Under the pieces are notes generated by a model. The model saw only the letters and a list, made by a program, of their open reading frames with translations. It ran no database searches and had not been told where the DNA came from. Below, one piece after another: positions 1-46,589 of a DNA stretch of 46,589 bases (position 1 is its first letter; every line of letters begins with the position of its first letter). Position numbers and translations under genes: made by a program. The DNA lies in assembly GCA_022825945.1 (NCBI GenBank), contig JAJDVS010000090.1, positions 1 to 46,589 on the forward strand. Direction: 5' to 3'. This stretch comes from Pseudomonadales bacterium. Its GTDB lineage: Bacteria > Pseudomonadota > Gammaproteobacteria > Pseudomonadales > Pseudohongiellaceae.

Positions 1-5
1 TCCTC

Positions 6-19
6 ATCCCCTGATAAGA
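6..19 (+). repeat. Left terminal inverted repeat of the IS
   Basis: ATCCCCTGATAAGA, exact inverted match to 1699-1712. About 90 bp lie between this end and the transposase start. Confidence 0.8.
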
Positions 20-104
20 AACCGTTCTGAACCTGGGAAAGCCAACGTCATCAAGGGATTCATGAGAAAATGGAGGTCCCTGAGAACTCACCTGCCGGGT
101 GCAT

Positions 105-1496
105 ATGAGCAAGCGTCGGAACCGTGGTCGAAAAATCCGTGGGAAGAACCTGGGAAAGCACCGGAAGATCATCCCCCCGAGGGTGACCTTCGAATTCACG
201 GACCTGGACCTGACGGCCTTCGGCGGCGCGTCGGTGCTGGCGCAGACGGCCCGGCAGTTCGGTCTCTTCGAACTGCTTGAGGAGGCGGTCTCGGTAAAGG
301 TCCGGAACCGCGGGGCCTCGGACGTGGAGACCCTGTGGTCGATCATCGCCTCCTTTGCCCGCGGTCATGGTTCGCTGTCGGACCTCGATGCGCTCCGGGC
401 GGACAGGGCGGCCCGGACGGTTCTGGGTCTTCGGCGGGTACCCGAGTCGCGGCGTGCGGGAGAGTGGCTGTCCCGCCTGGGCCCGATGGACGTGAAGGGC
501 CTGTGGAATGCGGCGGCGGCATTCGCCGGCCGGGTGGCGCCGTACATCATCGAGCACGAGGTGGAGACGAAGGGGTACGTTCCGCTGTTCATCGACGCCA
601 CGGGGATCGAGGTGGACGGGCGCCTGTTCGAGCGGACGGGGAAGGACTACAACGGCAACCGGTGCTACTGGCTGCACGGGACGTTTCTGGGGGGTCTCTG
701 GACGGCGGGCCAGTTGCAGCCGGGGGGCGGACGGGTGACGCTGAACTGGCGCAAGCTCCTTGACTGGACCTGTGGGATGATTCCGCGGGGCGCGCCGGTA
801 TGGCTTCGGGGTGACAATGCCTATTACAAGGGCGCCCTGGTCCGGGCGTGCGCGGAGCGGGGCTGGGACTACTCGGTCAGCCTGACGAACGACCGGTGGA
901 AAGGGCCCGTGCTGGAACAGCTCGAAGGCCTTCCCGACGCGGCGTGGACGGACATCGGCATGGAGGAGGAAGCCATCTTCGCGACGCACCACCCCGCTGG
1001 CTGGGACCGGATGCAGCACTACGTGGCGATCCGCCGCCGGACCCGGGGAGGCCAGTTTCTGCTGGTGCCACAGCACACGGTGATCCTGGTGTCGCGCAAC
1101 GACCTGCCCCTGGCGGAACTGGTGCGCCGCCACCGGGGCAAGCAGGGGCAGGAGAACGCCTTCAAGGGCCCGCTGGAGGACATGGACCTCCATCACCCGC
1201 CCTGCCGCGGGTACCGTGCCAACCAGGCATTCTACGCCCTTGGCCACATCGCCCAGGTGCTGCTGCGGGCGGTGCAGTACACGGTGCTGCCGAAGAAGGC
1301 CCGCCGTCATGGCATCCGGCCGATCATCCGCTACGTGATGCGCGCGGCGGCGCACATGGTCCGGTCGGCGCGCCGGATGTGCGTGCGCTTTGCCAGGAAC
1401 AACTTCCGGCTGGACTGGCTGTACCATGCCATGGTGACGCTGGAAGCGCCGACTCCTTCCCGTTCCCGGGCTCCTCCCCCGCGGGCCGCGGCCTGA
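105..1496 (+). CDS. DDE transposase of the IS (IS1380-like)
   Basis: The product is about 463 residues, complete and apparently intact, and should catalyse cut-and-paste movement of the surrounding element. The N-terminus is basic (KRRNRGRKIRGK), as expected for DNA binding. Candidate catalytic acidic residues are the Asp of FIDATG near residue 164, the Asp of LRGDNAYY near 237 and the Glu of QENAFKG near 350. The Y/ENAFKGPLEDMD region resembles the C-terminal signature of IS1380 and IS4-type DDE enzymes. A strongly basic helical C-terminus follows, ending in a Pro/Arg-rich tail. ATG at 105 is chosen; an in-frame GTG at 99 would add two residues, and neither has a clear Shine-Dalgarno sequence. 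Family assignment is from motif pattern only. Confidence 0.85.
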   Translation: MSKRRNRGRKIRGKNLGKHRKIIPPRVTFEFTDLDLTAFGGASVLAQTARQFGLFELLEEAVSVKVRNRGASDVETLWSIIASFARGHGSLSDLDALRADRAARTVLGLRRVPESRRAGEWLSRLGPMDVKGLWNAAAAFAGRVAPYIIEHEVETKGYVPLFIDATGIEVDGRLFERTGKDYNGNRCYWLHGTFLGGLWTAGQLQPGGGRVTLNWRKLLDWTCGMIPRGAPVWLRGDNAYYKGALVRACAERGWDYSVSLTNDRWKGPVLEQLEGLPDAAWTDIGMEEEAIFATHHPAGWDRMQHYVAIRRRTRGGQFLLVPQHTVILVSRNDLPLAELVRRHRGKQGQENAFKGPLEDMDLHHPPCRGYRANQAFYALGHIAQVLLRAVQYTVLPKKARRHGIRPIIRYVMRAAAHMVRSARRMCVRFARNNFRLDWLYHAMVTLEAPTPSRSRAPPPRAAA

Positions 1497-1698
1497 AACG
1501 GCCTGAATCGACCGCAGACTGACGAATGCCGCCCGGCGGCGGAATCCGCTCGTCCGCGCCATGGACGCGGAGGGGCAAATGTGCAACTGAAAAGCGAAAC
1601 CGTACATGGATCATGTCCGCACGATGGGCCATGCGAGCCTCGGAGGCGCTGCCGGTTCATCCATACCGTAATCAGCCGGACGAAAACCTCCTCGGGAC

Positions 1699-1712
1699 TC
1701 TTATCAGGGGAT
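1699..1712 (-). repeat. Right terminal inverted repeat of the IS
   Basis: Reverse complement of ATCCCCTGATAAGA. It lies about 200 bp beyond the transposase stop. The stretch 1497-1698 between them holds no gene I can support. Confidence 0.8.
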
Positions 1713-1724
1713 TGGGGATTTGCA

Positions 1725-1754
1725 GCCGTGAATTCCTACGGCGCAGGCTCCTAG
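1725..1754. repeat. Dispersed palindromic repeat A, copy 1 (overlaps a stop codon)
   Basis: Core GAATTCCTACGGCGCAGG followed by CTCCTAG. The same string is at 14446-14470, and a near-identical one in the opposite orientation is at 5574-5601. The bases CTA at 1751-1753 are the TAG stop of the minus-strand TonB receptor, so the repeat starts at that gene's stop codon. Confidence 0.8.
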
Positions 1755-4261
1755 ATTTCATAGCTGAGTTCGATGCCGAGGCTGCGCGGGCGGGCGATGG
1801 TGAGCCTTTCGCGGTCATTGCCGTAAAAGGACGAAAGAACGGCGCGTTCGTCGGTCAGATTGTCGATGCGGGCGCCAAGCCGCCAGTTGCCGCGGCTGAG
1901 GCCGGCGCTGAGACCGATCAGGGTCCAGGCCTCCTGTTCGATGCGGTTGATCAGCACGATATCGCTCCAGGACGACCCGGAATGGCTGAACTGGGACATG
2001 ATCCAGGCGTCCCGGCCATTGTCCAGGCGCCATTCATAGCGCAGCCGCAGACTTGCCTGGAAGCCCGGCGCATTGGCGAGTTCGCTGCCGGCGGGGGCGA
2101 TGGCCGAAGTGGTGGAAATCGTTTCCAGAATCTCGCTGTCGAGGATGGACAGGGCCCCGCCGAAACTCAGGCCCTCGATGGATTCGGGAAGCCAGATGAA
2201 ATCGCCTTCGATGCCCCGCACCCGAACATTGGCGGCGTTGTCGGAAAAATACAGGTTCACGATATTGGAATCGAAGATCGTGGACTGGAGGTCATCGATG
2301 GTCTCCACAAAGGCCGACCAGTTCAGTTGCAATCTGCGGTCCGCGCTCAGGGTCTTGCCGCCGATTTCCCGATTCACCAGTCTGTCGGTGCGCACCAGCC
2401 CCGGCACCACGCCCCCCGCCCCCACGGGCCGGTTCAGCAGGGGCGGTCGAAAACCTTCGGAATACGTGGCGTAGAAAAGCTGGCCCGGTCGCGGCGTCCA
2501 GGCCAGGTTGAGCTTGTGGATATTGCCCCTGGCATTGCCGGTGTCCGGCAGCGCGACGGTTTTCCCTCCCACCAGGGCCGTACCCGTGCCGTCGTAGAGC
2601 GTGGACAGGTTGACGCCGAAACGCTGCCGGTCCTCGGTCTGGCCGAAATTGCCGAAGGAAGCATTGGCGCTGCCTTCCAGGTCCACATCGATTTCGTAGT
2701 TGCGGATGCCGGCGGTGAGCCTGAGGGTATCGGGCATCAGTTCCCAGCTTGCTTCGGCGAAAACCCCGTATTGCTCATCGGTGCGGCGAATATCGTTGCG
2801 GAAGACCACGCCTTCGGGGAATGGCCCCGGATCCTGCCGCCAGGCGCCCGGCAGGGGGTAATTGGGCGCGAAACCGAATGCGCCGGGGGTGAAACTCTCG
2901 GCGTTTACTGATGAGGGATAGGTGAAATCATTCAGTTCCAGGATTTCGGTATCGCTGAAAAAGACGCCGAAGGTGGAGCGCAGGCGGCTGTCCCGGGGCG
3001 TGCTGAAGCGCAGTTCCCGGGAAAAGACGGTGGACCTGGTGTTGCCACTCACCAGGGTGCGGGCGTCGTGGCAGGTCCCCGCGGGCGCCTCGGAGGGATA
3101 GGTCACCGAAGCGTCGCAGATGTAGTACGGCAGGTACTGGCCTATGAAGAGGTAGTCGGTGTAATCGATGACGCTGTCGACTTCGCGGTCGAGCCAGGCG
3201 GTGGCGAGCACGGCTTCGAGCTCGCCGAGGCGCCCTTCGAGAGTCAGGGCGCTATTGTCGAAACGGTCATCCGCGCCTTCGTCGATGAACCGCTGCACCG
3301 ACAGTTCATCGGCGTCATCGAGATTGGGGTCGATCAGGAATACGCCGTCGGCGTCGATGCGCTGCCGCATGTGGCTGAGGGTCAGGCGCCAGTCGGGATT
3401 GAATTCGTACAGGCCGGACACGCGGAAGCCTTCATAGCTGACGGGATTGATGTCCTCCCCGACAAATTCGGCATTGTCGGTGCGGACGAAGTTGACCGCC
3501 GCAAGGTCCGCCCCGGCCTGGAAACCTTCCCCGGCGACACCGAGTGGAACGCCATTGCTGCGCACGAGATCGGCGGGTTCGAAGCGGCGCGAGCGGGAAA
3601 CGTCGATTTCCCCCGGCATATTATCGATATAACCGCCCTGATAGTCCGAATAGACGACTCCCCGCAGGGCGAAATCATTGTTCACCGGCAGGTTGAGCAC
3701 GGCTTCGGCCCTGGCGCCGGGAGCGCCATTGGCGGTGGCCGAAACGCCCACGGAAACCCGGGAGGAAAAACCATCGAGATCGGGCTTGGCGGTAATCAAT
3801 CTCACGTTGCCCGCCTGGGAGCTGGCGCCGAACAGGGTGCCCTGGGGGCCGGAAAGCACTTCCACCCTTTCCAGGTCCGCGGCGTAGACATCGAGATTGC
3901 GGCCGGGCTGGGTAACCGGCTGCTCGTCGAGATACAGGGCCACATTGGGGGTCAGCCCCGCCACCGCGGCGACGGAAATTGTCGGCGTGGTGGAAGCCAC
4001 GCCGCGAATGTAGATCGTGCCCTGGCCCGGCCCGCTGCCGCCGGCGGTCAGGCCCGGCATATGGGCGAGATAGTCGCTGAAATTGCGGATATCGAGCTGT
4101 TCCAGGGTTTCCGTGCTGAACGCCCGCAGGGCGATGGGAACGTCCTGGGCCACTTCCGGGCGCCGGGTGGCGGTGACTTCGATGACTTCGATCTGGGCCT
4201 GGGCCTGATGGAACAACAGCGGAGACGAGGCAATCAGGGATCTTGCAATGGATTTTTTCAT
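1751..4261 (-). CDS. TonB-dependent outer-membrane receptor
   Basis: The 836-residue product has a signal peptide (cleavage near QAQA, about residue 22) and the start of a plug domain at IEVIEVTATRR. The plug contains the typical signatures TIYIRGV, VALYLDEQPV and LERVEVLSGPQGTLFGA (about residues 80-150). A large beta-barrel follows and ends in SLGIELSYEI, the aromatic-rich last strand needed for outer-membrane assembly. Such receptors import ligands too large for porins (siderophores, cobalamin, glycans and others) using TonB energy; the ligand here cannot be read. There is no N-terminal FecA-type signalling domain. It is monocistronic and divergent from argF, and its stop codon lies inside repeat A. 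Confidence 0.92.
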   Translation of the reverse strand: MKKSIARSLIASSPLLFHQAQAQIEVIEVTATRRPEVAQDVPIALRAFSTETLEQLDIRNFSDYLAHMPGLTAGGSGPGQGTIYIRGVASTTPTISVAAVAGLTPNVALYLDEQPVTQPGRNLDVYAADLERVEVLSGPQGTLFGASSQAGNVRLITAKPDLDGFSSRVSVGVSATANGAPGARAEAVLNLPVNNDFALRGVVYSDYQGGYIDNMPGEIDVSRSRRFEPADLVRSNGVPLGVAGEGFQAGADLAAVNFVRTDNAEFVGEDINPVSYEGFRVSGLYEFNPDWRLTLSHMRQRIDADGVFLIDPNLDDADELSVQRFIDEGADDRFDNSALTLEGRLGELEAVLATAWLDREVDSVIDYTDYLFIGQYLPYYICDASVTYPSEAPAGTCHDARTLVSGNTRSTVFSRELRFSTPRDSRLRSTFGVFFSDTEILELNDFTYPSSVNAESFTPGAFGFAPNYPLPGAWRQDPGPFPEGVVFRNDIRRTDEQYGVFAEASWELMPDTLRLTAGIRNYEIDVDLEGSANASFGNFGQTEDRQRFGVNLSTLYDGTGTALVGGKTVALPDTGNARGNIHKLNLAWTPRPGQLFYATYSEGFRPPLLNRPVGAGGVVPGLVRTDRLVNREIGGKTLSADRRLQLNWSAFVETIDDLQSTIFDSNIVNLYFSDNAANVRVRGIEGDFIWLPESIEGLSFGGALSILDSEILETISTTSAIAPAGSELANAPGFQASLRLRYEWRLDNGRDAWIMSQFSHSGSSWSDIVLINRIEQEAWTLIGLSAGLSRGNWRLGARIDNLTDERAVLSSFYGNDRERLTIARPRSLGIELSYEI

Positions 4262-4290
4262 GACGCAATCGCTCTGGTTCAGGTGGATGC

Positions 4291-4445
4291 CCAGCTATTC
4301 TCATTATGGTAGCGGGCGCGCTCATATCAGTCATCCCGCGCGCAGTCGCAGTATCTCATTGGGTGGCCACCGCGGGAGATTCTGCGACTGCGCTTCGCTT
4401 CGCGCAGAATGACATGAAGGTTGGAGCGCCAAGATGAGAATTGCT
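4291..4445 (+). mobile_element. 155-bp palindromic MITE-like element, copy 1, with 9-bp target duplication
   Basis: The element starts CCAGCTATTCTCAT and ends ATGAGAATTGCT, giving imperfect terminal inverted repeats of about 19 bp. It is a long palindrome centred on GGTGGCCACC (4362-4371), with arms reading GCGCGCAGTCGCAG and CTGCGACTGCGC. It is flanked by a perfect 9-bp direct repeat, GGTGGATGC, at 4282-4290 and 4446-4454. By eye it matches the reverse complement of 45227-45381 with about 19 differences over 153 aligned positions. It encodes no protein and lies between the TonB receptor start and the argF promoter region. The remainder of the 4262-4531 gap is discussed under the argF promoter. 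Confidence 0.85.
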
Positions 4446-4463
4446 GGTGGATGCTTCCATTCA

Positions 4464-4492
4464 TTGCGGGTTTTGGCAATTGCCGATAGAAT
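4464..4492 (+). promoter_or_regulatory. Candidate argF promoter
   Basis: TTGCGG (4464-4469), a 17-base spacer and TAGAAT (4487-4492). The -35 box is weak (3 of 6) and the -10 box good (5 of 6). A 10-bp palindrome, GGCAATTGCC (4475-4484), lies in the spacer and could be a repressor half-site pair. This is inference from sequence only. Confidence 0.35.
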
Positions 4493-4531
4493 CCGCCGCT
4501 TGTTTCAATCGATGAAGTCACAGGTCGCGGT

Positions 4532-5419
4532 GTGCGCCATTTCCTGACGCTCAACGATTTGCCCCCGGCAGAGCTCGAAGCCATCGTGCGGCGGGCCATC
4601 GCGCTCAAGGCGGAGCCGGGGCTTGCCGCGGACCTTCGCCGCAAGACCCTTGGGCTGATCTTCGAGAAGGCTTCCACCCGCACCCGCATCGCCTTTGAAA
4701 CCGCCATGGCGCAAATGGACGGCGCCAGCATCTTCATGACCACCGTAGACAGCCAGCTTGGCCGGGGCGAACCCATCGAAGACACCGCCAGGGTGATCTC
4801 CCGCATGGTGGACTGTGTGGCGATCCGCACCTTTGACCATGCCCTGCTCGAACGTTTCGCGGCGCATTCCCGGGTGCCGGTGATCAATGCCCTCAGCAAC
4901 GATTTCCACCCCTGCCAGTTGCTTGCCGACATCCAGACCTTCGTGGAACACCGTGGCGCCATCACCGGCAAGACCGTGGCCTGGATTGGCGATGGCAACA
5001 ATGTCTGCCAGTCCTACATCAACGCCGCGGCGGCCTTTGATTTCCGGTTGCGCATCTGCTGCCCGCCGGGTTTCGAGCCCGGGGCGGACCTGCTCAAGGC
5101 CCGTGGCGATCGTGTTTCCCTCAGCCGCGAACCGGCGGCGGCGGTTCGCGACGCCGAACTTGTGGTTACCGATGTCTGGGCCAGTATGGGAAAGGAGAAA
5201 GAAAGCGCGGGGCGCCTTGAGACTTTCGCCGGATTCCAGGTCAACAGCGAGTTGCTGTCGGGCGCGGCGCCGGATGCGCTGTTCATGCATTGCCTGCCCG
5301 CCCACCGCGGCGAGGAAGTCAGCGCCGAGTTGCTGGAACGGGAAGATTCGGTGGTCTGGGACGAAGCCGAAAACCGGCTGCATACCCAAAAAGCCCTCAT
5401 CGAATACCTTCTGAACTAG
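4532..5419 (+). CDS. argF: Ornithine carbamoyltransferase
   Basis: It transfers the carbamoyl group of carbamoyl phosphate to ornithine to give citrulline in cytoplasmic arginine synthesis. The 295-residue length fits the family. The carbamoyl-phosphate motif STRTR is at residues 48-52, HPCQ at 126-129 and the ornithine-loop signature HCLPAHRG around Cys254; DVWASMGKE at about 215 matches the SMG loop region. The start is GTG at 4532, since the nearby ATG at 4512 is out of frame and soon stops. The gene stands alone on the plus strand and converges with the quinoprotein gene at 5595. The first hairpin of a hairpin array begins at the last base of its stop codon. Confidence 0.95.
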
Positions 5420-5562
5420 GGAAGCTCTGATCAAGTCAGAGCTTCCCTGCGGCACATGGAAGTGCTCCCGAATTCGATGGCGTAAGCCATTGAATTCGGG
5501 AGCAAAACAAAACCACGCTTTTGTTTTGCGATAATGAAAAAACTCCACGGATGGAGTTTTTC
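5419..5562. repeat. Array of consecutive perfect hairpins between convergent genes
   Basis: Three hairpins precede the terminator-like one listed separately. Hairpin 1 has arms 5419-5430 and 5436-5447 (12 bp, loop TCAAG). Hairpin 2 has arms 5464-5481 and 5486-5503 (18 pairs, one of them G-U as RNA, GTAA loop of the GNRA class). Hairpin 3 has arms 5502-5512 and 5519-5529 (11 bp, A/T-rich). Hairpins 2 and 3 share bases 5502-5503. The array fills nearly the whole gap between argF and the convergent quinoprotein gene. Confidence 0.85.
5538..5561. terminator. Bidirectional terminator-like hairpin
   Basis: AAAAACTCCA (5538-5547), loop CGGA, TGGAGTTTTT (5552-5561). It has an A tract on one side and a T tract on the other, so it could end transcription from argF and from the convergent gene. 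About 33 bases beginning GCGATAATG recur almost unchanged at 14410. Confidence 0.6.
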
Positions 5563-5573
5563 AGAGAATACTT

Positions 5574-5601
5574 GGGAGCCTGCGCCGCAGGAATTCACGG
5601 C
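5574..5601. repeat. Dispersed palindromic repeat A, copy 2
   Basis: GGGAGCCTGCGCCGCAGG followed by AATTCACGGC, the reverse complement of copies 1 and 3 with one core difference. It spans the TGA stop (5595-5597) of the minus-strand quinoprotein. Confidence 0.8.
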
Positions 5602-7649
5602 TCGCGAAAGGCGATGAGTTCTCCGGAGTAGCCTCGGCCGCTTACCGCGATGACCAGGTATTGCTCGCCGTCGAGTTCGTAGGTCATGGGGGAGCCTGTC
5701 TGCGGGGCGGGGAGCGGGAGGGCGGCGAGTTCCGCGCCGGTGGCCTTGTCGTAGGCACGGAGCATGGCGCGGCTCGCGCCGTCTTCGCCGGTGGTCATTT
5801 CGGCTTCGCCCGCGATCAGCAGGGTTTTGGTGACCAGGGTGCCCACGGATGCGCCCTGGCCGGTGCGGGGCAGGTCGATGTTTTCGAGGGCGGGATTGGC
5901 CCGGATGCGGTCCGGGGTCTGTCCATGCGGGATTTTCCAGGCGATTTCGCCGCGGTTCATGTCCACCGCGGTGATGACGCCATAGGGCGGCTTGAGCAAT
6001 GGCAGGCCGTCGACAAGCAGGCCCACGGGAGGACGGCCGCGGCTGGAGGTGGGCCGCTCGCGCTGGGCGGCGTTGAATTCGGTGCGGCCACCGCCAGCCG
6101 AGGAACCGGCGCCGCCGGAAGTGCGCGGCCCGGTGGCGGCATTGCCCTGGATGTAGGCCATGTCGGATTGCCCGGGATACGGCGGAACCACGGCGAGACT
6201 GCCCACTGAACTGTTGGAAGACACGTAGAGAATGCCGGTTTCCGGGTCATAGGAGCCGCCGGGCCAATTGGTGCCGCCGCCGATGGACGGCGCCATCAAC
6301 ACGCCGAGCGGACCGTCGATGTCGCTTACCACAGGTGGCGTGAACAATGGCCCCAGCTGATACCAGGAAGCGATTTCCAGCGCCCGGGCGCGCAATTCCG
6401 GAGTGAAGTCGATGAGGTCTTCCTCGGTAACGCCCTGGCGGTCATAGGCGGGCGGCCTGGTGGGAATGGGCTGGGTGGGCGAATACCATTCCCCCGGCAC
6501 GTCGCCGCCGGGAACGGGCCGCTCGACGATGGGCCAGACCGGCTCGCCGGTTTCCCGGTCGAACACGTAGAGGAAGGCCTGCTTGGTGGGCTGAGCCACC
6601 GCCTTGATCAGGCGGCCATCCACATTGATGTCCAGCAGGATGGGAGCGCAGGGGATGTCCTGGTCCCAGATGCCATGGTGCACCAGTTGGAAATGCCATT
6701 GCCGCTCGCCGCTGTGGAGATCCACCGCGAGCAGGGTTTCGGCGAACAGGTTGTCGCCGGGGCGATAGGCGCCGTAGTAGTCGCCGGTGGCGGCTTCCAC
6801 GGGCAGGTAGACCATGTTGAGTTCCGGGTCCACGGAAATCTGCGCCCACACGCCGGTATTGCCGGTGTAAGACGCCGAATCGCCTTCCCAGGTCTCGTAG
6901 CCGTACTCTCCCGGCATGGGGACGGTGTGGAAAATCCACAGCCTTTCGCCGGTGCGGATGTCGTAGCCGCGCACGAAGCCCTTGACGTTTTCCCGGCTTG
7001 GCGGATTGCCCCCGGTGCGGTGGGCGGCGCCGACAATGATCACGTCCTTCGCGACAATGGGAGTGGCGTGGAGGCCGATCTGGCCCAGGGCGAGATCGAG
7101 CGGCTGGTCGAGTTGCCGCATCAGGTCAACCACGCCGTTGTCGCCAAAATTCTCGTCGGGCCTGCCGGTTTCCGCATCCAGCGCCACCATCTGGTAGCCG
7201 GGAGTGACATAAACCACCCTGGCCTCGTCGCCTTCCCGCCAGAAGGCGAGGCCCCGGCCGGACAACTGCCGCGGCGCCACTTCGCCGCGCTCACCTTCGC
7301 GCAGGCTGTAAGTCCACAACAATTCCCCCGTTCCCGCATCGAGGGCCACCACCGCCCGCCGGGTGCCGCCGGTGGAGTAGAGCACGCCGTCCACCATCAG
7401 CGGCGTCGATTGCAGGCGGTACTCCGGGCTCGGGCCGAGATTGTCGGTCTTGAATCGCCAGGCCACTTCGAGCTCGGCGAAATTGGATGCGTCAATACCA
7501 TCCAGCGCCGCATAGCGGGTGTGGCCAAGATCGCCGCCATAGGTGGGCCATTCGCCGCCGGGGGCGCCGTACTGGGCCTGAACCGCTCCGGCAAACAGCG
7601 AAACTGCCGAGAAAGCCAATGCAGGCAGGAATTTCGGACTGGGTGTCAT
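5595..7649 (-). CDS. Exported PQQ-dependent dehydrogenase (glucose/alcohol dehydrogenase-like)
   Basis: The product is 684 residues with a signal peptide cleaved near AVQAQ. It is a beta-propeller quinoprotein with blade motifs such as VVALDAGTGELLWTY, MVALDAETGRP, LLAVDLHSGERQWHF and ITAVDMNRGEIAWKIP. The opening GGEWPTYGGDLGHTRYAAL is typical of soluble quinoprotein glucose-dehydrogenase-like enzymes. It should oxidise a sugar or alcohol in the periplasm with PQQ as cofactor; the substrate is unknown. No membrane helices or heme motif are present, so an external electron acceptor is needed. ATG 7649 is preferred because it begins a clean signal peptide; an upstream in-frame start at 7736 would add 29 unlikely residues. 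It is divergent from the 7879-12253 operon. Confidence 0.88.
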   Translation of the reverse strand: MTPSPKFLPALAFSAVSLFAGAVQAQYGAPGGEWPTYGGDLGHTRYAALDGIDASNFAELEVAWRFKTDNLGPSPEYRLQSTPLMVDGVLYSTGGTRRAVVALDAGTGELLWTYSLREGERGEVAPRQLSGRGLAFWREGDEARVVYVTPGYQMVALDAETGRPDENFGDNGVVDLMRQLDQPLDLALGQIGLHATPIVAKDVIIVGAAHRTGGNPPSRENVKGFVRGYDIRTGERLWIFHTVPMPGEYGYETWEGDSASYTGNTGVWAQISVDPELNMVYLPVEAATGDYYGAYRPGDNLFAETLLAVDLHSGERQWHFQLVHHGIWDQDIPCAPILLDINVDGRLIKAVAQPTKQAFLYVFDRETGEPVWPIVERPVPGGDVPGEWYSPTQPIPTRPPAYDRQGVTEEDLIDFTPELRARALEIASWYQLGPLFTPPVVSDIDGPLGVLMAPSIGGGTNWPGGSYDPETGILYVSSNSSVGSLAVVPPYPGQSDMAYIQGNAATGPRTSGGAGSSAGGGRTEFNAAQRERPTSSRGRPPVGLLVDGLPLLKPPYGVITAVDMNRGEIAWKIPHGQTPDRIRANPALENIDLPRTGQGASVGTLVTKTLLIAGEAEMTTGEDGASRAMLRAYDKATGAELAALPLPAPQTGSPMTYELDGEQYLVIAVSGRGYSGELIAFREP

Positions 7650-7778
7650 ATGATGCCCCGGGATGGAAAGTTGCCATTCCGGCCAGTCTAGCACAGCGAT
7701 TCCGCGCTTCGCAGCACCATGGACGCACAGGAACAATGCGCAGCCGGCATGATCGCGGACATGACAGCCTCAGCCTCT

Positions 7779-7806
7779 TTGCAGTATCCATTGGACCGGG
7801 TATTCT
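7779..7806 (+). promoter_or_regulatory. Candidate promoter of the copper monooxygenase operon
   Basis: TTGCAG (7779-7784), a 16-base spacer and TATTCT (7801-7806), 73 bp before the ATG at 7879. Each box matches four of six consensus bases. Confidence 0.35.
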
Positions 7807-7878
7807 GTGCAAAGGTGAACCGCAATTTCTGAATGAGATGAGGGAGTGATTTTCAGTTTGGTGAACGAGGGACATACA

Positions 7879-8742
7879 ATGCGCCGCTTCAAGTCCGCTC
7901 TTGTCATGCTCTGCTGCGTCCTGGCCCTGCCCGCCGGGGCGCAGCAGATCCTGCAATCGAACCAGACCTGGTCCGCGGATCTCGTGCGACCCGCGGGTCA
8001 GCCACTGATTCCCCTGTTCGACGGCTGGTGGACCAACCCCGACGGCGCCCATACGCTCTGCTTCAGCTATTTCACCCTCAATACCGGGCAATCCTTCGAT
8101 TTGCCCAGGGGCGAACTGAACGAGTTCGACGAGCGTTTTCCCGACGCCCTGGTGCCCACCCATTTCGATCCGCTGCCGCCGGCCTACCGTCATGTGTTCT
8201 GCGCCTTCACCGTCGATGTGCCGGCGGATTTCAGCGCCGACGACCGCATCGTCTGGCGGCTTACGAGCAATGGCCAGACCCTGGAAGTCCCGGGCAAGAT
8301 CATTCCGCCCTATGTCATGGATGAACCCGCCTCGGGCGGCCGCGGCGATATCGCGCCGCTGGTGGCGCTGGAGGAGGACGGCGAGGCCGTTCGCGGCCGG
8401 CGCGGCATACAGCTTCACGGGCTTGAGGCCCGGGTCGGCGAGCCGCTCACCCTGCGCGCCTGGATCGAGCACGAGGAGCCGGAAATCTGGGTTGGCTGGG
8501 CGCATCACAGCGGCGCCGGCAGCGTCGGTTTCGACAATCGCGAATACGATTTCGCGACCGGTTCGGGGCCGGCCACGGTGCGGGCGACTTTCAGCGACCC
8601 GGGCGAATACGTCATCCGCATGCAGACCATCGACGACATCGCCGCATTCGAGTTTTACTGCTGTCACACCAACGCCTGGTTCCATGTTACAGTGAGCGAT
8701 CAGGCGTTCCTTGCCCCGACAACCCGCAGGACCAGACCATGA
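7879..8742 (+). CDS. Secreted protein of unknown function, first gene of the copper/PQQ operon
   Basis: The product is 287 residues with a signal peptide ending near PAGAQQ. No catalytic motif is recognised. The C-terminal part reads like a beta-sandwich domain (ATFSDPGEYVIRMQTIDD) and ends with a striking YCCHTNAWFHVTV, with adjacent cysteines next to a histidine; WAHHSG lies about 45 residues earlier. These could bind metal or form a disulfide, but that is inference. ATG 7879 follows a good ribosome site (GAGGGA at 7867-7872). Its TGA overlaps the next start (8739) in an ATGA arrangement, so it is probably translationally coupled to the copper enzyme and may act as its partner or chaperone. 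Confidence 0.75.
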   Translation: MRRFKSALVMLCCVLALPAGAQQILQSNQTWSADLVRPAGQPLIPLFDGWWTNPDGAHTLCFSYFTLNTGQSFDLPRGELNEFDERFPDALVPTHFDPLPPAYRHVFCAFTVDVPADFSADDRIVWRLTSNGQTLEVPGKIIPPYVMDEPASGGRGDIAPLVALEEDGEAVRGRRGIQLHGLEARVGEPLTLRAWIEHEEPEIWVGWAHHSGAGSVGFDNREYDFATGSGPATVRATFSDPGEYVIRMQTIDDIAAFEFYCCHTNAWFHVTVSDQAFLAPTTRRTRP

Positions 8743-10094
8743 ACAGAACCACGAAAATCGGCATCCGGCTTGGGCTGCTTGCCAGCGTGGGCGCCGCAGT
8801 TTCCGGTATCGCCTCTGCCCAGGATGGCCTGACCTATTCCCGTGACATCGCGCCGATCCTGCAGGAGAAGTGCGTAAGCTGTCACAACCCGGAAGGCATC
8901 GGCCCCATGCCGCTGATGAACTATCAGCAGGTCCGGCCCTTCGCCTTCCTGATCAAGGACCGCACGAGCAAGCGCATCATGCCGCCCTGGCATGTGGATA
9001 CCGGCATCGGCATCCAGGATTTCAAGAATGACGCTTCCCTCGGCGACGATCAGATCGCCAAGATTTCCGCCTGGGTTGACGCCGGCGCCCCCGAGGGGGA
9101 TCCGGCGGACATGCCGCCGCCGCTGGAATTGCCTTCGGGCGGCGACTGGCAGCTCGCCGAACAACTCGGCCCGCCCGACGTCATCGTGCGCTCCCGCCCC
9201 TATGACGTCATCGCAAACGGCCAGGATCAATGGTGGGAGCCGCGGGTCGAATTCACCGGCCTCGACAAGGAGCGCTGGCTGCGCGCCGCCGAGTTCAAGC
9301 CTTCCTATCCCCTGGGCAAGAAAGTCGTGCATCACGGCCACGCGGTGCTGATCCCCGAAGGCGAGCAGCGCTCGGTGGGCCTGGCGCGCTATGGCGTGGG
9401 CAAATCCTGGGAAGTCTATCCAGAAGGCACCGGCATGCGGGTGCCGCCCAATGGCATCATCGCCTGGAACCTGCACTATTTCCCCATCGGCGCCGAAGCG
9501 CCGCAGGACGTGGTTGAAGTCGGTCTGTGGTTCTATCCCGACGGCGTAACCCCGGAGCTGGAAACCGTGGGCGAAGCGCTGTTCCGGGTGGACGGTCTCA
9601 ATGGCATGGCCCGGGGCCAGGACATCGTGATTCCACCCCATGGGTATCAAGTGCTGCAAGGCACCCATGTGCTGGACGGGCCGGCGATCATCCACAGCTA
9701 CCGGCCCCACCTGCACATGCGCGGCAAGGTCATGACCATGGAAGCCATCTACCCCGATGGCAGGCGCGAAGTGCTGAGCCAAGTCAACAAATATGACCAC
9801 AACTGGCAGATCGCCTATATCTACGACGATCACGCCAAGCCGCTGCTGCCCACGGGCACCGTGCTGCAATTCACTTCGGTGTTCGACAATACCGCCAACA
9901 ACCCGATCAATCCCGATCCGGAGCAGTGGGTGGTGTTCGGCCGCCGGGGCGTCGATGAAATGAGCCACGCCTGGGTTGGCATCACCTATGTCAATGAAGA
10001 AGAGTTCGCCCAGGCGCTAGCCCGGCGGCGGGCGCAGCAGGAAACCCTGAGCCTTGACGATGGGCAAGCTTTGACGCAATCAGGGAATCGATAA
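8739..10094 (+). CDS. Cytochrome c / type II copper monooxygenase-like fusion
   Basis: The 451-residue exported product has a signal peptide ending near ASAQ. Residues 30-120 are a small cytochrome c domain with heme motif CVSCH (45-49) and likely distal Met81 in IMPPWH. The rest resembles copper type II, ascorbate-dependent monooxygenases (peptidylglycine/dopamine hydroxylase fold). Candidate ligands match the PHM pattern: HH at 198-199 and H246 in NLHYFP for one copper; H324 and H326 in HLHMRG plus M408 in DEMSH for the other. All expected ligands appear present, so it is probably an active hydroxylase. The substrate is unknown. It overlaps the previous gene by four bases and ends two bases before the next, so the three are one operon. 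Heme fused to the copper domain suggests electrons arrive from a protein donor. Confidence 0.85.
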
Positions 10095-10096
10095 AG

Positions 10097-12253
10097 ATGC
10101 CTCGCGCAGGCGTACTGGTGTTGGCGGGCTTGCTTGCCGCGCCAGGTTTCGCCCAGCAACTGAACCAGGCCGGCTACCAAACCGAACAGGCCGAGCGCGG
10201 CGCGGAATTGTACCGGCGGCACTGCGCCGCCTGCCACCTGCCCGACCTGCAGGGCGCATTCGAAGCCGTCGCCCTGGATGGCGGCAATTTTGTCGACAAC
10301 TGGCGCAATCGCACGCCGGGGCAGATGCTCGACCTGCTGCGGCGCACCATGCCCACCCAGGCGCCGGGCTCCCTGAGCGATGATGAGTACGTCGAACTGA
10401 TCGCCTTCCTGCTGCGGGCCAATGGCGTTGACGCCAGCACCGATGCCCTGGCGGCGAATTCCTCCGGGGTGCTTTTCCCCGGCGGAGAAAGCGGTGAATC
10501 CCTGCCCTCGCGAACGCCGGTTCCCGGGCTGGCGGGCACGGCGCCTTCGCCGGAGTCACGCAATGCCATTCCCGAAATCGCCACCATCTACCGCACCGGG
10601 CGCGGGCTTACCCGGACCTGGAGCGAGGCCGAAGCCTACCGCGACGTCAGCATGGCGGAACTGACCGACCCCCCCGCGGCGGACTGGGTCTGGTGGCGGC
10701 GCACGCCGCAAAGCCAGGGCTTTACGCCACTGGATGAGATCAATACCGGAAATGTCGCCAATCTCGGCCTCGCCTGGGTCTGGGGCATGGAGCCCGGGCG
10801 CAGCCAGCCGGCGCCGCTGGTGCGCGACGGCATTATCTACCTGCCCAACTACGGCAATGTGGTGCAGGCGCTCGACGGCCGCAACGGCAATCTGCTGTGG
10901 GAGTACCGCCGCCAGTTTCCCGAGGGCGAACGCCCCGGCTATCTGCTGCGCACCCTGGCGCTGTGGCGGAATCTGATCTATGTCGCCACCACCGACGCCC
11001 ATCTGGTGGCCCTGGACGCCCGCACCGGCGCCGAAGTCTGGGACGTGGAAATCGCCGACAACGCGCTGGGTTACTCCAATACCAGCGGACCCATCGTGGC
11101 CGACGGTGTGGTGGTCAATGGCATCACCGGCTGCGGTCGCTTCTTCGAGGATAGCTGTTTCATCAGCGGACACGATGCCGCAACCGGCGCCGAACTCTGG
11201 CGCACCTACACCATCGCCAGGCCGGGAGAACCCGGGGGCGATAGCTGGGGCGACCTGCCGCTGGAATTCCGCGGCGGCGGCGATGTGTGGATGACGGGAA
11301 GCTGGGACCCGGAACTCGGCCTGGTGTTCTTCGGCACCGCCCAGGCCAAGCCCTGGATGGCGGTAAGCCGCGGCCTCACCACCGAAGACGCCGCGCTGTA
11401 CACCAATTCCACCCTTGCCCTGGACCCGAGCGATGGCCGCCTGGTCTGGTACCGCCAGCACGTGCCGGGAGAATCCCTTGACATGGACGAGTCTTTTGAA
11501 CAGGTGCTGGTGGACCTGTTCGATGAACCCTGGCTGCTCACCATAGGCAAAAGCGGCATCCTGTGGAAACTCGACCGCCGCACCGGCGAGTTTCTCGGCC
11601 TGCAGCAGACGGTATTCCAGAATATCTTTTCCGAAGTCAATCTGGAAACAGGCGACGTGCGCTACCGTGACGATATCCGCAACATGCGGGTGGGAGAATG
11701 GCTTTCGGTCTGCCCTTCCACCGCCGGCGGCCACAACTGGCAGGCCAGCGCCTATCATCCGCCCAGCCGGCAACTCGTGATTCCCCTGAGCCAGTCGTGC
11801 ATGGAGATGTCGCCCAGGGAGATCTCTTTCGAAATCGGCTCCGGCGGCACCCAGGGGGACCGCATGTGGATGGAAATGCCCGGCACCGACGGGCAATTCG
11901 GCAAGCTCGCGTCCTATGACGTGGAATCCATGCGCGAGCGGTGGAATATCGAACAGCGGGCGCCCTTTCTCACCGCGGCCCTGGCCACCGCCGGCGGCCT
12001 GATTTTCATCGGCGATTTCGACCGCTACGTCCACGCCATCGATGTGGCCACCGGCGAGACACTCTGGCGCAGCCGCCTGGCGACTTCGGCACAGGGATTC
12101 CCCATGAGCTATGCCGTGGACGGCAAGCAATACGTGGCGATTCCCGCCGGGCGCGAAGGCGGCAGCCCCTGGCGCATCGGCAATTTCCTCGCTCCAGAAT
12201 TGCGCAGTCCCGATGGTCATAATGCGCTGTATGTGTTTACCCTGAATAACTGA
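10097..12253 (+). CDS. Exported cytochrome c / PQQ-type beta-propeller dehydrogenase
   Basis: The product is 718 residues with a signal peptide ending near GFAQQ. A cytochrome c domain comes first (CAACH at 43-47, probable distal Met85 in TMPTQAPG). A quinoprotein propeller begins near residue 195 ([24 protein letters not shown]), with blade motifs [32 protein letters not shown] and [15 protein letters not shown]. The family oxidises alcohols or aldehydes with PQQ and passes electrons to heme. The GAELGVRG stretch that supplies a calcium ligand in methanol dehydrogenase appears replaced by [14 protein letters not shown], and the GNPAPWN stretch by GTAQAKPWM; cofactor binding may therefore differ or be lost. 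It starts two bases after the copper enzyme ends and probably works with it. Confidence 0.85.
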
Positions 12254-12272
12254 CCTGCCTCACTTTTCCTGA

Positions 12273-13625
12273 ATGACGCTACTGGATGCGGAACAAAACG
12301 TCTGGACCGTAAGCCGGATCAACCGGCTGGCCCGGCAGCTTGTGGAAGAGGGCTTTTCCGGGATTCGGGTGGAAGGCGAAATCTCCGGGCTGAAGAAATC
12401 GGTTCCGGGCCACTGGTACTTTACCCTCAAGGACCGCAACGCCCAGCTTGACTGCGTCATGTTCCGCGGCGCCGCCTCCCGGGTTCGCTTCCACCCCGGC
12501 GACGGGGACCGGATAACCGTCCGGGGAGACTTGACGATCTATGAGAGCAGGGGCAGATTCCAGCTCAATGCAACCGCCATGGAAGCCGCCGGCGCCGGCG
12601 AGCTGCGCCGGGCCTTCGAACTCCTGAAGGCCCGCTTGCAGGCCGAGGGCCTGTTCGAGAGCGACCGGAAAAAACCCGTGGGGACGGGCTTCCGCCACAT
12701 CGGGCTGATTACCGCGGAATCCGGCGCCGCCCTGCGGGATATGCTCAGCGTTTTCCGGCGCCGCTTTCCCGCCATCCGCCTCACCCTGATTCCCGTCGCC
12801 GTCCAGGGCGAGCTGGCCCCGTCCCAGATCTGCCAGGCCATCGAGGCCGCCAACGCCCTGCGTCACAAGCTCGGCCTTGAGGCCCTGATTGTGGGCCGCG
12901 GCGGCGGCTCAGCCGAAGACCTGCAGGCTTTCAATGAGGAAAGCGTCGCCCGGGCCATCTTCGCCAGCGAATTGTCGGTGACCAGCGCGGTGGGGCACGA
13001 AATCGATTTCAGCATTGCCGACTTTGTGGCGGACCTGCGCGCCCCCACTCCCTCGGCGGCCGCCGAACTGATGAGTCCCTCGCAGCAGGAATACTCCGAC
13101 CTGCTGCGCGCGCAGCTCGGCAAGCTGCAAAACCGCATGCGCCAGCGATTCGAACAGCAGCGCGACCGCCTCGAGATCACCGCCAGACGGCTGCGCAGCC
13201 CCGGGAGAAGACTCCGGGACCACGCCCAGACCCTGGATGATTTCAGCCAGCGAATACAGCGCGCCGCCAACGCCTTGCTGGGCGGCAAGCGCCAGCGGTT
13301 CAAGCTGCTGCGGCAGGGGTTGAAACACAATTCTCCCCTGCGGCGGGTCGAGCAATTGCGGCCGTTGCTCGCGGATGCCCCGCCGCGCTTGCGGCGGGCG
13401 TTGCAATCCCGTGTCCAGCGCGATGCAAGCCAACTCGAATCCCTCAGCCGCAGCCTTCACGCCACCGGCCCGCTCAACACCCTGGCCCGGGGCTACAGCA
13501 TTACCCTGGATGAATCGAACCGAGTGGTCCGCAGCGCGGACGGGGTTAGCCCCGGCGCCCGCATCACCACGCGCCTGGCGGATGGAAATCTGCATTCCAC
13601 GGTTGTCGAAGGCGAATCCAGATGA
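12273..13625 (+). CDS. xseA: Exodeoxyribonuclease VII large subunit
   Basis: With XseB (not in this window) it degrades single-stranded DNA in both directions. The 450-residue length is normal. The N-terminal OB-fold includes VEGEISGLKKSVPGHWYFTLKD (about residues 33-54, quoted only as landmarks VEGEISG and HWYFTLKD). The catalytic region has IVGRGGGSAEDLQAFNEE (about 206-223) and GHEIDFSIADFVADLRAPTP (about 243-262). A long coiled-coil C-terminal region rich in Arg and Gln follows. It begins 19 bp after the quinoprotein gene and may be co-transcribed with it. Confidence 0.95.
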   Translation: MTLLDAEQNVWTVSRINRLARQLVEEGFSGIRVEGEISGLKKSVPGHWYFTLKDRNAQLDCVMFRGAASRVRFHPGDGDRITVRGDLTIYESRGRFQLNATAMEAAGAGELRRAFELLKARLQAEGLFESDRKKPVGTGFRHIGLITAESGAALRDMLSVFRRRFPAIRLTLIPVAVQGELAPSQICQAIEAANALRHKLGLEALIVGRGGGSAEDLQAFNEESVARAIFASELSVTSAVGHEIDFSIADFVADLRAPTPSAAAELMSPSQQEYSDLLRAQLGKLQNRMRQRFEQQRDRLEITARRLRSPGRRLRDHAQTLDDFSQRIQRAANALLGGKRQRFKLLRQGLKHNSPLRRVEQLRPLLADAPPRLRRALQSRVQRDASQLESLSRSLHATGPLNTLARGYSITLDESNRVVRSADGVSPGARITTRLADGNLHSTVVEGESR

Positions 13626-13683
13626 GAGTTCCCGCGCAATACCGGCTGGACCCAAAACCTTTCCTGGGAGAAAATCACACCCC

Positions 13684-14400
13684 ATGAACCGACGCGAAAA
13701 ACAGCGGCAAATCCGCCAGGCCAAGCAGCAGGCGGCAAAACAGAAACAGCGGCGGCGGCAGGTGCTCGGCAGGCTCGGCCTGTTCGTGGCGCTGCCGGCG
13801 TTGGTATTGCTCGTGGTCTGGGTATTGGTGACCCAGGGGCCCACCTATTCCCCGGTGGAAGTGGCGCCCAATGATCATATCCGCGGCGACCCGGCGACTC
13901 CGGTAAGCATCGTGGTGTACGCCGATTTCCAGTGCCCCGCCTGCGCCACCGAAAACCAGCTCATCGCGCGGCTCTGGTCGCGCATTGAGGATCGGGCGCA
14001 CCTGATTTTCCGGCACTATCCGCTGACGGCAAGCAATCCGCACGCCTGGACCGCCGCGCTCTACGCCGAAGCCGCCGGCCGTCAGGGAAGCTTCTGGGAA
14101 ATGCACGACTCCCTCTTCGTCAACCAGCCGGTGTGGTCCTTCCTTCCCGATGTGGAAAGCGAATTCGAAAGCTATGCGGAAAATCTGGAACTCGACCTCG
14201 ACCAGCTACGGGCCGATGTGGAAAGCGAGGATGTCATCGCCAAGGTGCGCGGCGACCAGCGTGGCGGCAATTCCGCCGGCGTGCGCTCAACGCCGGTGAT
14301 GTTCATCAACGGCCAGCGCGTGGCCCAGTTGACCGCTTCCCGCATTCTGGATCTCGTGGACCAGCATTTCCGGGAAGCCGCGGGAGACGCGGCTCCCTGA
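13684..14400 (+). CDS. Membrane-anchored DsbA-family thiol:disulfide oxidoreductase
   Basis: The 238-residue product has a strongly basic cytoplasmic start (KQRQIRQAKQQAAKQKQRRR), one membrane helix at about residues 30-50 and a periplasmic thioredoxin-fold domain. The active site is FQCPACATEN (CPAC, about 85-88). The cis-proline loop is STPVMFING near residue 202. It should make or rearrange disulfides in exported proteins; the nearby cytochromes and the cysteine-rich secreted protein are plausible clients, but that is inference. ATG 13684 is chosen because it starts the typical basic anchor; the same frame is open upstream across the xseA end but is not conserved-looking. It is followed by the hairpin/repeat module at 14410. 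Confidence 0.88.
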   Translation: MNRREKQRQIRQAKQQAAKQKQRRRQVLGRLGLFVALPALVLLVVWVLVTQGPTYSPVEVAPNDHIRGDPATPVSIVVYADFQCPACATENQLIARLWSRIEDRAHLIFRHYPLTASNPHAWTAALYAEAAGRQGSFWEMHDSLFVNQPVWSFLPDVESEFESYAENLELDLDQLRADVESEDVIAKVRGDQRGGNSAGVRSTPVMFINGQRVAQLTASRILDLVDQHFREAAGDAAP

Positions 14401-14409
14401 TCCAGGAAA

Positions 14410-14470
14410 GCGATAATGAAAAACTCCACGGATGGAATTTTTTCGCGAATTCCTACGGCGCAGGCTCCTA
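14410..14470. repeat. Hairpin plus repeat A (copy 3) module at convergent gene ends
   Basis: GCGATAATGAAAAA then CTCCACGGATGGAA, the same terminator-like hairpin as at 5529-5561. It is followed by GCGAATTCCTACGGCGCAGG and CTCCTA (repeat A, 14445-14470). In this copy repeat A is in the opposite orientation to the copy at 5574, relative to the shared hairpin. It lies between the convergent DsbA-like and TPR genes and includes the latter's TAG stop (14468-14470). Confidence 0.75.
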
Positions 14471-15910
14471 GGGAATCGGCTCCGCCGCGGCGAGATAGCT
14501 GATGATGCCGGAAGCCGCGTGCGGCTCGCCGTCGGTAAGGCCAGGGCGGAACCGCAGCCTGCCCAGATTGCGCACCAGCGGTTCGGTTTCCCGATAAACC
14601 GGATACTCATCGAGTTCAATCAATTGCAGATTCTGGGCGACTCCCAGGGCGTTCTGGCGACGCCATCCCGGCCGGGTCTCGATGGCTTCCGCCGCGGGCA
14701 GGTCGAAGGAAAACAGCGCCACCACCTGCCAGTCGTTTGCCTCATGCAGACCCAGGGCGCGGGCGGAAAGCGAAGGCGACTCCAGCGGTTGCAAAGAGTC
14801 CTGATCGTAAAAAATCTTTACCGGAACGCCATCCTCGAAAGCTTCCGGCGCGTCGGTCGGCTCGCGTTCCCTGGCGGCCAGAGCCTTGGCCACGCTGTCG
14901 TGAAAGCGCGCCTCGGGGATCAATGAAGGCGAGGCGAAAAGCTCGTCCACCTGTTCGCGCGGCACACCCGCCGCTAGCAGCATCCGGTGCGCCTGACGAT
15001 AGGCTTCGAGAGCCTGCTGCTTACGGTCGAAGAGCAATCGCCAGTCGGCCTGGTACAGCTTGACCATGGCCAGGGCTTCGGAAAGCTCCTCCTCATCCTC
15101 GCCGGCGTAAATCTGCCGCATCTGCTCGATGTAGCGCATGCCGCTGACCCGCAACTGGTTCAGCGCCCGCTCCGGCGGCAGAACCCGTTCCATGGCGTAT
15201 CCGTTGGAAGAAATTTCCCGCCCGCCCCGGGTTCGCAGGGTCTGGCCGGTACTGCCGCCCTTGTTGATGGCGCTGGCCTGGAGATACATGATCCGCAACT
15301 GCTCGTAGATCAGGCCCGCCTTGCGCTGTTCCAGCCGCGGCCAGATATTGTCGGCAACCGCCAGGGCGATCCGGCTGCTCCACGCCGCCCGCAGGTAGTG
15401 GTAACCCTGGTTCTCTTCCTCGTCCTCGGTAATGCCGCGCATATGCATTTGCGACAGTTCCAGCATGCCGCGCATCATGTTCTGGTCGGGCCAGGAATAC
15501 TTGTTGAGGTAGAACCAGATGATGTGGTCCTGCAGCTTGCGGGCTTCGCGCCAGTTGCCGGAATTGATGTGGTTTTCGATCTTGCGGTGGAGGAAGGGAA
15601 GCTGGGTCTTGGTGTACAGTCCCTCCTCGATGCGCACGATCTGCTGGGCGCGGTCGAGGGTGGCATGGGCATCGAGAAAGCGATCGAGCTCCATGTAGCG
15701 GTCAGCCATGCGCGACAGGGGCTCCACGAGTTGCGGGCCGTGATAAATCCCCTGGGCTTCCAGGCGATTCAGGTCCCCTTCATACAGTTCCAGATCGCGC
15801 AGGGCCTCCTCGATACCGGCGTCCTGGGCGGCAAGCGGCGCTTGCGCCAGCGTCAGCACTGGCGCAATCAGCAGTGAAACTCTTCGACCAGACAATCGCA
15901 CATTCAGCAT
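14468..15910 (-). CDS. Exported TPR-like protein of unknown function
   Basis: The product is 480 residues with a signal peptide ending near PLAAQD. The body is largely helical with tetratricopeptide-like periodicity (LEPLSRMADRYMELDRF, AHATLDRAQQIVRIEEG, AWRLLFDRKQQALEAYRQ-type segments), suggesting a periplasmic protein-protein scaffold. The last 110 residues change to a beta-rich domain containing VPVKIFYDQDSLQPL and a TonB_C-like or SPOR-sized segment that I cannot assign. No catalytic motif is visible. It is transcribed away from the dehydratase and reads into repeat A, which provides its stop codon and the sequence after it. Confidence 0.75.
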   Translation of the reverse strand: MLNVRLSGRRVSLLIAPVLTLAQAPLAAQDAGIEEALRDLELYEGDLNRLEAQGIYHGPQLVEPLSRMADRYMELDRFLDAHATLDRAQQIVRIEEGLYTKTQLPFLHRKIENHINSGNWREARKLQDHIIWFYLNKYSWPDQNMMRGMLELSQMHMRGITEDEEENQGYHYLRAAWSSRIALAVADNIWPRLEQRKAGLIYEQLRIMYLQASAINKGGSTGQTLRTRGGREISSNGYAMERVLPPERALNQLRVSGMRYIEQMRQIYAGEDEEELSEALAMVKLYQADWRLLFDRKQQALEAYRQAHRMLLAAGVPREQVDELFASPSLIPEARFHDSVAKALAAREREPTDAPEAFEDGVPVKIFYDQDSLQPLESPSLSARALGLHEANDWQVVALFSFDLPAAEAIETRPGWRRQNALGVAQNLQLIELDEYPVYRETEPLVRNLGRLRFRPGLTDGEPHAASGIISYLAAAEPIP

Positions 15911-16059
15911 CCGAAGCGGAATGGAATCTATCTTGCATAATTTGGCGGATTGGGTCCAGTGCCGAGGATGTCCACAAAGCCATTGCTTGCCTGGAGGAAC
16001 AGCCTGCGACAGGCAATGTCGCAGTGAGTTGAGAGACTTTCAACGGCGATGACGGAAAT

Positions 16060-17061
16060 TCAATCGGATGTCTCTTCCAGGCAGCTTGTGAGTAAATCGC
16101 TGTCGATGTTTCCGCCGGAGGCGATGATTACGACGGTTTTGCCCCGCACCGGGAGTTTGTTGTGGAGGATGGCGGCCAGAGCCACGGCGCCGCCGGGTTC
16201 GAGTACGAGCTTCAGGTGATGGAAGGCATAACGGATGGCGCTGCGGACTTCGACTTCGCTGACAGCCAGAAATCCGCCGACATTGGCCTGGTTGATGGGC
16301 CAGGTGACTTCGCCGGGGGTCGGCGCGGTGAGCGCGTCACAGTGGGTGGAGATTCGGGTTCTGAGCTTGAGGCGACGCCCCGTCCGCAGCGATTGGCGGT
16401 GGTCGTCGTAGTGTTCGGGCTCGACGCCGTAGATCGCTGTGGCGGGACTGAGTTCGCGCACTGCCGTCGAGACGCCGGCAAGCAGGCCGCCGCCGCCACA
16501 GGGAGCGAGCAGGATGTCCGCCGTCAGCTCGAGTTGCTCAAGTTGTCTGACGATTTCCAATCCTGCCGTGCCCTGGCCGGCGATGATTTTCGGGTCGTCG
16601 AAAGGCCGCACGAGGATGGCGCCGGTTTCCCCGGCGATTTGTTCGGCGATGTCTTCCCTGGATTCGCTGGCGCGGTCGTAGGGGCGGATGGCGGCGCCCC
16701 ACCTGCGGGTGCCTTCCCGTTTCGCCCGCGGGGCGTCCCTGGGCATGACGATGGTGGCGGAGACGCCAAGCAGGTGGCCCGCATAGGCGACGCCCTGGGC
16801 GTGATTGCCGGAAGAAAAGGCGACCACCCCCCTGGCGCGCTCTTCCGGCGATAGCTGGCTGAGGAAGTTGCAGGCGCCGCGGAACTTGAAGGCGCCGACA
16901 TGTTGCAGGCACTCCGCCTTGACCAGCACCCGGGCGCCGAGTTCCCGGTCGAGGACGGCATTGCCCAGCAGGGGCGTTAGCAGGGCGACGCCCCGCAGGC
17001 GTTCGGCGGCGGCTTCGATATCCTGGAGGGAAACGGAAGCGCTGGCTGTTCCCTTGTTCAT
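16060..17061 (-). CDS. PLP-dependent threonine/serine dehydratase (or serine racemase-like)
   Basis: The 333-residue product is a fold-type II PLP enzyme. The Schiff-base lysine lies in HVGAFKFRGA (about residue 58). SSGNHAQGVAYA binds the substrate carboxylate, PCGGGGLLAG the PLP phosphate, and ASGGN is near the end. These signatures fit threonine deaminase, serine racemase or hydroxyaspartate dehydratase. The C-terminal ACT regulatory domain of biosynthetic IlvA is absent, so a catabolic or racemase-like role is more likely. The start ATG 17061 gives the usual N-terminus; upstream in-frame sequence looks non-coding. It lies 64 bp downstream of der on the same strand. The 149-bp gap to the next gene (15911-16059) shows no clear feature. 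Confidence 0.9.
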   Translation of the reverse strand: MNKGTASASVSLQDIEAAAERLRGVALLTPLLGNAVLDRELGARVLVKAECLQHVGAFKFRGACNFLSQLSPEERARGVVAFSSGNHAQGVAYAGHLLGVSATIVMPRDAPRAKREGTRRWGAAIRPYDRASESREDIAEQIAGETGAILVRPFDDPKIIAGQGTAGLEIVRQLEQLELTADILLAPCGGGGLLAGVSTAVRELSPATAIYGVEPEHYDDHRQSLRTGRRLKLRTRISTHCDALTAPTPGEVTWPINQANVGGFLAVSEVEVRSAIRYAFHHLKLVLEPGGAVALAAILHNKLPVRGKTVVIIASGGNIDSDLLTSCLEETSD

Positions 17062-17125
17062 GTAGCGATTCTCGCTGCGTTTTCTCTGAAAAAAATCCCT
17101 CCTGGAATGCTCCGCCCCGGCGCCT

Positions 17126-18559
17126 TCAACTCCGATTCTGGCGCTTTTGCAGGCGGCGCCTGCGGGCGATCCGACGCGGGTCCAATCGTTGTTCGTCCCT
17201 GGCATAGGGATTGTCATCGTTACGCAATTCGATCCGGACCGCGAGCCCGACAAGCTCCAGGGCGTCGCGAAAACTGTTTTGCAGGTAGCGCCGGTAATGC
17301 CCCGGCAGTTTGTCGAGTTGCTTGCCGTGGATCACGACGCGCAGGGGATTGTGCCCTCCCAGGTGGGCATAGCGCAATTTGATGCGGCGGCCCTGGGATA
17401 ACGGCGGCGGGCTTGCGGCGACGATTTGCTCGAGCATTCTGGTCAGCGCCGCCGTGGAAACGCTCTTGCGCGAGGACTGCCAGGCGGCGTCCACGGATTG
17501 GTACAGATTGCCGACGCCGCTGCCGTGCAGCGCGGAAATGAAATGGCGCTGCGCAAAATCCACAAACCCCAGGCGGCGGTCGATTTCGCGCTTGAACCAT
17601 TGTCTGCGATGTTCTTCGAGCCCGTCCCACTTGTTGCACGCCAATACCAGGGCCTTGCCGGTTTCCACGATGTGGCCGAGCAGATGCAGATCCTGATCCA
17701 CCACGCCTTCGCTGGCGTCGATGAGAAAAACCACCACATCGGATTCGGCGATGGCCTGCAGCGACTTGATGACCGAAAATTTCTCCACCACGCCCCGGGT
17801 CTTGCCCCGGCGGCGTATGCCGGCGGTGTCGATGAGGGTGTAGGCCCGACCCTGGCGCCGGAAAGGGATTTCGATGCTGTCCCGGGTGGTGCCGGGCTCG
17901 TCGAAAACCAGCACCCTGTCTTCGCCCAGCATGCGGTTGACCAGGGTGGATTTGCCCACATTGGGGCGCCCGATGAAACTGATGCGGGTGGCTTCCGCCC
18001 CGGTCGGGGGGATGTCCTGTGCGGATGGCGGGTGGGTGTCCCGGGCTGGCGCGTTCGGGGATTGGGCGACGTCGATGGCGGCGAATGCTTCGCGGATAAG
18101 GGCCTTGACGCCGGTTCCCTGGCTGGCGGCAATGGCGAAAACGGCTGCGGCGCCGAGTTCATGGAATTCCGCCCGGGCCTGGTCCGGGTCTAGGCCGTCG
18201 GTCTTGTTCGCCACCACAAGGCAGCGCTTGCCCCTTTCCCGCAACCGCTGGTGAATGCGGCGGTCTTCCGGGGTCAACCCGTCCCTGGCGTCGAGGACGA
18301 ACAGCACCAGGTCGGCTTCCTCGATGGCCAACAGGGCCTGGGCGACGACTTCCCGATCAATGCCTTCGGCATGACTGCTGATGCCGCCCATGTCCACTGC
18401 GAGAAACTGCCTGCCGTCGAGTTCGCCCGCGCCGTACTGCCGGTCCCGGGTCAATCCGGGAAAATTGATCATCAGGGCGTCCCGGCTTGCGGTGAGTCGA
18501 TTGAAAAGGGTGGATTTGCCGACGTTGGGGCGACCGGCAATGGCGATTACGGGTTTCAT
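17126..18559 (-). CDS. der: Ribosome-assembly GTPase Der (EngA)
   Basis: The 477-residue product has tandem GTPase domains and a C-terminal KH-like domain and acts in 50S subunit maturation. The two P-loops are both GRPNVGKST, at about residues 9-17 and 198-206. Switch motifs include FPGLTRDRQYG and EPGTTRDSIE; G4 motifs are NKTD and NKWD. The first G3 motif reads VDMGGIS, where DTGG is usual, and the second DTAG is normal. The linker (ARDTHPPSAQDIPPTG) is Pro-rich. The KH domain ends in RIELRNDDNPYA and a basic tail. It is last of the conserved housekeeping block, 161 bp after bamB, with a cruciform and a G tract between them. Confidence 0.96.
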   Translation of the reverse strand: MKPVIAIAGRPNVGKSTLFNRLTASRDALMINFPGLTRDRQYGAGELDGRQFLAVDMGGISSHAEGIDREVVAQALLAIEEADLVLFVLDARDGLTPEDRRIHQRLRERGKRCLVVANKTDGLDPDQARAEFHELGAAAVFAIAASQGTGVKALIREAFAAIDVAQSPNAPARDTHPPSAQDIPPTGAEATRISFIGRPNVGKSTLVNRMLGEDRVLVFDEPGTTRDSIEIPFRRQGRAYTLIDTAGIRRRGKTRGVVEKFSVIKSLQAIAESDVVVFLIDASEGVVDQDLHLLGHIVETGKALVLACNKWDGLEEHRRQWFKREIDRRLGFVDFAQRHFISALHGSGVGNLYQSVDAAWQSSRKSVSTAALTRMLEQIVAASPPPLSQGRRIKLRYAHLGGHNPLRVVIHGKQLDKLPGHYRRYLQNSFRDALELVGLAVRIELRNDDNPYARDEQRLDPRRIARRRRLQKRQNRS

Positions 18560-18596
18560 TTGGCAATAGTACCAACTGACACCGGTCGCTTTCCGT

Positions 18597-18645
18597 CGGT
18601 AACTGAATCCTTTCCCGGCTTGCGCCGGGCCCCTTTCAGTTACCG
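18597..18645. promoter_or_regulatory. Nested hairpin in the bamB-der gap
   Basis: Outer stem CGGTAACTGAA (18597-18607) with TTCAGTTACCG (18635-18645), 11 perfect pairs. An inner stem CCCGGC/GCCGGG (18614-18619, 18624-18629) has a four-base loop. There is no T tract, so a classic terminator is unlikely; RNA processing, attenuation or a repeat remnant are possible. Confidence 0.6.
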
Positions 18646-18691
18646 CCGCGCTCCCTATGTGGAAAGTTTAGCTCCTTACATGGCAAATGAT

Positions 18692-18706
18692 GGGGGGGGG
18701 GGGGGG
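18692..18706. repeat. Homopolymer of 15 G
   Basis: An uninterrupted run of 15 G (15 C on the coding strand of the operon), 14 bp past the bamB stop, followed by further G-rich sequence. It is non-coding. It may be hypermutable or an assembly error. Confidence 0.9.
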
Positions 18707-18720
18707 TGAGTGGGTGGGGG

Positions 18721-19911
18721 TCAGTCGATGGCCAGGGCCATGAGGGTTCCGCTGTTGCCGTAGACGATGAGGCGGCCGTTGGCGGCGAGGAGATTGGCGC
18801 GGACGCCGTCGCTGTCGATTCGGCTGCGGCCTACGATGCGGCCGTCGATTTGGGAAATGACGTGTACATAGCCTTCGAAATCGGCCACGGCGAGATAATT
18901 GCCGATGGTTCGCGGGCCGGTCAGGGCGCGGTGGGAAAGGTCCTCATTGGTCCAGACGATCTCGTTGCTGTTGTCGCGCACGGCGACCACATGACTGTCG
19001 TCCGAACTGTAGTAGATATTGCCGAAACCCTGGTCGAGGCCATGGTAGCTGGAAGCCTCCATGCCCCAGACGATGCGGCCGGTGGCGGTGTCGAAAGCCA
19101 TCACATTGCCCTGGTAGCTTGAGGCGAGCACGCGGTTGCCGTCGAGTTGCAGGTCGCCGTCGGCATCGATGACGCGCTCGATGTCATAGCGGCCTTCAGG
19201 GATTGCGATGCGCTCTTCCCAGCGCCAGATGCCGTCTTCGGCGGCCACGGAAACCAGGGTGCCGTTGCTGAAACCGGCGATGACATATCCCTGGGGGGTA
19301 ATCACGGGTCGATTGGTGCCCCGCAGGGTCAGGGCCGGCAGGGTGGTTTCGTAGATCCAGCGGCGCGAGCCGTCGGCGGCGTCCAGGGCGATGAGCTTGC
19401 CGTCCACGGTCTGGGCGACCACCACATCGCCATTGGTCTGGGGCGGCGACAATACCTCGCTGGTGACCGCGCCGCGCCAGAGTTCCTCGCCGGTGAACTG
19501 GTTGAAACTGATGACCTCGGCATTGGCGGTGCCCACGAGCACGAGGCCGTTGCCGGCGCCGACGCCGCCGGTGATGGCTTCATCGTCGAGCCGGGTGCGC
19601 CAGATCACATCGCCGGATTCGAGTTCCAGCCCATAGACGTTGCCGTCTTCGCTGGCGGCGAAAATGCGCTCGCCGTCGATGGCCGGGGCCAGTTCAAAAT
19701 AGTCGCTGCCCTGGCCGTTGCCGATGCCCGCGCTCCAAACCCGGCGCAGGGCGACTTCGGTTTCGATACTCTGCAATTCCGCCGGCGGATTGACTTCCTC
19801 GTCGGCAAACCAGGTGGCGGGATTCAGATTGACGATGGAACAGCCGGAAAGAAATAGCAGCGCAAGCGGCGCCAGTCCGGCTTTCGTGACTGGCTTCCAG
19901 GTGCATTTCAT
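18721..19911 (-). CDS. bamB: Outer-membrane protein assembly lipoprotein BamB
   Basis: The 396-residue product is a lipoprotein of the BAM complex that helps insert beta-barrel proteins, including TonB receptors such as those in this window. The lipobox is LFLSGC (Cys near residue 24). An eight-bladed propeller follows, with blade motifs VYGLELESGDVIWRTRL, VISFNQFTGEELWRG, LIALDAADGSRRWIY and VMAFDTATGRIVWGM. It lies in its canonical place, 10 bp after yfgM and upstream of der. Confidence 0.95.
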   Translation of the reverse strand: MKCTWKPVTKAGLAPLALLFLSGCSIVNLNPATWFADEEVNPPAELQSIETEVALRRVWSAGIGNGQGSDYFELAPAIDGERIFAASEDGNVYGLELESGDVIWRTRLDDEAITGGVGAGNGLVLVGTANAEVISFNQFTGEELWRGAVTSEVLSPPQTNGDVVVAQTVDGKLIALDAADGSRRWIYETTLPALTLRGTNRPVITPQGYVIAGFSNGTLVSVAAEDGIWRWEERIAIPEGRYDIERVIDADGDLQLDGNRVLASSYQGNVMAFDTATGRIVWGMEASSYHGLDQGFGNIYYSSDDSHVVAVRDNSNEIVWTNEDLSHRALTGPRTIGNYLAVADFEGYVHVISQIDGRIVGRSRIDSDGVRANLLAANGRLIVYGNSGTLMALAID

Positions 19912-19921
19912 GACAGCGCCC

Positions 19922-20584
19922 TCATTCCCGGCCGCCGAGATTTTCCAGCTTCATGCGCAGGCCATCGCTGATGGAGCCGGCGTCCCGGGCCGCGAGCCAG
20001 GAGTCCCGGGCGTCCTCGGGGCGATCCAGGGCAAAATAAACATCGCCCCGCAACTCATGAAAGCCCGGCTCGAAACTACGCGGGTCAACGCTGTTGACAA
20101 GCTCCAGCGCGCGCTCAGGCTCGCCCCGGGCAAGAATGACCCGGCCAAGCCGCAGGCTGGCGGCGAGTACAAGGCCTTCGTCGGCGGGCTGGAGAAAGCT
20201 TGTGCCGGGATTGTCCACCACCCATTGCAGCATTTCCTCGGCGGCGGCGAGATCACCCTGGCGAACCGACTGCTGGGCGCCGTACAACGCTCCGTAACGC
20301 GCATACATGGAACTGGCGTGATCGGCGCGCAATTGCCCGGCAAGTTCGATGATCCGCCCGGAGTCGGGCTCTTCGACCGGATCCTCGGGCTGGGCGGCAA
20401 GCAGAATTTCCTCGTACAGGTCCGACGCCGCGGCGCGGTCGGCGCTGCCGGACTGCTGCCAGAAACTCCAGCCGCCATAGCCAGCCGCGGCAAGGACGGC
20501 GACAAGCAGCAGGGTTTTGCCGTATTCGTCCCACCAGCGCCGCAGCGCTTCCAGGTTCTCTTCTTCAGCGGCGCTGATTGCCAC
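19922..20584 (-). CDS. yfgM: YfgM-like inner-membrane TPR protein
   Basis: The 220-residue product begins with the family N-terminus EEENLEALRRWWDEYGK, followed by one membrane helix (about residues 24-43) and a periplasmic TPR domain. In E. coli YfgM works with PpiD at the Sec translocon exit. The position between hisS and bamB is conserved in gammaproteobacteria and supports the call. Confidence 0.92.
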   Translation of the reverse strand: MAISAAEEENLEALRRWWDEYGKTLLLVAVLAAAGYGGWSFWQQSGSADRAAASDLYEEILLAAQPEDPVEEPDSGRIIELAGQLRADHASSMYARYGALYGAQQSVRQGDLAAAEEMLQWVVDNPGTSFLQPADEGLVLAASLRLGRVILARGEPERALELVNSVDPRSFEPGFHELRGDVYFALDRPEDARDSWLAARDAGSISDGLRMKLENLGGRE

Positions 20585-20617
20585 GTTCCGCTCCTGAATG
20601 CCGAATCAAACAGCACA

Positions 20618-21922
20618 TTATAAATCCTGTCTTGCCGGCGGTGAAAGCGACAGCAATTCGCCCACCGCGGCGAGGCATTGATCCCTTGTGACCATGCGCG
20701 GCTCGAAACGTTCATCCAGCGAGCGCAATTTCACTTCCGCCGGTGGGCCGCCCTCCCCGGCTTCCATGACCACAAGCACATCGGCCCGGAGTTCGTAGGC
20801 GCGCTTGACCTGCTGGGCGTATTTGCCGCCGCCGCACTGGCAGATGATGCGTCTTGCGGGGAAGGCTTCCCGCAGGCGGCGGGCGAGGTCCTGGGCGGCT
20901 GTGGTTGCCGGGCCGAGAACGACAATGCAGACGTCCGCGCGAAATTGCGCCTCAGGGGGAATCCGGCCCAAGGTTTCCAGCAACAGCGCCAGCCTTTCGA
21001 TGCCGATGGCGAATCCCGCCGCCGGCGTGGGCCGGCCACCGAGCTGGGCCACAAGCCCGTCGTAGCGGCCGCCGCCGCACACGGCGCCCTGGGCGCCGAG
21101 AGCATCGGTGGTCCATTCGAACACGCAGTAATTGTAGTAATCCAGACCGCGCACCAGCGAGGGATTCTCGATATGGCGGATTCCCGCGGCCCGCAGCAGT
21201 TCCTTGAGCGCCGCGTAATGGGCGACGCTTTCCAGACTCAGATACTCCGCCATGGCCGGGGCTTCGTCGGCCACCTTGCGGGTGCCGGGATGCTTGCTGT
21301 CGAGCACGCGAAAGGGATTGCTGTGAATCCTGCTCCGGACGGCGGCGTCGATTTCATCGGCCCGGGACAGCAGGTACTCGCCGAGCGCCTCGCCATAGCG
21401 TTTGCGGTCGTCGGCACTGCCGATATTGTTCAGTTCCAGATTCAGCTTGCCGCCGAGCCCGAGCCGGCGCCAGTATGCGGCGGACAATTCGATGACTTCG
21501 GCGTCGATATCCGGGCCCGCCATGCCAAAGGCTTCCACGCCGAACTGGTGGAACTGGCGATAGCGGCCCTTCTGGGGGCGTTCCCGGCGAAACATGGCGC
21601 CCTGGTACCAGAGTCGCTGCTGCCGGTTATAGAGCAGGCCATGCTGCTCCGCGGCCCGCACACAGCCCGCGGTTCCTTCGGGGCGCAGGCTGATGTGATC
21701 GCCGCCGCCGTCCTCGAAACTGTACATCTCCTTCTCGACGATATCGGTTACCTCGCCGATGGAGCGGCGGAAAAGCCGGGTCTGTTCAATCAGGGGAAAG
21801 CGGATTTCCCGGTAGCCGAAGGAGTCCACCGTGGCGCGGAAACTGTCCTCGAGATGCTGCCAGAGGGAAGTCTGGTCGGGAAGTATGTCATTCATTCCCC
21901 GGATCGCCTGCAATCTGGCCAT
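20618..21922 (-). CDS. hisS: Histidine-tRNA ligase
   Basis: The 434-residue class II synthetase starts with the typical IRGMNDILPDQ. Motif 2 lies in QGAMFRRERPQKGRYRQFHQ, the histidine-specific loop is LVRGLDYYNYCVFEW, and motif 3 is in AAGFAIGIERL. The C-terminal anticodon-binding domain contains ADVCIVVLGP and ADVLVVMEAG. It is 15 bp after ispG and 33 bp before yfgM. Confidence 0.97.
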   Translation of the reverse strand: MARLQAIRGMNDILPDQTSLWQHLEDSFRATVDSFGYREIRFPLIEQTRLFRRSIGEVTDIVEKEMYSFEDGGGDHISLRPEGTAGCVRAAEQHGLLYNRQQRLWYQGAMFRRERPQKGRYRQFHQFGVEAFGMAGPDIDAEVIELSAAYWRRLGLGGKLNLELNNIGSADDRKRYGEALGEYLLSRADEIDAAVRSRIHSNPFRVLDSKHPGTRKVADEAPAMAEYLSLESVAHYAALKELLRAAGIRHIENPSLVRGLDYYNYCVFEWTTDALGAQGAVCGGGRYDGLVAQLGGRPTPAAGFAIGIERLALLLETLGRIPPEAQFRADVCIVVLGPATTAAQDLARRLREAFPARRIICQCGGGKYAQQVKRAYELRADVLVVMEAGEGGPPAEVKLRSLDERFEPRMVTRDQCLAAVGELLSLSPPARQDL

Positions 21923-21937
21923 GATGCGGGCGAACTC

Positions 21938-23050
21938 TCAGGCGCTGGCGATGAGGTCTTTGGCGGCGGCCTGCTTTTCCGCCACCCGGCGCCGGACCAT
22001 GGACTCAAGTTCGTCGAGCAGATTCTCGTTGCTGACCTTGTGGTCCGGGGAACCGTCGAGATAGGCCATGTTCGCGGGGCTCGCGCCGGTAAGACCGACT
22101 TCGGCCTCCCGGGCTTCGCCGGGGCCATTGACGATACAGCCGATGACGGCCACGTCGATAGGGGTAGTGATATCTTCCAGCCGCGTCTCGAGCTCGTTGA
22201 CGATGCCGATCACATCGAAATTCTGCCGCGAACAACTCGGGCAGGCCACCAGATTGACGCCCTTGTGCCGCAGGCCGAGGCTTTTGAGAATGTCGAAACC
22301 CACCTTGATTTCTTCCACCGGGTCCGCCGCCAGGGAGACGCGAATGGTGTCGCCGATGCCTTCCATCAGCAGGGCGCCCATGCCGATGGCGGATTTCACC
22401 GTGCCGCCGCGCTGGCCGCCCGCCTCGGTAATGCCGAGATGGAAGGGATTGTCGATCTGGTCCGCAAGGCCACGGTAGGCGGCCAGGGTCATGAAGACTT
22501 CGGAAGCCTTGAGGCTGATCTTGAAATCCCGGAAATCGAGCTTGTCGAGAATATCGATCTGCGCCAGGGCGGATTCGATCATGGCCTCGGCGCTCGGCTC
22601 CCTGTACTTTCGCAGCAACGCCTTGCTCAGGGAGCCGGCATTGACGCCGATGCGCAGGGGGATTCCCTTGTCCCCGGCGCTGCTGACCACGGCGCGCACC
22701 CGCTCCTCCCTGCCGATATTGCCCGGATTGATGCGCAGGCAATCCACGCCATACTCCAGCACCCGCAGGGCGATGCGGTAGTCGAAATGAATATCCGCGA
22801 CCAGGGGCAGGCGGGTGCTGGCGCGAATCTCGCGAAACGCCTCGGCGGCGTCCATGGTGGGCACCGATACCCGCACGATGTCCGCACCCACGTCTTCCAG
22901 GCGCCGGATTTGCGCCAGCGTCGCCTCCACATCGCAGGTTTCGGTATTGGTCATGCTTTGCACGGTGATGGGCGCATCGCCGCCCACGGGCACGTTTCCC
23001 ACCATGATGCGGCGAGTCTCGCGGCGCTGGATTTCATTTGCCGTCTTCAT
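21938..23050 (-). CDS. ispG: 4-hydroxy-3-methylbut-2-enyl diphosphate synthase (flavodoxin)
   Basis: This 370-residue iron-sulfur enzyme carries out the penultimate step of the MEP isoprenoid pathway. The N-terminal TIM barrel opens with [20 protein letters not shown]. The 4Fe-4S ligands are in [11 protein letters not shown] and [10 protein letters not shown] in the C-terminal part. Its ATG overlaps the rodZ stop (23047-23050), indicating coupled translation. Confidence 0.97.
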
Positions 23051-23541
23051 GACCCCGGGTCTCCTTCATTTTTGCCTATGGCGGCGGGAACCAAGCCTAG
23101 GGAGGCGCCGAAAGCCTGCCAGGCCCACCAGCCGCTGGCGCCGATGATTGCGATGAGAATCAGGATGATCAGCAGCAGGAACCAGTTCTGGCTGAACTTC
23201 GCCGGTTGCTTTCGCGCCGGCCCCAGGGCGCTCTTTTCTTGCGCTGAAGTGTGACGATAGCAACCGCCGACCTCGGCGGGGTCAAGCCCCACCAGCAGGG
23301 CATAGTTTTTCAAATAGCCCTTGACGAAAACGTCACCCGGCAAATTGCTGTAGTCATTGGCTTCCAGCGCCCGGACGTAGTATTCGGTCAGGTGCAGCCG
23401 GTCGGAAATCTCGAATACGCTCATACCCAGCTTTTTCCGCGCCTCGGCAAGCATTGCGCCGGCGCTCGCCGGTTGCGGGGCTTCCATGGCGGTCTCTTCC
23501 ATCTGCCCTTCGTCCGTGGGCCCGACTTCGTCAATCTGCAT
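23047..23541 (-). CDS. rodZ: Short RodZ-like protein (HTH plus one membrane helix)
   Basis: RodZ links the MreB cytoskeleton to the cell-wall machinery. This 164-residue protein has the N-terminal helix-turn-helix domain ([20 protein letters not shown], then [23 protein letters not shown] in part) and a membrane helix at about residues 120-140 ([21 protein letters not shown]). It ends about 20 residues after the helix. The periplasmic beta domain found in full-length RodZ (usually over 300 residues) is missing. The gene overlaps ispG by four bases and the upstream TPR gene by 11. The name follows domain and position; whether it supports cell shape cannot be told. Confidence 0.82.
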
Positions 23542-24376
23542 CGATCAAATTCCGGTAAGCGCGATACTCAACTGTCTCGGGGTACAGTGTACCGAGAATC
23601 GAACCAAATTCCTCTACCTGATCGCGATTCCCCGCCTGCAGGGCAAATTCGGCGCCGACGAAAAGAGCTTTCGGGCCCGGTTCCCGGCCCTGCTTTTCCA
23701 GCATGGCGAGATGTTTGGCAAACAGTTTGCGGGCTGCGGCAAGATCGCCGCTGCGCCGATGCAGCAATGCCAGCTCGAGGGATGCCACGGGAAGTTCGCC
23801 ACAAGTTTCCAGTGCGGCGGCAAAGGCCTCCCCCGCTCCCTGCCAATCCTCAAGCAACAGGCGGGAACGGCCGAGATTTTCCAATGCCCAGGCCCGGCCG
23901 GCGTAGGCGGTGTCTGCGACCGCGGCGCGGAATTGAGCGGCGGCTTCCCTGGCGCGGCCCCGGGAAAACAGCAGCGCTCCGTAATTGTTGCGGATGGCGG
24001 AATGGTCCGGCGCCAGTGCTATAGCGCGTCGGTAATGGTTTTCAGCTCGTTCGGGCTCGGCGCTGGCCACGGCAAGCAGGGCAGCGATGTGATGGCTTTC
24101 CGCGGGGTCGGCGCCAAGGTTTCGGGCATGGTCGAGATGGCGTTCGGCGGCGCCGAAATCGCCGGCGTTTAGCCAGGCTTTGGCCAAGGCGAGATAATCC
24201 CCCGCGGCGGCATCCCTCGAATCCGTGGATAACGGTCCCTGCACCGGAGAGGCCGCGCAGGCGGCGAGTGCCGCGGTGACCAGGACGCCACGCAGTGCCC
24301 CGCCAATGAGATTCCGGGACCGTGCGCGGGATGACGGAAATGCCCGAGCGCGGGATGATAGCCTCGCCTCCATCAT
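23531..24376 (-). CDS. PilW/PilF-like TPR lipoprotein (type IV pilus biogenesis)
   Basis: The 281-residue product has a hydrophobic signal and lipobox LAAC in VLVTAALAACAASPVQG, then TPR repeats (AAERHLDHARNLGAD, AENHYRRAIALAPDHSAI, REAAAQFRAAVADTAYAGRAW in part). The rlmN-pilW-rodZ position and domain plan match PilF/PilW, the pilotin for the secretin PilQ. The start is uncertain: residues before the signal are unusually Arg/Ser-rich (EARLSSRARAFPSSRARSRN) and are encoded by repeat-like DNA. ATG 24376 or 24373 is possible; an in-frame ATG at 24427 overlaps the rlmN stop but reads through the repeat. The native start may have been overwritten. Confidence 0.78.
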   Translation of the reverse strand: MMEARLSSRARAFPSSRARSRNLIGGALRGVLVTAALAACAASPVQGPLSTDSRDAAAGDYLALAKAWLNAGDFGAAERHLDHARNLGADPAESHHIAALLAVASAEPERAENHYRRAIALAPDHSAIRNNYGALLFSRGRAREAAAQFRAAVADTAYAGRAWALENLGRSRLLLEDWQGAGEAFAAALETCGELPVASLELALLHRRSGDLAAARKLFAKHLAMLEKQGREPGPKALFVGAEFALQAGNRDQVEEFGSILGTLYPETVEYRAYRNLIDAD

Positions 24377-24420
24377 TCCGCGCGCAGTCGCAGAATCTCC
24401 ATGGGACGGCACTGCATGAG
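24371..24420. repeat. Half copy of the 155-bp palindromic element
   Basis: TCATTCCGCGCGCAGTCGCAG, quoted here as TCATTCCGCGCGCAG plus TCGCAGAATCTC, matches the left arm of the MITE-like element. It is followed by a degraded centre and GCATGAG. Related strings (CGCGGGATGACG, CGCGGGATGATA) continue to about 24315. It covers the translation-start region of the PilW-like gene. Confidence 0.65.
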
Positions 24421-24423
24421 CAT

Positions 24424-25605
24424 TCACCGGGCTTCTCCTTCTCTTGCGGCAGCTTTTCGGGACTGGCCACCGAGGCCGGCGATCAGATTGTTTTCCATGA
24501 TGCCGGCCTGCTCGCGCCGACGGTGGCGTTCGCTGCGCCGGGTCTGGTCGCGCACGGCGCCCACGAGCTGGCCGCAGGCGGCGGCGATTTCATCGGCCCG
24601 GGTGGTGCGGACGGTCACCGTATGGCCCGCCTGTCGCAGAATCTCGCGAAAATTGCCCAAGGAACTGCCGCTGGGGCGGCGATACTCCGAAGCGCTGAAT
24701 TCATTGAATAGTATGAGATTGATCTTGCAGGGAAAATCCCGAAGCAGGGCGGCAAGTTCCCGGGCGTGCCGGCGGTGGTCGTTGACGCCGCGGATCAGGG
24801 TGTATTCGATCAGCGGCAGGCGTTTTTCGCCGAGGCCGGCCATGTAGTTCCGGGCGGCTTCCAGCAGGGCGGCAATGGGATACTTGCGATTGAGCGGCAC
24901 GAGCTCATTGCGCAGTTCGTCATTGGGGGCGTGCAGGGAAATCGCCAGGGCGGCGTCGGTGCGCCCTCTCATGCGCTCGATGCCGGGCACAACCCCGGCG
25001 GTGCTGATGGTGACCCGTCGTTTGGAAAGACCATAGGCCAGATCGTCGAGGAGGAGATCCACGGCGTCCATGACATTTTCGAAATTGAGCAGGGGCTCGC
25101 CCATCCCCATGAACACCACATTGGTCACCCTTGCTTCGGCTCCCGGCGCAAAGCTGTCGAGTTCACGCCGGGCAAGCCAGATCTGACCGATGATCTCGGC
25201 GGCGGTGAGATTGCTGTCAAAGCCCTGTTTGCCCGTGGCGCAGAAACTGCAATCCAGGGTACAACCCGCCTGGGAAGAGATGCAGATCGTACCGCGGCCG
25301 CCCTCCGGGATGTGGACCATTTCCACTGAACTGCCGCTGGCGGTCCCCAGCACCCATTTCACGCAGCCGTCGCCGGCGTCATGACGGCTGCGCAGTGGCG
25401 GCGGCTCAAGCCGGGTTTCCCGGGCGAGACGCTCCCGGCAGGCAAGGCTTATGTCGGTCATGGCCTTGAAATCGAGTTCGCCGCGCTGGTGGATCCAGCG
25501 CAGAATCTGGCGGGCGCGAAAGGGCTTCTCGCCCATGCCTTCGAGCAAGCTGGACAGCTTCGCCGGGCTGAGCCCGAGCAGATTGGGCCTGACGGCCTGT
25601 GTCAT
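24424..25605 (-). CDS. rlmN: Dual-specificity 23S rRNA/tRNA adenine-C2 methyltransferase RlmN
   Basis: The 393-residue radical-SAM enzyme methylates A2503 of 23S rRNA and A37 of some tRNAs. The cluster motif CTLDCSFC spans residues 115-122. VVFMGMGEPLLNF and ISLHAPNDELRNELVPLNRKY are family signatures, and the second catalytic Cys is probably in AAACGQL. The C-terminus is extended by a basic tail (RRSERHRRREQAG and beyond). ATG 25605 gives the usual N-terminus. The 268-bp inverted-repeat element separates it from ndk. Confidence 0.95.
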   Translation of the reverse strand: MTQAVRPNLLGLSPAKLSSLLEGMGEKPFRARQILRWIHQRGELDFKAMTDISLACRERLARETRLEPPPLRSRHDAGDGCVKWVLGTASGSSVEMVHIPEGGRGTICISSQAGCTLDCSFCATGKQGFDSNLTAAEIIGQIWLARRELDSFAPGAEARVTNVVFMGMGEPLLNFENVMDAVDLLLDDLAYGLSKRRVTISTAGVVPGIERMRGRTDAALAISLHAPNDELRNELVPLNRKYPIAALLEAARNYMAGLGEKRLPLIEYTLIRGVNDHRRHARELAALLRDFPCKINLILFNEFSASEYRRPSGSSLGNFREILRQAGHTVTVRTTRADEIAAACGQLVGAVRDQTRRSERHRRREQAGIMENNLIAGLGGQSRKAAAREGEAR

Positions 25606-25650
25606 CGGCGAACCTCGATGCTTCGCACCGCGACTGATGTGCTGTCCCGA

Positions 25651-25918
25651 TAGTGTGCTGTCCCACAAGTTCGCCGCATTTCAGAGCGGTCCTGAAGCGT
25701 CAATGCAAGGCGCCGTCCGCGGGCAATACCGAGAGTATTGCCAAGGGCGGCAACGCCGCGGTGGCGCTTCAGGACCACTCCCGAAGGGCGCGTCCCCCGC
25801 GGCGCGTGGCCGCGTTGCGCTCCTTGGCAATGGGGCCGGCCATTACCTGCGAACCGCGCCTTGCCACACACCGCGGGGGGCGCGCTGAAATACGGCGAAC
25901 TTGTGGGACAGCACACTA
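25651..25918. mobile_element. 268-bp element with 34-bp terminal inverted repeats (MITE-like)
   Basis: Left arm 25651-25684 and right arm 25885-25918 are inverted copies of 34 bp with one mismatch, beginning TAGTGTGCTGTCCCACAAG. The TA at both ends would fit a TA target duplication as made by IS630/Tc1-mariner elements. The interior is highly structured: GGTCCTGAAGCG (25688-25699) pairs with 25765-25776, GGCAATAC/GTATTGCC (25722-25742) is nested inside it, and GCGCGTCCCCCGCGG pairs with a stretch near 25871-25885. There is no credible protein. A partial tip, TGTGCTGTCCCGAT, lies just outside (25638) and again at 35752. The element fills the 310-bp ndk-rlmN gap. Confidence 0.82.
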
Positions 25919-26338
25919 GGAACAGAGTTCCATGGCCGCGAAAAAGTACGCCACTTCCCGCTCCGCCGAAGCCGGCGAATCGGAACCATGCACGGCGTTG
26001 GCGTCGATGGACTTGGCAAAATCCGCGCGAATCGTCCCGGCCGGCGCTTCCGCCGGATTGGTCGGCCCCATCAGGCTGCGGTTCAGGGCAATGGCGTCTT
26101 CGCCTTCAAGCACTTGCACCATCACCGGGCCCGAAGTCATGAAGTGGATCAAGTCGGCAAAAAAGGGTTTGCCTTCGTGCTCGGCATAAAAACCGCCCGC
26201 TGTCCGGGCATCAAGCCGCAGCATTTTCGCCGCCACAATCCGCAGTCCCGCCTGTTCGAAGCGGCGGTAGATTTCGCCGATCACATGTTTGCCAACGGCG
26301 TCGGGCTTAATAATAGACAAGGTTCGCTGAATCGCCAT
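25916..26338 (-). CDS. ndk: Nucleoside diphosphate kinase
   Basis: The 140-residue enzyme balances nucleoside di- and triphosphate pools by phosphate transfer through a histidine. The N-terminus [12 protein letters not shown] and the active-site signature NAVHGSDS (His near residue 117) are clear. RBS TGAGGA precedes the ATG. The protein ends [13 protein letters not shown], about one to three residues shorter than common family ends. Its TAG stop (25916-25918) is the first three bases of the 268-bp inverted-repeat element, so insertion has probably replaced the native end. Confidence 0.96.
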
Positions 26339-26368
26339 GAATTTTCCTCAAAATTTTCGGGCGGGCGG

Positions 26369-26397
26369 ATTATACGAGATTGCGTGAAGCGTGGCAG
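26369..26397 (-). promoter_or_regulatory. Sigma-70 promoter of ndk
   Basis: On the minus strand CTGCCA (26397-26392), a 17-base spacer and a perfect TATAAT (26374-26369), 31 bp before the ATG. It probably drives ndk and at least part of the downstream block. Confidence 0.65.
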
Positions 26398-26436
26398 CGC
26401 GGCGTTACCTGGTTTAGTGGGAGAATTTGCGTCTCG

Positions 26437-26563
26437 CGGCTGCTCGCCTTTGGCCCGGAGAGGTGTGCGGCGGACGTCGTAAATACATCCCTATAGACTT
26501 CGGGCTCGACTTCCTGTCTCGCACGCCCACTGCACACCTCTCCGGGCCAAAGGCGAGCAGCCG
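26437..26563. repeat. 32-bp perfect inverted repeat with 63-bp spacer
   Basis: Arms 26437-26468 and 26532-26563 are exact reverse complements (CGGCTGCTCGCCTTTGGCCC and onward). The spacer includes GTCGTAAATACATCCC and CTCGACTTCCTGTC; the latter 14-mer recurs at 34493 in the repeat block upstream of the ATP-grasp gene. It starts 12 bp after the ileS stop and could form a very stable 3' hairpin, or it may be a small mobile palindrome. Confidence 0.85.
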
Positions 26564-26575
26564 CTTACGGCGGAT

Positions 26576-29407
26576 TCAGGCGTAATTTCTTTGCTCGCCT
26601 TCGCCTTGCATGTTGATGATGCAGCGGGGGCAGAGGGTGGGGTGGCGGGGGGAAGTTCCCACTTCGGGGTGGTGGTGCCAGCAGCGGTCGCATTTGTTGT
26701 GGGGGCTGGGGCTGACGCGGACTTTCAGACCGGAGGCGTCGGTGGCGGCGGCGTCTTTTGGCGCCTTTTCCAGGGGGTGGGGGGTGGCTCGGGAGACGAT
26801 GAGGGCGAAGCGGAGTTCTTCGCCGAGCTCGGCAAGCTGGGCGAGGAGCTCCGCTTCGGCGTAGAGGTCCACTTCGGCGCTGAGGCTGGCGCCGATGGTC
26901 TTGTCGGCGCGCCGGGCCTCGAGTTCCCGGTTGAGGGCGGACTTGACCGCCATGATGCGGCCCCAGAAGGCGTCGCTGAAACGGGCTTCGGCCTCGAATC
27001 CCGGGCCGGGGCCTTCCATGTCGGCAAGCAGTACCGAAGGCGGGCGGGCGCCGGGGATGTTTTCCCAGATTTCGTCGGCGGTGAAGCTGAGGATGGGGGC
27101 CAGCATGGGAGCGAGCATTTCCAGAATGTGGTGCATGGCGGTCTGGGTGGAGCGCCGCGCGAGGCTGTGGGTTTGGGTGGTGTACTGGCGATCCTTGATG
27201 ATGTCGAGATAGAAGCCGCCGAGTTCGATCACGCAGAAGTGGTGAACCTGCTGGTAGATGGCGAGGAAATTGTACTCGTGGTAATGCGCGATGACGGCCT
27301 GCCGGAGCTGGTCGGTGCGGCGCACGATCCAGTGGTCGAAGGCGAGCAGGCCGGCCGGGGCGACGCGGTGCTGTTCCGGGTCGAAGCCATTGAGATTGGC
27401 GAGCATGAAGCGGGCGGTGTTGCGGATGCGACGGTAGGCGTCGGCCACCTGGCGGAAAATCTCGTCGGAAACCGCCATTTCGCCGCAGTAATCGGTGGCG
27501 GCGACCCACAGCCTGAGAATATCGGCGCCGTACTTCCTGAAGATCTTCTCCGGGGCCATGGTATTGCCCAGGGATTTGGACATCTTGCGGCCTTCGGCGT
27601 CGACGAAAAAGCCGTGGGTCAGCACTTCCCGGTACGGCGCGCCGCCGTACATGGCCATGGCGGTCTTGAGCGAGGACTGGAACCAGCCCCGGTGCTGGTC
27701 GGAACCTTCCAGATAGAGATCGGCGGGCCAGGCGAGCTGTTGCCGCCGGCGCAGCACCGAGAAATGCGTCACGCCGGAATCAAACCAGACATCCAGGGTA
27801 TCGGTGACCTTGCGGTACTGCCCGGCTTCGTCGCCCAGCAGGTCCGCCGGGTCGAGTTCGTACCAGGCGTCGATGCCATTCTGCTCGATCCGCTGCGCCG
27901 CCTGCTCGAAGAGTTCTTCGCTGCGGGGGTGCAATTCGCCGCTGTCCCGGTGCGTGAACAGGGTGATGGGAACGCCCCAGGTGCGCTGGCGCGAAATGCA
28001 CCAGTCGGGACTGCCGCGCAGCATCAGTTCCATCCGCGCCCGGCCCCAGTCGGGGATCCATTCGATTCCCGCCACGGCTTCAAGGGCAGCATCCAGCAGG
28101 CCGCCTTCTTCCATGCTGATGAACCATTGCGGCGTGGCGCGGTAGATCAGCGGGGTTTTCGTGCGCCAGCAATGGGCGTAGCTGTGGTTGATGCGGTCTT
28201 CGCAGACGAGTTTGCCGTTTTCCTTCAGCACCGCCACGATTGCCGCGTCCACCTTGTAGACATGCTCGCCGGCGAAGCGGCCGGCGGCTTCGAGAAAGAC
28301 GCCGTGGTCGTCCATGAGATTCAGCGTGCCGAGGCCGTATTTCCGGCCGGTATTGAAGTCGTCGATGCCGTGGTCCGGCGCGGTATGCACGGCGCCGGTG
28401 CCGGATTCGGTGGTGACGTGATCGCCAAGCACGACAGGCAGGCTGCGGTCGTAGAAGGGATGTTCGAGCAGCTGCGATTCGAGCCGGGCGCCCTTGCAGC
28501 TTGCCAGCACCTGGTAGTCTTCGCAGCCGTAGCGCTCCATGACTTGCGCCGCCATCCCGGCGGCGATCACCAGCAACTCCGGCCCATTCCCAGGCTCGCA
28601 GCGGACCAGGGCGTAATCGAGGTCGGCGTGGAGGCAGACCGCCTGGTTGGCCGGCAAGGTCCAGGGGGTTGTGGTCCAGATGACCACGGATACGGGCAAG
28701 TCCGGGCTTGCCGCGGCGGCGGCGCCGTCAAAGCAGGCGAGCAGGGCTTCCCGGCCCGTCGCGGCAAAGCGCACATCGATGGAATACGAGGTCTTGTCCC
28801 TGAACTCGACTTCGGCCTCGGCCAGCGCCGAGGCGCCCACCACGCTCCAGTACACGGGCTTGTAGCCCCGCATCAGATGGCCGTTGGCGACGATACGGCC
28901 CAGGGCGCGGACGATATCGGCCTCGGTCCGGAAATCCATGGTGAGATAGGGATTGTCCCAGTCCCCCAATACCCCGAGGCGGATGAACCCGGCCTTTTGC
29001 CTTTCGATCTGCCCCGCGGCGTAGTCGCGGCAGGCGCGGCGGAATTCGGCATGGCTGATCTTCTGTCCCGCCTTGCCCTTCTTCCTCTCCACGTTATGCT
29101 CGATGGGCAGGCCGTGGCAGTCCCAGCCCGGCACGTAGGGCGCGTCGAAACCGGTCATCTGCCGGGATTTGACCACGATGTCCTTGAGGGTCTTGTTGAT
29201 GGCGTGGCCAAGGTGCAGGTCGCCATTGGCATAGGGCGGGCCGTCGTGGAGGACGAAGCGCGGGCGGTCGGCATTCTTGCGGCGGATCGCCTGGTATAGA
29301 TCCAGCTCCCGCCACTTTTCCAGCCGGGCGGGCTCGCGGTTCGCGAGGTCGCCCCGCATGGGGAAATCGGTATGGGGCAGATTGAGAGTGTCCTTGTACT
29401 GGCTCAT
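26576..29407 (-). CDS. ileS: Isoleucine-tRNA ligase
   Basis: The 943-residue class I synthetase has HLGH (residues 65-68) in [12 protein letters not shown], the KMSKSLGN loop, and a C-terminal zinc-binding module with CDRCW and CPRC. ATG 29407 is 19 bp after the ribF stop and begins the usual [20 protein letters not shown]. ribF-ileS is a standard pair; the usual followers lspA and ispH are not here, and ndk comes next. Confidence 0.97.
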
Positions 29408-29426
29408 GGCATAGATGTCGGCAGGG

Positions 29427-30371
29427 TCAGTGGTTTTCAGCAGGCGGCAGCAGTTGCCGGGTGCGCGCCACATCGTCGGCCATGCGTTCGCGCAGGGCTT
29501 CCAGGGAGTCGAATTTTTCCTCGTCGCGCAGTTTGTGGCGAAAACGCACCTCGATGGTTTCGCCATACAGCTTGCCATGGAAATCGAGCAAATGCGCTTC
29601 CAGCAGGAGCTTGCCGGCGTCGCTCACCGTGGGGCGAACGCCAATGCTGGCCGCGGCCGGATGGCTCTCGCCATGGACTATCGCTTGCGCGGCGAATATC
29701 CCCCGGAGAGGCAAGCGGTTTGGGCCGAGTTCGAGATTGCAGGTGGGGTAGCCCAGCCTGGCTCCCAAGCTCTCGCCGCGCACCACCTCGCCGCGGATGC
29801 CATAAGGCCGTCCGAGCAGGCGCTCGGCGAGCTTGAAATCGCCCGCCGCCAAGGCTTTCCGCACCCGGGTACTGCTTACGCGGCAGCCGTCCACGCTGCG
29901 GTCACGGGCCCGGTGCAGGGTGAAATCGAACTCCCCGCCCATCTGTTCGAGCAGGGAAAAATCGCCTTCCCGGCCGCGGCCAAAGCGGAAATCCCCGCCG
30001 ATGATCAGGGCGGCAACGCCAAGCCCCCGCACCAGAATTTCCCGGACATAGCCCCTGGCGGGCATCTGGCTCATGGCCTGGTCAAAGCGCAGCACATGAC
30101 AGTGATCCACGCCATGGCTTTCCAGCAGGCGCAGTTTCTCGTCGAGTTCGCTGAGCCGGGCCGGACGCTCGCCCCCGGCGCCGGCGAAAAATTCTTCGGG
30201 ATGGGGTTCGATGACCACCGCAAGCGGCGGCAGCTTCAAGGCATTGGCCTGCTCCCTCAGTTGCTCAAGGATCAACTGGTGGCCAAGATGGACGCCGTCA
30301 AACTTGCCTATGGTGGCGACGCATCTGCCGTGGACCGGCAGGAAACGGCTGGCGTCTTCAAAAACGTTCAC
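29427..30371 (-). CDS. ribF: Bifunctional riboflavin kinase / FAD synthetase
   Basis: The 314-residue protein makes FMN and then FAD. The N-terminal nucleotidyltransferase domain has [12 protein letters not shown] (about residues 21-32) and the SSTRVRKAL segment. The C-terminal kinase domain has GYPTCNLEL and GVRPTV, then [15 protein letters not shown]. It is upstream of and presumably co-transcribed with ileS. Confidence 0.96.
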
Positions 30372-30403
30372 GGCACAGGCCCCCGACCTGAAAAAAGTGG
30401 GGG

Positions 30404-30409
30404 ATTATA
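30404..30409 (-). promoter_or_regulatory. Candidate -10 box for ribF-ileS
   Basis: A perfect TATAAT on the minus strand, 33 bp before the ribF start. No good -35 box is found 16-18 bp upstream (CAACGG at 17). Confidence 0.4.
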
Positions 30410-30441
30410 ACTCTTGAAGGTCTGCGCCGTTGGCCTCAATT

Positions 30442-30730
30442 TGTCATTCCGGGCGTGGCGAAATCTCCACCCCTGTCATCCTGCGCGCAGCGAAGCTCCC
30501 AATCCCTGTCATCCTGCGCGCAGCGAAATTCCCAATCCCTGTCATCCTGCGCGCAGCGAAATTCCCAACCCCTGTCATCCTGCGCGCAGCGAAATTCCCA
30601 ACCCCTGTCATCCTGCGCGGAGCGAAATTCCCAACCCCTGTCATCCTGCGCGGAGCGAAGCGTAGTCGCAGGATCTTGTCGGATGACCGCCGCTCTCTGG
30701 ATGGGATCCTGCGACTGCGCGCAGGATGAC
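30442..30730. repeat. 33-bp tandem array fused to a palindromic element
   Basis: Copies of a 33-bp unit (TGTCATCCTGCGCGCAGCGA plus AATTCCCAACCCC) begin at 30474, 30507, 30540, 30573, 30606 and 30639, with a degenerate copy at about 30442. The last copy runs into GCGTAGTCGCAGGATC, a 57-base right part (30674-30730) and the closing arm GATCCTGCGACTGCGCGCAG. Units start TCATCCTGCGCG, the outer arm of the 155-bp element. Because 33 is a multiple of three, all frames stay open and repeat an 11-residue motif, but no real gene is apparent. It fills most of the 389-bp gap 30372-30760. Confidence 0.9.
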
Positions 30731-30760
30731 AGATAGCGACTTATTCAGCGCTTTCCAGGC

Positions 30761-30982
30761 TCAGTTCCTGTGCTTGCGCAGCCCCGCAAGGCCGCGGCGC
30801 AGCAGAATCCGGGCGATGGCGAGCAGGCAGGGAACTATTACCACCACGCCGATCAGCAGATTCACCACGGAAATGGTGTCGGGCATGCCCGCCATCATGA
30901 CCATATTGCCAATGGTGACCGCGGCAATGGCGGCCAGTGCCAGGGCACCGAGAATCTGCAGCAGGGCGAGCAGTTTGTTCAT
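30761..30982 (-). CDS. Small two-helix membrane protein
   Basis: The 73-residue product begins MNKLLALLQILGALALA and has two predicted membrane helices (about residues 3-30 and 38-61) and a basic C-terminus (RRGLAGLRKHRN). I do not recognise the family. Its ATG overlaps the OlsF-like stop as ATGA (30979-30982), so it is translationally coupled and probably a small partner of the acyltransferase. Confidence 0.7.
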   Translation of the reverse strand: MNKLLALLQILGALALAAIAAVTIGNMVMMAGMPDTISVVNLLIGVVVIVPCLLAIARILLRRGLAGLRKHRN

Positions 30983-32733
30983 CCCGCCGAAGCAAGCTCC
31001 GTGAGCTTGTGTCTTGCGTAGAACTGCCGGTAACCATCGGCGCCCATGAAGCGGGTCAGTGTCTTGGGAGCCGTGCGGCGCACATCGACGATGATCAGGC
31101 CTTCCAGGGAATTGTTGAAATCCGAATGGATATTGAAGCAGACCATGCGGCCATTGAGCGAAAGATAATGCCGCAGCAGCACCGGCACCGCCTTGCCCGG
31201 GTCGCAGCGCCCGATCAGGCGGCCGAGCATCTTGATGTTGACGAGTTCCCTCAGCATGTCCTCGGACCAGGGCCGGTGGCCGACGCGGTGCGGCGTGATC
31301 GGTTTTACCAGGGGCACGAATTCGCTGGCCTGGAAATTGGTCAGCAGGGTATCGGCGATCAGCGCCCGGGCGAGATCGCTGTATTCCCGGGAAATGCTCA
31401 CCGAACCGAACAGGGTGTGGTACCGGGGCCGGTCCACAAGCACCCGGCCGATGCCGCGCCATAGCAGGGTGAGGGAATCGGGGCGCCGCTGGTATTCGGG
31501 ATGGATGAAGGAGCGCCCCATTTCAATGGCGGCGCCGAGTTGCCTGATGAAGGCCTTGTCGTACTTGTACAGCGAGCGGCTGTACAGCCCCCTGACGCCG
31601 TGCTCGCGGACGATTTCATCCACAAGCCCCACCCGGTAGGCGCCGGCGATGCGGGCCCTGTTCTTGTCCCAGAGAAACAGGTGCAGGTAGTGCGGGTCGA
31701 ACTGGTCTGAATCCCGGGTCATTCCGGTCCCTTCGCCTACGGCGCGGAAAGCGACTTCCCGGGCCACGGCGATCAGCTCCATGATGATGCCGAGGCGCTC
31801 CCAGGGCGCACAATAGACATCGAATTCCTCGTGTTCAATGAGCCGGAATTCGGCAAGGCTTGCCATTGCGCCGGCGACTTCGGCGCTGCTGGCGGCGTCG
31901 CAGATCTCCTCCACATCGCTGGTGAACCGCTCCGGGGAAGCCTCGCGCCGGCTCGCTAGCGCCTCGCTGCTGACCCGCAGGTATTCAGTGATGGCCCTGG
32001 GTTTTTTCAGCAGGCGCAGTTCCTGGGCGAGCACGGGCTTGCCAAAGGTCAATTCGAGCCGGAATCCCTTTTTGTTGGCGAGCTGCCGCGGCAGCAGCAG
32101 GGTGCGCAGGCGCGGATGGAGCAGGCCGGCAAGATAAAAATACGGACTGTTGTGACCATCCACATGCACCGGCACACAGGCACACTTATGGCGCTTGATC
32201 AGTTGCCCGGCGAGGCGGTTCCACTTGCGGTCCGCGATGCGTCGCTCGCGCAGTTCAATGGCCGACACCATGCCCGCGGGAAAGATCAACACCGCGCCGC
32301 CGCAGGCAAGATGTTTGTGTACCTGCTTGACGCCCTTGACATTGCCGCCGGCGGCGTCCGCGGACAAAACATCGACACCGATGAAAAGCGGCGCAAGTTC
32401 GGGAATGCGGCGCAGCAGTTCATTGGTGAGTACTTGCAGGTCCGGGCGGATACGCAGCAGGATTCTGGCCAGGGCAATGCCTTCCAGGCCGCCGAGTGGA
32501 TGGTTGGCGACAATCAGCAGGGAGCCCTCCCGGGGAATCTGCCCGAGATGCTGCTCATTGCCCACGCCGAGGCTGACGCCGAGTGAATCCAGGGTGTACT
32601 GGAGGAATTTTTTCGGATCGAGGCCCCTAGGCCGGGCGTCGTAGATATCGCCGAGTTCACCGAGACCGAGCAGTTTTTCGGTAAGCGCCGCCAGGGCTCG
32701 GGGCTTGAAGTTCAGCCGACAGGGGTTAGTCAT
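30979..32733 (-). CDS. OlsF-like bifunctional acyltransferase (PlsC-like plus GNAT-like domains)
   Basis: The 584-residue product joins two lipid acyltransferase domains. The N-terminal half is glycerolphosphate-acyltransferase-like, with VANHPLGGLEG (catalytic His78) and IFPAGMVS. The C-terminal half resembles OlsB/hemolysin-type N-acyltransferases (RIAGAYRVGLVDEI, LYSRSLYKYD, AIEMGRSFIHPEYQ). This order and length match OlsF, which makes ornithine lipid by N-acylating ornithine and then O-acylating the product. Ornithine lipid synthesis is therefore the best guess, though other aminolipids are possible. It overlaps the ATP-grasp gene by eight bases upstream and the small membrane protein by four downstream. 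Confidence 0.82.
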   Translation of the reverse strand: MTNPCRLNFKPRALAALTEKLLGLGELGDIYDARPRGLDPKKFLQYTLDSLGVSLGVGNEQHLGQIPREGSLLIVANHPLGGLEGIALARILLRIRPDLQVLTNELLRRIPELAPLFIGVDVLSADAAGGNVKGVKQVHKHLACGGAVLIFPAGMVSAIELRERRIADRKWNRLAGQLIKRHKCACVPVHVDGHNSPYFYLAGLLHPRLRTLLLPRQLANKKGFRLELTFGKPVLAQELRLLKKPRAITEYLRVSSEALASRREASPERFTSDVEEICDAASSAEVAGAMASLAEFRLIEHEEFDVYCAPWERLGIIMELIAVAREVAFRAVGEGTGMTRDSDQFDPHYLHLFLWDKNRARIAGAYRVGLVDEIVREHGVRGLYSRSLYKYDKAFIRQLGAAIEMGRSFIHPEYQRRPDSLTLLWRGIGRVLVDRPRYHTLFGSVSISREYSDLARALIADTLLTNFQASEFVPLVKPITPHRVGHRPWSEDMLRELVNIKMLGRLIGRCDPGKAVPVLLRHYLSLNGRMVCFNIHSDFNNSLEGLIIVDVRRTAPKTLTRFMGADGYRQFYARHKLTELASAG

Positions 32734-34180
32734 TGACTGGATACCGCTTCACCAGTTGCAACTCATGGCGCCAGGCCCGGTACAGCGGCCACAAACCGGG
32801 CGGCTTGCAGCCGCGCCTCTTGTTCTCAAGGCCAAGTGTAAAGAGCGTGCGATACTGCTGCAACAGGGTTTTCACGGCATCGAAAAATCCGGTTTTCCGG
32901 TCCCAGATATGGATCGATTCCGAGCTGGCGCCGTTGATCTCGACAATCTGCAGATCGCGCCCCGCCCGCAAGCTGTCCACATCTCGGAACTTGAGGTCGA
33001 GACGGCCGTAGTAGAAACCGGGGATGTCATCGAAAATCCGGTCCAGGGCCCCGGTCAGTTGCCGGGTGATGAGATGGCCGCCATCACGGAAAACCGCGCC
33101 GCGGCAGTGGCTGGCGGAAAACACCAGGCGATGCGGCCTGCCTTCGGGAAGGACTTCTCCCCAGTGGCGGGCATTGCGTTCCTCGTACAGGCGCGTCAGG
33201 CCGCGGGCCCTGGGGTCCGCGGCCACGAGTTCGGCGAGAGTGCGCACGCCGTCGCCCACCACGTAGGGGGTGTATTTCAGGGTCAGCGAGGTGATTCCGC
33301 CTGTTTCGGTTTTTGGGTCGCGGACGTAGAAGACGCCGGCTTCGGGTTCAAAATCGGACAGTTTTTGCAGGAGAACGGCGGCGCCCGGAGGAAATTGCTT
33401 CAGGTAGGAATCGAGGGAGCGGCTGTCCGGCAGGAGTTTGACACCGGCGCCCCGGCAGCCTATGTCGGGCTTGCCGACGATGGGGAAATCGAGGCCGGAC
33501 TTTTTCATGGCGGCCAGTGTTTGTTCGAGAAATGCGGATTGGGTGATTTCTGTCTGGCTGGTGACATGCTCGGGGCTGGGAGCGGGGTTGGGGGATTCTG
33601 GTTGGTTGGCGGAATGTTCCGGGCCGGGACCGCGAGGGGGCGCGGATCCCTCCCGGCTGGCGCCAGGTCCCATCCGGCCGCCAAGCGCAGCTTGGCGTCG
33701 TTCCGGCTGCGCATGAAGCTGTGCTTCATAAACGCTTGCCTGCACCCAGCCGCCAAGCGCAGTTTGGCGGCTCTCCCCAAGTGGTTTCGATGTGTCTGTT
33801 CTTTTCCGTGTTTCCTCACATTCTCCAAGCGGTTCCGGTGGAATTTTTTCCTTCGTGGGAGAAGGGTTGCTCGGAGGCTGTGCTGGATTGGATGAGGTCT
33901 CCTCCTGTGATTGAAGGTGTGGGGTGGTTGGGGTGGTGATTGTGATCCAGGGGAGGATGGACTGGTTGGCGGATTGGCCGGCGAGTTGGAGGATGGCGGA
34001 TTTGGGGACACCCGCCATGCCGGACAGGGGAACGGCGGGGTTGGCGATGAGCGGCAGGCTCATGCTGCGGTGGCGCAGGCCGAGGAGCAGGCATTGGATG
34101 GCCACGGGAAGATACATCAGCCAACTGGGCCAGAACTCGAAAAAGGAAACCGGGCGCCCGCCAAGGTCAAGGGCTGGCAT
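32726..34180 (-). CDS. ATP-grasp ligase-like protein with a large low-complexity insertion
   Basis: From ATG 34180 the product is 484 residues; TTG 34237 would add 19 (residue numbers here count from 34237). The N-terminal segment SFFEFWPSWLMYLPVAIQ contains one membrane-like helix and is followed by LPLIANPAVPLSGMAG. The C-terminal half (about 250-480) is an ATP-grasp fold: FPIVGKPDIGCRGAGVKLL, VLLQKLSDF, FYYGRLDLKF and QIVEINGASSESIHIWD carry the expected nucleotide and metal-binding positions. It should couple ATP hydrolysis to amide or ester bond formation; the substrate is unknown. Residues 103-234 are a Pro/Ser/Glu/Arg-rich stretch unlike either flank, encoded by repeat-type DNA. The gene is first of a coupled operon with the OlsF-like gene. 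Confidence 0.78.
   Translation of the reverse strand: MPALDLGGRPVSFFEFWPSWLMYLPVAIQCLLLGLRHRSMSLPLIANPAVPLSGMAGVPKSAILQLAGQSANQSILPWITITTPTTPHLQSQEETSSNPAQPPSNPSPTKEKIPPEPLGECEETRKRTDTSKPLGESRQTALGGWVQASVYEAQLHAQPERRQAALGGRMGPGASREGSAPPRGPGPEHSANQPESPNPAPSPEHVTSQTEITQSAFLEQTLAAMKKSGLDFPIVGKPDIGCRGAGVKLLPDSRSLDSYLKQFPPGAAVLLQKLSDFEPEAGVFYVRDPKTETGGITSLTLKYTPYVVGDGVRTLAELVAADPRARGLTRLYEERNARHWGEVLPEGRPHRLVFSASHCRGAVFRDGGHLITRQLTGALDRIFDDIPGFYYGRLDLKFRDVDSLRAGRDLQIVEINGASSESIHIWDRKTGFFDAVKTLLQQYRTLFTLGLENKRRGCKPPGLWPLYRAWRHELQLVKRYPVND
33536..33931 (-). repeat. Repeat-derived in-frame expansion inside the ATP-grasp gene
   Basis: This stretch contains GCCGCCAAGCGCAGCTTGGC and GCCGCCAAGCGCAGTTTGGC-type hairpins about 80 bp apart (33677 and 33748). 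The segment CGCATGAAGCTGTGCTTC-ATAAACGCTTGCC resembles CGCACGAAGCCGCGCTTC-GTAAACGCTTGCC of the intergenic block at about 34526. Both encode ASVYEA(Q/R)L(H/R)AQ in the minus-strand reading. Codon content and composition differ from the flanking conserved parts. Confidence 0.65.
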
Positions 34181-34335
34181 GCCTTCCGGGACGTAGGCGG
34201 CTGGTTCGGGATTTTGCTGTATCGAAACCCTGGTCAAGACCCGCGCCCGCTGAAGTTTGATCGGCTAGACTCAATTCGCCCCCGGGGGCCAGGATTATCT
34301 CATTCGTGAAACCGCGCGGCAACGCGACGGCTCCA

Positions 34336-34352
34336 GGAGCCTGCGCCGCAGG
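34336..34352. repeat. Dispersed palindromic repeat A, copy 4
   Basis: GGAGCCTGCGCCGCAGG, upstream of the ATP-grasp gene and immediately next to a half copy of the MITE-like element. Confidence 0.7.
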
Positions 34353-34358
34353 CGTCCG

Positions 34359-34427
34359 GATATTTTCATTTTGGCGTTTCAACTTTCTTGTCATTCTGCG
34401 CGAAGCGGAGCGCAGTCGCAGAATCTC
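34359..34427. repeat. Half copy of the 155-bp MITE-like element
   Basis: It begins GATATTTTCATTTTGGCG and continues through GTCATTCTGCGCGAAGCG to AGTCGCAGAATCTC, parallel to 45229-45298. The second half is absent. Confidence 0.7.
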
Positions 34428-34451
34428 TTTGGAGAACCTGGGAGGTTGTTC

Positions 34452-34737
34452 ATGCCATCCATGGCGCGACATTTGTGGTTTCGCTGAACCCCGGTCTCGA
34501 CTTCCTGTCGAGCCGCTCGGGACTGCGCACGAAGCCGCGCTTCGTAAACGCTTGCCCTCGCCCCTAAAAAGCTTCGCTCTTTTTCGGCTGCGCCGACCGG
34601 GTGACAGCCCTTGTCAGGTCGTGCCTGCCATCCCTGGCGGGACTTCTTTGGTTTCGCCAAACCCCGGTCTTGCTATCCGTGGCAAGCCGTTCGACCCTAA
34701 AAGAGCTTCGCTCTTTTTCGGCTGCGCCGACCGGGTC
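34452..34737. repeat. Two diverged direct repeats rich in hairpins (repeat C)
   Basis: Copy 1 (about 34452-34607) and copy 2 (about 34624-34737) share GCCATCC.TGGCG, GGTTTCGC, AACCCCGGTCT and an end block AGCTTCGCTCTTTTTCGGCT then GCGCCGACCGGGT. Copy 1 carries an extra stretch (CGCACGAAGCCGCGCTTCG and onward). Hairpins include TCGGCTGCGCCGA and CTCGACTTCCTGTCGAG. No gene is supported in the 34181-34737 gap of over 500 bp. Confidence 0.7.
34699..34718 (-). terminator. Intrinsic terminator of the RTX gene, within repeat C
   Basis: On the minus strand AAAAGAGC, loop GAA, GCTCTTTT: eight perfect pairs with flanking A and T tracts, 20 bp beyond the RTX stop. It can work in either direction. Confidence 0.6.
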
Positions 34738-35727
34738 TCACCCATAATACGCGTCCGTGTCTCCGGTGAAGGTGAAGTCGTCGGCGTCTATTTGATCCAT
34801 CTTGACGTCGTACAGGGTGATCATGTTGTCGTCGCCGAGTTTGATGATGGTCACGGGCCTGCCGCCCAGGCTTCCCAGGGAGGTGGTCTCGCGGATCTCC
34901 AGGTCCGAAAATCCCGATATGCCGCTATAGCCGGAAACGTCGATCTTGTCGTTGCCGCCTTCCTTGGCGAAGTTGAAGATCGTGTCCTTGCCGCTGCCGG
35001 GAGCGAATACAAAGCGGTCATCCCCGCTGCCATCGTAGAGCCAGTCGTTGCCCGCGCCGCCGATCAGGGTGTTGTTGCCCTCGATGCCGCCGACAATGTC
35101 GGCGTCGGCGCCGCCGTCCAGGAAATCGTTGCCGGCGCCGCCCCGCAGGATGTCCGTGCCGGCGTTGCCTTCCAGATGGTCGTCGCCGGCGTCGCCGTTC
35201 AGCTCGTCATTGCCTTCGCCGCCGTACATCCTGTCATTGCCGGCGCCGCCGTGCATTTCGTCCTTGCCGTCGCCGCCATGCATGTTGTCGCGATCGCCCT
35301 CGCCCCGCAACACGTCATCACCCTGATATCCCCGCAGGTAGTCCTGGCCGGAGGTGCCGGTCAGCTCGTCATCGCCGCGGGTGCCGGGGCCCAGCAGGAA
35401 TACATGCTTGATGGTTTCAAGGGTTGTCGAGTCGAAGATCTGGGTCGACTGCAGACGGAGGATTCCGCCATCCCACTCCCGGAGGTCGATTTCGATCGTC
35501 AAGCCCGACGCATTCCTGAAATCATTGTAGGTCTTGATGTTTTCCTTGAGTTCCTCCCAGGTGATGTCCGTGCCGAAGTCCGTCAGGTCGATGGTGTCCT
35601 GCCACACATTGAACTCCCGGACCCAGTCGATGCCGCCATTTCCCGGCTTGACGATATAGTTGTCGGCGCCCCATTCCGAAACGAATTTCTCTCCGCCCTC
35701 TTTCTTGAATGTCCAGTTTCTTGCCAT
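34738..35727 (-). CDS. RTX-type calcium-binding protein, probably secreted by type I secretion
   Basis: The product is 329 residues. There is no N-terminal signal peptide. After about 115 residues of mixed sequence comes a block of glycine/aspartate nonapeptides (GDDVLRGEGDRDN, GGAGNDRMYGGEGNDELNG, GGAGNDFLDGGADADIVGG), which fold as a calcium-binding beta-roll. The C-terminal end DQIDADDFTFTGDTDAYYG resembles uncleaved type I secretion signals. It has no recognised catalytic domain, so it may be structural or adhesive. ATG 35727 is chosen because GGGAGG lies eight bases upstream. No type I transporter genes are nearby. Confidence 0.85.
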   Translation of the reverse strand: MARNWTFKKEGGEKFVSEWGADNYIVKPGNGGIDWVREFNVWQDTIDLTDFGTDITWEELKENIKTYNDFRNASGLTIEIDLREWDGGILRLQSTQIFDSTTLETIKHVFLLGPGTRGDDELTGTSGQDYLRGYQGDDVLRGEGDRDNMHGGDGKDEMHGGAGNDRMYGGEGNDELNGDAGDDHLEGNAGTDILRGGAGNDFLDGGADADIVGGIEGNNTLIGGAGNDWLYDGSGDDRFVFAPGSGKDTIFNFAKEGGNDKIDVSGYSGISGFSDLEIRETTSLGSLGGRPVTIIKLGDDNMITLYDVKMDQIDADDFTFTGDTDAYYG

Positions 35728-35854
35728 GATCGAATCCTCCCGCAATCCGGTGTGCTGTCCCGATTGCCATGGAACACAGCATAAGCGCGAACTCCAACAC
35801 TTGCAATTACCGAATTCTTATCGGCCCCCCAACTATTTCTAATGGGAACTTCTG

Positions 35855-37384
35855 TCAGTCCATTTCGCGAATGGCGCGGCGGAGGTATTCGACGGCGTCG
35901 GAGAGGGGGCGTCCTTCCACGTCCACGATGCGGTTGGCTTCGCGCATGATTTCGTCGGAGATGCGGCCGGCGACGGCGGACAGCGCGGCGGTGAATACCG
36001 GGTTCCGGGCCGCCTCGCCGGAGGCGAGCAGGAAGCCGTCGTAGGGCAGCATGGCGTTGCGGGGGTCATCGAGCACGAGCAGGTCGAAGTGGGCGATTCT
36101 GCCGTCGCTGGTGTAGGCGGTGATCAGGTCCACCTGGCCTTCATCGACGGCGGTGTACATGAGGGTGGTGTCGAAAGTGAGTTTTTGCGAAAAATCGATG
36201 CCGTAGGCGTCGCGCACCGCAATCCATTCCGGGCGGCCGAAGAATTCCAGATCGCCCCCGGCGACCAGCTCGCGGGCGATGGGGATCAGATCCTCGATGC
36301 TGCTGACGCCGAGTTCCCGCGCACGTTCCCTGCGCATGGCGAGTGCGTAGAGATTCTGGAATCCCGCCGGACCGATGACCTTCATGCCGAAGCTGGATTC
36401 CACATGGTCGATGACTGCCCCGAACACGGCGGCGCGACCGGGATTGTCGCCGCGGTTCATGACATTGGCCCAGACCGTGCCGCTGTATTCGAGATAGGCA
36501 TCCACAGTGGCGTTGGCGGTGGCTTCGAAGATGACCTGGGTGCCAAGGCCGAGGCGCTGTTCGACGCGAAAGCCCTCCGCTTCGAGTTCAGCGGCAAGCA
36601 GGCCGGCGATGATGTGCTGTTCGGTAAAACCCTTGCCGCCAACGGTGAAATCGGCTTCCGGCTCCGGCAGCAGGCTCCAGGCCGAGACGCCGAGCCCCAG
36701 CGCCAGGGCGCCGCCAACCGCGGTGAATACCTTGCGATAGCGTCCCGCGGCGGCTTCGTTGTTGCGGTTTTCGGCGAGCCACTGCATGCCGCCGATGATG
36801 GCGTCGAGGATGACCGCCATGACCGCCGCGGCGATGCTGCCCACGGTGACGGCGACCAGATTGCGGGTTTGCAGGCCGGTGAAGATGTAGTTGCCAAGAC
36901 TGGTGGCGCCCACCAGGGTGGAAAGCGTCGCCAGGCCCACGGTCCAGACCGCGGCGGTGCGGATGCCTGCGATGATGACCGGCAAGGCCAGCGGCAGACG
37001 CACCCGGGTGAGAATCTGTCCGGGCGACATGCCGATGCCCCGGGCGGCTTCCACCACGTCTTCGGCCACGGTCTCAAGCCCGGTGACGGTATTGCGTACA
37101 ATGGGCAGCATGCTGTAGAGCAGCAGGGCGATCAATGCAGGCAGCAAGCCGATGCGACCGCCGAGCGCGGCCACGGTGAGAGCCAGAATCGCCACGCTGG
37201 GAATCGTTTGCAGGACGCTGACAAAGACCAGCAGGGGGCGCTTCAGCAGGGGCTGCTGATTGGCGAGCACGCCCAGGGGAACGCTCACGGAAATGCCAAG
37301 GCCCAGGGCGATCAGGGTCAGCAGCAGATGCCCTTCGAGATAGGCCGGCAGCAGCAGCAACTGTTCGCGCAGATTGTCATTCAT
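35855..37384 (-). CDS. Compatible-solute ABC transporter, permease fused to substrate-binding domain (OpuC/ProWX type)
   Basis: The 509-residue product has an N-terminal membrane domain of five to six helices with the ABC coupling segment EAARGIGMSPGQILTRVRLPLALP (landmarks EAARGIGMS and RLPLALP; about residues 115-140). A final helix leads to a periplasmic OpuAC-like binding domain (FTVGGKGFTEQHIIAGLLAA, then VDAYLEYSGTVW, LTAYTSDGRI-type motifs). Such fusions import glycine betaine, choline or related osmolytes. ATG 37384 is preferred; a TTG at 37402 overlaps the ATPase stop. It forms an operon with the upstream ATPase. Confidence 0.9.
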   Translation of the reverse strand: MNDNLREQLLLLPAYLEGHLLLTLIALGLGISVSVPLGVLANQQPLLKRPLLVFVSVLQTIPSVAILALTVAALGGRIGLLPALIALLLYSMLPIVRNTVTGLETVAEDVVEAARGIGMSPGQILTRVRLPLALPVIIAGIRTAAVWTVGLATLSTLVGATSLGNYIFTGLQTRNLVAVTVGSIAAAVMAVILDAIIGGMQWLAENRNNEAAAGRYRKVFTAVGGALALGLGVSAWSLLPEPEADFTVGGKGFTEQHIIAGLLAAELEAEGFRVEQRLGLGTQVIFEATANATVDAYLEYSGTVWANVMNRGDNPGRAAVFGAVIDHVESSFGMKVIGPAGFQNLYALAMRRERARELGVSSIEDLIPIARELVAGGDLEFFGRPEWIAVRDAYGIDFSQKLTFDTTLMYTAVDEGQVDLITAYTSDGRIAHFDLLVLDDPRNAMLPYDGFLLASGEAARNPVFTAALSAVAGRISDEIMREANRIVDVEGRPLSDAVEYLRRAIREMD

Positions 37385-37398
37385 CGGATGGGGGCAAG

Positions 37399-38184
37399 TC
37401 AATGACGAAGAGGGTCGGCTTCGGGCTGAACCAGGCGATCCAGGCGCATGGCTTCCTGCCGCGGCATTTCCACCATTTCGCTGACGTATTCGTGCTCCGG
37501 CGACTCCAGCAATTGTCTGGGCGTACCCACCTGCAAGATCCTGCCCCGCTTCATGACCGCGATGCGGTCCGCGAGCAGCAGGGCTTCCATCATGTCGTGG
37601 GTGACCAGAATGACGGTGAGGCCGAGTTGTTGCTGAATCAGGCGGAACTCGTCCCTGAGCTGGCTGCGGGTGACCGGATCCAGGGCACCGAAAGGCTCGT
37701 CCATGAGCATGACGTCGGGCGCCGCGGCAAGGGCCCGGGCGACCCCCACCCGCTGCTGCTGGCCGCCGGATAGCTGGGCCGGATTGCGGTCGCCGTACTC
37801 CCCGGCGGGCAGGCCCACGAGCGCAAGGGCTTCATGGCAACGCTGCCGGGTTTTGGCCTGGCTCCAGCGCAGCAGCCGGGGCACGGCGGCGACGTTTTCC
37901 ATCACGCTGTAATGGGGAAACAGTCCGATCCCCTGGAATACATAGCCGATATTGCGTCGCAGGGTCTGGGGGTCGCCGGCCATGATGTCCCGGCCATCGA
38001 CAAGAACCTGCCCCTCATCAGGTTCTTCCAGCCGGTTGATCATCTTGAGGGTGGTGGTCTTGCCGCAGCCCGAAGCGCCGATCAGGCCGAGCAGTTCGCC
38101 CCTGGCGACTTCGAGGTTGACGCCGCCGACCGCGAAGGTCGCGCCCTGGTCATAGCTTTTGCTGACGCCGCGTAGCTCGATCAC
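37399..38184 (-). CDS. ABC transporter ATPase, glycine betaine/choline type
   Basis: The 261-residue ATPase has Walker A GASGCGKTT (about residues 36-44), the Q-loop in GYVFQGIGLFPHYSV, signature LSGGQQQR, Walker B VMLMDEPFGALD and switch VTHD. It is closest in style to OpuCA/ProV (FQGIGLFPH). The C-terminal CBS pair used by OpuA/OpuC for ionic-strength sensing is absent. It lies 14 bp upstream of the permease-binding fusion start. Confidence 0.9.
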   Translation of the reverse strand: MIELRGVSKSYDQGATFAVGGVNLEVARGELLGLIGASGCGKTTTLKMINRLEEPDEGQVLVDGRDIMAGDPQTLRRNIGYVFQGIGLFPHYSVMENVAAVPRLLRWSQAKTRQRCHEALALVGLPAGEYGDRNPAQLSGGQQQRVGVARALAAAPDVMLMDEPFGALDPVTRSQLRDEFRLIQQQLGLTVILVTHDMMEALLLADRIAVMKRGRILQVGTPRQLLESPEHEYVSEMVEMPRQEAMRLDRLVQPEADPLRH

Positions 38185-38250
38185 TGGGACAGCGTGTCCG
38201 TGGTGCGGAAAGAGCCGTGATGCTAACAGATTCCGCTCCCGGCTTTTCCA

Positions 38251-38422
38251 TCATCCTGCGCGCCCCACCCCCGTCATTCTGCGCGCCACACCCTCGCCAT
38301 CCTGCGCGCCACACCCTCGTCATTCTGCGCACCCCACCCCCGTCATTCTGCGCATAGTCGCAGAATCCTGTCGGATGGCCGCCGCCCTCTGGATGAGATC
38401 CTGCGACTACGCGCAGGATGAC
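38251..38422. repeat. 23-bp tandem array fused to a palindromic element
   Basis: Units TCATTCTGCGCGCCACACCC plus TCG begin at 38251, 38274, 38297, 38320 and 38343, exactly 23 bp apart. The last runs into GCATAGTCGCAGAATCC and a 57-base right part (38366-38422) differing from 30674-30730 at about five positions. It fills most of the 285-bp gap between the ABC ATPase and the DUF4252-like gene. Confidence 0.88.
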
Positions 38423-38469
38423 GGGGGAAGGAGGCTTCGCCGCGTTGGCGCTTCACTCAATGGATCGAT

Positions 38470-39024
38470 TTATCTCCGTCCCCGCTCGTGAAAGTCCTCG
38501 AGTTCGTCGATGTCGAAACGGCGGCCAAGGGCGCTGATATCATCCATGCTGATATCGCCGACGATGTTTCCCAGCACCATCTCGCCGTCGTCGGAGACCA
38601 CCATCAGGGCGATGCCGTAGATGACTTCCTCGTCATTGGAGAAGCGCAGGAAGATGTCCACCTGGTCGTCTTCTTCCCGCACCCGCACCACACGTTCCCA
38701 GCCGGCGTCATCGAGATCCGACGAGATTTGTTCCATATTGTCCGCCAACTGCCCCATGTCGCCGGCAATGTCCTCATAGACGTTGAGCCGAATGTTCAAC
38801 AGCCGCGACACGAAGTTGACCGCCTCGGAGTCATCCTGGGGTATCGTTTCGGTAATCAACCTCAACAGGGGTTCGCGCAGGGTGACCTCCACCACGGGAT
38901 CGGCGTCGATGAGGCCGTAGAGGGTGGAAAAATCCACATAGCCCGGATGCTCCTCGGCGGCAAGGACAAACGTGCTGCAGGCCGCAAGGACCCAGGCTGA
39001 AAGGAATTGTCTTGTTGATTTCAT
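38470..39024 (-). CDS. DUF4252-like exported protein
   Basis: The 184-residue product has a signal peptide ending near VLAAEE. The body starts HPGYVDFSTL and contains acidic LRFSNDEEVIYGIALMV and VLGNIVGDISMDDISALGR, which fit the DUF4252 family as I know it. That family often accompanies ECF sigma/anti-sigma pairs, as here. Biochemical role unknown. It follows the putative anti-sigma gene by 32 bp. Confidence 0.75.
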   Translation of the reverse strand: MKSTRQFLSAWVLAACSTFVLAAEEHPGYVDFSTLYGLIDADPVVEVTLREPLLRLITETIPQDDSEAVNFVSRLLNIRLNVYEDIAGDMGQLADNMEQISSDLDDAGWERVVRVREEDDQVDIFLRFSNDEEVIYGIALMVVSDDGEMVLGNIVGDISMDDISALGRRFDIDELEDFHERGRR

Positions 39025-39056
39025 GATTGCTCTCCTTGAGGGGATGAAATGCCGCG

Positions 39057-39680
39057 CTAGATCGGATCATCGATTGCGGATGCGGCGTCGCCGCTGTCCA
39101 CATTGTCGATGGAAAGCGCAGGCATGCTGATTACCGGCAGGTTGATCATCCTGTCGCCGAGCCGGGTACGCATGGATTCGGTGATTTCGTTCAAGGTCTG
39201 GATCGTGGTGTTGAGGTCCTCAATGGCCACGATCAGTTCCTCGCGCGAATATTGTTCGGTATCGATCGCCTGGGGAGTTTGAGCAATCGGCAGCGGCGGC
39301 GCGTCCTGGGGCGATGACTGGCTGAATTGCAGCCATATCGCCACTGCCGCCAGCGCCGCAAAGGCCGGAACCGCCAGCCGCCAGGCGGGCGCCGGGAAAA
39401 CCCGGTCGGCCAGTTCCCGCAGCCGGTCCGCAAGGGAGACCCGCTTCCGAATGGTTTGCCGGTACACATTCGCAAGCAGTTCCGGCGGCACTTCGGGCCG
39501 GGGCATGTCGAGCATGGCGTCATGCATGGCCCGGGCAAGCAGATATTCGCGGCCGCTATCGGGACAGGAATGGATCTGATCCAGCAGCTTCCGCTGTTCC
39601 TGTGGCTCCAGTTCCTGGTCAAGCAGATTGTCAATCTGCATCTGCACGATGCTGCTTGTGATCTTGTTGCTGTTGCTCAT
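39057..39680 (-). CDS. Putative membrane anti-sigma factor
   Basis: The 207-residue product has an N-terminal domain QMQIDNLLDQELEPQEQRKL with HSCPDSG, resembling the LDGEL...C start of anti-sigma domains but with a single Cys rather than a full zinc motif. One membrane helix is at about residues 97-115 (LAVPAFAALAAVAIWLQF). The periplasmic tail is short and helical (REELIVAIEDLNTTIQTLNE). ATG 39680 is four bases from the sigma-factor stop, with GGGTAAG as ribosome site, so it is co-translated with the sigma factor it presumably holds at the membrane. Confidence 0.75.
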   Translation of the reverse strand: MSNSNKITSSIVQMQIDNLLDQELEPQEQRKLLDQIHSCPDSGREYLLARAMHDAMLDMPRPEVPPELLANVYRQTIRKRVSLADRLRELADRVFPAPAWRLAVPAFAALAAVAIWLQFSQSSPQDAPPLPIAQTPQAIDTEQYSREELIVAIEDLNTTIQTLNEITESMRTRLGDRMINLPVISMPALSIDNVDSGDAASAIDDPI

Positions 39681-39684
39681 GGTC

Positions 39685-40311
39685 TTACCCGCTGCTGTAC
39701 CGCGCCGCCTGTAGCGGCGGCTGGTTGTCGTTGCCTGGGCCACCGGCTGCCGCGCCCTGCCCCTGGTCCTGCCCGATGCCGTGGACCCGGCTGAACATGC
39801 GCCGCAGTTCCTCGTTGTCGCGCAGTTTTCCGCGGCCGCGGTGAAGATAGACTTTCACCTGGCTTTCGCTCAATTCCAGCGAGCCCTCGATGTCGGCATA
39901 ACTCATTCCCTGGATGTCGCGCAGAATCAGCAACGAACGGAATGGCTCGTCCAGGGCCTGGATCGATTCGAGCAGAGCCTGGCGCAGGCGTTCCCTGTCC
40001 CGGGTCTCGCCCTGGTCCTGCTGGCCCGTCTGGTGCGACGCCCCCGCCTGGCTTTCCGGTTCGATGTGTCGATCCACCCGGGAATCGGCGAGTTGCTGGC
40101 GGCGGACGTGATCCACCACGGCGTTGCGGGTCACCCGCATCAGCCAGGCCAGAATCTTGTCCGGGTCGATGGACCGCCAGTGCCGCCAGAGCTTGATGAG
40201 CACTTCCTGGCTGACGTCGTCGGCGTCCTGCCGGTTGCGCAAGCTGTAGCAGGCAAAGGCGTACACCCTGGGTCCGAATTGTTCCACCGCTCGCTGGTAT
40301 TCCGCGTTCAT
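39685..40311 (-). CDS. ECF-family RNA polymerase sigma factor
   Basis: The 208-residue product has region 2 (YSLRNRQDADDVSQEVLIKL, about 27-46) and region 4 (RDIQGMSYADIEGSLELSES, then QVKVYLHRGRGKLR). The linker is rich in Gln/Asp. A C-terminal tail of about 30 residues (GQDQGQGAAAGGPGNDNQ) is low-complexity. ATG 40311 gives a normal ECF start; earlier in-frame starts to 40467 would cover the promoter region. It is first gene of the sigma, anti-sigma, DUF4252 operon and diverges from glnK. Confidence 0.9.
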   Translation of the reverse strand: MNAEYQRAVEQFGPRVYAFACYSLRNRQDADDVSQEVLIKLWRHWRSIDPDKILAWLMRVTRNAVVDHVRRQQLADSRVDRHIEPESQAGASHQTGQQDQGETRDRERLRQALLESIQALDEPFRSLLILRDIQGMSYADIEGSLELSESQVKVYLHRGRGKLRDNEELRRMFSRVHGIGQDQGQGAAAGGPGNDNQPPLQAARYSSG

Positions 40312-40320
40312 ATGTTCTGC

Positions 40321-40347
40321 AAGACGAAACCGCCCGACAAAGGTTAC
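40321..40347 (-). promoter_or_regulatory. Candidate ECF-type autoregulatory promoter
   Basis: On the minus strand GGTAACCT lies around 40347-40340 and CGTCTT at 40326-40321, about 15 bases apart, just before the sigma gene. A GTAAC(C) -35 with a CGTC -10 is a common ECF pattern. Confidence 0.35.
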
Positions 40348-40427
40348 CACTGTGGCGCCATCTCCATCTTTGCCTGCCGGCTTGGCGGCGTGATAGAGTC
40401 GGACGGGCTCATAGTCGGCGCGGTTGA

Positions 40428-40787
<360 letters not shown>

Positions 40788-40828
40788 GAACCTGGGGTTT
40801 CCGCCGCGATGCGACAGAGGTATATGCG

Positions 40829-42133
40829 ATGAATTCAGCCCCCCGATGGTCCCCGTGGCTGCTTGCGCCCGCTGGCGTCCTGCTGCCCGGCCTCGCCCTG
40901 GCCCAGGATGGCCTTAATGCCGCCAATACTTCCTGGATTCTTACCTCCACCGCCCTGGTGCTGTTCATGACCCTGCCGGGGCTGTCGCTGTTCTATGCCG
41001 GCCTGGTGCGAACCCGGAACGTGCTGTCGGTGCTGATGCAGTGCTTCTCCATCGCCGTGGTGATTTCCATCCTCTGGCTGCTGGTGGGCTACAGCATCGC
41101 CTTCGGCCCTTCGGAATCCGCCTGGTGGGGCGGGCTCGGCAAGGCTTTTTTCCAGGGCATCGGGGTCGATTCACTGGCGGGAGACATTCCCGAAACCGTT
41201 TTCGCCGCCTTCCAGATGACTTTCGCCATCATCACCCCGGCGCTGATTGTGGGCGCCTTTGTGGAGCGAATCCGCTTCGGCTCCATGCTGGTCTTTTCCC
41301 TGCTCTGGGCGCTGCTGGTATATTTCCCCGTGGCGAACTGGGTCTGGGGCGGCGGCTGGCTGGGCCGGATGGGGCTGATCGATTTCGCCGGCGGCACCGT
41401 GGTGCATCTTACCGCGGGGGTTGCGGCGGCCATCCTCGCCCTGGAACTCGGCAAGCGTCAGGGCTTTCTCACCGCATCCGTGGTGCCCCACAATCTCACC
41501 ATGAGTTTTACCGGCGCCGCCATGCTCTGGGTGGGCTGGTTCGGCTTCAATGCCGGCAGCGCCCTTGCGGCGGACGGCGCGGCGGGCATGGCGCTGTTTG
41601 TCACCCATACTTCGGCGGCGGCGGGTGCGCTGACCTGGATGGCGCTGGACCGGATCAAGTTCGGCAAGGCCAGCGGCCTCGGCGCCATCACCGGCATGGT
41701 GGCCGGACTGGCGACGATTACGCCCGCGGCGGGTTCCGTGGGCCCCATGGGCGGCCTGCTGCTCGGGCTCATCGGCGGGGTGATCTGCTACTTTGCGACG
41801 ATCTACATGAAGCAGCGGCTCAAGATCGATGATTCCCTCGATGTTTTTCCCGTCCATGGCGTCGGCGGCATCACCGGGACCCTGCTCGCCGCAGTGCTGG
41901 TGTCCGGCGGCCTCGGCGTGTTTAGCGGAACCGGCATGCCCGATGGCGTGACCATGGGCTCGCAGTTTGTGGTGCAAGTCACCGGCGTCGTCGCCGTCGG
42001 CCTCTACACCGGCGTGCTGACCTGGGTGATCGTGAAAGGGGTGGCGTCCACCATGGGCCTGCGGGTGAACGCCGACGAAGAGCAAATGGGCCTGGATATC
42101 ACCGAGCACGACGAAAAAGGCTACTCGATGTGA
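40829..42133 (+). CDS. amtB: Ammonium transporter
   Basis: The 434-residue product has a cleavable signal (LPGLALAQ) and 11 expected membrane helices. Landmarks are LFYAGLVRTRNVLSV, WVWGGGWLGRMGLIDFAGGTVVHLTAG (in part), the first pore His in GGTVVHLTAG and the second in FPVHGVGGITG. It starts 41 bp after glnK, the standard glnK-amtB operon. Confidence 0.95.
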   Translation: MNSAPRWSPWLLAPAGVLLPGLALAQDGLNAANTSWILTSTALVLFMTLPGLSLFYAGLVRTRNVLSVLMQCFSIAVVISILWLLVGYSIAFGPSESAWWGGLGKAFFQGIGVDSLAGDIPETVFAAFQMTFAIITPALIVGAFVERIRFGSMLVFSLLWALLVYFPVANWVWGGGWLGRMGLIDFAGGTVVHLTAGVAAAILALELGKRQGFLTASVVPHNLTMSFTGAAMLWVGWFGFNAGSALAADGAAGMALFVTHTSAAAGALTWMALDRIKFGKASGLGAITGMVAGLATITPAAGSVGPMGGLLLGLIGGVICYFATIYMKQRLKIDDSLDVFPVHGVGGITGTLLAAVLVSGGLGVFSGTGMPDGVTMGSQFVVQVTGVVAVGLYTGVLTWVIVKGVASTMGLRVNADEEQMGLDITEHDEKGYSM

Positions 42134-42179
42134 AGCCCTGCTCTGACCCTGCCGCGCAGCGCGCTTCCGATGAGTTCCC

Positions 42180-42197
42180 GCGACTGCGCGCAGTCGC
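42180..42197. repeat. 18-bp perfect palindrome between convergent genes
   Basis: GCGACTGCGCGCAGTCGC, made from the CTGCGACTGCGCGCAG arm of the MITE-like element. It lies between amtB and the second TonB receptor. No T tract follows. Confidence 0.75.
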
Positions 42198-42206
42198 ATG
42201 AGGTTC

Positions 42207-45092
42207 TCAATACGAATAGGTCAATTCCACGCCGTACAACCTTGGCACGGTGGTGCCCGCGTTATGGCGGAAGAATTCCGCTTCCCCCTGGCGCAGTATC
42301 TGCAGATTGGCTACGTCATCGAAGATGTTGTTGACAAATCCGCTCATCACCCAGTTGCCGGCTGCTGAAGTCCATGTGGCCCGCAGGTCGGTGCGGCTGT
42401 AGGCTTCGGCCTTTTCCGCCTCGGACTGGAAGGGCGAGAAATACACGTCATCGGTCCAACTGAAGATACCGAACAACTCCAGTTGCGAGCCGCCGGAGAG
42501 CGGGATCAGATAGCTGCCCCAGGCGGTGGCCTTTCCTTCCGGCACCTGCAGGAGCTGATTGCCATTGATGTTCTGGGTCAGGCTTTCAAACTCGGGATAG
42601 AGGGAGCCCGGCACATTGCTGTTGCTGCTGTCGCTGATCAACAGGTCCCCGGAGTACTCGCTGGGCGTGAAACTGAAATTGCCGCCGAGGGTCAGATTGT
42701 CGTTCACCAGCCAGAGCGCTTCGGCTTCGGCGCCGATGACCCTGGCGCCGGGAGCTTCCAGCACCGAAGTGGAGGTTCCGCCGATGGTGGTGACTTCGGT
42801 GCCGACCGTGTGAATATTGTCGTAGTCGTAGAGATAGAACGAGCCGTTAATCCGCAGGGTATTGTCCAGGAAATCGGTCTTGTAGCCGATCTCGTAGGCA
42901 ACCAGTTCTTCGGGATCGTAGGTGGGCGTATTGCTGAAGAAAACCAGATTGTACCCTCCGGAGCGGTAACCCGACGTCGCGGAAAAATAGATTAGCGCCG
43001 AATCGCTCACATTCCAGTCGAGATTGATTCTCCCGGTGGTCTTCCGGTCGGTTCTCACGAAGGGGCGATATACGCTCAGGGCAAAGGGAATGCCGCCATT
43101 GGTCACTTTTTCCGTGGGAACGATCATGTTGCCGTCGGCATCCGCCACGAGACCGCCATTGATGCGGTTGACCACGGCCAGGCCGCCGTACAGCGCGAGA
43201 AAGGAGGCGGCGCCGGTTTCCGAATAGCGCCACAGGTTTTCTTCCGCCGTTACCTGGTCTTCGGCGTAACGCACGCCAAGGGTCAGGTCAAAAGTCTCAT
43301 TGATGTTCCACACTCCCTGGGTATAGGCCGCGAAGGCTTCCCGCACGGTCTGGGTGGCGTAGAGCAGGTCCGAACCGGCGGTTGACGGGCCGTTGAGTAC
43401 GTTCAGGGCGGGATTGCTGCCGTCGTCACCGTACCAGGCGGAGGTTTGCAGGTTATTGCCGCCACCATTGCGCTGGCAGGATTCCGCGGGGCTTGCCACG
43501 TTGCAGGATTCCCTGGCGCTGAACAGATTGACCATTGGCCTGCCCTGGAAGGCCAGGGTGGATGCGTTGATGCCGGCAAGACCCGGCGCGCCGATGGCGG
43601 CCGCCGCCGGCGCGCTCAGGGCCGTGTTGTCCTCGTAGGGGACGCGCATTCGCGAATCGGCCAGGGTGGAGTGAAAATCGCCGCGCTGGTCGATGGTGGC
43701 GTCATAGATGAAATAGCCCGAGGTGATCGATACCGAATCGCTGATGTCGTAGAAAGCCTGAATCTCATGGGAGGTGTAGTCGGCTTCGTGATTCACGTAG
43801 AACTGACGGTCATGGAACAGGCTCGCGGTATTGTCATCGTCGGTATTGCGCTTGTAAGTGAGTTCGTTAAAGCCGAACAGGTATTTCAATTCCAGACGGT
43901 CGTTGACATCCCAGGAAGCGCTGAACTGTGTGCCCTGTTGTTCAAATACTTCCCGGTTCAATCCATTGGTCGCCGCGCAGAGATCGTTCCCGTTGATATC
44001 CCCCGGGAAGACACAGGCATTGTATCGGGCAGCGCTTGCCGGGGACGTGAAGTTGAATCCGTCCAGGGAGGCCGCGGCATTGAGAAAGCCATTGAAATCC
44101 CCGAAGTCTATTCCCGGGCGGTTGCGCTGGGCCTGGTCGAGACTGCCCGTGGTGGGATTGACAAAATTCAGGATGGGCTGGCTCTGATCGTACCAGTTGT
44201 TGCTGTCGTAATTGGCCATGTCGGTGTTGCCGGTATCGATAAGGCGGTAGCCGGGCACCAGGGCGTCGGTCACGCGATTGGGGAAGCCTCCTTCGTTCAG
44301 CACCACGAGGCCGGAGCCATTGGCGCCGCCGAAGGAACGGTCGATGGTCATGAAATTCTGCCGGACGTTAACCTCCACGGTATCGCTTGGCGTCCACCGG
44401 AACTGGCCCGCGACGTTTTCCGTGCCCAGGCCATCGATGGGATCGTGGCCGCCGATATCCTCCACGATGCCGTCGCGGTCGCGGAGGCTGAAATTCACCC
44501 GGGCGGACAAAGTGTCTTCCATCAGCGGCGTGTTGAACATGCCATACAGTTCACTGGTGCCGAAGTTTCCGAGAATCGATTTGACCGAATAATCCAGCTC
44601 GTCCCCGGGCGGGTTGTAAAGCACGTTGATGGCGCCGCCCACGGCGTTGCGACCATACAGCGTGCCCTGGGGGCCGCGCAAAATCTCGATTCGCTCCACG
44701 TCCCAGAAGGTGGCGGCGGTGGCCGTCAGCAAGTCCTCGGAATAGATGCCGTTCATATAGGTGGCGACGCCCGGGTCGCCGCCGAGGGCGCGAAAATTCC
44801 GGCCCACGCCCCGGATCGTGGAATCGTAGGGCTGGATCGTCGTTGCCGGAATGAAGTTCTGCAAATCTTCCTGATTGCGAATGCCGAAGTCGTCAAGCGA
44901 TTCGGCGGTAAGTGCGGTAATGGAAATGGACGTATCCTGAATGGAAGCTTCCCTGCGCTCCGCAGTCACGGTCACTTCTTCGATTCGCCTGACGCCATCG
45001 TCCTGGGCGAATAACGCCAGCGGGGCGCAGGCCGCAAAAAACAGCGCCGATGCGCCAATGAACGATCCGATTCTTCTTGCTTGATTTTCCAT
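42207..45092 (-). CDS. TonB-dependent outer-membrane receptor (large)
   Basis: The 961-residue product has a signal peptide ending near LALFAQDD. The plug starts at IEEVTVTAERREASIQDTSI and contains YDSTIRGVGRNF, VATYMNGIYSED and VERIEILRGPQGTLYGRNAV. A long barrel with extended loops follows; loops with paired cysteines (ARYNACVFPGDINGNDLC; ARESCNVASPAESC) may be disulfide-stabilised. The last strand is RLYGVELTYSY. ATG 45092 is preceded by GGAGGGAACGGAAG. The substrate is unknown. It is monocistronic, with repeat A copy 5 in its 5' leader region. Confidence 0.92.
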   Translation of the reverse strand: MENQARRIGSFIGASALFFAACAPLALFAQDDGVRRIEEVTVTAERREASIQDTSISITALTAESLDDFGIRNQEDLQNFIPATTIQPYDSTIRGVGRNFRALGGDPGVATYMNGIYSEDLLTATAATFWDVERIEILRGPQGTLYGRNAVGGAINVLYNPPGDELDYSVKSILGNFGTSELYGMFNTPLMEDTLSARVNFSLRDRDGIVEDIGGHDPIDGLGTENVAGQFRWTPSDTVEVNVRQNFMTIDRSFGGANGSGLVVLNEGGFPNRVTDALVPGYRLIDTGNTDMANYDSNNWYDQSQPILNFVNPTTGSLDQAQRNRPGIDFGDFNGFLNAAASLDGFNFTSPASAARYNACVFPGDINGNDLCAATNGLNREVFEQQGTQFSASWDVNDRLELKYLFGFNELTYKRNTDDDNTASLFHDRQFYVNHEADYTSHEIQAFYDISDSVSITSGYFIYDATIDQRGDFHSTLADSRMRVPYEDNTALSAPAAAAIGAPGLAGINASTLAFQGRPMVNLFSARESCNVASPAESCQRNGGGNNLQTSAWYGDDGSNPALNVLNGPSTAGSDLLYATQTVREAFAAYTQGVWNINETFDLTLGVRYAEDQVTAEENLWRYSETGAASFLALYGGLAVVNRINGGLVADADGNMIVPTEKVTNGGIPFALSVYRPFVRTDRKTTGRINLDWNVSDSALIYFSATSGYRSGGYNLVFFSNTPTYDPEELVAYEIGYKTDFLDNTLRINGSFYLYDYDNIHTVGTEVTTIGGTSTSVLEAPGARVIGAEAEALWLVNDNLTLGGNFSFTPSEYSGDLLISDSSNSNVPGSLYPEFESLTQNINGNQLLQVPEGKATAWGSYLIPLSGGSQLELFGIFSWTDDVYFSPFQSEAEKAEAYSRTDLRATWTSAAGNWVMSGFVNNIFDDVANLQILRQGEAEFFRHNAGTTVPRLYGVELTYSY

Positions 45093-45135
45093 CTTCCGTT
45101 CCCTCCGATTGTGCAATGCTGCCGTCAATTGACCA

Positions 45136-45158
45136 GGGAGCCCGCGCCGCAGGCTCCC
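45136..45158. repeat. Dispersed palindromic repeat A, copy 5
   Basis: GGGAGCC, nine bases, GGCTCCC: seven perfect pairs. It lies 44 bp upstream of the TonB receptor start, the only copy in a 5' leader. Confidence 0.7.
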
Positions 45159-45226
45159 GGGACCAACCGTGCAATCGAGCATAATGGCATGGATACAGCA
45201 CAGTCAAAGAGTTTTTTGACCCCTGA

Positions 45227-45381
45227 CCAGCAATTTTCATTACGGCGCTCCAACTCTCATGTCATTCTGCGCGAAGCGAAGCGTAGTCGCAGAATCTCAT
45301 ACGGTGGCCACGCAATGAGATCCTGCGACTGCGCGCAGGATGACCGATATGAGCGCGCCCAATGCCAAAATGAGAATTGCT
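45227..45381 (-). mobile_element. 155-bp palindromic MITE-like element, copy 2, with 9-bp target duplication
   Basis: Same length as copy 1 and in opposite orientation. Perfect direct repeats GACCCCTGA lie at 45218-45226 and 45382-45390. Arms read GTCATTCTGCGCGAAGCGAA and TTCGCTTCGCGCAGAATGAC in relation to copy 1. It lies in the 322-bp gap between the second TonB receptor and the MBL-fold gene; nothing else is seen there apart from repeat A copy 5. Confidence 0.85.
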
Positions 45382-45414
45382 GACCCCTGACTGCAAAATT
45401 TCCATGGATTGAAG

Positions 45415-46476
45415 CTACCTGTTCTCCAGCAACTGGTAGATGCGGTCGATGGCCCTGGGGTCGGCGCCCGGGCCCTGTATCTGGGGAAAGTTGGCAGCAT
45501 GATGCGTCATGTCGACGGTGGCGGCGGTTTCCGCGGCGGGAACGCCGTTTTCGTGCATCCCGGCCACTGTGTCCCAAAGGTCGCGGAGATAGCTCTGGAA
45601 GTTGTCGATAGGTTCGCGGGAGCGCATGACCGGGCCGTGTCCGGGCAACCAGATATCGAAATCCAGGGACTTCAATCCTTCCAGCGCGGCCGGCCATTCG
45701 TCCACATGACCGTCGCCCATGTAGGCCAGGCCCGGCAGCATCATGTCGCCGGTAAAGACGACGCGCTCATGGGGCAGGAAAATCACCACGTCGCCGCCGG
45801 TGTGGGCGCGGCCGAAATGACGCAGTTGAATCTCCCGGCTGCCTCCCGCAACAACCTGGAACAGGGTCATCTTGCGGTCCAGGGTAATATTGGGCGGGGT
45901 CGGCACGACTTCCCCGATGGCGTTCATATAGTCGCTTTGCACCCGGTGCCGTTCTTCGAGTTCGGCCCGGCGGCGCGGGTCGTTTTCGTTGGCGGCCTGT
46001 TCCTTGAGTTGGGCGACGAGGGTCGGTACGGAGTCAGAAAAGCTGCGGAAGGTATTTTCTTCCAGCACGTTGCCGATATCGCCGTTGAGCTTGGCCCGGG
46101 TGAATTCGTGGCCAATGATTTCGACGCCTTCGGGAAAGGCCTGATTGCCGTGGGCGTGATCGAAGTGGTAGTGGCTGTTGACGAGGTAGCGCACTGGTTT
46201 TTCGGTGATCGCGGAAATCGAGTCAATGAGCGCCCGGGCTGCGGCGGGGGTAACGTGGGAATCGACCACGAGGGTGTCGAATTCGCCCACGAGCACCATG
46301 GCGTTGCTCATGGTATGAACGGCGCCGGTACCCATGACATGCCAGACGCCTTCGGCCACTTCCTCAAAGCGATGGGTGTCCGACTCAACCACCTGCTCCT
46401 GGGCGGCGATCTGTCCTGCTGCGAGACCTCCGATCAGCAGGCCCAGGCAGCGCAATCCTGTCAACATGGTTTTCAT
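45415..46476 (-). CDS. Exported metallo-beta-lactamase-fold hydrolase
   Basis: The 353-residue product has a signal peptide ending near GQIAAQEQ. Zinc motif NSHYHFDHAHGNQAF (HxHxDH, about residues 101-106) is present, with the later His in GRAHTGGDVV, Asp in VFTGDMML and His in LPGHGPV. All five or six metal ligands are therefore present. The fold hydrolyses diverse esters, lactams and thioesters; substrate unknown. Some exported members accompany quinoprotein systems, which would suit this region, but linkage is not shown. The remaining 113 bp of the window (46477-46589) show no gene. Confidence 0.88.
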   Translation of the reverse strand: MKTMLTGLRCLGLLIGGLAAGQIAAQEQVVESDTHRFEEVAEGVWHVMGTGAVHTMSNAMVLVGEFDTLVVDSHVTPAAARALIDSISAITEKPVRYLVNSHYHFDHAHGNQAFPEGVEIIGHEFTRAKLNGDIGNVLEENTFRSFSDSVPTLVAQLKEQAANENDPRRRAELEERHRVQSDYMNAIGEVVPTPPNITLDRKMTLFQVVAGGSREIQLRHFGRAHTGGDVVIFLPHERVVFTGDMMLPGLAYMGDGHVDEWPAALEGLKSLDFDIWLPGHGPVMRSREPIDNFQSYLRDLWDTVAGMHENGVPAAETAATVDMTHHAANFPQIQGPGADPRAIDRIYQLLENR

Positions 46477-46589
46477 CGGCGTTCCCCGTTGGTAAGGAAT
46501 GGATTTTCTGCCGAAACATTAGCTTAGCTGCTGGCAACTGTAAACCGGACGTTTATGGCTTCGACCCGCCGCTGACGGCGTGGGTGTAT

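Follow-up and report, generated by a model that had tools for sequence, protein, structure and literature searches.

The window analysed here, a stretch of DNA of 46,589 nucleotides, corresponds to contig C98 of a draft genome of 2.64 Mb, assembled in 113 contigs. It contains two copies of a 155-bp repeat in opposite orientation, as an earlier note on this DNA had described; they are about 88% identical (87.7% by blastn) and also form the inverted-repeat pair I1. The copies, named MITE below, their terminal inverted repeats and target duplications, and two related features of the window are the following (G numbers denote genomes of the compared set):

6-1712: window insertion sequence (IS) with a 464-aa DDE_Tnp_1_4 (PF13701) transposase and 14-bp ends ATCCCCTGATAAGA
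4283-4291: target duplication GTGGATGCC, left of copy 1, 8/9 identical to 4447-4455
4292-4446, minus strand: MITE copy 1, 155 bp, CAG…CTG, with the left end (GGCGCTCC side) at 4446; empty site in G018 and G032
4292-4310, plus strand: terminal inverted repeat of copy 1, 19 bp, 2 mismatches to CAGCAATTCTCATTNTGGC
4327-4413: REP-like palindromic core of copy 1, GTCATYCTGCGCG…CGCGCAGRATGAC, coordinates projected from the consensus
4428-4446, minus strand: terminal inverted repeat of copy 1, 19 bp, 1 mismatch to CAGCAATTCTCATTNTGGC
4447-4455: target duplication GTGGATGCT, right of copy 1, 8/9 versus GTGGATGCC
34357-34427, plus strand: one-ended remnant of the MITE (decayed end with 4 mismatches and first about 70 bp), 89% over 66 bp
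45219-45227: target duplication ACCCCTGAC, left of copy 2, 9/9 identical to the right one; single ACTCCTGAC in G446
45228-45382, plus strand: MITE copy 2, 155 bp, CAG…CTG; empty site in G446
45228-45246, plus strand: terminal inverted repeat of copy 2, 2 mismatches
45261-45347: REP-like palindromic core of copy 2, coordinates projected from the consensus
45364-45382, minus strand: terminal inverted repeat of copy 2, 0 mismatches
45383-45391: target duplication ACCCCTGAC, right of copy 2, 9/9 identical to the left one

The copies had originally been placed at 4291-4445 and 45227-45381, bounded on both sides by GGTGGATGC and GACCCCTGA, respectively. Both pairs of boundaries are exactly as described and the sites stand, but the register has to be shifted by one base to the right to suit the remaining copies of the family. 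With this shift the ends become symmetric (CAG…CTG); for copy 1 alone, the former frame gives a 9/9 duplication and the corrected one 8/9. A unit of 155 bp has room for at most 51 codons, in agreement with the lack of coding capacity that had been ascribed to it, and the IS of the window does have different ends, as had also been stated (14 bp, DDE_Tnp_1_4 type). Copy 1 has a TonB-receptor gene (1751-4261, minus strand) on one side and a carbamoyltransferase gene of the aspartate/ornithine type (4532-5419, plus strand) on the other; the longest TonB-receptor frame has its first ATG 21 bp from the left duplication. Copy 2 is flanked by a second TonB-receptor gene (42207-45182, minus strand) and by a gene for a metallo-beta-lactamase-fold protein (45415-46476, minus strand). 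Finding two insertions upstream of TonB receptors may be due to chance (n=2). A reading of AATGAGAAT, present beside both TonB-receptor genes, as a Fur box was dropped, since by eye it is a half-site inside the inverted repeat. Copy 1 showed one weak promoter-like match and no terminator-like match, and the window gave no match to Rfam at gathering thresholds.

When the same genome was searched by BLAST with copy 2, at least 63 matches had E ≤ 0.001, with 40 of 268 first-pass candidates scored, and the 19-bp end CAGCAATTCTCATTNTGGC was found at 105 sites when up to three mismatches were allowed, the reversed pattern being found at none. End-paired elements were defined as two inward-facing ends within 400 bp with enough flank, and 31 of them were present in this genome among the loci fetched. 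Their flanking 9-mers were identical in 14 cases, matched at 8/9 in four and at 7/9 in five, and matched less well in eight; 9-mers taken 20 bp further out as a control agreed with at most one mismatch in none of the 31. Other copies therefore do not lack the flanking repeats on which the earlier note had made its reading depend, 18 of the 31 pairs being at 8/9 or better. The eight pairs with three or more mismatches and the poor duplications of G018 (none of five pairs reaching 8/9) are counted against the best explanation. Over all groups read, 64 of 137 end-paired elements had 9/9 duplications and 24 more were at 8/9 (control, 0 of 137), the chance of 9/9 for a single flank pair being about 4e-6 with equal base frequencies. 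The 64 perfect targets showed a weak preference, with G as the first base in 27 and C as the last base in 24. The end-paired copies of this genome are 91-254 bp long (about 50-600 bp is expected of MITEs), carry no transposase gene, have terminal inverted repeats and are flanked by target duplications of a constant length, 9 bp. That the 155-bp repeats are a MITE family is thus well supported.

The sites of both window copies are not fixed among related genomes, and orthologous loci lacking the element, the comparison that the earlier note had suggested, were found for each of them. At the site of copy 1, G018 and G032, both from the same genus, have TTCAG-ATGGATGCT-TTCATT, with a single copy of the target and no element; at this position G446 carries an unrelated insert of about 90 bp (C4 near 18282-18372, L230). 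At the site of copy 2, G446 has AGTTTTTC-ACTCCTGAC-CGCATTG, where the target is again present once and the element is missing. G018 and G032 were not counted as empty here, since alignment on the left side reaches the site and on the right side starts only 24-34 bp beyond it. The many copies, the inverted repeats, the different 9-bp targets and the empty sites indicated that the unit moved as a discrete element, as had been claimed. Other insertions are common to several species (e.g. the locus pairs L005/L256, L027/L258 and L085/L259). Since both window copies are missing from relatives while these insertions are shared, the window copies look younger than the insertions shared between species, and the MITE set offers insertions that differ between sister species.

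Sixteen 155-bp copies of this genome have a mean identity of 88.7%, and their consensus folds into one long hairpin, helix 1 of which is 94.8% paired over 32 copies. Both ends of the element are alike for 19 bp and then diverge (GCTCC… and AATGGG…). In a covariation test of the hairpin the paired cells and the covariation score were reached by 7 and 6 of 500 shuffles, respectively, and pairs changed on both sides numbered 4 versus 4.2 in the shuffles, the relatedness of the copies being uncontrolled in this test. The equal length attributed to the copies holds for the two in the window and for 17 of the 31 pairs of this genome, but not for the family, which ranges from 91 to 254 bp. Three pairs are 186 bp long, and lengths of 217 and 248 bp also occur, all of them being 155 bp plus multiples of 31 bp; the 31-bp steps are tandem copies of GTCATTCTGCGCGAAGCGAAGC plus 9 bp, and the remaining lengths (91, 93, 139-153, 167, 188 and 254 bp) correspond to deletions or other arrays. 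At one site with near-identical flanks the element is 248 bp long in this genome and 155 bp in G446, and at a second site, with a weaker match of the left flank, it is 186 bp long in this genome and 155 bp in G032. Since length at the same site differs between species, the array changes length after insertion: the internal 31-bp unit is amplified in place. This constitutes a natural case of a minisatellite changing length inside a transposon after insertion.

Tandem units of 23 nt and 41 nt inside MITE-like elements are described for BrickBuilt and 464/PgRS of Porphyromonas gingivalis (PMC4596501). The present family resembles BrickBuilt-type elements in carrying a tandem repeat between its ends whose copy number varies (155+31n; 248 versus 155 bp at one site). 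It differs from BrickBuilt and 464/PgRS in its ends and in its unit, the 31-bp unit being one arm of the hairpin core, and in that a length change at the same site between species and 9-bp duplications are documented here. The core palindrome of the MITE also occurs without ends: the window has 20 core motifs, versus 0.3 expected in Markov sequences, four of them inside the two elements, one in the remnant at 34357 and 15 elsewhere.

A further mark of a MITE is an IS that shares its ends and its duplication length, and the earlier note had proposed to look for one with such ends. It was present in other bacteria; neither this assembly nor the searched genomes of the genus yielded one. The IS with MITE-type ends are 1.4-1.9 kb long and occur in cyanobacteria and Methylococcaceae; their ends have 0 to 3 mismatches to the MITE end, and several have 9-bp duplications. 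In Arthrospira sp. PCC 9108 the IS is 1418 bp long, three of the four copies read have 9/9 duplications and none of the four has a full-length frame. The IS of a Methylococcaceae MAG (1451 bp; L417) has a 449-aa frame and one flank cut by the contig end, and that of a Synechococcales MAG (1420 bp; L436) has a 435-aa frame and unlike flanking 9-mers, with no duplication. Six relatives on plasmids were read, three of them with both ends and 9/9 duplications: those of Anabaena cylindrica (1876 bp, CAGCAATTCTCATTTTGAA at both ends, duplication GGCAACGAC) and Calothrix (1865 bp, ends with 3 and 2 mismatches, duplication GAAATATAC), and the more distant one of Saccharobesus (ends CAGCAATTATTGG, duplication TAAATAAAG, 9/9). 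The Gloeothece plasmid IS has both ends and unlike flanking 9-mers, the Methylomagnum plasmid locus has one end only, and no clear ends were found at the Aureispira plasmid locus.

In an alignment of six sequences of the transposase (A1), residues D132, D221 and E345 are invariant and are putatively catalytic. The 449-aa protein falls below the curated cut-offs of the related profiles (PF01609, 15.2 bits versus 23; NF033591, 15.4 versus 152), other members having better E-values, at best 3.4e-5 and 4.5e-6 among the six sequences of A1. A profile search of PDB sequences gave nothing convincing (one match, E 0.48). A structural model of the 449-aa protein was of modest confidence (mean pLDDT 66.8, pTM 0.69); with it, Foldseek returned six PDB matches at E ≤ 0.001, namely five Tn5 transposase chains and 1b7e, a 'transposase inhibitor' which we take to be the Tn5 inhibitor. 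The best Tn5 match had an E-value of 5.1e-11 and a TM score of 0.49. Accordingly, the transposase of about 450 aa is predicted to fold like Tn5 transposase. Tn5 has 19-bp ends and generates a 9-bp duplication, so that the likeness to Tn5/IS50 (IS4 family) would extend from the predicted fold to end length and duplication length. The differences from Tn5/IS50 lie in the end sequence, in the 12-15% identity of the Foldseek alignments and in the Tn5 N-terminal domain, Pfam PF14706, which was found in 0 of 37 genomes of the genus, the one under study included. One relative, WP_013335080.1 from Gloeothece verrucosa, is annotated as 'ISNCY family transposase', ISNCY being a label for unclassified IS; this transposase is 41% identical and its IS has ends CAGCAATTCTCATTTTGGA and CAGCAATTCTCATTTTGAA, the 9-mers beside this copy not matching.

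We consider it highly probable that the MITE was moved in trans by the Tn5-like transposase lineage of the matching IS and that its REP-like core expands and contracts in place. The proposal of a non-autonomous transposon mobilised in trans, already made in the earlier note, is supported by the copies, the inverted repeats, the 9-bp duplications and the empty sites; from the sequences we infer that this lineage moved these copies, by a cut-and-paste chemistry. A Tn5-like DDE transposase supplied in trans would bind the 19-bp ends CAGCAATTCTCATTNTGGC, excise the MITE and join it to a target with a 9-bp stagger, whose repair would leave the 9-bp direct repeat. The lineage recognising these ends would be the one carried by the full IS of about 1.4-1.9 kb of cyanobacteria and Methylococcaceae; in the genome under study the autonomous match would be absent or unassembled, with a divergent complete relative on contig C53 and a partial one on C60 remaining. 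Between the ends, the 31-bp unit of the REP-like hairpin core would expand and contract after insertion.

A similar arrangement has been put forward for MITEAba12 (PMC6382973), a short, non-coding element of 111-114 bp that has terminal inverted repeats, is flanked by 9-bp duplications of its target and has been suggested to depend in trans on an IS sharing its ends; it belongs with ISAba12 (GGCTTTGTTGCA-type ends in the table on relatives). The present family is like MITEAba12 in its small size, lack of coding capacity, inverted repeats, 9-bp duplications and proposed trans mobilisation by a same-ended IS; it is unlike MITEAba12, which is nearly constant in length, in its ends CAGCAATTCTCATTNTGGC and in a length varying by an internal repeat.

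The exact partner IS is absent from, lost from or unassembled in this genome, and this constitutes the main gap. Profile searches of 84 genomes of the genus detected relatives of the transposase in five of them (this genome, G036, G436, G172 and G465), and none in G446, G018, G022 and G032, which are rich in MITE ends. Only divergent relatives were found in the genome under study, with a complete frame on C53 and a partial one on C60. It would be possible that a resident relative of this kind, either the C53 IS or active copies elsewhere in the genus, moved the MITE in spite of ends that share only CAGCAATTC with it. The C53 IS (1620 bp) is the sole family member with a complete frame found in this genome and has 9-bp duplications CCCTACTTG, and within the same genus G036 encodes a complete protein of 438 aa that keeps the acidic residue at each of the three positions, its IS being flanked by duplications GCGCTGATT. 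Nevertheless, transposases are usually strict about their ends, and those of the C53 IS (CAGCAATTCCCG…) coincide with the MITE end over the first nine bases, CAGCAATTC, and then diverge, giving 6 mismatches, versus 0 to 3 for the cyanobacterial and Methylococcaceae IS. In addition, the third catalytic position is a glycine in the C53 protein and a glutamate in all eight other sequences aligned there, a count that leaves out two further rows in the wrong frame or misaligned. The IS of G036 and G436 have ends of the divergent C53 kind and 9/9 duplications; G172 has 18 transposase matches, mostly decayed or partial among the matches listed, and G465 a fragment. We therefore regard mobilisation by a resident relative as unlikely. 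An IS with the exact 19-bp ends was not found among the 84 genus genomes searched with the transposase profile, the three IS whose ends were readable (from this genome, G036 and G436) having divergent ends. No IS was found between paired ends when searched inward from the listed single ends of G000, G018, G022, G032, G446, G464, G465, G021 and G036, a search that covered the ends listed (e.g. 47 of the 100 sites of G446); pairs of ends separated by more than 1 kb either showed four or more mismatches between their 9-mers or met a contig end at a flank. IS of the PF01609 type were rejected as partners, since none of 18 matches in four MITE-bearing genomes, several of which are cut by contig ends, had MITE ends on both sides; one match (L196) has a single MITE end nearby.

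A further alternative to movement by the lineage of the matching IS is that the ends come from another IS family, as yet unseen, and resemble those of the cyanobacterial and Methylococcaceae IS by convergence, as might fit host genomes without a matching IS. In 390 sampled genomes of the order (8 in the genus), sites with at most one mismatch to the end were many only in the genome under study; outside it there was one site in each of three genomes (G172, from the genus, G096 and G275), versus one site of the reversed control (in G093). The end CAGCAATTCTCATTNTGGC is thus near chance in the sampled genomes of the host's order, which argues against convergence, as does the agreement in 15 to 18 of the 18 specified positions at each of the two ends, which, combined with an equal 9-bp duplication, is very unlikely to arise by chance. 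We give convergence very little credence.

Still weaker, and hardly tenable, is the reading as generic REP/BIME-type DNA spread by a RAYT-type or gene-conversion process with flanking repeats arising by chance: 15 of the 20 window core motifs do lie outside both elements and the 34357 remnant, and among the matches listed those of G036 and G021 cover the core only, but REP/BIME elements are palindromes of 20-40 bp without long inverted-repeat ends or target duplication, whereas the whole unit has symmetric 19-bp ends that recur on coding IS, duplications of 9 bp far in excess of the control, and clean empty sites. For the whole unit this reading is already refuted by the empty sites, and it stands for the core alone. 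Consequently, of the original contrast between a defined transposon and generic REP-type DNA, the first part holds for the whole unit and the second has to be qualified, the core palindrome being REP-like outside the element as well.

Among the 84 genomes of the genus, sites with at most two mismatches numbered 100 in G446, 88 in the genome under study, 52 in G032, 40 in G018, 19 in G022, 11 in G021 and 7 in G464, and 0 to 4 in the others. When 84,980 species genomes were scanned for the exact end, using a pattern that excludes the subterminal bases of this MITE, at least 119 loci (L338-L456) were obtained, to which one genome can contribute many; most are from MAGs, and L359 and L385 come from G032. 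According to the depositors' titles, these loci include Verrucomicrobia, Akkermansia, Methylococcaceae, Acetobacteraceae, cyanobacteria, Chloroflexi, Gemmatimonadetes, Desulfovibrio, Omnitrophota, Acidobacteriota and others. The 71 short end-paired elements that they contain, not chosen by their flanks, had 36 perfect duplications and 13 at 8/9 (control, 0 of 71). One element per locus, the pair with the best-matching 9-mers, was present in 63 of the 119 loci; these 63 formed 36 interior clusters by single linkage, none of them like this MITE at E ≤ 0.01, and 83% folded more strongly than mononucleotide shuffles (z below -3). The surprise is that the end appears, on the loci compared, to stay almost the same from phylum to phylum even as transposases and interiors diverge. 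Tentatively, it might act as a trans-phylum transposition currency, in which CAGCAATTCTCATTNTGGC stays almost fixed while transposases diverge to about 41-58% identity and the cargo is repeatedly replaced by unrelated hairpins; we find this conceivable, with the balance somewhat against it. If true, MITEs could persist in a lineage after their own IS has gone and be mobilised anew by any incoming IS of the group from another phylum. The 19-bp signature and the 9-bp duplication link orphan hairpin repeats in many phyla to one transposase lineage. A literature search of 5.39 million papers, with ISfinder outside its scope, found none containing the 14- and 13-base strings taken from the end or from its reverse complement, and it gave no description of this transposon system.

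The MITE sequence was not found in plasmids, and the transposase was not found in phage records; viral contigs contained two distant transposase relatives and one single end. Other elements of the genus have the same kind of end and different interiors (G022 L159-L171, G036 L296, G021 L224 and G465 L291), several of them being palindromic by eye. Further repeats were observed in the window. A non-coding repeat of about 155 bp at 5417-5571, formed by a chain of short hairpins (AGGGAAGCTCTGATCAAGTCAGAGCTTCCCT… GAAAAAACTCCACGGATGGAGTTTTTC), has ends unlike those of the MITE; among the matches listed it has dozens of 90-98% copies in G446, G018 and G032 and copies at 86-92% in G464, G465, G036 and G021, and a plasmid search with it gave no match. 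Tandem core-motif arrays with periods of 33 bp and 23 bp, at 30461-30658 and 38252-38366, respectively, lie beside core hairpins and have no 19-bp ends. The 27-nt repeats at 35038-35376 resemble by eye, on the minus strand, RTX-type (GNDxLxG) nonapeptide repeats. Two additional inverted-repeat pairs are located at 25651-25918 (38-nt arms, 95% complementary, 192 nt between them) and at 26436-26564 (42-nt arms, 93% complementary, 45 nt between them).
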